Shown here one piece after another: positions 1 to 64,000 of a stretch of 64,000 bases of DNA. The notes beneath the pieces are model-generated. The model made no database searches, was not told the DNA's origin, and was given only the letters and a program-made list of their open reading frames with translations. The first letter of the stretch is position 1. Each line of letters begins with the position of its first letter. The DNA is from Rhodospirillaceae bacterium (GTDB lineage Bacteria > Pseudomonadota > Alphaproteobacteria > Bin65), in the NCBI GenBank assembly GCA_026709535.1, contig JAPOST010000161.1, positions 1 to 64,000 on the forward strand. Reading direction: 5' to 3'. The position numbers were made by a program, and so were the translations under genes.

Positions 1-1
1 T

Positions 2-529
2 CTAGTTTCCTCTCCACCGTATCTGACGGATCGGCGCGTCAAGCGCAACAACGCCAGGACCGCCCTTCATGACCATGGCCGCCAGAACGGCAATGACCAG
101 CGTCTCCTTGGAGAAGAAGTCTGGGTAGATAACCAAGCCGATCACCAGAGCCATGACAAACAAGACGGCTGCTGCAAACCGCGATGCCAGACCGAGCATC
201 AATAGGATAGGAATAAAGCTTTCAGCCCAGATGACCGGATGCATCAAAATGTTGTGAACCCATTCCGGTATCGCGTGGCCGAAGTACTTGTACTCAGCGA
301 AGACAAACTCCTGATTGCTCTTGATCGTCCACGGCAACGGTATGCTCATGAAGCCGATATCTATCTTCTGATCGACACGGGTCAGAGCAGATCGGAAAAA
401 GAATAAGCCGACCGCGAACCGGGCGCCTAATGCAAGTAACGAATAAGGGATAAACTCGAATAGGCGAAAGAAACGCTGAACCAGACCGTCAAATCCCTTT
501 TCCTTCAGCTGTGTCTCTTTCATTCGCAT
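2..529 (-). CDS. DoxX-family membrane protein, last gene of a bufferin-type operon
   Basis: About 175 residues with four hydrophobic segments and the DoxX-type pattern (GARFAVGLFFFRSAL near the N-terminus, then a WAESFIPILLMLGLASRF segment). DoxX-like proteins commonly close operons that encode DUF2282 precursors and DUF692 enzymes. Their exact role there is not settled, but a membrane redox or metal-related function is usually proposed. The ATG at 529 lies 46 bases after the preceding stop, with a purine-rich stretch before it. An in-frame start at 658 would overlap the upstream gene by 83 bases and add a non-hydrophobic extension, so it was not chosen. The stop codon is at the very edge of the window (2-4), so the gene is complete. 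Confidence 0.85.
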   Translation of the reverse strand: MRMKETQLKEKGFDGLVQRFFRLFEFIPYSLLALGARFAVGLFFFRSALTRVDQKIDIGFMSIPLPWTIKSNQEFVFAEYKYFGHAIPEWVHNILMHPVIWAESFIPILLMLGLASRFAAAVLFVMALVIGLVIYPDFFSKETLVIAVLAAMVMKGGPGVVALDAPIRQIRWRGN

Positions 530-575
530 AGATGCTCGCTCTATTTTTGCTGAAATGATGCTTTTGCGTGCGGTT

Positions 576-1340
576 TCAGGCCAATTCCGCCGTCCGCGTG
601 AATTCAGCACGGAAAGTACCGCGCCCCAAATGTCCGCCCAAGGCGGTGGCGAGGTCAAAGCATTCCTCCGCCTTGGCGCCCGCAGTAGCTGCCGCGCCCA
701 ATGTCATACCAGCCGCGAGAGCCTGAGCAAATATGAAATCACCAGGCGACAACAAGGTCACACTCACCTCGGCGTCTGGCCGGAGTATCAGCACTTGTTG
801 CGCCCCTTCCGGCGATGGATTGGGCAGAACATCGGCCCCCCACAGATCCCAGACCGGCCAGCCAGACGACATCAAGCGCGCACTAGGATGGAGGGTCAGT
901 TGAAGGTTGCCGCAGTCTTCTGGATCAAGATCGGCCAGATCCTCCGGTTGAAGCGACTCAGCATCCGCCTCGAAATATGCTTCATTCACCGCCCATTCTA
1001 CCCGGGCCAGATCAGGAAGGAACGGCAGTTCGCCGACTGCGAGTTCGAAATCTTCCAGGAACGTAGCGAAGTCGGCGCCATACCTGTAAAGCGGCGGTTC
1101 CTGCGGAGGATGTTCTGCGATAAAACGACTGGCCAAGACGATAAAATTCTCGTCGCCCACTAGTGTGTGTATTGTCGGAAACGCGGCTTCCAGCACTCCC
1201 GTCAGCGATGCGAAAATATTGTTCCGATAAATGCCGAATCGATGCGCGTTCTCCATACGGTCTCCGCCGAGCGCTGCCGAGACGCGCATGTCACTGCCGA
1301 GCAATTCGGCGCCGAAGGCTGCTTGAAGGTCACGCAACAT
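576..1340 (-). CDS. bufC: DUF2063 protein, BufC-like partner of the DUF692 enzyme
   Basis: A 254-residue protein whose N-terminal half shows the DUF2063 pattern ([20 protein letters not shown], then LVGDENF and [20 protein letters not shown]). Proteins of this family (BufC/HvfC) sit next to DUF692 enzymes and are thought to carry an RRE-like domain that presents the precursor peptide. The ATG at 1340 overlaps the end of the DUF692 gene by 11 bases, which suggests translational coupling. The longer open frame up to 1403 adds a basic segment unlike the family and was not used. Family assignment is by pattern; the function is inferred from the neighbours. Confidence 0.85.
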
Positions 1341-2229
1341 TGACAAGCATCTTGTTGGCTGCAACGAGTTGATCAAGAGCGGCTTGGGCTTTCGCCGCTT
1401 CACCCAACAGCACGTCTAAAGCGGGCAGGTTCAGATCCCATTCCATCAACACCGGCTTGGGACCGATCCGCTCAAGGGCTTCGTCCAGCAAGTTCCAGAC
1501 CACGTCCTTCACGGGCGATCCATGATCGTCAATCAAAACGGGATGGCCGTCCCATTCCGAGTCGGAATGGCCGGCAACGTGGATTTCGCCAACCAGCGCA
1601 CCCGGCACGGCATTCAGGAAATCCCTTGGATCGTATCCATGATTCCGACTACTGACGTAGACATTATTGACGTCGAGTAACAAGCCACAACCGCTTCGCC
1701 GCGCCGTCTCCGCGCAGAACTCCCATTCCGGAATCGTTGATTGAGCAAAGGTTACGTAGGATGATGGGTTCTCGATCAGAACCTGCATCCCCAAGGCCTC
1801 CTGAGCTTGGCTTATATTGCGCACCAGTATGTCCAGCGCTTCCTCAGTATAGGGGAGTGGCAGCAGATCGTTAAGATAGACACCGCCGGCAGTGCTCCAT
1901 GACATGTGTTCCGAAACCAGACTCGGCTGGAACCTGTCGACCAGGGAGCGCAGCCGTTTCAGATGTTCGAAGTCCAACCCTTCCGCACTGCCAAGAGACA
2001 GCCCGACGCCGTGGCAGCTCAAGGGATAGTTTCGACGAATTGTTTCGAGAGTCGCGAGCCGAGACCCGCCGGGACAAACATAGTTTTCGGAATGGACTTC
2101 CAGCCAAGCAACTCCTGGCTGGTCTTTCAGGAACTCGCCAAAGTGGATGTGACGCAGACCGATCCCGGCCGCAACTGGAACCGGATAGCTTTCGAATTCA
2201 GTTGTCAGGGGCGTGCCGACGGAGGTCAT
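1330..2229 (-). CDS. bufB: DUF692/MNIO-family iron enzyme, BufB-like RiPP maturase
   Basis: A 299-residue TIM-barrel protein of the DUF692 (multinuclear non-haem iron-dependent oxidase, MNIO) family. The characteristic metal-site segments are all visible in order: [59 protein letters not shown] and LMEWD. MNIO enzymes modify cysteine or other residues of small precursor peptides; BufB enzymes act on bufferin precursors to create copper-binding groups. The adjacent secreted four-cysteine DUF2282 protein is the likely substrate. The ATG at 2229 is preferred; an upstream in-frame TTG (2238) also exists. Catalytic residues appear intact. Confidence 0.92.
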
Positions 2230-2338
2230 GGCAATCAAAGGTCAGCAACGAAACAGTCTCCTAACGAGCAATAGTCAAGGCCCAAACAAACAGTACTATA
2301 GCTGCCCGAACGCTTGATCGACAGTGTCAAGATGGGCT

Positions 2339-2368
2339 GCCCCGGCCGCGCTATCGCGTGGCCGGGGC
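2339..2368 (-). promoter_or_regulatory. Strong hairpin between precursor and modification genes
   Basis: A GC-rich inverted repeat begins 13 bases after the DUF2282 stop codon: arm GCCCCGGCC plus inner GCG/CGC pairs around a four-base loop. On the minus-strand transcript it is not followed by a U run, so it is not a classical terminator. It more likely stabilises the precursor mRNA or partly attenuates read-through into bufB, giving more precursor than enzyme. Function is inferred from position and structure only. Confidence 0.6.
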
Positions 2369-2381
2369 GATAATACGCGCG

Positions 2382-2675
2382 TTAACTGGACTTCTTCTTC
2401 GGATTGACACCCTTGAACGGCTTCAGGCTACCTCCAGCTTCTGTGCATGCAGCGGCCGAGGAAACGCCCTTCCACTCGCCGCCGTCATAGCTGACCTTCG
2501 ACTGACCGGCGCAGCTGTGCGTGCCGGCGGCGTTGCCGCAATCGTTTTCACCTGCTTTCGAGATACCATAGCACTTTACCTTGCCGGCCATCGCCGGAGA
2601 GGCGGTGGTGACGGCGGCAAAGGAAACCGCACCAGCAACGGCAGCAGCAATGGTCAAAGCTTTACTCGTCTTCAT
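2382..2675 (-). CDS. bufA1: DUF2282 secreted four-cysteine protein, BufA1-like bufferin precursor
   Basis: A 97-residue protein with a signal peptide (hydrophobic core AAAVAGAVSFAAV, cleavage near SPAMA-GK) and a mature part with four cysteines in the DUF2282 arrangement (KCYGI, DCGNAAG, HSCAGQS, AACTEAGGSL), ending in a lysine-rich tail. DUF2282 proteins are the BufA1 precursors that MNIO enzymes modify; mature bufferins are reported to bind copper and protect the cell. The second of two tandem ATGs (2675) is preferred because GAGGAG lies five bases upstream of it, versus two bases for the first (2678). First gene of the four-gene operon. No linked ECF sigma/anti-sigma pair is present, although bufferin operons often have one. 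Confidence 0.9.
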   Translation of the reverse strand: MKTSKALTIAAAVAGAVSFAAVTTASPAMAGKVKCYGISKAGENDCGNAAGTHSCAGQSKVSYDGGEWKGVSSAAACTEAGGSLKPFKGVNPKKKSS

Positions 2676-2924
2676 CATAACTCCTCAATTCAGGGATGGT
2701 TGTGCGACAGATAGCTTACCTAACGTCTGTCACGATCCTTGCCCACTCAATCGAAATCACAAGAACGTGGCAACAACTTTACCGGTTTAAGGTCATTTCT
2801 CCAACTGTTGAAAAAATGGCCCCATGAGTCAGACCAGCCCCTCCCCTTGACTAAACATGCTTCCAAGTGGATTGATTTGTGTTTGGGCGCAAGCGCCGCG
2901 CGTAGTTTTGGGAAACCGAGTTCA

Positions 2925-3310
2925 TCATGCTCGCACGCGGACGATCTCTCGCAGCCGCTCGCGAACACGCTCATAGAGACTGGTACGGCAACATCCCGGT
3001 CAACTTCGAGGGTAACGACTACGGCATAAGCGATCGGACCATCCAGTCCACCGGCTGCTGATGGGCACGAGACATCAAGAACGCCATTGCCGTCATCAAC
3101 GAATTCTAAGGGGTCTTCGCCTTCCCAGTTCTGGTGATAGACGGTACCTTTGCCGAGTGCATTGTGCGACGGCTGGTGCTTCACGTTGCTGGCGCCTGTA
3201 GAGATTTTCTTGTCGCCGCTGGAGCCAGCCTTGAACGCCACAAGGCGGTACATGCGATGCGAATGCGTGATAGGCGTCAGCCACGCGATTGCGGTTGCCG
3301 AGGTTGTCCA
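2925..3310 (-). pseudogene. Remnant of a subtilisin-like (S8) peptidase gene, C-terminal part
   Basis: The minus strand encodes fragments that together match the C-terminal region of large S8-family peptidases: AIAWLTPITHSHRMYR, then GKGTVYHQNWEG, DPLEFVDDGNGVLDVSCPSA, GGLDGPIAYAVVVTLEV. A frameshift near 2985 follows, and the natural end continues in another frame as SLYERVRERLREIVRVRA plus stop. Upstream an in-frame TGA closes the frame just before the first fragment, and no catalytic domain was found. This is therefore a decayed, truncated gene. The open frame 2747-3253 runs through the frameshift and should not be read as an intact protein. The parent may be of the S8 type found near AAA ATPases in defence loci, but that is uncertain. 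Confidence 0.6.
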
Positions 3311-3673
3311 TCACGGCCCCATCCCCCGAGCGCCAGCGAGGGCCTGCTCGACGGAGGCGCGGCGATGAAGGTCATGCTGCCCGCCTTCCATACCGTGCTG
3401 TCATCTACCCGGAGCCCGCGTAGGGTGAGCGGGGGTCAGATCCGCACCAGAGCCAAGCCTTGTGATCTTGCGCGGGTGCCGACCTTCGCCGGCGCGCAAC
3501 GGCCAGATGCCCCATCGCGTATGCGCGCAAGGGACGATTCACAATAAACCTCTTGCGCTTCAAATTGAGCTATCTTGCTCTAGAGCGGGTCATAAATGGC
3601 GGCATGGACAGCAATCCGCGGCGGACCAGCAATCCGATGATGGGTCAGCGGAGGTCGGCTACGTGGCCCGTCA
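3311..3673. other. Intergenic region, no gene recognised
   Basis: About 360 bases between the ligA stop and the peptidase remnant. All open frames are short, overlap each other on both strands and show no family pattern. It may hold the further decayed upstream part of the S8 peptidase gene and the end of the ligA transcript; no clear terminator was seen. Confidence 0.4.
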
Positions 3674-7473
<3,800 letters not shown>

Positions 7474-7513
7474 ACATCCGGCTGTGTGGCCGGAAGTTGG
7501 TATCGAACCGGCA

Positions 7514-8452
7514 TCAGAAAATCCGGTCCATCATGCGTCCGAACCATGATCGGCCAGTGCTCTTCACGATCAATCGATCGGTCTTTGCTGGCGTCTTGGG
7601 CTGTCCACGGCTAAGGGTAGTTGTTATCCCAGTGGTGTTGATTGGACTTGATCGTTTGCCTTGTAACAGTGCGAGGCTGTCAGAATACCACCGGCTTTTC
7701 GGGAAGTTATGTCCCAATACCGCCGCGGTTCGCCGCGCCTCGTTACGAAGCCCCAGTGCAATATAGCTTTCGGTCATTCGATGCAGTGCTTCCGGCATGT
7801 GCCGCGATGTCTGGTATTCCTTGATGACGGTCTTGAACCGGTTGATGGCAGAAAGATACAGATCCTTCGACTGATAGAAGCGGCCAATCTCCATCTCATG
7901 GCCAGCCAGATGATCACTCAAGGCGGTCGCTTTCTGCCTCGAATCGACAGCATATTTTGAGGTCGGGTAACGTTCGGCGACGATCATGAATTCCGTATAG
8001 GCGCGGCGGGTGAAGTTCTGATCTCTCTTTGTGTCACGCACTTCCTCAAAATAGCTCAGCGCTTTCAGATAGTGGGCATAAGCCACGTCCTTGTGCGCCG
8101 GATGCAGACTCAGGAACCGATTCAGCGTCAAACGGGCAGTGTGGTATTCTTTGGCTTTGTAATACGCATAGGCTACCATCAACTGCGACCGTGCGGCCCA
8201 AGTGGAGTAGGGATGTTGCCGGTCCACCTCGCTAAAGTATTTGGCGGCCTGCTTGTAATCCCTTTTGCGCATCAGGTCCTGACCCTGACTGTAGAGCTGT
8301 TGGACCGTTCCCTCGATGTACGTATCGTCCGCTTTCGGACCAAATATATCCAGGTTGCTGCAGCCGCTGACCAAGGAAGCAGCCACAAGCGACGTTACGA
8401 TAGAGAGGCAAAGACGCGAACGGAAAATTTGGCGGGGTTCATTAGCAGTCAT
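7514..8452 (-). CDS. bamD: Outer membrane assembly lipoprotein BamD
   Basis: Essential lipoprotein of the BAM complex that inserts beta-barrel proteins into the outer membrane. 312 residues. The N-terminus has a signal sequence with a lipobox (SLVSGC, cysteine 31), followed by tetratricopeptide-type helices typical of BamD/ComL (YxxGQDLMRKRDYKQAAKYF, HPYSTWAARSQLMVAYAYYK, ALSYFEEVRDTKRDQ). The C-terminal tail is basic and low in complexity. It is separated from lpxC by about 180 bases, so it may have its own promoter as well as read-through, and it is followed after 40 bases by recN. Confidence 0.95.
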   Translation of the reverse strand: MTANEPRQIFRSRLCLSIVTSLVAASLVSGCSNLDIFGPKADDTYIEGTVQQLYSQGQDLMRKRDYKQAAKYFSEVDRQHPYSTWAARSQLMVAYAYYKAKEYHTARLTLNRFLSLHPAHKDVAYAHYLKALSYFEEVRDTKRDQNFTRRAYTEFMIVAERYPTSKYAVDSRQKATALSDHLAGHEMEIGRFYQSKDLYLSAINRFKTVIKEYQTSRHMPEALHRMTESYIALGLRNEARRTAAVLGHNFPKSRWYSDSLALLQGKRSSPINTTGITTTLSRGQPKTPAKTDRLIVKSTGRSWFGRMMDRIF

Positions 8453-8634
8453 GGCAAAACGCTCTCATGCTAGGCACTGCGAAAGACATACTGCAGTTTT
8501 ATGATTGTAACTGTATGCCATACACGCCAGCCAAGACGCTACATGTCTTTCACCACGCAAGTCGAAGGCTCAGGAAGCCCATGGCGTTATAGTGACATGC
8601 TCGAAAGGAGCGGTAGAAGCCCGTCAGAGACGGT

Positions 8635-9618
8635 TCAGGCTTTCGCGGCAACCGCCTGGAGGTGTTCTTCCGTGCTTGCGCTAGCCACCGCTGACAGATC
8701 GCCTATCTCCACAAACCGCCAAGACGATTCGTCGGCAAAGAGGCTACGCAGCAACTGGTTGTTCAAGTCGTGGCCAGGCTTGTAGCCGTGGAAATGACCG
8801 ATAATCCGGGCGCCGGCAAGGCGAAGGTCACCCAGAGAATCAAGTAACTTGTGCCGAACGAATTCATCGTGAAACCGCAGGCCTTCCGGACTCAAGACCA
8901 CGTTGTCGTCAACGATCACCGCATTGCCCAGCGACCCGCCGCGGGCCAGGCCAGCTGCATGCAGCCCTTCAATTTCGCGACGGAAACCGAATGTTCGGGC
9001 AGGCGCCAAGTCGCGCCGGAAGGAACCGTCTGAAAGGTCAAAAGCCCGGAATTGTCGGCCGATCACGTCAGAGGCGAATTCGATTTCGATGCTGAACGTG
9101 CTGCCGCCACCCGGAATCAGCGCGGCTGATTTTTCCTCGTATCGAATGGATACCGGTTTTAGAATCTCTATCGCACGGCGCGGCGCGCTCAACTCTTGTA
9201 CGCCGACGCATTCGATCAAAAACGCGAACGGTTCCGAACTTCCATCCATGATCGGCAATTCTGGTCCATTGACCTCGACCACGATGTTGTCGACATCCAG
9301 ACCGGCCAGCGCCGCCATCAGATGCTCGACCGTGCCAACAGCTATGCCATCAGCGTTACCGATCGTCGTGCAAAAGCGCGTGTCCACCACATGATCCCAT
9401 CGCGCCGCAATCTCGGCGCCACGGGCGGCTACATCCGTCCGACGGAAAACGATTCCGGTATCGGCCTCTGCAGGGATGAGCGCCATACCGACATTCGAGC
9501 CCGAATGCAATCCGACACCAGCGCATGAGATCGTGTCTTTGAGGGTGGTTTGGTTCAACCAACCTCCCTGTGGCGAGTCGTTTAGTCGACGCAACCCTGA
9601 GTTTTCAATCGCTACCAT
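8635..9618 (-). CDS. lpxC: UDP-3-O-acyl-N-acetylglucosamine deacetylase LpxC
   Basis: Catalyses the committed, zinc-dependent deacetylation step of lipid A synthesis. 327 residues with both duplicated domains and the expected zinc and catalytic residues: the histidine in TVEHLMAAL, histidine and aspartate in HKLLDSLGDL, and the histidine in GHFHGYKPGHDL. GVGLHSG near the N-terminus is diagnostic. The ATG at 9618 is used; the frame also has an upstream TTG at 9624. It follows ftsZ after about 210 bases without an overlapping gene, so a promoter may lie in 9620-9830. Confidence 0.97.
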   Translation of the reverse strand: MVAIENSGLRRLNDSPQGGWLNQTTLKDTISCAGVGLHSGSNVGMALIPAEADTGIVFRRTDVAARGAEIAARWDHVVDTRFCTTIGNADGIAVGTVEHLMAALAGLDVDNIVVEVNGPELPIMDGSSEPFAFLIECVGVQELSAPRRAIEILKPVSIRYEEKSAALIPGGGSTFSIEIEFASDVIGRQFRAFDLSDGSFRRDLAPARTFGFRREIEGLHAAGLARGGSLGNAVIVDDNVVLSPEGLRFHDEFVRHKLLDSLGDLRLAGARIIGHFHGYKPGHDLNNQLLRSLFADESSWRFVEIGDLSAVASASTEEHLQAVAAKA

Positions 9619-9830
9619 TGGCAATCATTTTTTCGTACTACTCTTAAAGTTGTTCTTGGATGAGCTTCCAATACCGCTGACGCCGCGGTGATTGAAGGCC
9701 GGGCGCTGGACACGATCTCAATGATAGAACGCTGCTTCCTTTGACTTATTGAGCAATAATTACTCATCGGCAGGTTCGATGTGCAAATCACTCTTTGTTA
9801 CGCCATATTACATCCCCCTACCGCATCGGA

Positions 9831-11540
9831 TCAATTCGCCTGACGGCGTAAAAATGCCGGTATTTCCAGAAGATCATCATCTGTCGTCATATCGACCTTA
9901 CTGGTGACCAAGCGAATTCCGTTGTCAATTTGGGGCTTGGCGGCAGCATCTTCTTCAGAATTGTCCTCCACTTCGTCGCTAACGCGGTCGTTTTGCTGAG
10001 CACCGTTCTGGTCCGCCGATGGTTTCTTGCGGCGGTTGAGCAAGAAGGAAAACATGGAGGCCCGCGTGCCTGCAATCGCTTCCTCCTTCTCGGCTGGTGC
10101 CGGTTCATGCTTGATGCCTTCTTTGGAGCAGGTTTCATAACGCGGCTCTGGACGCAGTGCGAGTTGCGGTCGCGTATCCTGGATAATCTGTCCGGTCTCT
10201 GCCGATGGAAGCATGGTAACAGTTCCCTTGCGTTGGCCGTTCAGCGACTCAACCGCAGCTTCTTCGGTCGATAATCCTTCAGACAGGATGCCGGTCGCCG
10301 CTTCAACCTCATGATGCGAGATGGCATGGATATGATTTTCTTCTTCAGCCGTGTCGGCCGCCGCTTCGGAAAACATGTCGGACTGGGTGGAATCGTCAGG
10401 TTGCTCGCTGGAGTCTGCAATCTCAGACGCCGCGACCTGCGGCGGCGCTTGGGTTTCAATGGTTTCGACCGGGTAATCGGAGACCTGATCCAGCAAGGGG
10501 TCGTGCTCTATTTCGTGCGCGGCCGCCGGTTTGAGAAGCTTGACATCGGTTGGCCACTGCATCGCTGTCGTCGCGCTTTCGATACCAGTCGCGAATACCG
10601 ACACCCTGATTTTACCTTGAAGTTCCCGATCGAAAGCGGACCCGAAGACGATGTTGGCTGTCGGATCAACCTCGTCACGAACACGGTTGGCGGCGTCGTT
10701 GACCTCGTAGAGTGTCAGGTCGGGGCCGCCGGAGATATTGATCAGCAGACCGCGGGCACCTTTGATGGAAATTTCATCAAGCAGGGGATTGGCGATTGCC
10801 GCTTCCGCCGCCTTGATGGCGCGACCTTCGCCGTCTGCTTCGCCGACGCCCATCATGGCCTTGCCCATTTCGGACATGACAGTGCGAACGTCCGCGAAGT
10901 CCAGATTGATGAGCCCGGGCAGGACCATCAAGCCGGTGATGCTGCGGACGCCCGAAACCAATACGTCATCCGCCATCCGGGCTGCATCGGCAAAGGTCGT
11001 GTGCTCGTCGACGACCTCGAACAAGTTCTGGTTGGGGATGATGATCAAGGTATCGACGACATTCTGCAGTTCCTGCAGCCCTTCTTCTGCCAAGCGCATC
11101 CGCCGAGACCCTTCAAAATTAAAGGGCATGGTTACGATGCCGACAGTCAGAATGTTATTGTCGCGCGCCGAACGGGCAACCACCGGCGCTGCGCCTGTTC
11201 CAGTGCCACCGCCGAAACCGGCGGTGATGAAGACAATGTGATTGCCCTGAAGATGCTGTGCAATCTGGTCAATCTCTTCCTCCGCTGAAGCTCGGCCGAT
11301 TTCCGGCCGACAACCTGCACCAAGTCCTTCAGTGGATTTCAGTCCCAACTGAATTTGGCTGTCGCATTTAGATTCGGCAAGTGATTGAGCGTCGGTGTTG
11401 GCCACGACATATTTTACGCCTTCGATATTGGCGTTCAGCATGTTGTTGACGGCATTGCAGCCAGCGCCGCCAATACCGAAGACCAAAACATGAGGACGCA
11501 GATGAGGAAGAGTTTGAGGCATGGATAGGTTGAGAGTCAT
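9831..11540 (-). CDS. ftsZ: Cell division GTPase FtsZ with a long C-terminal linker
   Basis: Tubulin-like GTPase forming the division ring at midcell. The core carries [14 protein letters not shown], the tubulin signature [13 protein letters not shown] and the T7-loop region ([20 protein letters not shown]). After about residue 320 comes a long acidic, low-complexity linker of roughly 230 residues, then the conserved C-terminal peptide [14 protein letters not shown], which binds FtsA and other partners. The start is ATG 11540, with AGGAGG six bases upstream; the open frame to 11567 extends past this ribosome site. At 569 residues it is much longer than the E. coli protein, as is usual in alphaproteobacteria. 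Confidence 0.97.
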
Positions 11541-11613
11541 GATGGCCTCCTGAGTGGGAAACGACAAAATCGGGATTGGTTAGGTCTGGAGAAAGAGAGG
11601 TTGAGACAGTTCA

Positions 11614-12903
11614 TCAGAGATGCTCCCTCAGCCAGCCGCCTAAACGGCCAAAGACTCCAGACGTCGCGCTACGTGACTGGGCAGCGGCGAGTGCGCCTAA
11701 GGCGCTGCCCAGTCCGGCCGTATCAGTCCGGGTTTCAGCGGCGAAACAGAGCAAACCTGTGCACGTGGTATAGGCTTGGCTGGTGGCCGTTTCGGCAAGG
11801 CCGTCCAAGGGCAGAGCTCGGCCAATCCAGACCTTGCTGTCGAAAATTGAACCAGCGAGTTCAGGGACACCTCTCAGTTGACAGGCGCCGCCGGTCAATA
11901 CTACGCGGCGACTGTCTTTCGTCAGATATGGTGTGTCTCGTAGCCGGCTGCGCACCAATTCCAGCGTTTCTTCCAGCCGCGGTCGGATAATGCCGGTCAG
12001 CAGGCTTTTGGGCGCTGGTTGTGGCGGGGCATCCGAATGGGCACCAAGACACGGGATGTCGATGATCGCGCTGTCGTCCGCCGACGAGCGCATCGCGTTG
12101 CCGAAACGAATCTTCAGATTTTCTGCCTGTTCGATTGGGGTCGACAAGCCATGGGCCAGGTCATTCGTCACCTGCTGCCCGCCAACCGGGATACAGTCGG
12201 CAAAGACGATCTCGCCATCCTGAAAGACGGCAACGCTCGTGACGCCGGCGCCCATATCGATTACAGTTGCGCCAAGGTTTCGCTCGTCTTCTCCCAAGGT
12301 TGCCAGTCCAGCGGCATAGGGCGCCAATACGAAATGGTCGATTTTCAGGTGACAGCCGCGGATACAGGCTGCCAGGTTACGGATAGGTCCAGATTCGGCG
12401 GTCACAGTATAGATTTCGGCACCCAAGATTTTGCCGAACAGACCATGCGGGTCCCGGATCCCCCGCGCATCGTCAAGCCGGAAGCCCACAGGAATGGCAT
12501 GAATCAGTTCGCGATCAATCACGTTGTCAACGGAGTGCCCGCGGCGCAGGATACGTTTGATGTCAGTCGATCCGACCTCGCCGTTTACCGTCGGCACTTC
12601 AAACGACATGATTTCTGATTTGGGTCGACCGCAGCTGACAGAGGCGATCACCGATTTCACCGTTTCGCCCGTCATGTTTTCGGCGATATGGACAGTGTTG
12701 GCGATCGCGTCACGAGCCGAATCCATATCCACAACAGTGCCTCGCAGCATGCCGCGCATGTCGCATTTTCCGATGCCGACAACACGCAATTGCCCGGCTG
12801 CCTGAGCTTGAGCAATCAGGCACGTCACCTTGCTAGTGCCGATATCCAGCGCCACAATCAACTGGTTTCGGTTTGGTGCAGATGTACCGTTCAGACTGGC
12901 CAT
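11614..12903 (-). CDS. ftsA: Cell division protein FtsA
   Basis: Actin-fold ATPase that tethers FtsZ filaments to the inner membrane. 429 residues with IVALDIGTSKVTCLIA (phosphate 1), the 1C domain region between, phosphate 2 (TVIDMGAGVTSVAVF) and the adenosine motif (RVVLTGGACQLRGV). The C-terminus ends with an amphipathic helix (VFGRLGGWLREHL) that would anchor it to the membrane. It lies between ftsQ (2-base gap) and ftsZ (about 70-base gap), the universal order, and is presumably co-transcribed with both. Confidence 0.97.
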   Translation of the reverse strand: MASLNGTSAPNRNQLIVALDIGTSKVTCLIAQAQAAGQLRVVGIGKCDMRGMLRGTVVDMDSARDAIANTVHIAENMTGETVKSVIASVSCGRPKSEIMSFEVPTVNGEVGSTDIKRILRRGHSVDNVIDRELIHAIPVGFRLDDARGIRDPHGLFGKILGAEIYTVTAESGPIRNLAACIRGCHLKIDHFVLAPYAAGLATLGEDERNLGATVIDMGAGVTSVAVFQDGEIVFADCIPVGGQQVTNDLAHGLSTPIEQAENLKIRFGNAMRSSADDSAIIDIPCLGAHSDAPPQPAPKSLLTGIIRPRLEETLELVRSRLRDTPYLTKDSRRVVLTGGACQLRGVPELAGSIFDSKVWIGRALPLDGLAETATSQAYTTCTGLLCFAAETRTDTAGLGSALGALAAAQSRSATSGVFGRLGGWLREHL

Positions 12904-12905
12904 GT

Positions 12906-13991
12906 TTAGGTTGTCCTGCCACTCCGGTAACCTGAATGGCCGCCGCCTTCACGGCTACTTTTTTCCATCACCGGGCCGGGTTTGCGGATGACGAAATCGA
13001 ATCTTGTCCGCATATCGAACCCAAGCGCGCCCTTTGCCAAAAGCTCGTGAGTCTTGTTGAGCGCAGCAAACCGGTGCCAAGCGGCGTCTGGGCGGCGTTC
13101 CGGCAATTTCAAGAAGGCACCATTGTCAAATGTCAGATCCCATCGGCGCTGTCCCTTGCGCGTCGCCGAAACGACCCGGTCGGCAAGAACAGGACGGGAA
13201 CGCAGAATTTTCAGCAGCGCCGCGGCCGCAACCGGAGCGCCCTTTCCTTTGATTAGCAGTTTCCCTTGATGATCCGCCGCAGCGTCAACGTCGATGACAT
13301 CACCGGTGCTTGCGACAAGCTGCATGCGACCATCATTTTGGTAGCGCGCAATGGCCGTGTGTTCCCGGATGCGGATGAAGAGAACGTTGGGCCAGCGTCT
13401 CTCAATGGCTGCGTCACTGATCCATGGCAGCGCGCGCAAGCGGCGACGCAGGGCGGCAATGCCAATTCCGGTCAGGGCGGCGCCGCGGTCCAGACCCAAA
13501 ACCGAAGACAGCGCTTTCCGCGACGTCCGATGGCGGCCAACGACATAGACGTGCTCCAGCCTCAGACCCAGCGCCGCTTGGAATGCCTCTCGCGCGTCGC
13601 TGGCGCCCTGATCCACGACGGCAATTGTTGAATCCAGGTGACCACTCTGCCAAAGCCAAACCGGAAAGCCAAACAGAGCAAGCAGGGTAGCAAGGCGAAA
13701 GGCGACTCCGGTGTGCTTGCGAAGCTGATCCCCAGCAATACGCAGCGGTCGCCATCGAGCCCGGCGGATGCGCCGCGGCGGACGCTCGCCAGCTGCAATA
13801 GAACCCGACATCGTGGTTGACGGCGCATCAATGACAGCGGGATCCGACTTGTGATGATTGGCGTCGCAATCGTCATTCTGGCTTGGAACTGTTGCAGCAG
13901 CCTTGGCAATAATGGCGGCCGCGCTGATGTCGGCGCCGCTTTCGCGATCCTGCGCCTTGCGTGAATTCTTGCTGAGGTTCAAGCGTCGCAT
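12906..13991 (-). CDS. ftsQ: Cell division protein FtsQ
   Basis: Bitopic inner-membrane scaffold of the divisome. 361 residues: an unusually long basic, low-complexity cytoplasmic N-terminus (about 90 residues), one membrane segment (FRLATLLALFGFPVWLW), a POTRA domain (LEHVYVVGRHRTS ... ALPWISDAAIERRWPNVLFI) and the FtsQ beta domain (AIARYQNDGRMQLV, ATRKGQRRWDLTFDNG). Its ATG overlaps the ddl stop by 13 bases, indicating translational coupling. A shorter start is possible, but no better methionine lies immediately before the membrane segment. Confidence 0.94.
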   Translation of the reverse strand: MRRLNLSKNSRKAQDRESGADISAAAIIAKAAATVPSQNDDCDANHHKSDPAVIDAPSTTMSGSIAAGERPPRRIRRARWRPLRIAGDQLRKHTGVAFRLATLLALFGFPVWLWQSGHLDSTIAVVDQGASDAREAFQAALGLRLEHVYVVGRHRTSRKALSSVLGLDRGAALTGIGIAALRRRLRALPWISDAAIERRWPNVLFIRIREHTAIARYQNDGRMQLVASTGDVIDVDAAADHQGKLLIKGKGAPVAAAALLKILRSRPVLADRVVSATRKGQRRWDLTFDNGAFLKLPERRPDAAWHRFAALNKTHELLAKGALGFDMRTRFDFVIRKPGPVMEKSSREGGGHSGYRSGRTT

Positions 13992-14899
13992 GCAGCGTGT
14001 TCCACCATCCAGATCAACAGGTTTTCCAAGGTCCAGCCGGCATGCGCGGCGATTTCCGGCACCAGCGACGTCGGCGTCATGCCAGGCTGGGTATTAACTT
14101 CCAGAACGATCAGGTCGCCGGGTTTTCCCTGCGTGTCGTCGTAACGCAAGTCTACGCGGCTGACACCCCGGCAACCCAAGGCGGCATGCGACTTGAGGGA
14201 AAGGTCTAGCGCCAGTTCGTAGACGCTCTCGTGAAGCGGCGCCGGCATAAGATGCTCGGACTCGCCCGCAGTGTACTTGGCGCGATAGTCATAGAATCGG
14301 CGCGGGGTGCGAATCTCAATGGCGCCCAATGCGACATCGCCAACGACTGCTACCTGGATTTCTCTGCCGGGAATGTATCTTTCGATCAGGATCCGATCAT
14401 ATTTTGTATATTCCCGGCGCAGTTCCTCCCAAGGCTTGTTATCGGTTTCGAAGGCGATCTGCACCCCCACTGAACTACCCTCACACAGTGGCTTCATCAC
14501 GTAGGGCCGAGGTGGTTCAATGAAGGCATCAAGCTCAGAAGAGGACACCACCCAACCTTTGGCAATAGGGATGTTCTGCAGTGCGAAAATCGCCCGACTG
14601 ACTGACTTGTCCATTGCCATTGCCGAAGCCAGAGCGCCGGAATGGGTATAAGGAATTTCAAGTATGTCGAGCAGGCCCTGAATCCGACCATCTTCGCCGA
14701 ACGGGCCGTGCAGCGCGTTGAAGATCACGTCTGGCGCTGGGTCTAGCGCCTTGAGCAGCGCCTCCATATTGCGCGTCACGTCAACAGGCGTCACGTCAAA
14801 GCCAGCGCTCTCCAAACCCTCAACGCAGCCCTTGCCTGAGGACAGCGAAATTTCCCTCTCGGATGAAAAGCCGCCCATCAACACAGCAACCCGGGTCAT
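13979..14899 (-). CDS. ddl: D-alanine--D-alanine ligase
   Basis: ATP-grasp enzyme making the D-Ala-D-Ala dipeptide used by MurF. 306 residues, the normal length. Visible motifs are MGGFSSEREISLSSG at the N-terminus, DVIFNALHGPFGEDG, the serine-rich loop CEGSSVGVQI, and the Mg/ATP site VLEVNTQPGMTPTSLVPEIA at the C-terminus. Its start overlaps the murB stop by four bases, and its end overlaps the ftsQ start. This is the DdlB position in the dcw cluster. Confidence 0.97.
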   Translation of the reverse strand: MTRVAVLMGGFSSEREISLSSGKGCVEGLESAGFDVTPVDVTRNMEALLKALDPAPDVIFNALHGPFGEDGRIQGLLDILEIPYTHSGALASAMAMDKSVSRAIFALQNIPIAKGWVVSSSELDAFIEPPRPYVMKPLCEGSSVGVQIAFETDNKPWEELRREYTKYDRILIERYIPGREIQVAVVGDVALGAIEIRTPRRFYDYRAKYTAGESEHLMPAPLHESVYELALDLSLKSHAALGCRGVSRVDLRYDDTQGKPGDLIVLEVNTQPGMTPTSLVPEIAAHAGWTLENLLIWMVEHAACDA

Positions 14900-15843
14900 A
14901 ACGCGCCTCTTGCGGCTGCCACGCTATCATTCGGCTCGCCGATTCGCCCGATTTCCCACTGCAGATCGATGCCGCTCCGAGCCTTTACGCGGGCGCGGAT
15001 ATCCTCGCCCAAGCCTTCCAGTTCCGCAGCGGTGGCATTGCCCGTATTGATCAGAAAATTCGTGTGCTTTTCTGACACCATCGCGCCGCCGCGCTTCAAA
15101 CCTCGGCAGCCGGCGGCGTCAACCAGTTTCCAAGCAAAATGACCGTAGGGGTTACGGAATGTACTACCACCCGTTCGGGTGCGCATGGGCTGACTTTTTT
15201 CCCGGTTTTGCCGAATCTCAGCCATTCGCGCGCCGATAGCGTTTGGATCTCCCGGGACGCCACGCATGACGGCGCTGGTGAAGATCCAGTCCTCGGGGAT
15301 TCTACAGCGGCGATAGCTGAAGCCCATGTCTTTCAAGGAAAGCTTGTGGATGGTCCCTTCCGGATCGACGGCATTGCAGGATATCAAGACGTCCTTCATT
15401 TCGCCGCCATAGGCACCCGCATTCATGCGCAGGGCACCGCCTATCGTGCCGGGAATTCCGGAGAGAAACTCCAACCCGGTCAGGCTGGCGTCCCGAGCAG
15501 CGGCGGCGACGGCAGGGTCGGGGGCGCCGGCGCTGGCGCTGATCTCGTCGTCATCCACTTCGATTCCAGCCATCTCACGGCCCATTCGAATGATCAGACC
15601 GCGCACGCCGCCGTCGCGCACCAGTGTATTGGACCCAAGACCCATCACAGTTAGTGGCGTGCTCTTCGGCATCTCACGAAGCATGTGAACCAAATCGTCT
15701 TGGTCTGCTGGGCGGAACAGGACTTCTGCAGCGCCGCCCACCCGGAACCAAGTTTCATGGTTCAGTAGCGCGCCGGCTACCAGATCACCGCGCACCGGCG
15801 GCAGCCGGTCAATCAAGGCACCGGAATCGATGCTTGTCGTCAT
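14896..15843 (-). CDS. murB: UDP-N-acetylenolpyruvoylglucosamine reductase MurB
   Basis: FAD- and NADPH-dependent reductase that converts UDP-GlcNAc-enolpyruvate to UDP-MurNAc. 315 residues. FAD-binding segments are [30 protein letters not shown] and [20 protein letters not shown]; the catalytic serine lies in GGSTFRNP and the C-terminal glutamate follows [13 protein letters not shown]. The short spacing and lack of the E. coli C-terminal extension make it a type II MurB. The ATG at 15843 overlaps the murC stop (ATGA); the longer open frame to 15921 lies inside murC and was rejected. Confidence 0.96.
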
Positions 15844-17258
15844 CCGCCGCCCCCCTTCAGGGCTCTGATCTGTTCTGGCAACGCGTGGGCCCAAGACGAG
15901 ATGTTGCCAGCGCCGAGGCAAATCACGAAGTCACCATCACCGGCAATGTCGGCGATCAGCCCGGGCAGAGCGTCTTCCGACTCCAGGATGCGTGCATTGC
16001 GATGGCCATGGTTCCGCAGACCAGCGACCAAGCCTTCCTTATCGACGCCGGGAACGTACGTTTCGCCGGCGGCATAGACATCGGCGACGACTACCTTGTC
16101 AGCGTCGTTGAAACAGAGGCAGAAATCTTCAAACAGGTCTTTCAGCCGCGAATAGCGGTGCGGTTGGACCACAGCGATAACCCTGCCGGCGCAGGCAGCC
16201 CGCCCCGCCTTCAGTACATGGGCAATTTCGACCGGGTGGTGGCCGTAATCATCAATGATCGTGACACCGTCGACAACCCCGGTCCGAGTGAATCGACGCT
16301 TGACCCCCTCAAACCCGGCAAAGGCCTTGCGGAAGGTCTTTTCTTCCAGGCCCAGCTCCCAGCTTATGGACAGAGCCGCCAACGCATTGCGGACATTATG
16401 TTCGCCCAGCATCGGCAGTTCGATGTCGAAATACTTGGCGCGGCGGTTCTGACCCCGTTCCTTGATGTCGACATCCAGGACTGTTTTGTCAGCATGGTAG
16501 CGAACGTTGACGGCGCGAATGTCAGCCTGTCGCGAATAACCGTAAGTGATCAAGCGCCGGTCAGACAGTCGCGGGATCATCGCCTGAACTTCAGGATGAT
16601 CAATGCACAGCACGGCGAAACCATAAAATGGTATGTTGCCGACGAACTCGTCGAAAGCGGTACGCAGGGCCTCGAAGTCGCCGTAATAGTCAAGGTGCTC
16701 CGGATCAATACTAGTGACAACTGCGATGGTGGCTGGCAGCTTCAGGAACGAACCGTCGGATTCATCAGCTTCAACGACCATCCAATCACCGTTACCCAGG
16801 CGGGCATTGGTGCCGTATGCATTGATGATGCCGCCATTGATAACGGTCGGATCCATCCCGGCCGCGTCCAGCACGCAGGACACAAGCGAAGCTGTTGTTG
16901 TTTTGCCGTGGGTGCCGCCGACGGCGATGCCCCACTTCAAGCGCATGAGTTCGCCCAGCATTTCCGCGCGACGGACAACGGGGGTCAGGCGCGACCGGGC
17001 AGCGGCGACTTCCGGATTGTCGGATTTGACGGCTGTCGAAACGACGACGACCGAAGCATCGCCGATATTCTCCTCAGCGTGGCCGACGGCAACATCAATA
17101 CCCAATTCCTGCAACCGCCTGACGTTGGTGTTGGCGGCGATGTCCGATCCGTGCACCTTGTAGCCCAGATTATGCAGGATTTCGGCGATCCCGCTCATTC
17201 CAATGCCGCCGATGCCGACGAAATGAATGCTCCCTAGATCAATAGGAAGTTTAGACAT
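15840..17258 (-). CDS. murC: UDP-N-acetylmuramate--L-alanine ligase MurC
   Basis: Adds the first amino acid of the stem peptide to UDP-MurNAc in the cytoplasm. 472 residues with the Mur ligase pattern: [18 protein letters not shown] at the N-terminus, P-loop [12 protein letters not shown], central [23 protein letters not shown]-like [21 protein letters not shown] and the C-terminal [10 protein letters not shown]. The ATG at 17258 overlaps the murG stop by eight bases. The upstream open frame (to 17378) is within murG coding sequence and is not expected to be used. Confidence 0.97.
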
Positions 17259-18360
17259 CTTGATGCGCCATCCCGTTGATGACGGACACGGTGACGTCGG
17301 CAAGACGCTCCGCCGCATCGGGCCGACCAATGTTGGCCGCAGATGCGGCGACCGAGGCCAAAGGTGCCGGATTTTCAAGAAGACAAATCAGTTTGGTCCT
17401 GAGGCGTTCTGCCGTGAAGTCTTTTTGGCTCAGCAACCAGCCGGCGCCAGCCTTCTCAATGTATCGGCCGTTGGCGGTCTGGTGATCGTTGGCTGCATAT
17501 GGATAGGGCACGTAGATCGCCGGTACGCCAGCCACCAAGGCTTCTGCACAGGTGGATGCGCCGGCCCGACAGACCATGAGGTGCGTTGCAGCCAGCCGAT
17601 CTGGGACATTATCAAAGAAGCTCTGGAGATGGGCGTCGATGCCGGCAGCGTCATAAGCGCTGCGTACGCGCTTGATGTCTTCAGGGCGACACTGCTGCGT
17701 AACCTGCAGTCGTTGTCGCTTGGCTTCATCCAGGCCGGCAACTGCCTCGGGGACAACATCGCTGAATACGCGCGCGCCTTGGCTGCCACCCATTATGAAC
17801 AGGTAGAACGGCCCGCCTGATTTGGGCGCGATATAGGTGCGTTTATGCAGCCTGTTGATCTCCGGTCGGACCGGATTGCCGGTCTCCACCCGCCTGGCGC
17901 TAGTTTGTGGGACACCTTCCACAGTCGGGAAAGAGAGGGCAATCGCGCTAGCCATTTTCGCGATTTTACGGTTGGCAAGGCTCAGATAGCCGTTCTGCTC
18001 GTGCAGAATCACGGGTCTGTTCTGTCGGGCGGCCATGAACGTGGTCGGGAACGAAGCGTAGCCGCCAAATCCGACAACGCCCGCCGCCCCGTGCCGCCTC
18101 AACAGGCGGCTAGCGACAAGCGCGCCACGCAGGAGCGTAAAGACGAAGCCGATTTTGCCCCGGATACCGCCTCGGAATGGCGATGCCGCCGGTACAATAT
18201 GCGCTTCCAGACACGATTTCAGCTTGGCATATTCCGCGCCGCGATCATCCGTATAGAGTTTCACTGGATACCCTCGCTTCAGCAACGCAAGACCCAGAGC
18301 TATGGCAGGAAACAGATGTCCGCCGGAACCACCGGCTGTCAGGACAATCGTCTTGCTCAT
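17251..18360 (-). CDS. murG: Lipid II synthase MurG (GlcNAc transferase)
   Basis: Transfers GlcNAc onto lipid I on the inner face of the cytoplasmic membrane. 369 residues, GT-B fold. The glycine-rich N-terminal motif [16 protein letters not shown], the acceptor-side GFGGYASFP, the HEQN motif ([15 protein letters not shown]), the second-domain [12 protein letters not shown] and the donor-sugar region [20 protein letters not shown] are all present. The start overlaps the ftsW stop by four bases (ATGA). No anomalies. Confidence 0.97.
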
Positions 18361-19478
18361 AGCGTCCCGCCCGCTCTGTTTCGGGTCAGCGCGAGAATCA
18401 TGCCAGTACCAACTGCAAGCGCCATGATCGACGACCCGCCGTATGAGATAAACGGCAAGGTCAGACCTTTTGTCGGCATAAGATGCAGTGTCGAGGCCAT
18501 GTTGATAATCGCTTGCAAGCCGAATGCCGAAAGAAGACCCACTGCAGCAAACAGGACGAACAGGTTGTTTGTCTCGATCACCCGAGCGAAGCCGCGCAAC
18601 ACGATGAAGGCATAGGTGCCGACGATCAGGAAGCAGGCCAGCAGGCCGAACTCTTCACCGGCAACCGCGAAGATAAAGTCGCTATGAGCGTCCGGAAGCT
18701 GATGCTTGATCGTACCCTCACCCGGCCCCTTACCGAAGATGCCGCCGTTGATGAAGGCGCCGAGGGAACGATCTACTTGATAATTGTCACCACTCGCAGG
18801 ATCCAGGAACAGGTTTACACGCTGGGTGACATGAGGGAAGGTAAAGTAGGCGGCCACAGCAGCGCTTGCCACGGTGCCAATCCCGGCGGCGATCAGCCAT
18901 AAGGACAGTCCAGCCAAGAATATCAGGCAGATCCAGATGGAAAAGACGACTGCCGCCATGCCTATATCGGGCTGCGCTGCCAACACCCCCAGAACAGCGG
19001 CGCATAGAACAGTAGCAAGAATACGCCCGGGGAAGCCCTTCTCGACCCTCGCAGTCGCACACAGCCAAGCGCAGATGACAGCGAAGGCCGGCTTGATAAA
19101 TTCTGAAGGTTGCACGACAAGACCACCAATGGGCAGCCAACGGCGAGCGCCATTGATCTCCGCCCCAAGCAAGCTGGCCAAGACCGAAAAAATGAGTGCG
19201 CCGGCCAGCATGATAAGTGCCGACCGACGCACCCAGGGCGGGGTAAGAAGGGAAGTCAGCAGCATGAGTGCTAGAGCTGGCGGCATGAACAGCAGCTGCT
19301 GACGGACGAAATGAAAACTGTCGATATTGAGCCGCGCCGCCGCCGCGGGGCTGGCAGCCAGCGTCAGGACCATGCCGTAAGCCAGAAGCAGGCTTACGGC
19401 GGCCAGAAGCCAGCGGTCGACTGTCCACCACCAACGGCCAATGATGCTCGTGTCCGTGCGGGCGGGCGCGTACCTCAT
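18357..19478 (-). CDS. ftsW: Septal peptidoglycan glycosyltransferase FtsW
   Basis: SEDS-family polymerase that builds septal glycan strands together with FtsI. 373 residues with about ten membrane segments. Family landmarks: the ARRWLPIGGLVVQPSEFIK loop, QPDIGMAAVV, the large periplasmic loop with YQVDRSLGAFINGGIFGKGPG, HSDFIFAVAGEEFG with the conserved acidic residue, and the C-terminal LPFISYGGSSIMALAVGTG. It starts immediately at the murD stop (single-base overlap at 19478). Confidence 0.97.
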   Translation of the reverse strand: MRYAPARTDTSIIGRWWWTVDRWLLAAVSLLLAYGMVLTLAASPAAAARLNIDSFHFVRQQLLFMPPALALMLLTSLLTPPWVRRSALIMLAGALIFSVLASLLGAEINGARRWLPIGGLVVQPSEFIKPAFAVICAWLCATARVEKGFPGRILATVLCAAVLGVLAAQPDIGMAAVVFSIWICLIFLAGLSLWLIAAGIGTVASAAVAAYFTFPHVTQRVNLFLDPASGDNYQVDRSLGAFINGGIFGKGPGEGTIKHQLPDAHSDFIFAVAGEEFGLLACFLIVGTYAFIVLRGFARVIETNNLFVLFAAVGLLSAFGLQAIINMASTLHLMPTKGLTLPFISYGGSSIMALAVGTGMILALTRNRAGGTL

Positions 19479-20890
19479 TACGCGCCCTCTGCAACGGCAA
19501 GGGTGGCTTGGCTCATCGCTCGAAAGACATCGCCGCGCGCGCCAAAATTCTTGAATTGGTCAAAGGAAGCACAGGCTGGCGACAGCAAGATGACGCTTTC
19601 AGCAGGCGCCTCCGGAGCCAGCGCCGCCACAGCGGCCATTTCAATCGCCATGTCCAGGGTTTCGGCGCATGTGACGGGTAGGGCGGGTACGGTTCGGTTC
19701 AGATAGGCGGCGATCGTCGACGCATCTTCGCCGATCAGGAAGGCCGCTTTCAGATTGTCCAGACCTGGAGCAAGAGCGTCGTAGCCATCGTCTTTGCCTC
19801 GACCGCCGGCGATCCAGAAGATATTGTCATACGATGACAGCGCGCGCCCTGCAGAGGCGGCATTGGTAGCCTTGCTGTCGTTGATGAACGCAACGGCCTT
19901 GCCGTGCCTGATTGCATGGGCCACCAACTCCTGCCGATGAGGCAGACCCGGGAAAGAAACTAAGCCGTCTGTGATGGCGGCAGGGTCGACACCTAGAATC
20001 CTGCAGGCCGCCCATGCCGCAGCAGCATTCTGATGGTTATGACTGCCTCGTAATGCTGTCGCGCCGCCTAGATCAATCGCGTCGTCCTTGCTTTCGCCGG
20101 TATCGTCCCGGAGCAAGCCGTGCCGGATACCGACTCCGCCATCGACCGGGACTTCCCCGGATATGCGAATCACGGTCCGCCCTGCGTCTTCGGCGTCCGT
20201 CGCCAATTCCTCTGCCAAGGGCTCGTCGATGCCGATGATCAGAATCGCGTCAGGCGTTGTAAGTTCGAACAGGCGGCGCTTCGCGTCGACATAGCCGCCA
20301 AGGCCACCATGTCGATCAAGGTGATCATCGGTAACGTTGAGAAGAATCGCGACGCTTGATCTGAGACTGAAGATTCTTTCCAGCTGATACGACGACAACT
20401 CCAGTACATAGACGCCGTCAGCTTCAAGAGCCTTTAGGTCTAGCACGGGCGGCCCGAGATTGCCGCCGACCTGCACCTTCCATCCGGCTGATGCGAGGAC
20501 ATGGCCGATCAGAGCGGTTGTGGTGGACTTGCCGTTCGTGCCGGTAATCGACACGTAGGTGGCGGCGCGGATCGATCGAGCCAATAATTCGACATCACAC
20601 CAGATGTCCGCGTGCGCGGCCCGTGCGGCAGCCGCAACAGGATGCGCGACGGGAAGTTTGTGTGGAATACCAGGAGTCAGGATGAGCGGCAGATCGGCCG
20701 TCCATTCCAAAACGCTGAGATCGGCGATCGTGATTCCGGCATCTTGTGCCTGCTTCCGGCCGACAGGATTGTCATCCCAAGCCAGCACATCTGCCCCACT
20801 TCTTGTCAACGCTCGCGCGGTCGACAAGCCAGCCAGACCGAGGCCCATGACGGCGACTCGTTTGTTGGCGAAATCAGGGAGAGGGATCAT
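19478..20890 (-). CDS. murD: UDP-N-acetylmuramoyl-L-alanine--D-glutamate ligase MurD
   Basis: Adds D-glutamate to UDP-MurNAc-L-Ala. 470 residues. N-terminal Rossmann-like motif VAVMGLGLAGLSTARAL, P-loop SITGTNGKSTTTALIGHVL, ELSSYQLE, NVTDDHLDRHGG, the HNHQNAAAAWA histidine motif, and the C-terminal FINDSKATNAAS and GGRGKDDGYDAL motifs are visible. Seven bases separate it from mraY. A normal family member. Confidence 0.97.
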   Translation of the reverse strand: MIPLPDFANKRVAVMGLGLAGLSTARALTRSGADVLAWDDNPVGRKQAQDAGITIADLSVLEWTADLPLILTPGIPHKLPVAHPVAAAARAAHADIWCDVELLARSIRAATYVSITGTNGKSTTTALIGHVLASAGWKVQVGGNLGPPVLDLKALEADGVYVLELSSYQLERIFSLRSSVAILLNVTDDHLDRHGGLGGYVDAKRRLFELTTPDAILIIGIDEPLAEELATDAEDAGRTVIRISGEVPVDGGVGIRHGLLRDDTGESKDDAIDLGGATALRGSHNHQNAAAAWAACRILGVDPAAITDGLVSFPGLPHRQELVAHAIRHGKAVAFINDSKATNAASAGRALSSYDNIFWIAGGRGKDDGYDALAPGLDNLKAAFLIGEDASTIAAYLNRTVPALPVTCAETLDMAIEMAAVAALAPEAPAESVILLSPACASFDQFKNFGARGDVFRAMSQATLAVAEGA

Positions 20891-20897
20891 CAGTCGC

Positions 20898-22019
20898 CTA
20901 CCGTAGTTTCAAGGTCGACAGGCCGAGGATCGCGAGGATCGCGGCGATGATCCAGAATCGAACGACGATCGTTGCCTCCTGCCATCCCTTCTGCTCGAAG
21001 TGATGGTGGATCGGAGCCATCCGAAACACGCGCTTTCCAGTCAGTTTGAATGACAGTACTTGGACGATGACCGATACGGTCTCCAAGACGAACAGACCGC
21101 CGACAATCGCCAGCACGATTTCATGCTTGACCGCCACGGCGATTGCGCCGAGTGCGCCACCCATGGAGAGCGACCCGGTATCGCCCATGAAGACCATTGC
21201 CGGGGGCGCGTTGAACCAGAGGAAACCGAGCGCTGCGCCTACGAGTGCGCCGCAGAAAACACTAAGTTCGCCGGAGCCGGGAACGAAGGTCAATTGGAGA
21301 TAATTTGCAAATACCGCATTGCCAACCAGATATGCAATCAGACCGAAGACGCTGGCCGCGATCATGACTGGAACGATGGCAAGACCGTCAAGTCCATCGG
21401 TCAGGTTGACGGCATTCGAAGCGCCAACCATGACGCAAACTGCAAACATGACAAAGGCCCAACAACCCAAGTCGATCATGTACGACTTCAGGAACGGGAT
21501 CGCGAGTCCGGTCGCCAGCGGCACTTGGGGGTCTATCTGATACTTGGACGGGGCGCTCCACCCCAACTGCATGATCCAATATGTCGCCGCCAAAGATATC
21601 ATGATCTGCCCGGCCAGCTTGAGGTGACTTGGCAGCCCTTCCGACGATCTCTTGATCAGCTTCTGATAGTCATCGAAGAAGCCTAGCACACCGAAGCCGA
21701 ACGTGACGATCAGCACACTCCAGACGTAGCCGCTCCCCAGATCCATCCAGAACATGGTGGCAATCGCCACTGAAAGCAGGATCAGCACCCCGCCCATGGT
21801 GGGGGTGCCGCGTTTCCTGAGGTGTGATTCGGGACCATCGTCACGAATCGGCTGACCTTGATCCTGACGCCGCTTTAGCCATCGGATTGTCGGCGGCCCC
21901 ATGACCAGACCGATCAACAGGGCGGTAATCAGTGCACCTCCGGAACGGAATGTCAGATACTGAAACAACCTAAAGGCGCCGAAATTTTCGGACGGCGGGT
22001 AAAACAGCTCAAGCAGCAT
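20898..22019 (-). CDS. mraY: Phospho-MurNAc-pentapeptide transferase MraY
   Basis: Integral membrane enzyme making lipid I from UDP-MurNAc-pentapeptide and undecaprenyl phosphate. 373 residues, ten predicted membrane segments. Diagnostic motifs are [26 protein letters not shown] with the catalytic aspartates, [32 protein letters not shown] and the C-terminal HHHFEQKGW. The ATG at 22019 (MLLELF) overlaps the murF stop by 11 bases; the in-frame upstream start (22067) lies deep in murF and was not chosen. Confidence 0.97.
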
Positions 22020-23421
22020 TCTGATTTTCCCGCGCTTCGTTGGGCCCCAAGGCTGCCAAAGCGTCAACGATTGGCTTCATCTGGCTCCCCAGTGAGCCTT
22101 TTACGCAAACGACATCACCTGGCTGCACCGCTTCGACGACGAAGGGCAACAACGCCGCGGAATCTGCCGTATGGGCCCCCCGGATCGTGTTCGGCACCGC
22201 ATCGTACAAGTGGCGCATGAGTGGTCCGGCGGTGAATAGCCAGTCGATATCCGCATCCACCAAGTCCTTGGCCAGCGCGGCGTGCAGAGCAGGGCCGTCG
22301 TTTCCGAGTTCGCGCATGTCGCCCAAGACCGCAATACGTCGACCGCCATCACACGGATTGGCCAGCATCAATGTCTCGAAGACCGCGCGCATGGCCGCTG
22401 GACTGGCATTGTAGCTTTCGTCAATCAGGTCGAAAGAGCCGCCAGCCATCTCGATTCTCCGGCGCTCCCCACGACCGGCCAGCGGTGTCAGCGTCGCCAT
22501 CGCAGTGGTATCAGGGGCAGCGCCCGCTTCTTGGATGACGGCCAGAAGGCCTAGTGCATTGACGACCCAGTGATGGCCCGGCGCGCCGATCCGGAAGGAG
22601 GTTCGGCGTCCGAAGACCGAGGCGGTCACATCGCTGCCGTCCGAATCCATCACGGATGTCAGCAATTGCACATCACTGTCTGGATGGACGCCAAATGTCA
22701 CGCGTCGGTCGACGCCTGCGTCTCGAGCCCTAGCATCCAGCAAAGCATAGTGATCATTGTCTCGGGGCAAGACCACACTGCCGCCCCGTTCGACACCCAC
22801 GAATATTTCGGCTTTCGCCTCTGCAATCGCTTCGATGCTGTCAAAAAACTCCACATGGGTCGGCGCCACGGTTGTAATCAGCGCGACGTGCGGCCGCACC
22901 ATGCGGGACAGTGGATCAAGTTCGCCAGCATGGCTCATGGCCAGTTCGAAGACGCCGAAATCAGCGCTTTCCGGCAGGCGTGCCAGAGACAGTGGAACGC
23001 CCCAGTGATTGTTCAGATTACCGACGGTTGCATGGGTCGTTCCTTGCCGCGCAAAGATCGTGCTGAGGCCATCCTTCGCGCTCGTCTTGCCGACGCTGCC
23101 GGTTACCGCGATCATCTTGCCGTCGCAACGCGCCCGAGCGGCTCGGCCAAGAGCTTCCAGACCGGCCATCGTGTCATCAACCGTCAGCAATGCGCCACTG
23201 GTATCGAGCGGTCGATGGACCATTGCGGCCGCCGCGCCGGCCTCAAACGCCTTCGCCACGAAATCGTGCCCGTCGAATACCGGCCCCTTCAAGGCGACGA
23301 ACAGGTCACCGGCTGCTACGGTTCGGCTATCAATCGATACGCCATTGGCAAACCAGTCGCTGCCCGTCTGGCCGTTGGTTGCCACGGCGGCGGCGGCGGC
23401 GCTCCACAACGAAGCAGTCAT
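22009..23421 (-). CDS. murF: UDP-MurNAc-tripeptide--D-Ala-D-Ala ligase MurF
   Basis: Adds the D-Ala-D-Ala dipeptide, completing the cytoplasmic precursor. 470 residues: N-terminal domain with [20 protein letters not shown]-loop [59 protein letters not shown] and [10 protein letters not shown]. The start overlaps the murE stop by four bases. It pairs functionally with ddl, further down the same operon. Confidence 0.97.
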
Positions 23422-24908
23422 GATACGCCGTCTGCTGTTGCAATGGCCTGACGCGCTATCACACCGTCATCGAAGGGCAGGATGGCATCGCCGACAATCT
23501 GGCCTTGTTCGTGGCCTTTGCCGGCGACCACCAGCACGTCTCCGGTTTTAAGACTCGCTACCGTTTGACGTATGGCAGTGCGTCGGTCTCCTATCTCAGT
23601 GGCGCGAGGACTCGCGGCGAGTACGGCTGCACGGATTGCTGCCGGTTCTTCGCTGCGGGGATTGTCGTCTGTCACCACCACGATGTCGGCGAGTGCTGTC
23701 GCGGTTTGGCCCATCATGGAGCGTTTGCCGGGATCACGGTCGCCGCCGCACCCGAAGATCACCATCAGACGCCCCCGGGTATGGGGACGCATAGCCTTCA
23801 GCACGGCCTTCAGCGCATCCGGCGTATGAGCATAGTCGACATAGACGGTAGCGCCGTTCTGTCGCGAACCCACATGTTCGAGCCGGCCTGGAACGCCTTT
23901 CAGGGTTTTAAGCGCCAGCGCAGCTTCCTTGAAAGTGGTACCGCCGGTCGCCAACACCAGTCCCAGCGCGCACAATGCGTTCCAGGCTTGAAAATCACCC
24001 ACCAAGGGCAGATCGACAGTGACCAATTCCCTCGCGAACGCGACTACAAGGCGCTGACCATTTGTTCTTGCCGTCAGACTTTTCAGCTGAATATCGGCAG
24101 TTGTGCAGCCATAGGAAAGGATCGATAAACCGGCCTTGACCGCGGCGTTGCGGACGACAGCATAGACATCGCTGTCGGCATTAAGGACGGCTGCGCCGCC
24201 GGGCTGCACCAACTCTGCGAAGAGTCGCAGCTTGCAGGACAGATACGCCTCATTTGTACCGTGATAGTCGATATGATCATGGCCCAGATTCGTGAACCCC
24301 GCCGCGTTCAGACGTAGACCATCCAGACGGAACTGATCCAGACCATGGCTGGAAGCTTCGATTGCCAGATGGCTAATTCCGACGTCGCATAGCGACGCCA
24401 GATCCCTATGCAGGGAGACCGGGTCTGGTGTGGTGAGGGAAACATTCCGGTCGACGCCCGGGCCACGGATGCCGAGTGTGCCCAAGCTGACAGCGTTGAA
24501 GCCCAGTGCTGTCCATATCTGCTGGACGAAAGTGACAATTGAGGTTTTTCCGTTGGTTCCTGTGACGGCGACCTGCGTTTCGGGCTGCGCATCAAAGAAG
24601 CGGTCGGCCATCCAAGCGAATTGGCGCCGTGGTTCCGGATCGGTGATCAGGATCGCGGAGGCGCCAGCGACAACTTCGGCCTGGACATCAATCGTCGACA
24701 GGATGGCTGCAGCGCCAAAGTCCAGTGCATGAGGGATAAACCGACGCCCATCGATCTCCGACCCAGGGATGGCGGCAAACAGAAAATCCCGCTCGACCTG
24801 CCGCGAGTCGGCGGTCAGGCCGGCTATGTCTGTTTTCCCGGCCCTTGCGTCCCAGACGGCAGTCGCGGCCTGATTTGGCCGTTCGGCCATCAGCGCCGCC
24901 AGCTTCAT
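23418..24908 (-). CDS. murE: UDP-MurNAc-tripeptide synthetase MurE (meso-DAP-adding)
   Basis: Adds the third stem-peptide residue. 496 residues with GLTADSRQVERDFLFAAIPG, P-loop AVTGTNGKTSIVTFVQQIW, the carbamylated-lysine region, NLGHDHIDYHGTNEAY, VDYAHTPDALKAVL and FGCGGDRDPGKRSMMG. DNPRSEEP is present; the DNPR motif is the known signature of enzymes that add meso-diaminopimelate rather than lysine, as expected for a Gram-negative cell. It overlaps ftsI upstream and murF downstream by four bases each. Confidence 0.97.
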   Translation of the reverse strand: MKLAALMAERPNQAATAVWDARAGKTDIAGLTADSRQVERDFLFAAIPGSEIDGRRFIPHALDFGAAAILSTIDVQAEVVAGASAILITDPEPRRQFAWMADRFFDAQPETQVAVTGTNGKTSIVTFVQQIWTALGFNAVSLGTLGIRGPGVDRNVSLTTPDPVSLHRDLASLCDVGISHLAIEASSHGLDQFRLDGLRLNAAGFTNLGHDHIDYHGTNEAYLSCKLRLFAELVQPGGAAVLNADSDVYAVVRNAAVKAGLSILSYGCTTADIQLKSLTARTNGQRLVVAFARELVTVDLPLVGDFQAWNALCALGLVLATGGTTFKEAALALKTLKGVPGRLEHVGSRQNGATVYVDYAHTPDALKAVLKAMRPHTRGRLMVIFGCGGDRDPGKRSMMGQTATALADIVVVTDDNPRSEEPAAIRAAVLAASPRATEIGDRRTAIRQTVASLKTGDVLVVAGKGHEQGQIVGDAILPFDDGVIARQAIATADGVS

Positions 24909-26755
24909 CGGTTGTCTCCAGGAGTGGCGAGGGTGTTGCGTGGGAGACGATACCGACTTTGCCCCGAACGGGAGGGGCCAGTATCTTGGGCAACGCGGAT
25001 GGATTGCTGGTTTCCCCGGAAGCGGTTACTGCGGTCTGCGCCGGTCCAGACACCGGTATCAGCATCTGACTCTGGTTTTGTTCGTGGGCGCAAGCCAAGC
25101 ATAGGAGCAACGCGTTCGATGATTTCGCGCGCAGTTGGGGCCGCCACCACACCCGCTGTAGCGTATCCATTGCTTGCCTTGTTACCCTTGGGCTCATCCA
25201 GCGATACCAGCAACACGTACCGCGGCCGGTTCATTGGAAAGGCGGCAATGAATGAGGACAAGAGGGCATTGCGTTGATAGCCGCCGCGCGCGGCCTTTTC
25301 CGCTGTCCCGGTCTTGCCGCCGACGAGATAGCCTTTGGCATCCGCGCTCTTGCCAGTGCCTTCCAGGACCGCGCGTCTCATCAAGTGCCGCAATACTCGG
25401 CTAGTTGTACGCGAAACCAGCTGACGGCGCCATAGGGGGAGCCCATTCGCTCGCTGCAGAAGCGTTGGCGCTACCATGTGACCGTCGTTCACGATACCCG
25501 CTACCGCTGCCACAAGGTGAACGGGCGTCACGGCTATACCGTAGCCGAAAGAGATGTTCAGGGTATTGGTTGGCCGCCAGTTTCGAGGATACAGCGGCGT
25601 GCCGGCTTCCGGCAGTTCCAGCCGAAGTTTCGACAGCATATCGGCCCGGCGGAGAAAGCTCTTTTGGCGCACGCCGCCGATTCGCTGCGCGATCATCGCC
25701 GATCCGATGTTGGACGACTTGATCAGGATCATCCCGGTATCAATGGGTTTCAGGATGGGGTGAGTATCCCGTATGCGAAACCGGCCAATCTCCAGCGGCT
25801 CATCGACGCGGAACATTTCATGCGGATGAGTGACGCCATATTCAAGCGCCATGGCTGTGTTGAGGATCTTGAAAACAGATCCGAACTCGTAAACGCCCAG
25901 TGTATTGCGGTTAAACTGCAGATCTTGCGATGCAGCATTCGACGTGTCAGGAACATAGTCCGGCAAAGAGACCATGACGCGGATTTCGCCAGTCCGAACG
26001 TCCATGATCATCGCCGCGCCGCCCAATGCCCGCCAGTACTTGATCGACTGAAGCAAAATACGTCGACTCGCTGTTTGGGCACGCAAGTCGATCGCCAGTT
26101 GCAGGAGGTGAGTATCGGTGCGCAGGCGCGTATCCATCGCAGCTTCGATGCCAGCGGTGCCCTTGTTGTCGACATCAATGCTACCAACAATACTGGCCAC
26201 CAGCGTGCGCTGAGGATAGATACGCCGCAATTCCGGCCGCGCGCGCACTCCAGCCAGACCAAACCGGAGCACCTGCTGATAGGCGGCGGGCGACGCTTGG
26301 CGACGAACCCACACGAAGCGGGTATTCTGGGACAACTTGACCGTCAGAGCCCGTTCGTTCAGGCTTGGAAAGATGTGCTTAAGAATACGGGCGGTTCGCG
26401 CCGGATCTCCGACGATCGTCGGATCTGCATAGATAGACCAGGAACGGATGCTGGTCGCCAGAACCGTTCCGTTGCGATCGACAATATCTGCTCGATGACC
26501 GGTCGGCAGTGGTTGTGCCGTCGTCGTCTTGGCGCGCGCTGCGTCGGCGCTGGGGTCCCTAAGGACGCCCAGATCGATCAGGCGGTAGCTGATGATGCCG
26601 AAAGCCACAACAAAAACGGTGCCAGTGACCATCACCCGCTTCCGTGCGATTTCAATCGCATCACACGCCTGACCCTCCGAACGCCATCCGCCCGGGCGGC
26701 GTCGGCCAGACGGCAACAGTCCACGGAAAATCTGGCGAAGCCGTCGGGTCATCAC
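24905..26755 (-). CDS. ftsI: Septal penicillin-binding protein FtsI (PBP3)
   Basis: Class B transpeptidase that cross-links septal peptidoglycan with FtsW. 616 residues. A basic cytoplasmic tail is followed by one membrane segment (VMVTGTVFVVAFGIISYRLI), the pedestal domain (GHRADIVDRNGTVLATS) and the transpeptidase domain with the active-site serine in YEFGSVFKI, the SSN-type motif in IKSSNIGSAM and KTGT in VGGKTGTAEKA. The C-terminus (after about residue 555) is a basic, disordered tail longer than usual. Overlaps ftsL and murE by four bases. Confidence 0.96.
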   Translation of the reverse strand: MMTRRLRQIFRGLLPSGRRRPGGWRSEGQACDAIEIARKRVMVTGTVFVVAFGIISYRLIDLGVLRDPSADAARAKTTTAQPLPTGHRADIVDRNGTVLATSIRSWSIYADPTIVGDPARTARILKHIFPSLNERALTVKLSQNTRFVWVRRQASPAAYQQVLRFGLAGVRARPELRRIYPQRTLVASIVGSIDVDNKGTAGIEAAMDTRLRTDTHLLQLAIDLRAQTASRRILLQSIKYWRALGGAAMIMDVRTGEIRVMVSLPDYVPDTSNAASQDLQFNRNTLGVYEFGSVFKILNTAMALEYGVTHPHEMFRVDEPLEIGRFRIRDTHPILKPIDTGMILIKSSNIGSAMIAQRIGGVRQKSFLRRADMLSKLRLELPEAGTPLYPRNWRPTNTLNISFGYGIAVTPVHLVAAVAGIVNDGHMVAPTLLQRANGLPLWRRQLVSRTTSRVLRHLMRRAVLEGTGKSADAKGYLVGGKTGTAEKAARGGYQRNALLSSFIAAFPMNRPRYVLLVSLDEPKGNKASNGYATAGVVAAPTAREIIERVAPMLGLRPRTKPESDADTGVWTGADRSNRFRGNQQSIRVAQDTGPSRSGQSRYRLPRNTLATPGDNR

Positions 26756-27108
26756 CGATTCCGGAACAGGGCGCCTGCCGCGCCGGCGCTTTGCTCGGGC
26801 GCGCGGCCCTCCTCTTTGACGGCAAACTGCGCGGCGAAGGTTTCAGGCAATTCAGCGAAGCGACGAAATTGATCGCCCGTCAGAGGGGCCAGTTGATCGG
26901 GCATGGGGTGTCGCAGCAGGAACTGGGGTGAAGTCAGCAGGCTCCACTCCGCCTGAAGAACACGAATGCCTCTTCGGTAGTTCTTGATTGCTTCTTCAGT
27001 TTGCATCACCTGCCGTTCGAGGTCTCGAACCTCGTGTTTTACAACGAACAACGCGCCGGTCACGCTCCCTAGCAACACCAGCCAGATGATGGTCGTTAGG
27101 CGGATCAT
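26752..27108 (-). CDS. ftsL: Cell division protein FtsL
   Basis: Small bitopic divisome protein. 118 residues with an N-terminal membrane segment (LTTIIWLVLLGSVTGALFVV) followed by a short coiled-coil-like periplasmic stretch (RDLERQVMQTEEAIKNYRRG, VLQAEWSLLTSPQFL). The position between rsmH and ftsI is diagnostic, as FtsL sequences are poorly conserved. Four-base overlaps on both sides indicate tight co-translation. Confidence 0.92.
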   Translation of the reverse strand: MIRLTTIIWLVLLGSVTGALFVVKHEVRDLERQVMQTEEAIKNYRRGIRVLQAEWSLLTSPQFLLRHPMPDQLAPLTGDQFRRFAELPETFAAQFAVKEEGRAPEQSAGAAGALFRNR

Positions 27109-28085
27109 GTTGCGCCTCCTGCAGCTTCGTCGCTCAGGTCGTGGGTCCAGACAGAGGCTGCGGTCCGCTCGGCAGCGCGCAACCGCGCCGATCTTGCGCG
27201 GGGATTGGTCTCAATCTCTGCCAACGAGGGCCTAATCGCCCGCCGATGCAGCAAGCGGAATGTCGGCGCGCGACGGTCGCCAGCGACCGGCCAATGACGC
27301 GACATGCGCGGTGCGCCTTCGCTACGCGTTCGGATGAATCGTTTCACGCGGCGGTCCTCCAGGGAGTGGAAGCAGACCACCGCCAACCGGCCGCCCGGTT
27401 GCAACAGACGTTCGGCGCTGCGCAGGCCATCATCCAATTCTTCCAGTTCGTGATTGACGTGGATGCGTAAGGCCTGAAAGGTGCGCGTTGCAGGGTCAAT
27501 TCTGCTGGTGTGCGCCTCGGGCTGCGCGCTGCGAATGATATCGGCAAGTTGAACTGTCCGCGTAATTGCCCCTTGTGCTCGCGAGGCCACAATCGCCTTT
27601 GCAATGCGCCGGGCCGCCCGATCTTGGCCGAGCTGGAAAATGATGGACGACAGGGCTGACTCGGATGCAGTGTTCACGACATCGGCGGCGGTTTGACCGG
27701 TGGCACCCATGCGCATATCCAGTGGCCCGTCACGATGGAACGAGAACCCCCGCTCCGGGGAATCGAGTTGTGGAGATGAGACGCCGATATCCAGCGCCAC
27801 GCCGTCGACAGACGCATCGGTGATGCGTCGAATCAAGCGGTCCATCCCGCCAAAGCGTCCTTCGATAAGGGTCAGCCTACCCTTGAAACGAAGCTGGAGG
27901 CTTTTGCCAAATGCGATGGCTGCCGGATCCTGGTCGATCGCTGTGACGACACAATCGGCGGCCGTCAGGATTGCCTGGGTGTAGCCGCCTCGTCCGAATG
28001 TGGCGTCGACATAATGACCGCCATCCTTGACCGCCAGAGCGCTCATCGTCTCTCGCAACAGGACGGGGGTATGACCGTCGATCAT
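27105..28085 (-). CDS. rsmH: 16S rRNA m4C1402 methyltransferase RsmH (MraW)
   Basis: SAM-dependent N4-methylation of cytidine 1402 in 16S rRNA. 326 residues. HTPVLLRETMSAL at the N-terminus, YVDATFGRGGYTQAIL (SAM site), DIGVSSPQLDSPERGFSF, GPLDMRMG and the C-terminal VICFHSLEDR-like VVCFHSLEDRRVKRF are all present. The start ATG 28085 overlaps the mraZ stop; the longer open frame to 28166 is inside mraZ and was rejected. Confidence 0.97.
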   Translation of the reverse strand: MIDGHTPVLLRETMSALAVKDGGHYVDATFGRGGYTQAILTAADCVVTAIDQDPAAIAFGKSLQLRFKGRLTLIEGRFGGMDRLIRRITDASVDGVALDIGVSSPQLDSPERGFSFHRDGPLDMRMGATGQTAADVVNTASESALSSIIFQLGQDRAARRIAKAIVASRAQGAITRTVQLADIIRSAQPEAHTSRIDPATRTFQALRIHVNHELEELDDGLRSAERLLQPGGRLAVVCFHSLEDRRVKRFIRTRSEGAPRMSRHWPVAGDRRAPTFRLLHRRAIRPSLAEIETNPRARSARLRAAERTAASVWTHDLSDEAAGGAT

Positions 28086-28564
28086 ACCGCATCTCCGGCG
28101 CCGAACGACCACAGATCTCTCAGGCCGATTTGGCCATGCTCGCTTGGTGCCGCGCTTTCCAGCCATGCTTCACGCCGTTTCGGCGACCACAACTGGAAGG
28201 TGCTTCCAATGCCCACAAAGACAGCCTGATCGTGGATTTCAGCCAAGTCGATCAAACTTTCCGGCAGGATGATCCGGCCTTCGCGATCAAACGGCAGTTC
28301 TTCCGACCGGGACAGGACGAGTTCGATGGCCTGCTGTTGCTCCGGGGTCAGCCCCCCGCGCGCATCCAGTCGGCTGACAGTGTCTTCGATGCGTTGGTGG
28401 TCGCAGGCGTCGATAGCGCCGACGCCGACATTGGGCGAGACCACAACACCGTTGAACGCACCGTCAGACGAACGGGCGGCCAAGGCGGCGCGGAAGCGCG
28501 CCGGCACTGACACCCGCCCCTTCTTGTCCATTTTATTCGTAAACGTCCCGATAAACGACGCCAT
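28082..28564 (-). CDS. mraZ: Transcriptional regulator MraZ
   Basis: First gene of the dcw cluster. MraZ is a ring-shaped AbrB-fold DNA-binding protein that represses its own operon in the bacteria studied. 160 residues with two repeats: FTNKMDKKGRVSVPARFR and later LPFDREGRIILPESLID, both of the SpoVT/AbrB type. About 110 bases upstream lies a TGG repeat with 10-base period that would suit MraZ binding. The stop overlaps rsmH by four bases. Confidence 0.96.
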   Translation of the reverse strand: MASFIGTFTNKMDKKGRVSVPARFRAALAARSSDGAFNGVVVSPNVGVGAIDACDHQRIEDTVSRLDARGGLTPEQQQAIELVLSRSEELPFDREGRIILPESLIDLAEIHDQAVFVGIGSTFQLWSPKRREAWLESAAPSEHGQIGLRDLWSFGAGDAV

Positions 28565-28676
28565 ACGAACCTTACCCCCACTAACGGCAGCGCGTTCTTA
28601 ATCTTGTGTCTGCCGGGTTCATTTCTTCCGCGCCTGACCGTCAAGTCACACCGAGCCGATCATTGCTGGAAAAAAA

Positions 28677-28711
28677 TGGGATATTATGGGATTAAATGGA
28701 TGTCAATGGTA
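28677..28711. promoter_or_regulatory. Probable MraZ operator: TGG repeats with 10-bp period
   Basis: Four direct repeats start at 28677, 28687, 28697 and 28707: TGGGA, TGGGA, TGGAT, TGGTA, each separated by five AT-rich bases. MraZ is known to bind TGGG(N) direct repeats at 10-base spacing upstream of mraZ. Here the TGG reads on the strand opposite to mraZ. On the mraZ-coding strand a TTGACA hexamer (28706-28701) falls within the array, so bound MraZ would cover the likely -35 region. The -10 element is not clear. Confidence 0.65.
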
Positions 28712-28849
28712 AAACTCATCAATCTTGGAACCTGGGTGTCTGATCACGTGGCTTGGCATTCGCCTCGCGCCGCTGTCAGAACGCATCACTGGATTACCGA
28801 CCAACGGCAAACGCGAACGGGATCCAGTCCTTGAAGGAGTTTAACGATC

Positions 28850-29280
<431 letters not shown>

Positions 29281-29541
29281 CTGTACATCGATGTTTGTGC
29301 GCTTTTGGTCAAGCCGGTGCACGAAGAAATTCGCGACATCCGGGGCGACGGCTACGGAATGAGGACATTTTCGGAGCCGTAACGGAATATTGGCATGAAC
29401 AGAGCTCAAAGCCGTCAGGAAACAGGCATCGCCTGCGTCATGAACGAGCTTCCAGTAAGTACCGACGCCAGACCAACGATGGCGCTAACGGAAAATATCT
29501 TGGAATGAACTATTCCCGGGAAAGTGTTTCACGTCCTTCCA

Positions 29542-30282
29542 TCAGTCCCGCGCTGCGGCGACAACAGCCGCCAAGGCCGCCGTTTCCGCGTCGAGCGTGC
29601 CTGTGAGCCTGCCGCTTCGATAGTGTCGCTGGAACGCGCCTATGATGGCAACCAGCGCCGACCGATACGCGGCGCGTGTCTTTTCGGTTATCGGTTCCAC
29701 CGGCCAGTGATAGCCGATTCGGCAAAGGTTTCGACCCACGGTGTCTAGTTTTTGGGTGAAAGGATCGTAAAGATGCAGTTCAACCGACTCGGGCTCTGGC
29801 CAGAACCCTACACCGGCGGCCGCCAGCGCCTGCCAATCGAACAGTTCGCCAGGATCCGTCTTGCGTTCGGGCGCGATATCGCTGTGGCCGACGACCCGCA
29901 GGGGTAGAATTCGGTATTGCAGGACGATTCGTTTTGCCAGCGCCGTGACAACCGCCATCTGGGCGGCCGGGAAAGGGCGATAGCCGAATTCATGCCCTGG
30001 ATTGACGATCTCAATCCCAATGGAGGCCCCGTTGACATCGGTTTCGCCTTGCCAATAGCTCGCACCGGCATGCCACGCTCGACGATGTTCCGGCACGTGG
30101 ACGTAAACCGTGCCGTCCTCATCCACTGTGTAGTGCGCGCTGACCCTGGCCTCGGGATTGCAAAGTCTTTCAATCGCGCCCCGCGCCGTTTCCATGCCCG
30201 TGTAGTGCAGAACCAGGATGGTCGGCGGCCGGCTTTCTGGTCGTTCATCATGATTGGGTGAGGGACAGTCGACAAAATTCAT
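29542..30282 (-). CDS. N-acetylmuramoyl-L-alanine amidase, AmpD/AmiD type
   Basis: Zinc amidase_2 family enzyme that cuts between MurNAc and L-Ala, in peptidoglycan recycling (AmpD) or wall turnover (AmiD). 246 residues. The zinc histidine is in LVLHYTGM, the catalytic region in VGHSDIAPERKTDPG, and VSAHYTVDEDGTVYVHVPE and RAWHAGASYWQG are typical. After the amidase domain comes a C-terminal peptidoglycan-binding-like helical domain (AYRSALVAIIGAFQRHYR), as in AmiD. No signal peptide is seen, which suggests a cytoplasmic recycling role. The ATG at 30282 overlaps the EamA-gene stop; the open frame extending to 30537 is inside that gene. Confidence 0.9.
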   Translation of the reverse strand: MNFVDCPSPNHDERPESRPPTILVLHYTGMETARGAIERLCNPEARVSAHYTVDEDGTVYVHVPEHRRAWHAGASYWQGETDVNGASIGIEIVNPGHEFGYRPFPAAQMAVVTALAKRIVLQYRILPLRVVGHSDIAPERKTDPGELFDWQALAAAGVGFWPEPESVELHLYDPFTQKLDTVGRNLCRIGYHWPVEPITEKTRAAYRSALVAIIGAFQRHYRSGRLTGTLDAETAALAAVVAAARD

Positions 30283-31148
30283 GACTTCAGGTGCGCGTCT
30301 GCGGTTTTTGGAGGCCGTGTGATGGTCACGACTCCCGCCATCGTCAGGATCGATCCGATCACCATCTGCCAAGTCATTTGTTCTTCCAAGATCCAGACGC
30401 CGCCCAATACCCCGAAAACCGGGACCAGCAACGTAAACGGCATAATGTAGTTCACGGAATAGCGGTGCATGAGCGAATACCAGATGCCATATCCGATCAG
30501 GCCGACGCAGACCGTCATGTATGCAATCGCGCCCCAACCATGGGCGCCGGCAGCCGCAAAATCTCGCCAGTGGTTCTCTTCGAAGATCATGGAAAGCAGG
30601 AACAACTGCGGCGCAGCAAACAGGCTGCTCCAGCCCAAGACGCCCAGAGGCGGCGCGTCACCCATGGCCTTGACCTGAATGGTTGAGGTCGCAAAAACTA
30701 GGGATGCGGCGATGATCAGGCCAAGATGAAACAGGTTGGATTCCATCCGTGGTTCACCAGCGATTAGGGCAATCCCGATGAAGGCTCCGACCATGCCAAG
30801 AATGCGTTGCCAACCAAGGTAATCCTTGAATAGAATTGCCGCCAAGATGGCCGCAAACGGTACTTGGAGTTGAATTGCGACAGCAGCAACGGCAGCATCG
30901 ACTCCTGTCATCCCGGTGAACATCAGCCCAAAATGCAGAGATCCGAGGGTGAAGGAAAGGCCGAACACGTGCAGCATCTTTCCTCGCGGCAAGGTAACGA
31001 ACGGTACCAGAACGATCCCCATGATCAGGAAGCGGATCGATAGCATGAACATCGGCTCAAAATCGCGATAACCGAATTTTGCCGCTACGAAATTCAGACC
31101 CCAAAACACCATCACGCCGGTCAGGAGCGTGGCATGATCTAGGCGCAT
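30279..31148 (-). CDS. EamA/DMT-superfamily transporter
   Basis: Inner-membrane exporter-like protein of 289 residues with about ten membrane segments in two EamA repeats (first LLTGVMVFWGLNFVAAKFGY, second starting near LGLIIAASLVFATSTIQVKA). Related proteins export amino acids or metabolites; the substrate cannot be told. The start at 31148 (MRLDHATLL) leaves a ten-base gap from the ABC-F gene; the alternative at 31175 would overlap it. Translationally coupled to the downstream amidase by a four-base overlap. Confidence 0.88.
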   Translation of the reverse strand: MRLDHATLLTGVMVFWGLNFVAAKFGYRDFEPMFMLSIRFLIMGIVLVPFVTLPRGKMLHVFGLSFTLGSLHFGLMFTGMTGVDAAVAAVAIQLQVPFAAILAAILFKDYLGWQRILGMVGAFIGIALIAGEPRMESNLFHLGLIIAASLVFATSTIQVKAMGDAPPLGVLGWSSLFAAPQLFLLSMIFEENHWRDFAAAGAHGWGAIAYMTVCVGLIGYGIWYSLMHRYSVNYIMPFTLLVPVFGVLGGVWILEEQMTWQMVIGSILTMAGVVTITRPPKTADAHLKS

Positions 31149-31158
31149 GGCGTGCAAC

Positions 31159-33021
31159 TCACGCCGCCGACCCAATCCGGCTGCGTGCAGCCTTTACTTC
31201 CTCGCGTTGCATTTCGAGAATCAGCCAGCGGTCCTCTGACTCGGCCAGTTCTGCCCGCGCAGTTTCCAGGCGCCCAGCGGACTCTGAAAATTGACCCGGG
31301 TCTCTGGTAAACAGCGCCTGATCCGAGAGTTCTGCTTCCAGTTCAGCGATCTCGCGTTCAAGCACCGTCATTCGTTCCGACAACTGATCCAATTCACGCT
31401 GTTCCTTATAACTCAATCGTGTTGTTGCCTTGGGCGGCTCTGGCGACGAAGATGACTTCAACCTTTTGGCTGGCGTCGCCTGCAGCATGCGGGCTCTGGA
31501 TGGCGCTTCCTTCCGCTGGGAAAGGTGGTCGGTATAACCACCGGCATATTCCCGGATATGTCCGTCACCCTCCAGGACAATCGTGCTGCTGACAGTTTTG
31601 TCCAAGAAGTCGCGATCATGGCTGACCAAGAGTACGGTTCCCGGATATTCCGAAAGCAGGTCCTGCAATAAATCCAGCGTGTCCATGTCCAAGTCATTGG
31701 TGGGTTCGTCCAAGACCAGCAGATCGCTTGGTGTTGCAAGAATCTTGGCCAGCATCAGGCGATTGCGCTGACCACCCGACAAGGTCGCCACGCGCGCTTC
31801 CGCTTCCCGGGGATCGAAGAGCCAGTCTTTCAGATACCCCCGGACATGCCTGACTTGATCGCCGACCTGCACCAGATCGCCGCCACTTTCGCACAAGGTG
31901 CTTTTGAGCGTTTCCTTGGGGTTGAGTAGGCTGCGTTGCTGGTCGAAATAGGCAGTGGTCAGAGCCTTACCGACCCTAACGTGACCAGAGTCAGGCCGAA
32001 TCTCGCCAATCAGCAGCTTCAGAAGCGTCGTCTTGCCCGTACCGTTGGCACCAATAATGCCGATGCGGTCGCCGCGGCGGATGCGCGTTGAAAACTTGCT
32101 GACAACGGGCCGCTTCTTCGTTTCGCCCTGGAAGCTCTTTGAGATTTCCCGGGCCTCGACAACAAGCTTGCTGCGCGCTTGTCCATCGTCGATCTTCGCT
32201 CGGATCCGACCGGTCTCGCTCAACAAGGCTGCGCGGGAAGCTCGCAAGACCTCGAGTTTTCGCAGACGACCCTGGTTCCGCCGCCGCCGGGCTGTTACGC
32301 CGCGCAGAAGCCAGCGCGCCTCCTCCCGCAGCCTCGCGTCGAGTTTCCGCGCTTCCCGTGCCTCGTTTTCGAGCACCTGCTCACACCAGTCATCGAATGC
32401 CCCAAAGCCGTGGTTCGCGCCCCGCAGGTGACCGTTTTGCAACCACAGGATCCTATTCGTAACGTTGGCGAGAAATGTCCGGTCGTGACTGATCACCAGC
32501 GCAGCGCCCTTGAACTGCCGCATGGCGTTTTCGAGCCATTGGACTGTGCTGATGTCCAGATGGTTAGTTGGTTCGTCCAGCAACATCAGGTCCGGCCGTG
32601 CGACAAAGACCTGAGCCAGCGCCGCTCGTCGTTGTTCGCCGCCAGACAAGGTCGTGACGTCCCGCGCGCCGTCCAAGTCGAGCGCCGAGAGCATTGCCTC
32701 CACTGCATGGCCCTGGTTGTCTTGGGCCGCGCCGCGCGCCATGCTGACGGAAACCCAATCAAAAACGGATGTGGCCGCTTTCATTTTGGGCTGCTGGGCC
32801 AGGTAGGCGATTGACAGGCTCGGCTCTTCATAGCGCTCGCCGGCATCGAGATCCAGTTCGCCGGCGACCAACTTCATCAAAGTGGATTTGCCACAGCCGT
32901 TTCGACCGACCAGACTCACCATGTCACCGCGCGCAAGATGCAGTGTCAATCTTTCAAATAGCGGAGTGCCGCCGAATCCGATTGACGCGTTGCGGAGAGA
33001 CAAAAAGGGGGGTCGGGCCAT
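31159..33021 (-). CDS. uup: ABC-F ATPase, Uup type
   Basis: Soluble tandem-ATPase protein of the ABC-F family, which acts on ribosomes or, for Uup, also affects DNA transposition and branched intermediates. 620 residues with two nucleotide-binding domains: GRNGCGKSTLMKL with TLSGGEQRRAALA, and GANGTGKTTLLKL with TLSGGQRNRLMLA, each followed by LLDEPTNHLD or VLDEPTNDLD. A basic C-terminal extension with a coiled coil (LDQLSERMTVLEREIAELEA) distinguishes Uup from EttA-type paralogues. There are no membrane segments. The tree position is not checked. Confidence 0.92.
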   Translation of the reverse strand: MARPPFLSLRNASIGFGGTPLFERLTLHLARGDMVSLVGRNGCGKSTLMKLVAGELDLDAGERYEEPSLSIAYLAQQPKMKAATSVFDWVSVSMARGAAQDNQGHAVEAMLSALDLDGARDVTTLSGGEQRRAALAQVFVARPDLMLLDEPTNHLDISTVQWLENAMRQFKGAALVISHDRTFLANVTNRILWLQNGHLRGANHGFGAFDDWCEQVLENEAREARKLDARLREEARWLLRGVTARRRRNQGRLRKLEVLRASRAALLSETGRIRAKIDDGQARSKLVVEAREISKSFQGETKKRPVVSKFSTRIRRGDRIGIIGANGTGKTTLLKLLIGEIRPDSGHVRVGKALTTAYFDQQRSLLNPKETLKSTLCESGGDLVQVGDQVRHVRGYLKDWLFDPREAEARVATLSGGQRNRLMLAKILATPSDLLVLDEPTNDLDMDTLDLLQDLLSEYPGTVLLVSHDRDFLDKTVSSTIVLEGDGHIREYAGGYTDHLSQRKEAPSRARMLQATPAKRLKSSSSPEPPKATTRLSYKEQRELDQLSERMTVLEREIAELEAELSDQALFTRDPGQFSESAGRLETARAELAESEDRWLILEMQREEVKAARSRIGSAA

Positions 33022-33024
33022 AGC

Positions 33025-33762
33025 CTAGGTAAGGCCTCGCTCCTTGGCTATCGCGTCCCAAGCAGCATTGATGTTGGCGAGATGGCGTGTGGCGGTATCC
33101 ACAAATTCCTGGGGCAAGCCTTCGGCAATCAGCTTGTCCGGGTGATGTTCACGCACCTGCGCGCGCCACGCAGATCGCGCCTCCTCATCAGTCGCCGTTG
33201 GCTCGATTCCCAGCACTGCATAGGGATCATCCTGCGGTCGGACCGTATGTTTTGCCTCGATCCTGCGGAAATCATCGGAATCGAAACCGAACAGATCGGA
33301 AACCTTCTTCAGCCACATCCTTTCGCCGGGATGGTACGTTCCGTCCGCCTTGGCAATATGGAAGAGCGCATCCAGCAGCGCTTCCAGCATCGCCGGCTGG
33401 TCCATGAACATGTCTTTCAGTTGACGAGCATAAGGCTCGTAACCGGCGGCGTCTTTCTTGGCAATGTCGAACAAACGCCCAACATTTTTCGCGTCGCCAG
33501 GCGGGACATGGAAGACTTCCTTGAAAGCGGCGACCTCATCGCGGGTGACCACGCCATCGGCCTTGGCCATCTTGGCGCCCAGTACGATGACGGCGGTGGT
33601 GAACGCAATTTGTCGAGCCATGCGCCCGTTTGGCGCCCGACCAGAGAAGGTTTCGATGGTCCGATCGGCAACATGGCCAGCGGCGACCCCCAGAATGGCG
33701 CCGATCGGCCCTCCGATGGCGAGTCCGGCCGTTCCACCGAGGATTTTGCCCCAGATGCTCAT
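33025..33762 (-). CDS. TerB and J-domain protein, DjlA-like
   Basis: 245 residues: a glycine-rich hydrophobic N-terminus (GTAGLAIGGPIGAILGVAAG), a TerB/DjlA-type helical domain (AFTTAVIVLGAKMAKADGVV; LFHIAKADGTYHPGERMWL) and a C-terminal DnaJ domain with the HPD motif (DPYAVLGIEPTATDEE ... REHHPDKLI). Such proteins are membrane-associated co-chaperones of DnaK. Three bases separate it from the uup gene. In E. coli DjlA the N-terminal segment is a membrane anchor; here it is probably similar. Confidence 0.9.
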   Translation of the reverse strand: MSIWGKILGGTAGLAIGGPIGAILGVAAGHVADRTIETFSGRAPNGRMARQIAFTTAVIVLGAKMAKADGVVTRDEVAAFKEVFHVPPGDAKNVGRLFDIAKKDAAGYEPYARQLKDMFMDQPAMLEALLDALFHIAKADGTYHPGERMWLKKVSDLFGFDSDDFRRIEAKHTVRPQDDPYAVLGIEPTATDEEARSAWRAQVREHHPDKLIAEGLPQEFVDTATRHLANINAAWDAIAKERGLT

Positions 33763-34234
33763 TTCTGCGATGTATGAGGTTACGGAATGGTAGGCAAGCA
33801 GTTGCGCCGCCGCAAGATCAAGTGTCCTGCATTAAGACAGGCAAAAGAATCGACAATGCCGCGCGCGACGATCCCCGATATCGCCGTGTCGCCGCCAGCG
33901 AGCAATTCGGTGTCGTGCGTTGTGTCTGACGGCGCGCGGGACGCGCATCTCCATACGATCATCCGGCGACAAAACTTGTATTCGACATGAACCATACGCC
34001 CAATCACGCACGCCTTGATCCGGCCCCCATCGGTTGCATGCCATTCTGGGCAGTCACCAGAGCACTTTCATTCAGGCAATACACCACATGGGGAACAACG
34101 AAGTGCTGACCGCCGTCGCTGGGGATACCGCCTGCTCCCCCAAGGCCCAGCGGTCGCGACATCCAGCAACTGACGTCGCGGCATGACGCCACCAAAAACA
34201 ATGACCAGGACATTTTGGAAGTCTGGGCGCAGTT
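33763..34234. other. Intergenic region, no gene recognised
   Basis: About 470 bases between gshA and the DjlA-like gene, both on the minus strand. Only short overlapping frames with no family signature are present. The promoter for the djlA-uup-EamA-ampD group is expected near 33770-33850, but no convincing -35/-10 pair could be picked out by eye. Confidence 0.4.
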
Positions 34235-35599
34235 CTAATAGGCGCAATCCTTCCATATTCGGTCGATCTCGCCGTTCCACTTGGTCTGGAAGTCATTGAG
34301 CAGGTGATCAGCAGGGCTCATGCCAGCCTCGGCCCGATCTTGCAGGGCCGAAAGAAAGCCGGTCTCGTCGTTACCCGCCTTGTCCAGCACGTTGCGGGAC
34401 GACAGGCCACATCTGGCAATCTTGATGGCACGTAATGCGATGTCCCTTACCGTGCCCTGCCGAAACGGAGTCGCGAATCCAAATTGTGGAACACTGTTCC
34501 GCAGCGCGTCCCGCTCTTCCATCGTCCAGTCCCTGACCAGATCCCAAGCCGCATCAAGTGCGGTTTGATCATAGAGCAGGCCGACCCAGAAGGCCGGCAG
34601 GCCGCAGAGGCTATTCCATGTGCCGCCGTCGGCGCCACGCATTTCCAGAAATGTCTTGAGGCGCACTTCCGGGAAGGCCGTCGTCATGTGATCGGCCCAA
34701 TCGCTCATGGTCGGCGTTTCACCGGGCAGCCCAGCCAAGTTGCCGTCCATGAAGTCCCGGAAGGATTGCCCGCTGGCGTCAAGATAGACGCCTTCACGAT
34801 AGACGAAGTACATCGGAACATCAAGAATATAGTCGACCCAACGCTCAAAGCCGAAACCTTCCTCAAAAACGAAAGGCAGCATGCCGGTGCGGTCCGGGTC
34901 GGTATCCCTCCAGACATTCGCGCGCCAGCTCTTGAAGCCGTTGGGCAAGCCTTCCGTGAATGGTGAGTTTGCAAACAGTGCTGTGGCAATGGGCTGGAGC
35001 GCCAGCGCAACCCGGAACTTCTTGACCATGTCATCTTCAGAAGAGAAGTCCAGATTGACCTGAACCGTACATGTCCGAAGCATCATGTCCAAGCCGAGAT
35101 TACCCATTTTGGGCATGTACTCGCGCATGATCTTATAACGGCCCTTGGGCATCCACGGCACGTCTGCCCGCCGCCACTTGGGATCAAACCCCAGGCCGAT
35201 CAATCCGGCACCCATTTCCTTGGTAACAGCTTCGGCTTCCGCCAGATGCGCATGCACCTCGTCACAGGTCTGGTGGATGTTTTCCAGAGGTGCGCCGGAA
35301 AGCTCGAGCTGCCCCCCCGGCTCCAGGCTGACCACGGCTCGGTTCTTCTTGAGCCCGATCAGAGTTTCCTTCTCACGCACCGGCTCCCAATCGAACCGTT
35401 GCAGGCCTTCCAGCAACGCCCTGATCCCGGTTTCGCCTTCGTAGGGCAGGCGCGTGTAGTCCTTCCAAGCGAAAGCGAATTTTTCGTGCTCAGTGCCAAT
35501 CCGCCAATCGGCGGCTGATTTGTTGCCTTTTTCGATGCATGCGATGAGCTGTGCCTTAGATCGCACGGGCTCGGCATTGACGGCGGCAGAGATCGACAT
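34235..35599 (-). CDS. gshA: Glutamate--cysteine ligase
   Basis: First enzyme of glutathione synthesis, of the plant/alphaproteobacterial type. 454 residues. Recognisable segments are RIGTEHEKFAF (ATP/substrate site), LEPGGQLELSGAPLENIHQT, GLGFDPKWRRADVPWMPKGR, RTCTVQVNLDFSSE and TFLEMRGADGG. The start ATG 35599 (MSISAAVN) follows the rsmE stop by 43 bases and gives the usual length. The open frame continues upstream to 35809 within rsmE, where a GTG at 35653 is another possibility. Glutathione supply fits the oxidative-stress genes further on, though no direct link is visible. Confidence 0.94.
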   Translation of the reverse strand: MSISAAVNAEPVRSKAQLIACIEKGNKSAADWRIGTEHEKFAFAWKDYTRLPYEGETGIRALLEGLQRFDWEPVREKETLIGLKKNRAVVSLEPGGQLELSGAPLENIHQTCDEVHAHLAEAEAVTKEMGAGLIGLGFDPKWRRADVPWMPKGRYKIMREYMPKMGNLGLDMMLRTCTVQVNLDFSSEDDMVKKFRVALALQPIATALFANSPFTEGLPNGFKSWRANVWRDTDPDRTGMLPFVFEEGFGFERWVDYILDVPMYFVYREGVYLDASGQSFRDFMDGNLAGLPGETPTMSDWADHMTTAFPEVRLKTFLEMRGADGGTWNSLCGLPAFWVGLLYDQTALDAAWDLVRDWTMEERDALRNSVPQFGFATPFRQGTVRDIALRAIKIARCGLSSRNVLDKAGNDETGFLSALQDRAEAGMSPADHLLNDFQTKWNGEIDRIWKDCAY

Positions 35600-35642
35600 A
35601 CGCGCGGGAGTCCGGAACTGTTCGGAGGAGGCAATTGGTCCA

Positions 35643-36437
35643 TCAGCCGTCACGATTCCAAGTCGCGGCGGAAGGCCAATCGCCAAGAACTGCTTGCCAG
35701 CATGCCAGCGCGGCCACGGCGGCCGTATCCGCACGAAGCAGGCGGGTGCCCAGCCCAACCGACATGACATTGGGAAGCCGGTGGAGAAGGTCAAGCTCCT
35801 CCGGCGCATAACCGCCCTCCGGGCCGACGAAAACCGCCCACGGTTGACCGCGGGTATCGCCGCGACGCTGCAGCGATTCGATAATCGGGATCGTGGTGCG
35901 GGTCTCGTCGAGGAGCAGAATGTGCCGGTCCGACGGCCAGTGTCCGATCAGGGTATCCAGCTTCACCGTTGTGCGAACCGCCGGGACGGTAAGCCGCGCA
36001 CACTGTTCGGCAGCTTCAACAGCGTTGGCGCGGAGACGATCCTCGTTCACGCGGGTAACGTTGGTGAAACGAGTCATCACAGGCTGCAGGGCCGAGACGC
36101 CCATTTCCGATGCCTTTTGCGCGACAAAGTCAATCCGCATCTTCTTGATCGGCGCAAAGCAGAGCCAGATATCCGGTTCGACCTGCTGCCGGCGAATTTG
36201 GGCGGTCACGGTTACGCGAGCGCCGGGCTTCGCGAGATCCACCAGCGACCCTTGCCATTCACCATCCTGACCATTGAACAATGTCATGACATCTCCGACT
36301 TCAAGACGCATGACGTTTCTAAGGTAGTGGCTCTGGCCCCTTGAAAGCTGGATGGCGACAGAGGCGTCCAAGCGAGCCTTGACATAGAGGCGAATGCCGG
36401 GATCGCAAGGATTCCCGGTTATTCTCGTGCCACTCAC
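35643..36437 (-). CDS. rsmE: 16S rRNA m3U1498 methyltransferase RsmE
   Basis: SPOUT-fold methyltransferase of 264 residues. The PUA-like N-terminus (HYLRNVMRLEVGDVMTLFNG) is followed by the knotted SAM domain with FVGPEGGYAPEELDLL and the C-terminal LGTRLLRADTAAVAALACWQ, both diagnostic. The start codon appears to be GTG at 36437, overlapping the dehydratase stop by four bases. It is followed after 43 bases by gshA, so rsmE and gshA are probably co-transcribed, a common alphaproteobacterial arrangement. Confidence 0.95.
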   Translation of the reverse strand: MSGTRITGNPCDPGIRLYVKARLDASVAIQLSRGQSHYLRNVMRLEVGDVMTLFNGQDGEWQGSLVDLAKPGARVTVTAQIRRQQVEPDIWLCFAPIKKMRIDFVAQKASEMGVSALQPVMTRFTNVTRVNEDRLRANAVEAAEQCARLTVPAVRTTVKLDTLIGHWPSDRHILLLDETRTTIPIIESLQRRGDTRGQPWAVFVGPEGGYAPEELDLLHRLPNVMSVGLGTRLLRADTAAVAALACWQAVLGDWPSAATWNRDG

Positions 36438-37450
36438 GCTGCGGCCTCCCGCCGCATGTCTGCAACTGCGAGATGATCAGCAAAGCTGGCATGGTCGATG
36501 TTGGCGCCGCAAACGACAAGACCAACGGTCTTCCCGGCGAGCGCCTGCCGCAAAGGTCCAGCCAGTGCAGCAAGGGCTGCTGCTGCGGCCGGTTCGACGG
36601 CCAGTTTCATTCGCTCGAAGATCACAAGCATGGTATCCTGCAGATCCACATCGGACACCACCACTATCTCCCGCACAAGGTCTCGGACGAGGGCGAAGGA
36701 GTAGGGTAGATGCAGCGGCGCACCCAAGCTGTCAGCGATCGTGTTGACTGCGACCGACGTCAATGGCGCGCCCTCAGCCAGACTCTGGCACATGCCCGCA
36801 GCGCCTTCGGGCTCCACACCATGGACCGTAGCGGTCGATCCGACCTGATTGAAGCCTGTGGCGACACCAGCGATCAGCCCACCGCCTCCTACCGGTACGA
36901 TCACCGCGTCCAGCGGCGTTCCAAGCTCTGTTGCCTGCCGGGCGAATTCGACGCCCAACGTGGCGGTCCCGGTCACCGTCGCAAGCCCATCAAAGGGATG
37001 GATAACGGCACGGCCTTCCTCGTCACGGATGCGGGCTGTTTCAGCAAAGGCTTCCTGGATGTTATTGGCCAGGACAATTGTCGCTCCAAGTTCCCGACAC
37101 TGGCCAATCCGGTATGGATTGGCGGCCTTGTGCATCACCACCTTGGCGTCGACGCCCAATGCCTGGGCGGCGTAGGCCACCGCAATGGCGTGATTTCCGG
37201 CGCTGACCGCTGTGACTCCTGCCCGGCGCTGGATGTGATCAAGGGCCAACATGTTACACAGTGCGCCGCGCGCCTTGAAACTGCCGGTTTTCTGGAACAG
37301 TTCGAGTTTCAGAACAACACGGGTTTTACCTCCCACCAACGCGTCTTTGGCATTCCCGGTCCATTCGAGAATCGGGGTTTTAAGCACCCAGGGCGCGATG
37401 GCCGCATGCGCCCGGTCAATATCGTCGAGGATGAGAGCCCCGGTAGTCAC
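36434..37450 (-). CDS. PLP-dependent threonine/serine dehydratase
   Basis: Fold-type II pyridoxal phosphate enzyme, 338 residues, like catabolic threonine ammonia-lyase or serine/threonine dehydratase. The PLP lysine is in KTGSFKARGA, the substrate loop in SAGNHAIAVAYAA and the phosphate-binding glycine loop in VIVPVGGGGLIAGVA. There is no C-terminal ACT domain, so the feedback-inhibited biosynthetic IlvA form is unlikely. Other possible activities are hydroxyaspartate dehydratase or serine racemase. The start appears to be GTG 37450. It overlaps rsmE by four bases. Confidence 0.88.
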   Translation of the reverse strand: MTTGALILDDIDRAHAAIAPWVLKTPILEWTGNAKDALVGGKTRVVLKLELFQKTGSFKARGALCNMLALDHIQRRAGVTAVSAGNHAIAVAYAAQALGVDAKVVMHKAANPYRIGQCRELGATIVLANNIQEAFAETARIRDEEGRAVIHPFDGLATVTGTATLGVEFARQATELGTPLDAVIVPVGGGGLIAGVATGFNQVGSTATVHGVEPEGAAGMCQSLAEGAPLTSVAVNTIADSLGAPLHLPYSFALVRDLVREIVVVSDVDLQDTMLVIFERMKLAVEPAAAAALAALAGPLRQALAGKTVGLVVCGANIDHASFADHLAVADMRREAAA

Positions 37451-37620
37451 AAGTCAAAGACCTCTGCATGACGGGCGTGTGTCCCGGCCAGTCCGAAGGA
37501 TCGGGCGCGGTGCAGCCCGGAGAGGCGCTTGATCGTGCCGAAGCATGGCGCGATCCGGAACCGGCGTCTCGCGATCAGTCTGTCGAAGCGCTTCTCCGAG
37601 GTCCGCAGCGGGCGAAAGCG
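37447..37620 (-). pseudogene. Fragment of an IS5-type transposase, C-terminal end
   Basis: The minus-strand frame ending at 37447 contains a stretch (SEKRFDRLIARRRFRIAPC, then FGTIKRLSGLHRARSFGLAG and THARHAEVF) that matches the C-terminal catalytic-glutamate region of IS5-family DDE transposases (the R-x-R-IE-FGTLKR-x-G-RYRGL pattern). The upstream part is not present in frame and no terminal repeats were found, so it is an old scrap. It abuts the start of the dehydratase gene. Confidence 0.55.
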
Positions 37621-37801
37621 ATTGTTTGCAGGTCTTGTGGCCGATAGCGTCACATCGCACGGAAGCCTTGCAGAACCAGTGCACAACCTTGGCAAGGTCT
37701 TTCAGAAACGACTGTGCCGCCCGGGTTGGAACCCAAACTGTCAGCGCACAAACCATATCATCCGCGATCCGCTATGTCCCCCATTCCCGGACAGGTGAGC
37801 T

Positions 37802-39274
37802 TCATCCTTCTATCCTGACTCCCCATTCGCGATTCGTCTCCTCTGGCCACTTGTTCGTGGCATCCAAGCCAGCCTTTGAACCCAAGCCGCTCACTGGGCT
37901 GGCGAAGTCGAGATAGTCGATGGGGGTGTTCTCAATCATCGTCGTGTCGCGGGCCGGGTCCATGCGGGTAGAGATGGCCCAGATGACGTCTTTCCAATCG
38001 CGGCAATCTATATCGTCATCCACGACAATGACCCATTTCGTATACATGAATTGGCGAAGGTAACTCCATACGCCCATCATTACTCGCTTGGCGTGGCCGG
38101 CGTAGGCTTTCCTGATGGAGACGATGGCGACGCGATAGCTACAGCCCTCCGGCGGCAACCAGAAGTCCACGATTTCAGGAAACTGCTGCTGCAGCAGCGG
38201 GATGAAGACCTCATTCAGCGCCTCGCCCAAGACACTCGGTTCGTCGGGCGGGCGACCGGTGAACGTAGAGAGATAGATCGGGTTTTGCCGCATCGTGATG
38301 GCGGTGACGCGGAACACCGGAAACTTCTCCACGCTGTTGTAGTAACCGGTGTGATCGCCATAGGGGCCTTCGTCCTCCACATCCTCCGCCATCACCCGGC
38401 CTTCGATAACGATCTCTGCCTGGGCCGGGACTTTCAGCGGCACCGTTCGACAGTCGACCAGTTCCACATTCTTTTCCCGCAGGAGGCCAGCGAACTGATA
38501 CTCGGAAAGCGTATCCGGGACGGGCGTGACAGCCGCGACAATAGTGGCCGGGTCTGCTCCAATGACTGCAGCGGCGGGGAAGCCGTCTTTCAGTTCATCC
38601 GACCTGGCGGATTTCTTCCAGCGCTCAAACTGTTGCGCGCCGCCCCTGTGGCGCAGCCAGCGCATCAGCGACGTGTTCTTGCCCGTCACCTGCATACGAT
38701 AGATGCCAAGATTGAAACCGTCGGTGCGATCGGTATCCGGCGCCGGGCCGCGGGTGACGACCAGTGGCCAGGTGATCAGTGGCGCGGGCTCCCCCGGCCA
38801 GCACCTTTGAACGGGCAGGCGGCCGAGATCAATATCGTCACCTTCAAAAACGACTTCCTGGCACGGTGCTGCCCGAACTGTTTTCGGCTTCATGGCAAGT
38901 ACCTTGCGCGCCAACGGGATCATCTCGAGCGCTTCACGGAAACCGCCTGGTGGTTCCGGCTGGCGCAGGAAGGCGAGCATCTCACCTACTTCGCGCAGTT
39001 GCTCAGGAGTGCGGCCGATCGCCATGGCAATACGTTCCACGGTGCCGAACAGGTTGACAAGTACGGGCATATCCCAAGTCTGATCTCCGTTTTTGGGCTG
39101 ATCGAAGCGGATGACTGGCCCGCCTTCCAGGATGGCAGCGCGATGGATTTTCGTCATCTCCAAGTCAGGCGAGACCGGTCCGGTCTCGCGGCGCATATGG
39201 CCTGCCCGCTCCAGATATTCCAAGAAATCCCTAAGCGACAAGAACACAGGCAGGGTGCGTACCGACTTGTTCAT
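37802..39274 (-). CDS. ubiD: UbiD-family decarboxylase
   Basis: Prenylated-FMN-dependent (de)carboxylase. The best-known member removes the carboxyl group of 4-hydroxy-3-polyprenylbenzoate in ubiquinone synthesis. 490 residues, a normal length. Family segments: [17 protein letters not shown] at the N-terminus, [25 protein letters not shown], the catalytic acidic pair in [20 protein letters not shown] followed by TGYYN, and [19 protein letters not shown]. No UbiX partner is encoded nearby, so it must be elsewhere. The start ATG 39274 is preferred over 39325 because the first 17 residues are unlike the family. The substrate could be other than the quinone precursor. Confidence 0.9.
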
Positions 39275-39626
39275 TGGGAGGAGATGGAGCAGCGCACCTG
39301 ACCGGACAACCCGGCGGATGCTCACAGGATCTGCGACACCGAATTAAAGGCGGCTCCAGCTTATCGTCCTGATCAAGGCGTCATCAGGAAACATCGTTCC
39401 ATCCTGTCAGTTTTGATTCTTTTCACAGCGATCGGTCAGGCGGCTGCGCAGCAACCAGTTGAGCGTTCCTGGCTCTCCCGACGGAACAAAGTCACTGAAC
39501 TGCCGTTTCGGCTGTTATGACGCCAGCAAATGACTGGTGGCAGTGTCGCCGCGCCGGTCTATATGAGGTCGGTGCTGCACACCTCGCAGGTCGTGCAGCC
39601 ACCCTCATGCAGGACTGGCTCGAGTG
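39275..39626. other. Divergent intergenic region
   Basis: About 350 bases between the divergently transcribed UbiD-family and epimerase-like genes, which must hold a promoter for each. No repeat, hairpin or clear promoter pair was identified. A stretch near 39410-39520 has a weak signal-peptide-like frame but no start or family match. Confidence 0.35.
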
Positions 39627-40631
39627 ATGGCTTCCTCTTCCCCCAAACACGCTTTCGTCACAGGTGCCACAGGCTTCCTGGGTCGCAATCTGATTGAGCA
39701 ATTAGCCAAGCGCGGCTGGAAGATCACTGCCCTTTATCGCACCGCCGAGCGCTTCGAACTTCTGAAACGTTGGGACGTCAACGGAGTTAAGGGTAGTTTG
39801 CAGGCTCTTGACGATCTGACCGATGCCGTTCCGGAGGATGTGGACGCCGTTTTCCACATGGCGGCGGATACGACCATATGGCTGCGCCACGGCTCGCGCC
39901 AACTTCAAACCAATGTGGATGGTACCCGAAACGTCGTCGCCGCTGCCGAACGCAAGGGTGCTAAACGTTTTGTATTCACATCCAGCTGGAGGGCCTGGGG
40001 CTTTCAGCGGCGGAACCCGCCGCTGAACGAGGAAATGCCGCAGAAAGGCAACGCATCGCCCTTACTGTACGACCGTACCAAATTTGCGGCAGAATTGATT
40101 GTAAAACAGGCTGCCACAGAGGGGCTGCGCGCTGTAATCATGAATCCCTGTAACGTCATGGGGCGGTACGACACCCGCAACTGGGGTCGGATAATCCAGA
40201 TGGCGTATCGAGGAAAACTGCCTGGCATTCCGCCCGGTTCAGGAGTTTTCTGCCATGCCGAGGCCGTCGTAGCAGCCCACATCGCCGCCGCCGATGCCCG
40301 CAACGCCAGCGGCAATTATCTTCTGCCGGGGCCTACAGCCACCTTTTTCGAGGTGATCCAGACGGTCGGTCGGATCACCAATCTCAAGGTTCCGCAGCGC
40401 GCGCTGCCGGAATGGCTTTTCAGGATAGTCGCCCACATCCAGAACACGGTTGGTGGCTTGCGCAACCAGGAACCCGACGTAACGCCCCAGGTCGCCCATG
40501 TTATCCTTAACAGTGGCCGCGTGGACACTGACAAGGCCGAGCGTGAACTGGGCTACGCATCGCCGGACTTGGAAACGATGATCCGGGACATCTACGATTG
40601 GATGAAAAGGTCAGGCCTCTTGGACGCCTGA
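39627..40631 (+). CDS. NAD(P)-dependent epimerase/dehydratase-like protein
   Basis: Extended short-chain dehydrogenase of 334 residues. The Rossmann motif FVTGATGFLGRNLIEQLAKR is at the N-terminus, FHMAADTTIWLRHG follows, the catalytic region is FTSSWRAWGF, and YDRTK supplies the Tyr and Lys. Similar proteins include dihydroflavonol reductase-like and sterol dehydrogenase-like enzymes, so the substrate is open. The ATG at 39627 is used (a GTG lies one codon before). Ten bases separate it from the PmbA-like gene. Confidence 0.87.
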   Translation: MASSSPKHAFVTGATGFLGRNLIEQLAKRGWKITALYRTAERFELLKRWDVNGVKGSLQALDDLTDAVPEDVDAVFHMAADTTIWLRHGSRQLQTNVDGTRNVVAAAERKGAKRFVFTSSWRAWGFQRRNPPLNEEMPQKGNASPLLYDRTKFAAELIVKQAATEGLRAVIMNPCNVMGRYDTRNWGRIIQMAYRGKLPGIPPGSGVFCHAEAVVAAHIAAADARNASGNYLLPGPTATFFEVIQTVGRITNLKVPQRALPEWLFRIVAHIQNTVGGLRNQEPDVTPQVAHVILNSGRVDTDKAERELGYASPDLETMIRDIYDWMKRSGLLDA

Positions 40632-40641
40632 CCAGCAGACA

Positions 40642-42015
40642 ATGAACGATAAAGAGGAGCCAGTCAGTCTCATGAGCGATTCCCTGTCCCAACTCGGCGA
40701 CCTTTTGAAGGCGGCAATATCTGTTGGCGCCGATGCAGCCGATGCTGTCTATGTCGAAGGGGAGGCGATCTCGCACACCCAGCGCCTGGGGAATTTGGAA
40801 ATGATTGAGCGGTCGGAAGGCCAGGACCTTGGCCTGCGGGTGTTCGTCGGCAGGCGCCAGGCCAGCGTCTCGGCGCAAAAAGTCGATTTCAGGGATTTCG
40901 GCGCCTTGGCCTCCAGGGCGGTAGCGATGGCGCGCGCGGTGCCGGAAGATTTGTATTGCGGGATTGCCGATCCCGACCAGATCGCGATGACCCCGCCTGT
41001 TTTCGAAATGGCTGACGAAACCGAGCCTCCGGAAAAGTTGCTGATCGAACGTGCCCGAGCGGCAGAGGACGCAGCCCGTACCGTCAAAGGCGTCACTAAC
41101 TCCGAAGGGGCAGAGGCGTCGTGGAGCCGGACCGCTGTTACCCTCGCGACAACTAACGGGTTTGAAGGCAAATACTGGCGCACAGCGCACAGTGTGAGCG
41201 TTTCTGTTGTGGCGGGTAGCGGTGCCGATATGCAAACCGATTACGACCATCACACGACGGTCTTTTCGGATGACCTCATGGATCCGGCCGAAATTGGCCA
41301 GAGCGCTGGCGAACGGGCAGTGGCCCGATTGGGCGCCCGGTCAATAAAAACGATCAAGGCGCCGGTCGTGTTCAGCAAGAGAGTCGCCGGCAGCCTTTTG
41401 GGGCATCTTCTGAACGCCATCAACGGGTCGTCCATCGCGCGGGGCACCAGCTTCCTGAAGGATGCGCTGGAGAAACCGGTGATGGCAAGTGACCTGAATG
41501 TTACCGACGACCCGCACAAGCCGCGTGGCTTGAGATCAAAGCCGTTTGACGGTGAGGGAGTACCAACCGCACGGCGAAAGCTCATCGACAATGGCGTTCT
41601 GACGACTTGGCTGCTGGACCTGAGATCTGCTCGTCAACTTGGTCTCACGCCCACTGGTCACGCCAGCCGCGGAACTTCAGGACCACCTTTCCCATCTGCG
41701 GCAAATGTCTTCCTTGAGCCCGGATCGGTGTCGCGCAACGCTCTCATTGGCGGTATCAAGGAAGGTCTTTACGTGACCGAGATCATTGGTATGGGAGTGA
41801 ACGGAGTAACGGGTGACTATAGCCGCGGCGCAGGTGGATACTGGATCCGCAATGGCGAACTGGCATTCCCTGTAACTGAATTGACCATCGCCGGCAATTT
41901 GAAGGACATGTTTCGCACCATCACGCCAGCGAGCGATCTGGAATTTCGTCATGGCGTTGACGCGCCAACCTTGCGGGTGGACAGCATGACGATCGCAGGC
42001 ACGCAGGGTGGCTGA
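40642..42015 (+). CDS. TldD/PmbA-family metalloprotease-like protein (TldE type)
   Basis: 457 residues of the PmbA (TldE) family, which forms a heterodimeric protease with TldD that matures peptide antibiotics and degrades unfolded peptides. Family marks include EGEAISHTQRLGNLEMIERS, LGLRVFVGRRQASVS, PVVFSKRVAGSLLGHL, SKPFDGEGVPTARRKLIDNG and TEIIGMGVNGVTGDYSRGAG. The zinc HExxxH motif of TldD is absent, as expected for the E subunit. No tldD gene is adjacent. A second ATG at 40672 is possible and has AAGAGGAG upstream at long spacing. Confidence 0.9.
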   Translation: MNDKEEPVSLMSDSLSQLGDLLKAAISVGADAADAVYVEGEAISHTQRLGNLEMIERSEGQDLGLRVFVGRRQASVSAQKVDFRDFGALASRAVAMARAVPEDLYCGIADPDQIAMTPPVFEMADETEPPEKLLIERARAAEDAARTVKGVTNSEGAEASWSRTAVTLATTNGFEGKYWRTAHSVSVSVVAGSGADMQTDYDHHTTVFSDDLMDPAEIGQSAGERAVARLGARSIKTIKAPVVFSKRVAGSLLGHLLNAINGSSIARGTSFLKDALEKPVMASDLNVTDDPHKPRGLRSKPFDGEGVPTARRKLIDNGVLTTWLLDLRSARQLGLTPTGHASRGTSGPPFPSAANVFLEPGSVSRNALIGGIKEGLYVTEIIGMGVNGVTGDYSRGAGGYWIRNGELAFPVTELTIAGNLKDMFRTITPASDLEFRHGVDAPTLRVDSMTIAGTQGG

Positions 42016-42172
42016 TGCGTTACCATCAGTACAGTGGTGTCGAATGGCTGGCGCTGTACCGCGACCGTCGTTGGTTTACCGATGGCGCAAAGCTTTGTAA
42101 TATTCGGAGCAGATAGTGGCTCGAACCACCTGCTCGAGACCGCTCAACAAAGATACCCGGGAGGTTTTATCC

Positions 42173-43195
42173 ATGAAATACAAACTCGCCGCGATGGGTG
42201 TTGCCGTGGCGATGACGGCGCTGACGCCGGCATCACAGGCTGCTACGGAGTTCAGTTTCTCGAATTGGATTCCCTGGACACACAATCTCGCAACCCGACT
42301 GTACATTCCCTGGATGGAAGAGATCGAGCAGAAGACCAACGGGCGGGTAAAGTTCAAGCGCCTGCCCAAGCCCGTCGCCCATCCGCGTGCGCACATGGAT
42401 GCGGTGCGGACAGGCCAGGCGGATGCAGCGTTCGGCGTCCATGGTTATTCACCGCGCCGACTGCGCGCCTATCTGTTCACCGACTTCCCGCAGCTAGGCG
42501 AAAGTGCGGTGGCCACGTCTGTCGCCTTCCAGCGCACCTATGAGAAGTTCTTCAAGAACAAGGGACACTACAAGGGCGTGCACCTGATCGGCATGAACAC
42601 CCATGGCCCAGGCGTGATCCACCATGCCAGCAAAATCATCAAGTCGATCGCCGACATGAAAGGCCAGAAAATCAGGACCGGGGGGCCAGTGCCGCGGCTG
42701 ATTGTTCAGACTTGGGGCGGTGTCTCGATCCGCCAGCCAGCGCCAAAATCATACGAACTGCTGTCCACCGGTGTTGTCGACGGAGTCACCTTTCCGTACG
42801 AAGCCCTGGTCGGCTTCAGGATTGTCAACCTGGTAAAGTTCCACACGGAAATCCCGGGTGGCCTGTACAGTTCCGGCTTCTACACCTTCATCAGCAAAAA
42901 GAAGTATGACGCGCTGAGCGCTGCAGACAAAAATACGATCGACGCCACCTCCGGCGAAGCCTTTGCCTTGCGGGCGGGCAAGGTCTGGGATCAGAACGAC
43001 GCCGATGGCCTGGCGGCCGCAAAGAAAGCCGGTCATACCTTTGCAAAGGCTTCGGACGAAATCATGGCATCTGTCAGGCAGATCAAGGCCAAGTTGGAAG
43101 CGCAGTACGTTGCCGACATGAAGAAGGACGGCATAGACGGCGCCGAGGTCCTGAAATACTTCCACGGCGAACTGGGCAAGGTTCAGAAGAAATAG
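42173..43195 (+). CDS. TRAP transporter solute-binding protein (DctP family)
   Basis: Periplasmic ligand-binding subunit of a tripartite ATP-independent transporter. 340 residues with a signal peptide (LAAMGVAVAMTALTPASQA, cleaved before ATEFSF). DctP features: FSNWIPWTHNLATRLYIPW, HMDAVRTGQADAAFGVHGYS, GQKIRTGGPVPRLIVQTWGG with the carboxylate-binding arginine, and VDGVTFPYEALVGF. The substrate is probably an organic acid, but the exact one is not readable. The ATG at 42173 follows AGGAGG-like GGGAGG; the open frame from 42116 lacks a signal at its start. Confidence 0.93.
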   Translation: MKYKLAAMGVAVAMTALTPASQAATEFSFSNWIPWTHNLATRLYIPWMEEIEQKTNGRVKFKRLPKPVAHPRAHMDAVRTGQADAAFGVHGYSPRRLRAYLFTDFPQLGESAVATSVAFQRTYEKFFKNKGHYKGVHLIGMNTHGPGVIHHASKIIKSIADMKGQKIRTGGPVPRLIVQTWGGVSIRQPAPKSYELLSTGVVDGVTFPYEALVGFRIVNLVKFHTEIPGGLYSSGFYTFISKKKYDALSAADKNTIDATSGEAFALRAGKVWDQNDADGLAAAKKAGHTFAKASDEIMASVRQIKAKLEAQYVADMKKDGIDGAEVLKYFHGELGKVQKK

Positions 43196-43198
43196 CTG

Positions 43199-43753
43199 AT
43201 GGCCCGGGACGCGCAGCCGGACAAGGCGCGCGACAGAAGTCTGCTGGTATCCGTGCTGGGCCGGTGGCCTAGCCGGGTACTGGCGGTTCTTTCGTGTTTG
43301 TTTCTTTTTGCCATGATGGCTGGAACATTCATCGACGTCGCCGGCCGCTATCTGTTCAACAGCCCGTTGCCAGCATCGGCGGAACTGATTTCCTTCACCA
43401 TGCCGGCGCTGATTTTCTGCGCCCTGCCACTGGTATGTTTCCGTGAAGATAACGTAACGATCGACCTTCTGGATACTTTCGTAAACGGATGGTGGCGCTC
43501 GGCACAGGGGATCTTCGTCAACCTGCTCAGCGCGGCAACGATGCTGTTCATGGCTTGGCGGCTATGGGCCAGACACCTGGATCATGTGGAATATGAGGAT
43601 GTGACAGACGAGTTGTTCATTCCGTTGGCGCCGTTCAGCCTGATGATGGCTGTGTTGTCCGTGGTGGCAGCCGTCGCGCTGATCGCCAATGTTGTGGCGT
43701 ATTCGATCGGCGAGCGGAAACATGCCTCTGATGCAGGACCGGGTGCCTCGTGA
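43199..43753 (+). CDS. TRAP transporter small membrane subunit (DctQ family)
   Basis: 184 residues with four membrane segments (VLAVLSCLFLFAMMAGTFID; ISFTMPALIFCALPLVCF; GIFVNLLSAATMLFMAWRLW; FSLMMAVLSVVAAVALIANV) and the typical DctQ motif DVAGRYLFNSPLPASAEL. It starts three bases after the dctP stop and overlaps dctM by four bases, so all three are co-translated. The poorly conserved family is assigned by order and topology. Confidence 0.93.
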   Translation: MARDAQPDKARDRSLLVSVLGRWPSRVLAVLSCLFLFAMMAGTFIDVAGRYLFNSPLPASAELISFTMPALIFCALPLVCFREDNVTIDLLDTFVNGWWRSAQGIFVNLLSAATMLFMAWRLWARHLDHVEYEDVTDELFIPLAPFSLMMAVLSVVAAVALIANVVAYSIGERKHASDAGPGAS

Positions 43754-45066
43754 CGACGGCGCTGATTGGGTTTGCCGTTCTTCTGACATTATCGTTCCTT
43801 CGGGTGCCGATCGCGATCTCGATGTTGCTCGTCGGTTTCGTCGGGATGTCACTGGTGCAAGGCTGGTACGCAGCGCTGGCCAATGTCGGGGAGACCGCTT
43901 TCACTTCTGCCATCAATTATGAGTTGTCGGTGGTACCGCTTTTCATCTTGATGGGCAATTTCGTGACGCGGGCTCGATTGTCCGAGGAACTCTACACCGC
44001 GTCGAACGCGTTCCTGGGCCATCGCAAGGGCGGGCTTGCAATGGCAACGATCGTGGCTTGCGGCGGGTTCAGCGCCGTGTGCGGCAGTTCTCTGGCGACG
44101 GCGGCGACAATGGCCAAAGTCGCGATGCCTTCGATGCGGCGCTACGGCTATGACGACGGCTTGGCGGCAGGCGCCATCGCCGCTGGCGGCACGCTGGGCA
44201 TTCTTATCCCGCCCAGCGTTCTACTGGTCATCTATGGGATCCTGACCCAGACGAGCATTGGCAAGCTGTTCGCAGCCGGTGTCATTCCTGGCGTCATCGG
44301 CATACTCGGTTATTTGATTGCGGTTCGTGTAGTCATCACCATCTGGCCACATTTGGGACCACCGGGTGAACGAACCGCCTGGCCGGACCGGATGCGCGCC
44401 CTGCGGGGCGTATGGGGTGTGATCTTGCTCTTCGTCTTCGTGATGGGTGGCATTTACGGCGGCGTCTTCAGCCCTACCGAGGCGGCCGGCATCGGCGCCT
44501 TCGGCGCCTTCCTTTTCGCGCTGGCCCGGCGTTCAATGAATTTGCGGGTCTTCTACGAAGTGCTGCTGGAGAGCGCTCTGACGACGGCGATGTTGTTCAT
44601 GATCCTGATCGGTGCGCTCATATTTGCCAACTTCATCAATTACACCGATTTCCCGCCTGCGCTGCTGGGCATGGCCAACAATTTCAAGGATTCACCCTGG
44701 CTGGTTGTGATCGCGATCCTGATCATTTACGTGCTGCTGGGCTGCGTTTTCGAAAGCCTGTCGATGATCTTGCTGACAGTACCGATATTCTTCCCGCTGA
44801 TCAAAAGCCTCGCGCCGGGTTTCGAGATGACGGAAGTAGAAGTCGCGGTATGGTATGGGATCGTGGTGGTGATCATCACGGAGATCAGTCTGATTACGCC
44901 TCCGGTGGGTCTGAATGTGTTCGTACTTCGCGGAGTTCTTCAGGATGTGCGGACTACAACGATCTTCCGGGGCGTGACCGCTTACTGGATTGCCGATTTG
45001 TTTCGCCTTGCCCTTATCGTAGGGCTGCCGGCGCTCTCGCTCTGGCTTCCCAGTTTCGTGAAATAG
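43750..45066 (+). CDS. TRAP transporter large membrane subunit (DctM family)
   Basis: The sodium-coupled translocating subunit, 438 residues with about 12 membrane segments. Characteristic segments: FLRVPIAISMLLVGFVGMSL, VPLFILMGNFVTRARLSEEL, FSAVCGSSLATAATMAKVAM, GGTLGILIPPSVLLVIYGI and VVIITEISLITPPVGLNVFV. The start is GTG 43750 within the dctQ stop. This completes a single TRAP system with the two preceding genes. No terminator was seen before the downstream sigma gene. Confidence 0.95.
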   Translation: MTTALIGFAVLLTLSFLRVPIAISMLLVGFVGMSLVQGWYAALANVGETAFTSAINYELSVVPLFILMGNFVTRARLSEELYTASNAFLGHRKGGLAMATIVACGGFSAVCGSSLATAATMAKVAMPSMRRYGYDDGLAAGAIAAGGTLGILIPPSVLLVIYGILTQTSIGKLFAAGVIPGVIGILGYLIAVRVVITIWPHLGPPGERTAWPDRMRALRGVWGVILLFVFVMGGIYGGVFSPTEAAGIGAFGAFLFALARRSMNLRVFYEVLLESALTTAMLFMILIGALIFANFINYTDFPPALLGMANNFKDSPWLVVIAILIIYVLLGCVFESLSMILLTVPIFFPLIKSLAPGFEMTEVEVAVWYGIVVVIITEISLITPPVGLNVFVLRGVLQDVRTTTIFRGVTAYWIADLFRLALIVGLPALSLWLPSFVK

Positions 45067-45158
45067 GGACGTTGGTATCGACGGCTGATGTACGGACGAT
45101 CGACGAGCGACTGCGCCGTGCAGAGGTTTCCGGCTCTCGAATTTCCGGCGGCGCCTTG

Positions 45159-45187
45159 TGATCCAGATCGGGCCAGCCTGCGTACCA
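45159..45187 (+). promoter_or_regulatory. Candidate RpoE-type promoter upstream of the ECF sigma gene
   Basis: TGATCC at 45159-45164, an 18-base spacer, then TACCA. This is close to the known promoter of the RpoE-ChrR group (TGATCC, N18, TAAGA in Rhodobacter). The same -35 and spacing occur before the rpoH gene at 51575. The -10 keeps only TA, so this copy is less certain; its position fits autoregulation. Confidence 0.5.
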
Positions 45188-45328
45188 TTGCAGACGCATA
45201 CAAGAATCGGCGACATCATGGCGACCCTGCAAACGCTAAATTGTTCCGCAAAGCTGTTCTACCGCAGGTCATCCGTTCGACCACTGCCATTGCGCGGGGA
45301 TGCGGCGCGCCAGGGATGGCGACGAAGC

Positions 45329-45892
45329 GTGACCAGCCCTGACGCCGAACGCTTGCTGATCGCGGTCGCACAACATCGCGACGATCAGGCGTTCGCGAAT
45401 TTGTTCAGCGAATTTGCGCCGCGGATCAAGGCCTTTATGCTCAAGGGCGGGGCGGATGGCGCGGTTGCCGAAGAACTTGCGCAAGAGACCATGGTTCAGG
45501 TCTGGCGTCGCGCATCAAGCTACGATCCCGTGAAGGCGTCGGCGTCGACATGGATCTTCACGATTGCCCGGAACAAGCGGATCGATCGACTTCGCAGAGA
45601 GAGCCGTCCGACCCTTGATCCTGAACTGTATGTATCCAGTCAACCGCAACCCACGAGCCCTTTCGACACGGTCGAAGCGCACCAAAAAAAAGCACTGCTG
45701 CATCAATTTGTGGCGCACCTTTCCACCGAGCAGATCGAGGTTGTGGAGAAGGCCTTCTACCAAGACAAACCCCACTCGGCGATTGCGGAAGATCTCGATT
45801 TGCCGCTGGGTACCGTCAAATCTCGCATTCGGCTGGCACTTGGCCGCCTGAGGATGTTGATAGAGAAACAAGGCATGGAGGAGAACAGCTAA
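45329..45892 (+). CDS. rpoE: ECF sigma factor, RpoE of the RpoE-ChrR (ECF11) type
   Basis: Sigma factor of about 187 residues controlling a stress regulon. Region 2: FSEFAPRIKAFMLKGGADGA, ELAQETMVQVWRRASSYDP and STWIFTIARNKRIDRLRRE; region 4: SAIAEDLDLPLGTVKSRIRL. These match the RpoE that responds to singlet oxygen in Rhodobacter, and the next gene encodes its ChrR-like anti-sigma. The GTG at 45329 gives the family length and a family-like N-terminus. An ATG at 45218 would add 37 residues with no family resemblance; neither start has a strong ribosome site. Stop and chrR start touch at 45892. Confidence 0.92.
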   Translation: MTSPDAERLLIAVAQHRDDQAFANLFSEFAPRIKAFMLKGGADGAVAEELAQETMVQVWRRASSYDPVKASASTWIFTIARNKRIDRLRRESRPTLDPELYVSSQPQPTSPFDTVEAHQKKALLHQFVAHLSTEQIEVVEKAFYQDKPHSAIAEDLDLPLGTVKSRIRLALGRLRMLIEKQGMEENS

Positions 45893-46569
45893 TGATCCAC
45901 CACCGCCCGCCTCACGATATCTTGGTGGATTATGCTACCGGCGCCCTTGCACAGCCGCTTGCCATCGCGGTAGCAACGCATGCTGAGCTTTGTCCCGAAA
46001 GCCTGGCCGAGATCGCTGATATCGAAGCTGTCGGCGGTGTGATGCTGGCCTCGCTGGAACCAGTCAAAATGTCTGAAAACGCGCTCGACCGGGTCATGGC
46101 TCTGGTTGGCGAAATGGACAACCGCATCCCGGATACCGAGATCGATGCTGGTCCAGACATCTCAATGCGAGATGAAATCCGGAAGTCTGCATTGCCGCCG
46201 GCGATTCGGGCAACGCTGGACGGCAAGACAGATACCATCGCGTGGCAGCGCAGGGGTCCGGTCATCGAGTCAACCGTGCTGGACTGCGATCTGGACAATT
46301 ACGAAGTCCGGCTGTTCCGTATCAAGGCCGGCAAAACGGTGCCACAGCATACCCATGAAGGGCTGGAAATCACCGTTTGTCTGACTGGCGGATATACTGA
46401 TGGCCGGGATCGATATGCGCGTGGCGATTTTCAGGTCGCCGATCCAATGGTGAATCACCAACCAGTTGCAGACAATGACGAGCATTGCATTGTCCTGACG
46501 GTCTTCGAGAAAGACATCCGACTGACCAGCCCGCTGGGCCGGCTGATTAATCCCTTCGTCCGACTCTGA
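45892..46569 (+). CDS. chrR: ChrR-like zinc-binding anti-sigma factor with cupin domain
   Basis: Two-domain regulator, 225 residues. The N-terminal anti-sigma domain would hold the adjacent ECF sigma factor inactive. The C-terminal cupin (about residues 115-215) carries the metal ligands HTHEGLE and, later, NHQP, needed in Rhodobacter ChrR for the singlet-oxygen response. In the anti-sigma zinc motif (His-x3-Cys-x2-Cys) the sequence is HAELCPES: histidine 30 and cysteine 34 are present, but the last cysteine is serine 37 (codon AGC). N-terminal histidines (3, 4, 8) are available. The change could weaken zinc binding or sigma binding. Confidence 0.93.
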   Translation: MIHHRPPHDILVDYATGALAQPLAIAVATHAELCPESLAEIADIEAVGGVMLASLEPVKMSENALDRVMALVGEMDNRIPDTEIDAGPDISMRDEIRKSALPPAIRATLDGKTDTIAWQRRGPVIESTVLDCDLDNYEVRLFRIKAGKTVPQHTHEGLEITVCLTGGYTDGRDRYARGDFQVADPMVNHQPVADNDEHCIVLTVFEKDIRLTSPLGRLINPFVRL

Positions 46570-46571
46570 TC

Positions 46572-47357
46572 TTGCTCGCACTCGGGTTCCAAACGGCTTG
46601 GATTGTCGGGGCCAGTACCGGCATCGGCGCCGAACTGGCGCGGCGCCTGGCCGCGAACGGTTGCCGTGTTGTCGTCTCGGCTCGGCAAACTGGAAAACTT
46701 GAAGATCTTGCCGCCGAGGCGTCATCAGATCGCATGACAGCCGTGACAGCCGATGTGACAGACGAAGCATCAATCACTGAAGCATGGGCAGCGGCGCGCC
46801 AGACCCTGCAGGGTCCTCCCGACCTGTTGGTGTTCAATGCCGGCCTGTTCTCACCTGTGGATGTGCGGAAGTTTTCTGCTGCCCTGTTCCGGCAGCACAT
46901 TGAGGTCAACCTGATGGGCGCCGCGCGGGTCCTTGAACACGTGTTGCCAGACATGATTGCGCGGGGTGACGGCCGCATTGTACTCGTAGGCTCTGTCTCT
47001 GGCTATCGGGGTCTGCCCAAGGCTGCGGCCTACGGAGCTTCCAAGGCCGCCCTGATTCATCTGGCGGAAACGCTGCGACTCGAAATGGCCCCGGCGGGAA
47101 TCATGGTGCAGATTGTCAATCCGGGGTTTATCGACACGCCGATGACGGCGCAAAACGACTTTCCCATGCCGCATCTGATGACAATCGAACGCGCCGTAGA
47201 TGCCTTTATTGCCGGTCTGAGAAGCAGTTCTTTCGAGATTACTTTTCCCAAGCGCTTCACGTGGCAACTCAAGCTGCTTCGTCTGCTGCCGTATTGGCTG
47301 TATTTTCGGATCATCCGCCGCATCACGCGACCGGACCGAGGAGCTAAGTCGGTCTGA
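46572..47357 (+). CDS. Short-chain dehydrogenase/reductase of the RpoE regulon type
   Basis: 261-residue SDR: cofactor motif IVGASTGIGAELARRLAANG, NAG-type VFNAGLFSP, catalytic serine in GSVSGYRG and YGASK (Tyr-x3-Lys). It begins two bases after the chrR stop, apparently with TTG 46572, so it is in the rpoE-chrR operon. A similar dehydrogenase accompanies the RpoE-controlled genes of Rhodobacter. The basic C-terminus is membrane-binding-like (LKLLRLLPYWLYFRIIRRIT). Its last codons overlap the convergent DUF3833 gene by 14 bases. Confidence 0.9.
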   Translation: MLALGFQTAWIVGASTGIGAELARRLAANGCRVVVSARQTGKLEDLAAEASSDRMTAVTADVTDEASITEAWAAARQTLQGPPDLLVFNAGLFSPVDVRKFSAALFRQHIEVNLMGAARVLEHVLPDMIARGDGRIVLVGSVSGYRGLPKAAAYGASKAALIHLAETLRLEMAPAGIMVQIVNPGFIDTPMTAQNDFPMPHLMTIERAVDAFIAGLRSSSFEITFPKRFTWQLKLLRLLPYWLYFRIIRRITRPDRGAKSV

Positions 47358-47862
47358 ACACTGCCGTCACGCGGCCCACCAGAATGCCGAACTTGCGGGC
47401 CTGAGAAACGTTCAGCAATTCGCCGCTCGGTCGCAGATACAAGCGGTCATCAAACGACAATACGATTTTTCTGGGTCCGATAGCCACAGCTATGCGATAG
47501 CGCCACCGAACTTCATTCTGCAGCGTTTCTGCTTTCGCAGTGCCGATGACATCTTTAGCGGTTGCAACCATCCGATCATGAGATTGTCGTCGAATGCGCC
47601 ATTCCCGTTCTTCAACCCGTCCGTCGTCATATCGGAAATCTTCTGCAAGGCAGAATACGTCGCCCTCCCAGCGACCGTGCATCGTCATGTTAAAGCCGAG
47701 ACGCTTACGGCCGAATCGGTCGTGGAAGAGACCCGAGCCTTCTATCCGCCGGTTGAAATATTTGAACGTGTCCAGCCCCCCGGACAAACTGGTATTGGCG
47801 CCCGCTCCGTCAGCGTCGGGTGCACGGGTCAGAAGCGTGGTTGTGGAGTGTGTCAGGGTCAA
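47344..47862 (-). CDS. DUF3833 family protein
   Basis: 172 residues matching the DUF3833 pattern (LDTFKYFNRRIEGSGLFHDR, NMTMHGRWEGDVFCLAEDFR, YDDGRVEEREWRI, LSFDDRLYLRPSGELLNVSQ). Function unknown. Members are usually encoded beside cyclopropane synthase, DUF1365 and oxidase genes, as here. Many homologues are lipoproteins; no lipobox is visible from this start, so the true start might differ or the anchor may be lost. It lies 82 bases after the cfa gene on the same strand and overlaps the SDR gene tail-to-tail. Confidence 0.88.
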   Translation of the reverse strand: MTLTHSTTTLLTRAPDADGAGANTSLSGGLDTFKYFNRRIEGSGLFHDRFGRKRLGFNMTMHGRWEGDVFCLAEDFRYDDGRVEEREWRIRRQSHDRMVATAKDVIGTAKAETLQNEVRWRYRIAVAIGPRKIVLSFDDRLYLRPSGELLNVSQARKFGILVGRVTAVFRPT

Positions 47863-47944
47863 GATCTTGATCGCGTGCTGGTTTCAGAACTGTCTAGATT
47901 TTACGTTCGCTCGGCCGATTCGGATCACCCCGACCTGATGCTGC

Positions 47945-49147
47945 TCAAACCCGCAGCAACCCGATTTGTCGGACGTCGATATTGCCCGCTCGGAATCCAC
48001 CTTCGCAGTAAGCGAGATAAAGTGTCCACAGGCGCTTGAACCGTTCGTCGAAACCTTGGCTGGTCAGTTTCGGCCATGCTGTCAAGAACCGCTGGCGCCA
48101 TTCTGAAAGCGTGCGGGCGTAGTGCTGGCCAAAGCCGTCATCGCCAGTAACCTTTAGGCCGGCCTTGCGGAACTGCTCTGCCAATGCCGTGCGGCTCGGC
48201 AGCATGCCGCCTGGAAACACGTGGCGTTGAATGAAATCCACCGATTGCCGATAGCGCGGGAACAGCATGTCATCAATCGTGATGATCTGAAGGGCGGCTC
48301 GACCGCCTGGCGCCAAGACATCACGTATCTTGTCAAAATAGGGCGACCAGTATTTCTCACCGACCGCTTCGAACATTTCGATCGAGGTGACGTGGTCGTA
48401 CTTCTCCGCCACATCGCGATAGTCCCGGAACTGGACATCGACCTTGTCGCCAAGGCTTTCCTTCTGGACGCGCGCGGCCGCATAGTCATGTTGCTCCTTC
48501 GAAATGGTCAACGCCGTGACGTTCACGCCGCGCTCTCGGGCGGCGACGGCTGCAAACCCGCCCCAACCGCAGCCGATTTCAAGGACGCGGTCACCCTCCT
48601 GGGCGCCAGTGATGTCCAGCAGGCGGCGGTACTTGTTTTCTTGACCAGCCTCCAACGGCTCATCTGCACCTTCAAAAACGGCGGATGAATAGGTCATCGT
48701 AGGATCCAGCCACGCCTCGTAGAATGCGTTACCCAAATCGTAATGAGCCGCGATGTTTCGTCTGCTGCCTGTCGGCGTGTTCTGTCTCCGCCGATGCTGC
48801 AGCTTTGCTGTGAATCGGGACCAAGTCTGGAGCAACGTCCAGTCTTTCGAGGGCTCTTGGTGGAGAGCACCCAATTCAATGGCAGCCGCCAGGTCGGGGC
48901 TGTCCCAATCACCATCCAAATAGGCTTCGGCGAGGCCCAATGCGCCACCGAACAGCAGTCGGCGCACCGATCGCCAGCGGTGGACTTTCAGATAAGCGTC
49001 CGGGCCGGGCTCGGTCCCGATCAGGCGACTCAGGCGTCCGTCAGGCCATTCTACCGCAAAGGTGCCGTAGCGGATCTTGCCGCGCAACCATGCCGTGAAG
49101 GCGCGCCGTGCGCCGAAAGGAATGGATTCAGAACTTGCGTGTGTCAT
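47945..49147 (-). CDS. Cyclopropane-fatty-acyl-phospholipid synthase family methyltransferase
   Basis: SAM-dependent methyltransferase of about 400 residues acting on unsaturated fatty acyl chains of membrane lipids. Marks: NIAAHYDLGNAFYEAWLDPT with MTYSSAVF, SAM site VLEIGCGWGGFAAVAARE, TSIEMFEAVGEKYW, and FIQRHVFPGGMLPS. RpoE-controlled homologues in Rhodobacter modify lipids under singlet oxygen, either as cyclopropane synthase or as the methylase of furan fatty acid synthesis; which applies here is open. The start ATG 49147 overlaps the DUF1365 gene by 20 bases. Confidence 0.93.
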   Translation of the reverse strand: MTHASSESIPFGARRAFTAWLRGKIRYGTFAVEWPDGRLSRLIGTEPGPDAYLKVHRWRSVRRLLFGGALGLAEAYLDGDWDSPDLAAAIELGALHQEPSKDWTLLQTWSRFTAKLQHRRRQNTPTGSRRNIAAHYDLGNAFYEAWLDPTMTYSSAVFEGADEPLEAGQENKYRRLLDITGAQEGDRVLEIGCGWGGFAAVAARERGVNVTALTISKEQHDYAAARVQKESLGDKVDVQFRDYRDVAEKYDHVTSIEMFEAVGEKYWSPYFDKIRDVLAPGGRAALQIITIDDMLFPRYRQSVDFIQRHVFPGGMLPSRTALAEQFRKAGLKVTGDDGFGQHYARTLSEWRQRFLTAWPKLTSQGFDERFKRLWTLYLAYCEGGFRAGNIDVRQIGLLRV

Positions 49148-49931
49148 GGTCCTGTCTACCAAACCGGCCAGCGCGTTCGCGAAGGGACAAGCGCTTGCGC
49201 GAGCGAAACGGTGCGCCCTTGATCCAAAGTTTGAGGGCCTCCCAGTAGATCCCCAAGGTTACCTTCAATGTCATCAACGGCTGGCGCAAGAACATGCCTA
49301 GCAGGGCACGGTCGTTCAAATCCGCACGCTTGCCCGAAAGGGTCGCGACCATCAGGTTGGCACCGTCCGGGCCGGTTTCGCGAATAGTCACGGCAATCCG
49401 GTCTGCCGGAGCCGACAATCGGAACTCGTAGCGCGCCGCCATTCCGATAAACGGTGACACGTAAAACTCCTTGTCGGCGTGGTGCGGTGCAAACCTGTCC
49501 TGCCCGCCTGACACTTCAACGGGGATCACATAGGCGTGCCGCCCGCCGAAGGTATTATGCACTTCATAAATGATTGCCCCAATCCGCCCGTCTGCATCGG
49601 CGCAATACCATACCGAAAGCGGATTGAACGCATAACCCAACATCCTGGGAAGGCATAACAGGTAGAGACGCGCGCCGAATTCCGCAAGGCCGGCTTGGTC
49701 AAGCCGGTCTTCCGCCCACTGGCGCAAGGGAGTCTCATCTCGATGGCCGTGGTCGCGGCGACGTACTGAAAAGGGGCGTGATCGATCGACGCCGAACAAG
49801 CGCAAGCGGCGGTCGAGAATTGGCAACTCATCAATGTCGAGCAGGCAATAGGTAACCCGATAGGCCAACTTGTGGGCGGGACCGTGCTTGCGTCTGTGCG
49901 TGACACGGCAGTGATACAATGCCGAAATCAT
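49128..49931 (-). CDS. DUF1365 family protein
   Basis: 267 residues with the DUF1365 pattern: YHCRVTHRRKHGPAHKLAYR at the N-terminus, RLYLLCLPRMLGYAFNPLSV followed by WYC, VHNTFGGRHAYVIPV and ADKEFYVSPFIGMAARYEFR. The biochemical function is not established. The family is nearly always next to a COG2907 oxidase and a cyclopropane synthase-like enzyme, which suggests a shared lipid-modification pathway. ATGA overlap with the upstream oxidase gene. Confidence 0.92.
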   Translation of the reverse strand: MISALYHCRVTHRRKHGPAHKLAYRVTYCLLDIDELPILDRRLRLFGVDRSRPFSVRRRDHGHRDETPLRQWAEDRLDQAGLAEFGARLYLLCLPRMLGYAFNPLSVWYCADADGRIGAIIYEVHNTFGGRHAYVIPVEVSGGQDRFAPHHADKEFYVSPFIGMAARYEFRLSAPADRIAVTIRETGPDGANLMVATLSGKRADLNDRALLGMFLRQPLMTLKVTLGIYWEALKLWIKGAPFRSRKRLSLRERAGRFGRQDHDTRKF

Positions 49932-51310
49932 GCGGTCGATGCCGAGTCGACTGGTCGGGTCCGATCGCCGTCAAAAGGCGCCCGAAATCCCATGCTCTTG
50001 ACAACAGCAAGACCCGCGTTCAGGCCGTCTTCATGAAAGCCATAGCCGCACCATGCGCCAGCGAACCACACATGCCGGCGGCCTTGGATCAAGGGAAGCC
50101 GCTCCTGAGCAGCGACGGCTGCCTGATCGAACTGTGGATGGCGAAAGTCGATTTCATCAACGGTGCATTCCTCGCGCGGTGGTGAGGGCGGGTTGAGGGA
50201 CACAAAGATATCCTGTGACTTCTCGATACCCTGGAGACGGTTCAGCCAGTAGGTCACCGACGTTGGCTGATCCTGCCGATCCGTCTCTGCCCAACTGCGA
50301 CGATCAACGACGTTCCAACTAGACCAGACGGCCTTGCGTCGGGGCATCAGCGACGAGTCGGTATGCAAGAAGGTCCGGTTTGTCTCGAAGGGGAAAGCAC
50401 CCAGAATTGCTGTTTCATCCGCATCCGCATCGCTAAGCAGTTGCAGCGCAACATCCGCGTGAACCGCCAGAATCGCGTCGTCAAAGACCTGCGCGTCGCC
50501 CGCTGCCGGAAGAACCGTGACGCCCTCGGCATCGCGGCGCAACGACCGGATGGGCGTTTGAAGACGTACAGTGCCCGAGAACTGGTTGAGAATGGCTTCG
50601 ACATAGCACCGGCTCTTGCCTGCAACAGTGAGCCATTGAGGTCGACCTTTGAGGTCGAGCAGACCGTGATTCCGGAAAAAATTGCCAAGCGTTTTTGCTG
50701 GAAAACCCAGGATAGACCGGGGCGAACTGGACCAAATTGCCGCCGCCATAGGCAGGATATGCCAGTCGATGACGGGCCGACCGTAGCTGCCGGCCACCAG
50801 ATACGCGCCCAGGGTCACCTCGCCCAGTCGTCGGGCGGCGGTATCCTCCCGGAGGCTACGATAGAACCGAAGCAGGTCGCGAAGCATGCCGAGATAGGAC
50901 GGTCGGATCAAATTCCTGTGCTGGGCGAACAACTGTCGCCAATGGCGCGAGCATGCGTATTCGACGTCGGCCCATTCCAGCGACACGCTAAACGACATGT
51001 CGCTCGGCTGGACAGCGACATCCAGGATATCGAAGAGGCGAGTAAGGTTTGGATAGGTACGACGGTTAAAGACCATGAAGCCTGTGTCGACCGCCAGAGG
51101 TGCGCCGCCTGAACCAACGTCTGGCACGGTGACGGTTCGGGCGTGTCCGCCCACGGTCGCGCCGGCCTCGAACAAGGTTACATCGGCTTGGTGATCCGCC
51201 ATCCAGGCTGCGGACAACCCTGCGATGCCTCCGCCTATGACGGCTATCCGTCTCCGCCCGCGTCGGATAGCTGGCTGGCGATGGGGAATAGCTGCGATGC
51301 CGTCGAACAT
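49928..51310 (-). CDS. FAD/NAD(P)-binding amine oxidase-like protein (COG2907)
   Basis: Flavoprotein of 460 residues with the dinucleotide-binding motif IAVIGGGIAGLSAAWMADHQ, GATVGGHARTVTVPD, DTGFMVFNRRTYPNL and the C-terminal FAD segment HVWFAGAWCGYGFHEDGLNA. COG2907 proteins resemble carotenoid and fatty acyl desaturases. In Rhodobacter an RpoE-controlled member acts on methylated fatty acids in furan fatty acid synthesis (from memory), so the same is plausible here. The ATG at 51310 is preferred to the TTG at 51334. First gene of the minus-strand oxidase-DUF1365-cfa-DUF3833 operon. Confidence 0.92.
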   Translation of the reverse strand: MFDGIAAIPHRQPAIRRGRRRIAVIGGGIAGLSAAWMADHQADVTLFEAGATVGGHARTVTVPDVGSGGAPLAVDTGFMVFNRRTYPNLTRLFDILDVAVQPSDMSFSVSLEWADVEYACSRHWRQLFAQHRNLIRPSYLGMLRDLLRFYRSLREDTAARRLGEVTLGAYLVAGSYGRPVIDWHILPMAAAIWSSSPRSILGFPAKTLGNFFRNHGLLDLKGRPQWLTVAGKSRCYVEAILNQFSGTVRLQTPIRSLRRDAEGVTVLPAAGDAQVFDDAILAVHADVALQLLSDADADETAILGAFPFETNRTFLHTDSSLMPRRKAVWSSWNVVDRRSWAETDRQDQPTSVTYWLNRLQGIEKSQDIFVSLNPPSPPREECTVDEIDFRHPQFDQAAVAAQERLPLIQGRRHVWFAGAWCGYGFHEDGLNAGLAVVKSMGFRAPFDGDRTRPVDSASTA

Positions 51311-51652
51311 GAAATTCTTTCTGCGGTCTTCCAAGAGATACGCCAGTGCCGCGTTTTTGGATTGCCCATTTTTAAAGTGCGAATCTCATACGAAAAAGAT
51401 CCGAACGTTGCGGCTGTGCTACCTTCGGCGGAGCATCGTGATTTGAGACCTTGTTGCGTTCGAGAAGATCCAGGGACGTTTCTTCATGGAGCGCAGCGCG
51501 GAGACCGTCAGCTCTTTTCGGTAATTGATGGCGCAGAGGGCGGCCGCCGGCTGTGTTGAAGGCGGGGGCAACAGTGATCCGTTCGGCGTCGGCCAGCGTA
51601 ATACTTTTGCAGTTACCCCAGCGCGGCAAGCCAAGGCCGATCGGAGCGTCAT
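51311..51652. other. Divergent regulatory region between oxidase operon and rpoH
   Basis: 340 bases. The rpoH side holds the TGATCC-N18-TAATA promoter. On the minus strand no exact TGATCC-N18-TAA was found in front of the oxidase gene; a CGGATC at 51406-51401 is the nearest resemblance and lacks a matching -10. Short frames here show no family pattern. Confidence 0.5.
51575..51603 (+). promoter_or_regulatory. RpoE-type promoter of the rpoH gene
   Basis: TGATCC at 51575-51580, exactly 18 bases, then TAATA at 51599-51603. This agrees with the consensus of the RpoE that is paired with ChrR (TGATCC, N18, TAAGA). Transcription would begin near 51610, leaving a leader of about 45 bases before the rpoH ATG at 51653. 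Confidence 0.75.
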
Positions 51653-52540
51653 ATGTCTGTGGTTTCACGAAGCCCGGTTCGTTTTCTGTCCGAAGAAGAA
51701 GAACGCAACATCCTGAAACGCTGGACCCGACATCGAGACAGCACTGCATTGGACCGGCTGATCGACTCGCACCGTCCCTTGGTGTTGAAACTCGCGACCC
51801 GCTACCGTACGGGCGCACTATCCCTTGCCGATCTGGTGCAGGAAGGCTTCGTTGGTCTGATGGAGGCAGCCAACCGTTTCGATACGGATCGTGAAGTCCG
51901 GTTTGCGACTTACGCTCAATGGTGGATCCGCAGCACCATGCAGGAATTCGTCCTGCGTAACATGTCGGCGGTCCGCTCCGTCACCTCATCACGTCAGAAG
52001 TCGCTCATGTTCACGCTACGCAAGATGGCGGATGACCCGGAAACCCCTCCGCCCGATGCAGAGACCAAGGCCGAACTTGCTCAGCGATTCGGCGTATCTT
52101 TGGCGGCGGTAGACCGAATGTCGATGCGCATGAACGCCTTTGACCAGTCTCTGGATGCCGTGATCGGTCCGTCCGGCGATCTGGTCCTGAAGGACCTGAT
52201 CGCCGATGAGGGACCTACGCCGGAAGATACGCTCATGGAAACAGATGAGCGACTGCAGAAACGGGCCTGGCTGAAATCCGCACTAGCGAACCTTCCAGAC
52301 CGAGAGCGGCGCATCATCGAAGGGCGCCACCTGGGCGACGGGAAATTGTTGTTGCGAGAACTGGGCGACGAGATGGGCGTCAGCAAGGAGCGGGTGCGTC
52401 AGCTCGAAGCGCGCGCCATGGAGACGTTGCAAAAGACCGCTAAATGCGACCTCGCCGCTGGCGGCCTGTTGCGATCGACTGCCTCCACGAAGCGAATTGT
52501 GCCGGTGAACCGGACGGGCTGCCCGGGGCAACTGGTTTGA
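51653..52540 (+). CDS. rpoH: RNA polymerase sigma factor, RpoH type (RpoH2-like)
   Basis: Sigma-32 family protein, 295 residues. Region 1.2/2.1 LVLKLATRYRTGALSLADLV, region 2.4 VRFATYAQWWIRSTMQEFVL, the RpoH box region SSRQKSLMFTLRKM, region 3, and region 4.2 GVSKERVRQLEARAMETLQK. In Rhodobacter, RpoH2 is transcribed by RpoE and extends the singlet-oxygen response; the TGATCC-N18-TAATA promoter just upstream gives the same wiring here. A GGAGCG ribosome site precedes the ATG. The HAD gene follows after seven bases. Confidence 0.93.
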   Translation: MSVVSRSPVRFLSEEEERNILKRWTRHRDSTALDRLIDSHRPLVLKLATRYRTGALSLADLVQEGFVGLMEAANRFDTDREVRFATYAQWWIRSTMQEFVLRNMSAVRSVTSSRQKSLMFTLRKMADDPETPPPDAETKAELAQRFGVSLAAVDRMSMRMNAFDQSLDAVIGPSGDLVLKDLIADEGPTPEDTLMETDERLQKRAWLKSALANLPDRERRIIEGRHLGDGKLLLRELGDEMGVSKERVRQLEARAMETLQKTAKCDLAAGGLLRSTASTKRIVPVNRTGCPGQLV

Positions 52541-52547
52541 GAGACGC

Positions 52548-53141
52548 TTGATCGATTGTTTTGCCCCACGTGCTGGTCTGTTCCTCGACAGGGACGGGGT
52601 TGTGAATGTCGATACCGGCTATGTTCACCACCCAGACCAGATCGATTTCATCCCTGGGATTTTTGACCTGTGCCGGACGGCTGTCCAGCTTAATTTGCCG
52701 ATCATTATCGTGACCAACCAGTCCGGCGTGGCGCTTGGCCTCTACTCCCAAGCGGATTTTCATGGCCTGATGTGTTGGATCCATGACCAATTTGCCAACG
52801 AAGGCGTGGGGATTGCCCATGTCGAGCATTCGCCCTGGTATCCGCCGGCACTGGCCGAAATTGCGGCGACAGACCTGAACTGGACCTGGGTTCGGGATTC
52901 ATGGTGGCGCAAGCCAGGCGCCGGGATGGTCCGGCGCGCGGCAATGATCACGGGTGTTGATCCGGCTCTGTCAACGATGATCGGTGACCGTGCAGGCGAT
53001 GTGGCCGCTGCACGAGAAGCCGGAATCGGCACCGTCATCCAGTTTGAGCATGAGGCACCACGAGCTACACGGCACAACGCTGATCAGTTCTGCACTCAAC
53101 ACGAACAGGTGATCGAAATCCTGCGCCAGATCTACGGCTGA
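52548..53141 (+). CDS. HAD-superfamily phosphatase, GmhB/HisB-N-like, without the zinc loop
   Basis: 197 residues. The HAD nucleophile motif is LFLDRDGVVNVDTGYVHHP, the second motif IIIVTNQSGVALGLYS, the third lysine in WWRKPGAGM and the fourth MIGDRAGDVAAAREAGIGT. These match D,D-heptose 1,7-bisphosphate phosphatase (GmhB) and HisB-N. However, the usual zinc-binding Cys-x-His...Cys-x-Cys loop is replaced here by EHSPWYPP and VRDSWWRKP with no cysteines, so heptose phosphatase activity is not assured. The start appears to be TTG 52548, seven bases after rpoH. Confidence 0.85.
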   Translation: MIDCFAPRAGLFLDRDGVVNVDTGYVHHPDQIDFIPGIFDLCRTAVQLNLPIIIVTNQSGVALGLYSQADFHGLMCWIHDQFANEGVGIAHVEHSPWYPPALAEIAATDLNWTWVRDSWWRKPGAGMVRRAAMITGVDPALSTMIGDRAGDVAAAREAGIGTVIQFEHEAPRATRHNADQFCTQHEQVIEILRQIYG

Positions 53142-53166
53142 TGAACTCCCGCTTTATATTCGGCGC

Positions 53167-54744
53167 ATGATTGACGGGACGCCATTCCTCCGGCTATGGG
53201 CCCGCCGACGTCGCCAACAACTAGCCGCCATGTCGCCTGTCGAGACGCAACGGAACCAGTTGCTGAAGCTGGTGCACGCGGCGCGACGAACCGTCTTCGG
53301 CAAGACGCACCGTTTTGACATCATTCGATCGGTTGGGGATTTCCAGTCCGCCGTGCCGATCCGAGATTACGATGCGTATCAGGATGATATATGGAAAGAC
53401 CGCTTTCCAGATCTGACAGACACTGGCTGGCCCGGTCCGGTTGTCTGGTATGCCGTGACCAGCGGCACCACCCGCGACGTGACCAAGTACATTCCCGTGA
53501 CTCAAGCAATGATCCAGTCGAACAAGCAAGCGGTACTGGACATGTATGCCCATCATCTGGCTGCAAAGCCGGACAGCAGGGTTTTTGGCGGCTTGAACTT
53601 CATGCTGGGTGGCAGCACAGATTTGACAACCTTGGCGCCGGGCATTCGCGCCGGCGACCTCTCCGGCATTGCCGCTGCGACCATGCCTGCATGGGTGCGC
53701 CCGCGCATCTATCCACCGCAGGAACTAGCGCTGGAAGCGGATTGGGAACGCAAGATCAACCTGATGGCCAGAGGAAGTGTGAACAAGGACATCAGGTCGA
53801 TTGCCGGCACACCAAGTTGGTTGTTGTTGTTGTTTGACAAATTGGCGGACTTTCGCCCGGAGGTTGATCGCGACGTGACCCGTATATGGCCCAATCTCGA
53901 CCTCGTCGTCCATGGTGGTGTGCGCTTCGACCCCTACAAGCCGCAATTCGATACTTGGGTCCGTGGCCGGGACGTTGATTACCGCGAGGCTTACGCGGCC
54001 AGCGAAGGGTTCATCGCGAGCAGCGACCGAGGCTTTGGTCAAGGCATGCGGCTCAATCTGGATACAGGCCTTTTTTTTGAGTTTATTCCATTGGATGACT
54101 TGGGCAGTGCAACGCCGACGCGCCACTGGATTGGCAATGTGGAACCGGGGATCGACTACGCAATCGTATTGTCGACCTGCGCCGGATTGTGGGGCTGGTT
54201 GATCGGTGATACAGTACGGATTGTCGAACGGGATCCGCCGCGGTTGCTCGTCTCCGGTCGGACCAGTTACATGATGTCGGCTTTCGGGGAACACCTGATC
54301 GGTGACGAAATCGACAGGGCTGTTATCCACGCCGCGGAGACGGCCGGCCTCCGGGTGACAGACTATGCCATGGGCGCAGTATTTCCGACGGCCGACCGAC
54401 CGCTGGGCGGGCATCGCTACTTGATTGAATTTGCTTCCGGCATTCCGGCAGAAACCGTCGTCGAGGCGATTGGGAGAGCGATCGATGGCAATCTGGCGGA
54501 AGGTAACGCGGATTATGCCGCGCACCGATCTGGCGGCTACGGAATGCTGGCACCAGTGGTGTTCGCCAAGCCGCCCGGTTTCTTTGCCGCCTGGATGAAA
54601 AGTCGAGGCAAGTTGGGAGGTCAGAACAAGGTACCCCGCGTGATAAACGACACAGTCGTTTTTGACGAATTGGCGGCATTCGCGTTCGGGGAGCCGGAAT
54701 GCAGGTCAGTTGCGGGAGAGGATGACACGAAGGGTCCTGGTTGA
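53167..54744 (+). CDS. GH3 auxin-responsive promoter family protein
   Basis: Acyl-adenylating enzyme of the GH3 fold, 525 residues, related to plant amidosynthetases that conjugate amino acids to jasmonate or auxin. Family segments: PIRDYDAYQDDIWKDRF, the ATP-binding TSGTTRDVTKYIPVT, YREAYAASEGFIAS, FFEFIPLDD, and the C-terminal-domain GDTVRIVERDPPRLLVSGRT. Bacterial members are scarcely studied and the acyl substrate is unknown. No partner such as an acyl carrier protein or thiolase is encoded nearby. ATG 53167 gives a normal length. Confidence 0.9.
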   Translation: MIDGTPFLRLWARRRRQQLAAMSPVETQRNQLLKLVHAARRTVFGKTHRFDIIRSVGDFQSAVPIRDYDAYQDDIWKDRFPDLTDTGWPGPVVWYAVTSGTTRDVTKYIPVTQAMIQSNKQAVLDMYAHHLAAKPDSRVFGGLNFMLGGSTDLTTLAPGIRAGDLSGIAAATMPAWVRPRIYPPQELALEADWERKINLMARGSVNKDIRSIAGTPSWLLLLFDKLADFRPEVDRDVTRIWPNLDLVVHGGVRFDPYKPQFDTWVRGRDVDYREAYAASEGFIASSDRGFGQGMRLNLDTGLFFEFIPLDDLGSATPTRHWIGNVEPGIDYAIVLSTCAGLWGWLIGDTVRIVERDPPRLLVSGRTSYMMSAFGEHLIGDEIDRAVIHAAETAGLRVTDYAMGAVFPTADRPLGGHRYLIEFASGIPAETVVEAIGRAIDGNLAEGNADYAAHRSGGYGMLAPVVFAKPPGFFAAWMKSRGKLGGQNKVPRVINDTVVFDELAAFAFGEPECRSVAGEDDTKGPG

Positions 54745-55127
54745 AGAGACACTGCCTGAGCGTCAGAGTCTCTCAGCTATCAGCGCAAGCCGGGAGGTAG
54801 TCGCGGTCGACAACGCCGAGAATGGCTGCGCGTCGGAGCGACCCGATGGAATCGTTTGTTCCTGTCAAGCAGCTTTCGTGGTCGGGAGGCGCTGGCGGAG
54901 CGCAGCAGTCTTTGGCAGGAGTGTTGAAACCGGGACCGCCGAGACCGGGTCCACCGGCCGACCACGTCGTGATGCGCTCGCCATTGCGCAATCAATTACT
55001 GCTATCAGCCGGGTGTCCATCCCGCACCAACCTTGTATACCTCGACAGCGCAGAGACGTTGACCACCTTCTTCATCGGCGCAGCGTCCTTGCGTCAATCA
55101 ATCGATGCAACTGAGAGTGATTTGTCA
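54745..55127. other. Intergenic region between GH3 and amidohydrolase genes
   Basis: About 380 bases without a convincing gene. A plus-strand frame joined to the amidohydrolase is open here from 54822, but its translation (proline- and glycine-rich, no family match) looks like chance. A minus-strand frame at 54780-54995 overlaps it and is equally unlikely. Confidence 0.4.
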
Positions 55128-56765
55128 GTGACCACCATCTACTCCGCCCGGAAGATCATCACCATGAACCCGGCGCGCCCCTACGCTACCCATGTCGCCG
55201 TGCGTGACGGACGGATCCTGAGCGCCGGCGCGCTGGAGGAAATGCAGGGTTGGGGCGACTACATGCTGGACGATCGCTTCGCCGACAAGGTCTTGATGCC
55301 GGGGTTGGTCGAAGGCCATAGCCACACGATGGAGGGCTCCCTGTGGGAGTATGTCTATTGTGGTTACTTCGACCGCATGGATCCAGACGGAAAGGTGTGG
55401 CCGGGCCTGAAGTCAGTTGACGAGATCATAGAGCGCTTGACTCAGGCGGCCGCCAGGCTTGACGAGCCGACCACGCCATTGGCCGGCTGGTCGCTGGACG
55501 CCATCTATTATGGCGGTCGGCGGATCAATCGTAACGATCTGGACCGAGTTTCAACGGAACGGGCCATCGGGATCCTGAATGCCTCCGGTCACATTCTGAA
55601 CGTCAATACCAAGGCGCTGCAACTGGCTGGCCTTCTGAAACCTGGCATCAACCATCCGGGGATTCCGCTGGACGATGAAGGTCTGCCAACTGGCGAAATG
55701 AAGGGCCCTGACGCCATGGCGCCACTGGGCATCCATACCGGCTTCGATCGCGACCTGCTGGCCTGTGATGAACCGGGATTGCGCCGGTTCGCGCGTTTGT
55801 GCGTGCGGACCGGGGTGACGACAGCGGCGGACTTGGCCAACATGCTGCCTGATGGCGCCGTTGACATGATGGTTCGGGTGACGGCTGAGCCGGATTATCC
55901 GGCCCGAATCGTCTCGCTACGCCGGTTCTATGGCCTGACACCAGCCGAATTGATCGACAGAGTGCTGGAATTGGAAAAACGCAGTCAGCAGAACCTCCGT
56001 CTCGGTATCATCAAGGTTGTGCTGGATGGATCGATTCAGGGTTTTTCGGCGCGCCTCCGCTGGCCGGGCTACTACAACGGTGCCGCAGAAGGGCTATGGT
56101 ACGTCCCACCCGAGCATCTGCAGGAAATTTACGAACGGGCCTTGGCTGCGGGCATTCAGGTGCATACTCATACAAATGGCGACGAAGCTACCGAACTGGC
56201 ACTGGATTGTATGGAAACCTCGTTGCGCAAGCATCCTGGTCCTGATCACCGGTTCACACTGCAGCACTGTCAGCTGGCAGATGCCGCACAGTATCGGCGC
56301 ATCAAGACGGTCGGCATGTGCGTGAACCTGTTTCCAAACCACCACTTCTATTGGGGCGATCAGCACTACAGCATCACGGTAGGCCCCGACCGCGCCGAGC
56401 GCATGAATGCTTGCGCCACAGCGCTACGGATGGGTGTGCCGCTTGCGATCCATTCGGATGCACCAGTGACGCCGCTCGGGCCGCTGTTCACCGCCTGGTG
56501 CGCCGTGAATCGGCGAACGGCGTCGGGTCGGGTCTTAGGAGAACATGAAAGAATCAGCGTGAAAGACGCCTTGCGGACCATTACCATCGGCGCGGCCTAT
56601 ACGCTGAAGCTGGATGCGGAAATCGGCTCCGTCGAGACCGGCAAACGAGCCGATCTGGCAGTGCTGGAAGACGATCCGGAAGCAGTTGGCGGCGAGAACC
56701 TGAAAGATGTCAGGGTCTGGGGGACAGTCCAGGGCGGCCGCATCTTCGAGGCTGCCGCCATCTAG
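55128..56765 (+). CDS. Amidohydrolase family protein (YtcJ-like)
   Basis: Metal-dependent hydrolase of 545 residues from the preferred GTG start at 55128 (TTIYSARKIITMNPARPYAT follows). Metal ligands: LMPGLVEGHSHTMEG (first histidine pair), VHTHTNGDEATELAL, HRFTLQHCQLADAA, and the aspartate in LAIHSDAPVTPLGPL. YtcJ-like enzymes hydrolyse imides, amides or formamides; the actual substrate is unknown. No signal peptide, so it acts in the cytoplasm. The downstream CobW-type GTPase could supply its metal, an inference from the 15-base spacing. Confidence 0.9.
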   Translation: MTTIYSARKIITMNPARPYATHVAVRDGRILSAGALEEMQGWGDYMLDDRFADKVLMPGLVEGHSHTMEGSLWEYVYCGYFDRMDPDGKVWPGLKSVDEIIERLTQAAARLDEPTTPLAGWSLDAIYYGGRRINRNDLDRVSTERAIGILNASGHILNVNTKALQLAGLLKPGINHPGIPLDDEGLPTGEMKGPDAMAPLGIHTGFDRDLLACDEPGLRRFARLCVRTGVTTAADLANMLPDGAVDMMVRVTAEPDYPARIVSLRRFYGLTPAELIDRVLELEKRSQQNLRLGIIKVVLDGSIQGFSARLRWPGYYNGAAEGLWYVPPEHLQEIYERALAAGIQVHTHTNGDEATELALDCMETSLRKHPGPDHRFTLQHCQLADAAQYRRIKTVGMCVNLFPNHHFYWGDQHYSITVGPDRAERMNACATALRMGVPLAIHSDAPVTPLGPLFTAWCAVNRRTASGRVLGEHERISVKDALRTITIGAAYTLKLDAEIGSVETGKRADLAVLEDDPEAVGGENLKDVRVWGTVQGGRIFEAAAI

Positions 56766-56779
56766 CATTGAGAGATACG

Positions 56780-57700
56780 ATGCCTCTACCGATCACGATC
56801 ATCGGCGGTTATCTGGGCGCCGGCAAGACGACATTGGTCAATCATCTGTTGCGCCACGCCAATGGGCGGCGCCTGGCGGTCATGGTAAACGAATTTGGTG
56901 CGCTACCGATTGACGAAGATCTGATCGAGGCCGAAGACGATCAGATCATCAGTCTCGCCGGAGGCTGCGTTTGCTGCAGCTACGGTGAAGACCTTGTTTC
57001 CTCCATGGCCATGCTTGCCACTCTGCGGCCGCGGCCAGATATGGTTCTTCTCGAAGCCAGCGGCGTGTCTTTTCCTGGCGCGATCGCTGGTACTGTCGGT
57101 CTGGTGCCGACATACAAGCTGGACGGCGTTGTGGTTCTTGCCGACGGTGAAACAATACGGGCACAAGCGGCAGACAAGTATATCGGCGGCACCATCCGCG
57201 GACAGTTGGCTCAAGCCGACATGGTCTTGCTGAATAAAACAGACCTGATCGAGGACGATGACATTGTCCGGAGGTGGCTCAACGGAACGTCGGGCGAGGC
57301 GAGAATCGTGCGCTCGATGTACGCCAGGGTGCCCTTCGATGTGGTGTTTGGTACGATATGGAGAGACGGGAAGCACGGCGTTGAGGTGGCTGATCGGTAC
57401 CACGCTGACGGTTATGAAACGCTTGCGTTTGTTACAGCGCCCGGGGTGAGACCCGATCAGGCAGTTACAGTGTGCGCCGATGCGACAACCGGTCTGCTGA
57501 GAGCGAAAGGGTTTGTGCCTCGTCCAGAAGGGGGGTTGGCGCAGATTCAGGTCGTGGGCCGGCGCGGAGAAATCGCTGACGCGCCAGCTGGCGCAGAACC
57601 CGGCGTCGTCTGCATCGGGTTGGCCGACCAGATAAACCGGGCGGCTCTGGCCGTTCTTGCGGATGACCGGAATTCGATCACAGAACGACAGGCTTCATGA
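56780..57700 (+). CDS. COG0523/CobW-family GTPase (metal-handling)
   Basis: 306 residues. Walker A IIGGYLGAGKTTLVNHLL, the metal-binding motif GGCVCCSYGEDL (CxCC), the guanine motif LLNKTDL and the C-terminal domain region are present. COG0523 GTPases deliver or sense metals such as zinc or cobalt for particular enzymes. Lying 15 bases after an amidohydrolase gene, it may serve that hydrolase. The usual histidine-rich metal loop is absent. ATG 56780 is preferred over the TTG at 56768. Confidence 0.92.
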   Translation: MPLPITIIGGYLGAGKTTLVNHLLRHANGRRLAVMVNEFGALPIDEDLIEAEDDQIISLAGGCVCCSYGEDLVSSMAMLATLRPRPDMVLLEASGVSFPGAIAGTVGLVPTYKLDGVVVLADGETIRAQAADKYIGGTIRGQLAQADMVLLNKTDLIEDDDIVRRWLNGTSGEARIVRSMYARVPFDVVFGTIWRDGKHGVEVADRYHADGYETLAFVTAPGVRPDQAVTVCADATTGLLRAKGFVPRPEGGLAQIQVVGRRGEIADAPAGAEPGVVCIGLADQINRAALAVLADDRNSITERQAS

Positions 57701-58440
57701 CGGCGGAGGCGCTAACTGATCACCCTGTGAGTGCACACGGCTGATGTTCAGGATCTGGATAGAGATCAGGAGGCTGACTGTTTTTACCGTCAACGCACTC
57801 ATCGCCTTGAGCCCGAACCAAGTACCGCCGGTCAGCTCGGTTCGCAGCACGAACAATTCCCTCTGGTCTTGGTAAGCGATGCCGGGCACCAGACAGATCG
57901 CCTTTCCTCGATCAGAAGCGGCCTGCCGAAATGGCCGTTGCAGTTGATGCCTGGGCCGCGACCCGACGTATCACCCTTCTAGGAGCCCGGATACTCGCTC
58001 AATGTTGTATCCATGCCTATCCGGTCAGCGCACACAGCTACCAGATGTTGGGTGCCAACCCGATGATTGATGCCGTTCATGAACTATCCCTGGTGGGTGT
58101 ATGTGACAACCGGATAGGCACAGTTGTATCAAGCATTCGTTCCTGAGACGCGACTTTGAAAAGCCCATTACCCCAAAAAGGCCTACCGCCAGTTTGCAGC
58201 CTACTAGCAAGGCTGCCTGGCAGATCGGGTTGTGGGCCCTCAGCACTCGCTTGCGCAAGCCATATGACAGTCTCAATCGAGCGCGTGATTATTGGGGTAT
58301 TTTCCGGAGCAATGGGCTGCCGCTTCCTGGCAGCGACTGCGACAGATAATATTGCAGATGCTGAAACTGTCTTCGCGGAAAGCGTCGCCACAGTTGATGT
58401 CCGTGCAGTGGGTGTTGGCAGCAAGGACACCTAACAGCCA
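57701..58440. other. 740-base intergenic region with possible decayed sequence
   Basis: No convincing gene on either strand. Frames on the two strands overlap heavily. The minus-strand frame 57695-57889 has a hydrophobic segment (SALTVKTVSLLISIQILNIS) and the minus frame 58077-58430 is alanine-rich, but neither has a family match or ribosome site. A degraded gene is possible. It should contain the 3' ends of two convergent transcripts. Confidence 0.35.
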
Positions 58441-59487
58441 TTAACCCGCACAATCCAGGCAGGCGCCGATAGCCACCGTCACAGCTTGGCTCTTTGCGCC
58501 CAGCCAAGGAGGAATGACGGCGCCGAAACCGCCTGCAGGCCCGCCAGCAGCGATAACCAGCAGATCGTCAGGATTGCGTAATGCCGTATACACCCGATCA
58601 CCGCGATCGCCGACAACGCTGCCTTTGCCGACGTCGGACCATTCGGCGCGACGCACTCGCGCCCGTCTGAACACTTGGTTGCGGATGTCGGTTTTGCTCC
58701 AGCCAGCTGTGTTGAAATGATTACGCAGCTGTGGCGGCACGACGATGGCGTAGTTGCCCGGCCAGATCGAATAGTGACGCATATTTGCGCGCATTTCGGC
58801 CGCGAAGGTTTCACAAATATCTTCCGGGTTCGTTGTCCACTCGTTCATGAATTGCCGAGGTGCACCGGCGGCGAAGACCGTGACAGCAGAGAATCCATCC
58901 GGTACGCCTCGTTCTGCAGCCAAGGAGCGCCAACAAGAGTTTTGTTCGTCTTCCGCGATGCAGTAGCTGATTTTCCCGGGATGGCCGAGGGTAGAGCGAT
59001 CGACATCGCCGGGCCGGACATCCAACAGGTTGATCAGAATGAGACGCAGCGCGCGCCCGATGACGGTCGAAGCTCGGTCGCTGGAGCTCAAAGCGTTGAA
59101 CGAGCCGGACATGCCGATTTCCTGCCTGATTGGGCCATTGACGACGAGCAAGATGGCTGAACCGCCGGTGCTGGCCGTTGTGCCATGCAGCAGAAAATCC
59201 TCGCGCAGCATGGCCGTGACGGCAGCGACAACAACCGGAAAATGCATTGGCAGACATCCGGCCATAACGGCGTTGACCGCCAGTTTCTCCACCGTGATTG
59301 GGCGTTCCCGAACCGGTTCGACGCCAACCAACTGGTCCGGCGGCATCATCACCCATTTCAAGCATGCTTGAACTGCTTCTTCGGAAGCAGGGATAACCGG
59401 CAGGCCATCGGTCCAGCCTCGGCTGTGGAAAAATTCCTGAGCCGCCTGGATGTCTTCAGTCTCGTGTCGTTGGGAAGCAAGATACAT
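58441..59487 (-). CDS. Conserved protein of unknown function, UGSC-protein-like
   Basis: 348 residues, single gene on its strand. Recognisable conserved stretches include FHSRGWTDGLPVIPASEEAV, EKLAVNAVMAGCLPMHFPVV, HGTTASTGGSAILLVVNGP, IGMSGSFNALSSS, RALRLILINLLDVRPGDVDR and LGHPGKISYCIAEDEQN. I recall this pattern from uncharacterised bacterial proteins often annotated with or near the UGSC (seleno)protein family; the link is not certain. Two cysteines lie at the very C-terminus (GACLDCAG), which could be redox-active. No signal peptide or membrane segment. Confidence 0.7.
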   Translation of the reverse strand: MYLASQRHETEDIQAAQEFFHSRGWTDGLPVIPASEEAVQACLKWVMMPPDQLVGVEPVRERPITVEKLAVNAVMAGCLPMHFPVVVAAVTAMLREDFLLHGTTASTGGSAILLVVNGPIRQEIGMSGSFNALSSSDRASTVIGRALRLILINLLDVRPGDVDRSTLGHPGKISYCIAEDEQNSCWRSLAAERGVPDGFSAVTVFAAGAPRQFMNEWTTNPEDICETFAAEMRANMRHYSIWPGNYAIVVPPQLRNHFNTAGWSKTDIRNQVFRRARVRRAEWSDVGKGSVVGDRGDRVYTALRNPDDLLVIAAGGPAGGFGAVIPPWLGAKSQAVTVAIGACLDCAG

Positions 59488-59629
59488 GGCGAGAATTTCC
59501 GGTGTGATAGATGTCGGTTGGACATAGCATCACTCACGCCGGTCCTGCGATGTGACAGAGCCATACGAAATCGCCCGAGCAGGATGCCGAACCAGCCTAT
59601 CAGGCTTCGGAAGAACGGAGTGAGGGGTA
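59488..59629. other. Upstream region of the UGSC-like gene
   Basis: Holds the expected promoter of the minus-strand gene at 58441-59487. No clear -35/-10 pair recognised. It grades into transposase remnants. Confidence 0.3.
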
Positions 59630-60032
59630 GATTTTGCAGGCGCCTTTTGGTGTGATCGTGCTGGTCAGCCTGATTTGTTCGAAGGAAACAAGTCGTTGGA
59701 TGCAGTGCCGCGGTTCGGTCCTGCGGTACCGACGTGAGGGAGCATCCGACAGTCGCTCTGCGCCGGGTTTCGGCAGCCTTGAGGAGCTTCGGCAGGCAGA
59801 TCAGGTCAGCGTCAGGGTGAACTGTCAGTCCACTCGGGCCAGGCCGTGATACCGGGTCTTCGAGAAGCCCGCCACTGTCTTCACCCAGCCGAAGCCTTCC
59901 CGCGCGGACGGTCGAACCCACGCCAGAAGCGTCGCGCCGCCATCCCCGGCAACGCTGCGGCGTCTCGAGGCGTTCCGGCACATCCTCGAACGTCTTCATC
60001 CTGCGCTCCCGAAGCCACGGTGTCCAGTTCAT
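59630..60032 (-). pseudogene. Degenerate transposase remnants, two IS types
   Basis: The minus strand starts at 60032 with MNWTPWLRERRMKTFEDV, then PERLE, the N-terminal pattern of ISNCY-type transposases (GWTPxLRERRM-x-F-x-V-x-ERxE). It then loses the frame. At 59883-59824 another frame reads GFGWVKTVAGFSKTRYHGLA, then RVD and a stop, followed by QFTL, the C-terminal pattern of IS5-type transposases (the glutamate-region end of DDE enzymes). Several stops and frame changes separate the parts. The single long open frame 59358-60032 is therefore a chance read-through. No terminal inverted repeats were found. Confidence 0.5.
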
Positions 60033-60149
60033 CTCGGCACCTCCTCAGGGAGACACCAGATCGGACACGTCATGGGCTGGCGTCACCGCCCGACGCTGTT
60101 GCTTGACTGTTATGTGTCTTGGGTTCAGGCTTGATGACAATCTCTCAAG

Positions 60150-60179
60150 GGGGCCTCTCAATGAAGTGCAGGAGGCCCC
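60150..60179 (+). promoter_or_regulatory. Hairpin that includes the ribosome site of the next gene
   Basis: Perfect eight-base inverted repeat: GGGGCCTC at 60150-60157 and GAGGCCCC at 60172-60179, loop of 14 bases. The 3' arm includes most of AGGAGG (60170-60175), eight bases before the ATG at 60184. Folding would hide the ribosome site, so translation might be controlled. The gene behind it is broken, so this may be a relic. Confidence 0.5.
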
Positions 60180-60183
60180 GCCC

Positions 60184-60854
60184 ATGTCCTTTTCGTTCCT
60201 TCCCGCCGTTCGCCGGTTACCGGTCTTCCTTCCCTCCGCGAAACTGGCCGCCGCCGCGCTGGTGGCAACGGTGATGGCTACGCCAGCCATGGCGGCGGCG
60301 GCTTCTGGCGCGGGCACAGCCGGAGATATCCGCACGACGCGCTGGACAGAGCAAAAGATCGGTTGTAGCTTCCCCTGCCTCTTGCAGACCAGCAGTATCA
60401 CGCATAACAGCGTAACGTTCGGCTAGACATAGCCCATGATTACGACTTCAGCGGACAATACACGGTTTCTCCCGACACCCCGAAACTGGTCCATGTCGCC
60501 GTAATGGGCAATGATGCGAAGGCGGGAACCGTCGTCTGGGGCCATTGGATTGGCGAGTTGAATGGAACCTAGGCAGTTCTGGAAGGGAACTGGACTTTCA
60601 GTGGCCTGAAGCCCAACGCCCATTATGTCGTGGTGATATATGCACCCTACCTTGGTTATGGCAGCCTTAATCCGTTTCACCTGCGCTGCTTCCGGACCGC
60701 CAAGGATCCGAACACTCCGTTTCCGAACGGAGGCTACGGAACGGGATGCTTCGCGAACGGCATCGCCGGCTACGCGCAGTGCGTGCAGGACCGGCAGAAC
60801 TGCACCGATGGCGGGGGAAACTGGAACAACAGTAATCTCAGCTGTACCAACTGA
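60184..60854 (+). pseudogene. Broken gene for a secreted protein with a fibronectin-III-like domain
   Basis: Starts with a signal peptide (KLAAAALVATVMATPAMA, cleavage near AAASG), then TRWTEQKIGCSFPCLLQTSS and ITHNSVT. The frame shifts near 60400-60415 (the open frame ends at TAG 60424-60426), resuming as DIAHDYDFSGQYTVSPDTPK. An internal TAG (near 60570) follows ELNGT, then the same frame continues as VLEGNWTFSGLKPNAHYVVV and FHLRCFRTA, and a cysteine-bearing tail to the stop at 60854. ITHNSVT and TFSGLKPNAHYVV have the rhythm of a fibronectin type III domain. Sequencing error could explain one lesion, not easily both. The function of the intact parent is unknown. Confidence 0.6.
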
Positions 60855-61378
60855 CCTGACTGGACGAACGCACCGGGGCGGTCTTCGGGCCATTGCGTCC
60901 GGCAATCACTCGCGCCTTACGGACAGGGCACAGTATTGGAAAGCCTGCGGGCCAGCGGATCGGAATGGGGGTGCGGAGCCCACGCCATATCCTGTCCGCA
61001 GTTGGCGGTTCTGCACCAAGCTCCGACGTAAATCTTTCCACCGCGAAAATACGCGGGGTACCTAAGTGTCTGTTCCTGAAGTCGCGGGTGACCTGAGCGA
61101 CCTGCGCTCATATCCGCAATTGTTTCACCGGTTCCGGACCGCTGCGTGGGCATCCGTCATGTGATAGAGCCATATCATGGCTTGAGAGACATGCGCACCG
61201 CCTCCGCAACCCGGCGCCCTGATAGACTGGAAGAAAGACGTCCAAGGGTACAATCCATCATCGCCGCGCTCCCGCGTCAGATTCGCCTTGGCCAACTGAA
61301 TCATCACACAAAACCGAACGCGACCGAGGGGGCCTGACTCAGGAAATATCCGGGCTGATGCTGCCATCCGTCACCGGA
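60855..61378. other. Intergenic region, no gene recognised
   Basis: About 520 bases between the broken secreted-protein gene and the end of argF. Short frames on both strands overlap and none shows a family pattern. No repeat or terminator hairpin of note was seen downstream of argF. Confidence 0.35.
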
Positions 61379-62365
61379 TCAGTCCATCAGTTCCGAGGCC
61401 ATGGCCCATAGCAGGATACCTTTTTGTGCATGCAGGCGGTTTTCGGCTTCGTCCCAGACGACCGACTGAGGTCCGTCGATCACCTTGCTGCTCACTTCCT
61501 CGCCACGATGGGCAGGCAGGCAATGCATAAAGACTGCGTCACCCTTGGCCATGCTCATCAAATCGCTATCGACGCGATACGGCGCCAGCAAATTGTGGTT
61601 GTTGGTCAACTCGGTGTCGCCCATGGAGATCCAGACATCGGTGACGACGCAATCGGCCCCTCTGACAGCCTCGGCCGGATCCGGCGTTACGTGCACGCGT
61701 GCACCACGCTCGTTTGCCCATCGAATGACATCGGCTGGCGGCGGCAACTCGCTGGGCACGGCCAGACGCAGTTCGAAATCGAACTCTGCGGCAGCATGAA
61801 CCCACGACGTCGCCATATTGTTGCCGTCTCCGCTCCAAGCGATGATCTTGTCCTTGATCGGACCGCGATGCTCTTCGAAGGTCATCACGTCGGCCATCAA
61901 CTGGCAGGGATGGGTGCGGTCGGTCAGGCCGTTAATCACCGGCACTTCCGCATGGGCGGCCAATTCCAGCAGTTTCTCTTCCTTTGTGCAACGCAACATG
62001 ATGGCGTCCACGTAGCGGCTGAGTACGCGTGCGGTATCCGCCACCGTTTCACCGCGGCCGAGTTGGCTGCTTTCCCGCTCCAGCACGATGGCGTCGCCGC
62101 CCAGTTGCTTTACCGCGCGCTCAAACGACACCCTGGTGCGTGTCGATGGCTTTTCAAAAATCATGGCAAGCGCTCGACCGTTCAGCAGCCGGCCCGGCCA
62201 GGTTGTCGACTCCTCTGCCTGCCAAGCGGCTTTCATGCGTCGACCAGCATCCAGAATCCGCCGCAATTCCACTTGGCCAACCAAGTCCAGGTCAAGGAAA
62301 TGTCTGACGTCGGAACTGGCCAATTTCTCCCGATCCAATGGCGGAGCTATCTCGATGTCAGGCAC
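61379..62365 (-). CDS. argF: Ornithine carbamoyltransferase
   Basis: Makes citrulline from ornithine and carbamoyl phosphate in arginine synthesis. 328 residues. The carbamoyl phosphate motif is [13 protein letters not shown], followed by [16 protein letters not shown], the ornithine-binding [10 protein letters not shown] and the C-terminal [16 protein letters not shown]. The start appears to be GTG 62365, overlapping the argD stop by eight bases, so the two enzymes are co-translated. An argD-argF pair is common in alphaproteobacteria. Confidence 0.97.
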
Positions 62366-63560
62366 TGTTCCGGCCTTTTGACTTCATCTCCTCCGCAGCG
62401 TCTTGCAGGAAAATCAAAGCCTCGTCGACTTCTGCACGAGTGATGATCAGCGGCGGCACCATGCGAACCACATTCTCGCCAGCGGCAACGGTCAGCAGAC
62501 CGCGCTCGCGCACGAAATCGACAACTTGACGAGTCTCCAGATGATCAGCCAGCCTGATACCCGCCATGAGGCCGACGCCGCGGGATTCGACGTACACCTC
62601 AGGATAGGCCTTCACCAGTCGCTCGAGTCCCTCGTGAAAGGCCTGACCCTGAAAGCGAACATTCTCCAGAAAACCGAGTTTGGTTAGTTCGTCCCACACA
62701 GCGCTGGCGACGGCCATGGCAAGCGGATTGCCGCCATAGGTGGAACCATGCGTCCCGGCTACCATCCCCTTGGATGCTTCTGCAGTTGCAAGGCAGGCGC
62801 CGACTGGGAAACCTCCACCCATGCCCTTGGCGGTTGCCATGATGTCCGGCGTCATGTTCGAGAATTCGTGTGCAAACAACTTGCCAGTCCGGCCGTTACC
62901 GCACTGGACCTCGTCGAGCATGACCAGCAAGCCGTATTCGTCAGCCAGTTTGCGCACGTCATCCAGGAACTCCGGCGGCGCCGAACGATATCCGCCTTCA
63001 CCCTGGATTGGCTCAAACAATATCCCGCCAACTGTGGAGTCGCCGACCACGGCATCGCGAAGTTCGTTCATGTTGGCATAAGAGACATGCTTGAATCCCG
63101 GCAACGCCGGGCCGAACCCGTCAATCAGTTTCTTCTGACCGGCGGCGAAGATGGTGGCGATAGTTCGGCCGTGAAACGCTCCGTTCATGCAAACGATTGT
63201 CGTCTTCTCCGGGCTGCCGCTGACATGTTGGTACTTGCGGATCATCTTGATCCCAAGTTCGACAGCCTCGGAGCCCGAGTTTCCGAAAAACACCGTATCT
63301 GCAAAGGTATCGCGCACCAGCCTCTCCGCCATCGCCTGTTGGCCGGGTATGGTGAATATGTTCGAGCAGTGCCAGAGCTTGTTTGCCTGTTCGTTAAGCG
63401 CTTTGATCAGCGCCGGATGGCTGTGGCCCAGGCTGGTCACAGCGATACCGCTGGCGAAATCCAGGAATCGTCGGCCGTCGGTGCTGTAAAGATAAGGGCC
63501 TTCACCGCGCTCGAAAGCGATATCCGTCCTTTGATAGGTCGGCATAATGGCCGGGATCAC
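62358..63560 (-). CDS. argD: Acetylornithine aminotransferase
   Basis: PLP-dependent class III aminotransferase converting N-acetylglutamate semialdehyde to N-acetylornithine. 400 residues from GTG 63560. This start gives the family N-terminus ([20 protein letters not shown]) and has AGGAG about seven bases upstream; ATG 63545 and the longer frame to 63608 are less likely. Motifs: [61 protein letters not shown], and the PLP lysine in [16 protein letters not shown]. First gene of the argDF pair. Confidence 0.96.
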
Positions 63561-63620
63561 TGATCTGTCTCCTTTTGTCAGACCTGCCACTCTGGAAGCG
63601 CTCGACAAGTTTGCGAAAGC

Positions 63621-63648
63621 AAAAACGCTTCTCCGGCTTGGAGAAGCG
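63621..63648 (-). terminator. Intrinsic terminator between the monooxygenase gene and argD
   Basis: On the minus strand CGCTTCTCC, a five-base loop, GGAGAAGCG (perfect nine-base stem, 63648-63626) and then TTTTT. This is a classical rho-independent terminator for the gene ending at 63745. It implies argD has its own promoter between the terminator and its start. Confidence 0.85.
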
Positions 63649-63744
63649 CGGCGCGCGTCCTATACGGCAAGCATTTGCAAGACACAGTATGTAAGCTGAG
63701 TGACGAAAAAAGCCAGCCGACGGGTCAGCTCGGGATATCAGTGT

Positions 63745-64000
63745 TCAAGATGCGAAGGCATCTGCCTCTATATCCGCTGTCAACGGGTTGTAGCTGTACA
63801 GCCAATCGGCGCGTTCCTTGTCGATATTGCGCTTGGCGAACTCGCGGCGAAGGGAGGTTTCGTCGGGCAAGTGAAACAAGTTGCGGTTGGCGAAGGAGCC
63901 GTCGACGATCTTGCGAGTTCGCGGGATGCGGTGGGTTTCGTAAAGGCGCAGTGCGTCCGGGATCGAACCCGCGCGCGCAATGGCCCGGGCAAGCACCGCA
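63745..64000 (-). CDS. Probable FAD-dependent monooxygenase, C-terminal part
   Basis: Partial: the coding sequence enters from beyond the window end and stops at 63745. About 85 residues are visible. The pattern (AVLARAIARAGSIPDALRLY followed by ETHRIPRTRKIVDGS) is typical of the C-terminal region of salicylate hydroxylase/UbiH-like flavoprotein monooxygenases, and the tail (LPDETSLRREF ... WLYSYNP) fits salicylate-hydroxylase-like members. The FAD and NAD(P)H motifs lie outside the window, so the substrate cannot be inferred. A strong terminator follows. Confidence 0.75.
   Translation of the reverse strand, partial: AVLARAIARAGSIPDALRLYETHRIPRTRKIVDGSFANRNLFHLPDETSLRREFAKRNIDKERADWLYSYNPLTADIEADAFAS

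Follow-up and report, generated by a model that had tools for sequence, protein, structure and literature searches.

Gene content of the rpoE-chrR cluster

The 64-kb stretch of DNA analysed here, hereafter the window, harbours an ECF11 sigma factor gene, rpoE (45218..45892, forward strand), whose product has RpoE of R. sphaeroides (PDB 2q1z, chain A) as its best solved relative, with an E-value of 1.5e-43. The longest rpoE reading frame opens at GTG 45158, inside the promoter. The first in-frame ATG past the predicted transcription start is at 45218, and later starts, for example GTG 45329, are conceivable. The gene is directly followed by chrR (45892..46569, forward strand), which encodes an anti-sigma factor with a C-terminal cupin domain. 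Its product scores 180.8 bits against TIGR02451 (cut-off 124.5) and matches PDB 2z2s (chain B) with an E-value of 6.1e-27. Two features of ECF11 systems, a ChrR-type anti-sigma gene directly after the sigma gene and an autoregulatory TGATCC-N16-CGTA element before it, are both present.

In the cupin domain of ChrR, the zinc ligands H153, H155, E159 and H189 are invariant in the alignment, and correspond to the His, His, Glu and His residues with described zinc-ligand roles (PMC6852236). The His-x3-Cys-x2-Cys zinc motif of the anti-sigma domain is incomplete in the window protein, which reads HAELCPES in the alignment, with Ser in place of the last Cys. The residue equivalent to the zinc ligand Cys38 (R. 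sphaeroides numbering) is Ser in the window and in genome G007, Thr in G010 and Cys in G008. The ChrR proteins of two further loci, L064 and L072, lack the Cys35 equivalent too. By its profile match the window protein is a member of the ChrR family, an assignment that does not extend to an intact ZAS zinc site, which the ChrR profile does not demand. As the Cys38 equivalent is missing, the inhibition of RpoE could differ.

Downstream of chrR lies a short-chain dehydrogenase (SDR) gene (46572..47357, forward strand; PF00106) that is likely co-transcribed with it. Four genes on the reverse strand follow, encoding a DUF3833 protein (47344..47862; PF12915), a cyclopropane-fatty-acid-synthase (CFA)-type methyltransferase (47945..49162; PF02353), a DUF1365 protein (49128..49931; PF07103) and an FAD-dependent amine-oxidase-type protein (49928..51334; PF01593). 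The true start of the FAD gene is likely ATG 51310, judging from the MFDG start that it has in common with G008. The cluster ends with an rpoH-family sigma gene (51653..52540, forward strand), apparently a divergent paralog, whose leader contains a GGAG ribosome-binding site. Genes of the CFA, DUF1365, FAD-oxidoreductase and SDR types, candidates for an ECF11 core regulon, are present, although the FAD/DUF1365/CFA operon is preceded by only a degenerate site. Just downstream of the cluster (53167-54744) is a gene for a GH3-type protein, which scores 570 bits against the lyso-ornithine lipid synthetase model OlsH (cut-off 620).

Predicted promoter elements in the cluster

The first-pass annotation had proposed TGATCC-N18-TA promoters before both sigma genes. 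Both are present on the forward strand, before rpoE at 45159-45184 as TGATCC-AGATCGGGCCAGCCTGCG-TACCAT, and before rpoH at 51575-51600 as TGATCC-GTTCGGCGTCGGCCAGCG-TAATAC. The list was incomplete, in that a third perfect site (47927-) and a degenerate fourth one (51364-) had been overlooked. The promoter type it named fits the published ECF11 element, but the −10 core is CGTA rather than TAA: CG precedes the TA in all three perfect sites of the cluster, which therefore read TGATCC-N16-CGTA.

Using a PWM trained without the window, we ranked the sites within the 64 kb. The three perfect sites received the top three scores, namely the predicted promoters of rpoE-chrR (45159..45184, forward strand; 24.3), of the DUF3833 gene (47902..47927, reverse strand; 21.8) and of rpoH (51575..51600, forward strand; 20.0). 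The TA of the last lies 52 nt upstream of the rpoH ATG (51653). Transcription is predicted to start about 9-10 nt past the A of CGTA, at 45193-45194 and 51609-51610, in agreement with the earlier estimates of 45193 and 51610.

The fourth site, CAATCC-N16-CGTA (51339..51364, reverse strand), has a PWM score of 9.8, the highest minus-strand score in its intergenic region, and is located 29 nt upstream of the ATG at which the FAD-oxidoreductase gene likely starts. Perfect sites occupy the matching position in G007 (L050 6801-) and G008 (L052 15196-). It is probably a degenerate fourth promoter, putatively driving the FAD/DUF1365/CFA operon.

Conservation and rarity of the element

We compared 31 class-wide chrR loci, the window included, each with 900 nt or more of upstream sequence. 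Of these, 27 have the exact TGATCC-N16-CGTA before rpoE, and each of the other spacings is found in 0-1 loci. In addition, 80 named loci were gathered with an RpoE alignment, 73 with a downstream ChrR-type ORF and seven without ChrR. The element is exact in 43 of the 73 ChrR-bearing loci and has one mismatch in nine (52/73 in total); the other 21 have no site within the stretch searched, and neither has any of the seven loci lacking ChrR. Moreover, the base following TGATCC is a purine in all of the relatives' sites in two samples (29/29 and 52/52), which tightens the earlier proposed consensus to TGATCCR-N15-CGTA.

The genome (3.67 Mb) contains 79 copies of the bare pattern TGATCC-N18-TA, five of them within the window. 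The first-pass annotation had held that a motif common at random positions genome-wide would speak against its proposal; for the motif as written, this would half apply. In addition, a genome scan with the pattern it suggested, TGATCC-N18-TAA, would overlook the rpoE site, which reads TACCA. With a spacing of 16 to 20, TGATCC-N-TA has 13 matches in the window, against a shuffle mean of 4.4. The bare pattern is not distinctive and constitutes weak evidence; what makes a site informative is CG ahead of the TA. Scans with the bare pattern and with TGATCC-N16-19-TAWNNT were discarded, their matches being too frequent.

TGATCC-N16-CGTA is found 10 times in the genome, and the strict form TGATCCR-N15-CGTA only four times in 3.67 Mb, three of them in the 6.4-kb cluster (45159+, 47927- and 51575+). 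At the genome rate, simple arithmetic gives an expectation of ~0.007 strict sites per 6.5 kb. The fourth strict site, C58:16441, lies within predicted genes: a 315-aa ORF contains it in antisense orientation, and a 222-aa ORF on its own strand overlaps it. As for the seven TGATCC-N16-CGTA matches outside the cluster, a purine follows TGATCC in only one; five were set aside as lying inside ORFs on either strand, and two as having no suitably placed ORF of at least 100 aa in the flanking stretch examined.

The rpoH gene of the cluster

The genome encodes several sigma-32-type factors. The rpoH product of the window falls below the cut-offs of three curated RpoH/sigma-32 models, scoring 254 against PRK07500 (cut-off 315), 221 against TIGR02392 (323) and 218 against PRK06596 (241). 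A gene on contig C121 passes the RpoH model (359.9; cut-off 323.1), and a gene on C34 practically reaches the PRK07500 cut-off, with 314.1 versus 315 (for a sequence trimmed to the matched part). In the phylogenetic tree, the window rpoH and its relatives in G010 and G008 form a separate clade (support 100/99) on long branches, apart from the canonical clades. No ECF11 site is found within 400 nt of the C34 gene and its family relatives, and the window rpoH is preceded by the element at 51575, its presumed promoter. The window rpoH thus seems to be a divergent paralog, distinct from the genome's canonical RpoHII.

The rpoH relative in G010, which belongs to another genus, shares 56% identity and resides on a different contig from rpoE. 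It has a perfect site of its own (C195:3995-4020), 49 nt upstream of the matched frame. The relative in G314 has a site with a PWM score of 20.4, and the element also precedes many rpoH genes across the class. In G008 no good site faces the rpoH relative; the perfect site there faces the FAD operon.

A predicted RpoE-to-RpoH cascade

We consider it about 90% probable that the cluster gathers an ECF11 (RpoE-ChrR) regulon for oxidative stress in one place. Directly visible in the DNA are the gene content, the elements themselves, where they lie, how strictly their spacing is kept across the class and how nearly they are restricted to the cluster. That the RpoE of the window recognizes them, is released from ChrR and responds to singlet oxygen or organic peroxides is proposed by analogy with characterised relatives. 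ChrR would keep RpoE inactive until an oxidant signal, singlet oxygen or organic peroxides, arrives. The freed RpoE would then recognize TGATCC-N16-CGTA and transcribe its own operon (autoregulation), the rpoH-family sigma gene (a cascade) and the DUF3833 gene, and probably, via the degenerate site, the FAD-oxidoreductase/DUF1365/CFA operon. The autoregulated cascade suggested in the first-pass annotation is thus well supported at the sequence level by the ECF11 match, by the 27 of 31 loci and by the many rpoH genes across the class. Since the published element recurs with the same spacing before rpoE and rpoH class-wide, autoregulation plus a cascade from RpoE to RpoH is the best reading.

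The sites might instead be a product of chance, two copies of a pattern frequent in a GATC-rich genome having been picked by eye near sigma genes. The 79 genomic copies would fit this, as would the bare patterns at 53510+, inside the GH3-type gene, and at 31385+, which have no evident promoter role. Nevertheless, demanding both CG before the TA and a purine after TGATCC leaves four sites, three of them in the cluster and correctly oriented upstream of genes, and relatives with 40-48% ChrR identity retain the element at the same place. Class-wide conservation already contradicts chance, which is a most improbable explanation. It is also conceivable, yet improbable, that the sites serve autoregulation and the core regulon while rpoH is expressed mainly from another promoter, with the cascade minor or absent. 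The intergenic region before rpoH exceeds 300 nt and leaves space for further promoters, and G008 has no good rpoH-directed site; on the other side stand the perfect site at 51575, the ribosome-binding site before the rpoH ATG and the good counterpart sites in G010 and G314.

A third alternative concerns the identity of the sigma factor: the window gene could be a fast-evolving true RpoHII ortholog and the C34 gene an odd paralog, so that nothing would depart from the R. sphaeroides scheme. The closest curated model of the window gene is the sigma-32 factor PRK07500, albeit below the cut-off; an ECF11 site sits at an RpoHII-type gene in many other genomes; and the long branches render the placement unsure. 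Against this, the C34 product scores higher against PRK07500 (314 versus 254), its close relatives occur in the genus and in family members whether ChrR-bearing or not, close relatives of the window gene are found in ChrR-bearing genomes only, and the window gene forms a separate clade (100/99) with the G010 and G008 genes. We regard this alternative as unlikely, though it retains real weight, and prefer the divergent paralog.

Comparison with known ECF11 systems

Among the known systems closest to the predicted one is σE (RpoE)-ChrR of R. sphaeroides, which combines an rpoE-chrR operon, the promoter TGATCC(N15)GCGTA (PMC5036791), autoregulation and direct control of an rpoH-family gene, in the form of an RpoE-dependent rpoHII cascade for singlet oxygen (PMC6852236). 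Lipid-related core targets in R. sphaeroides are the furan fatty acid genes (PMC6852236); their candidate counterparts here are the CFA-type, DUF1365, FAD and SDR genes. The systems differ in that the rpoH of the window lies inside the cluster and is apparently a divergent paralog, ChrR lacks the Cys38 equivalent, and the strict sites are confined to one cluster.

In P. syringae, the ECF11 pair PSPTO_1043/1042 has TGATCC-N16-CGTA promoters seen by ChIP-seq, autoregulation and shared core genes; by contrast, its site set is larger, and the parts of that report consulted note no rpoH target (PMC5507510). RpoE2-ChrR of S. oneidensis also uses promoters with TGATCC and CGTA, whose starts were mapped by experiment (PMC4336711), but its regulon includes pgpD, Lon and photolyase, and rpoH is listed there under another sigma factor, RpoE.

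Start codons of rpoE in related loci

The rpoE start codons of relatives were compared in the loci L170-L249 and L039-L081, samples that include related species, so that the counts are not independent. Among the 52 named loci that have a site, 35 show an in-frame ATG or GTG 9-10 nt past the A of CGTA; in the first sample the figure is 13 of 24, and neither set has one out of frame. The rpoE frame is open from the promoter to about region 2 in 49/52 (other frames, 3 and 20) and 22/24 (5 and 5). A start codon at the predicted transcription start would imply that, in many ECF11 loci and species, the rpoE mRNA is leaderless and the protein carries an N-terminal extension of low conservation. In B. 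japonicum ecfF, which belongs to another ECF group, overlap of the mapped start with the annotated ATG was attributed to mis-annotation of the start codon (PMC3420878); the in-frame bias speaks against that for ECF11. We found no report of leaderless ECF11 rpoE in the open-access literature. The rpoE of the window departs from this arrangement: ACG stands in frame at +10, and its first ATG comes at +34.

Distribution of the cluster genes

In six genomes of the same genus there is no chrR, no rpoH of the cluster type and no close relative of the CFA and FAD genes found here; other genera of the family possess them. Being absent together in the genus and present in other genera, the set (window 45159-52540) behaves as one module. 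A plausible, though unproven, scenario, to which we give even odds, is that in this lineage the singlet-oxygen sigma factor has switched its target, away from the canonical RpoHII and towards a separate RpoH paralog that evolves fast and comes and goes together with rpoE-chrR as a single module. If true, the rewired module would be a self-contained two-sigma cassette.

The predicted cascade is a known and largely ordinary system, its unusual part being the divergent heat-shock-type sigma factor apparently wired into it. In this lineage, the sequence alone makes an RpoE-ChrR response and its predicted sigma cascade recognizable, and a divergent RpoH that appears to travel with the RpoE-ChrR switch may offer a testable case of cascade rewiring.
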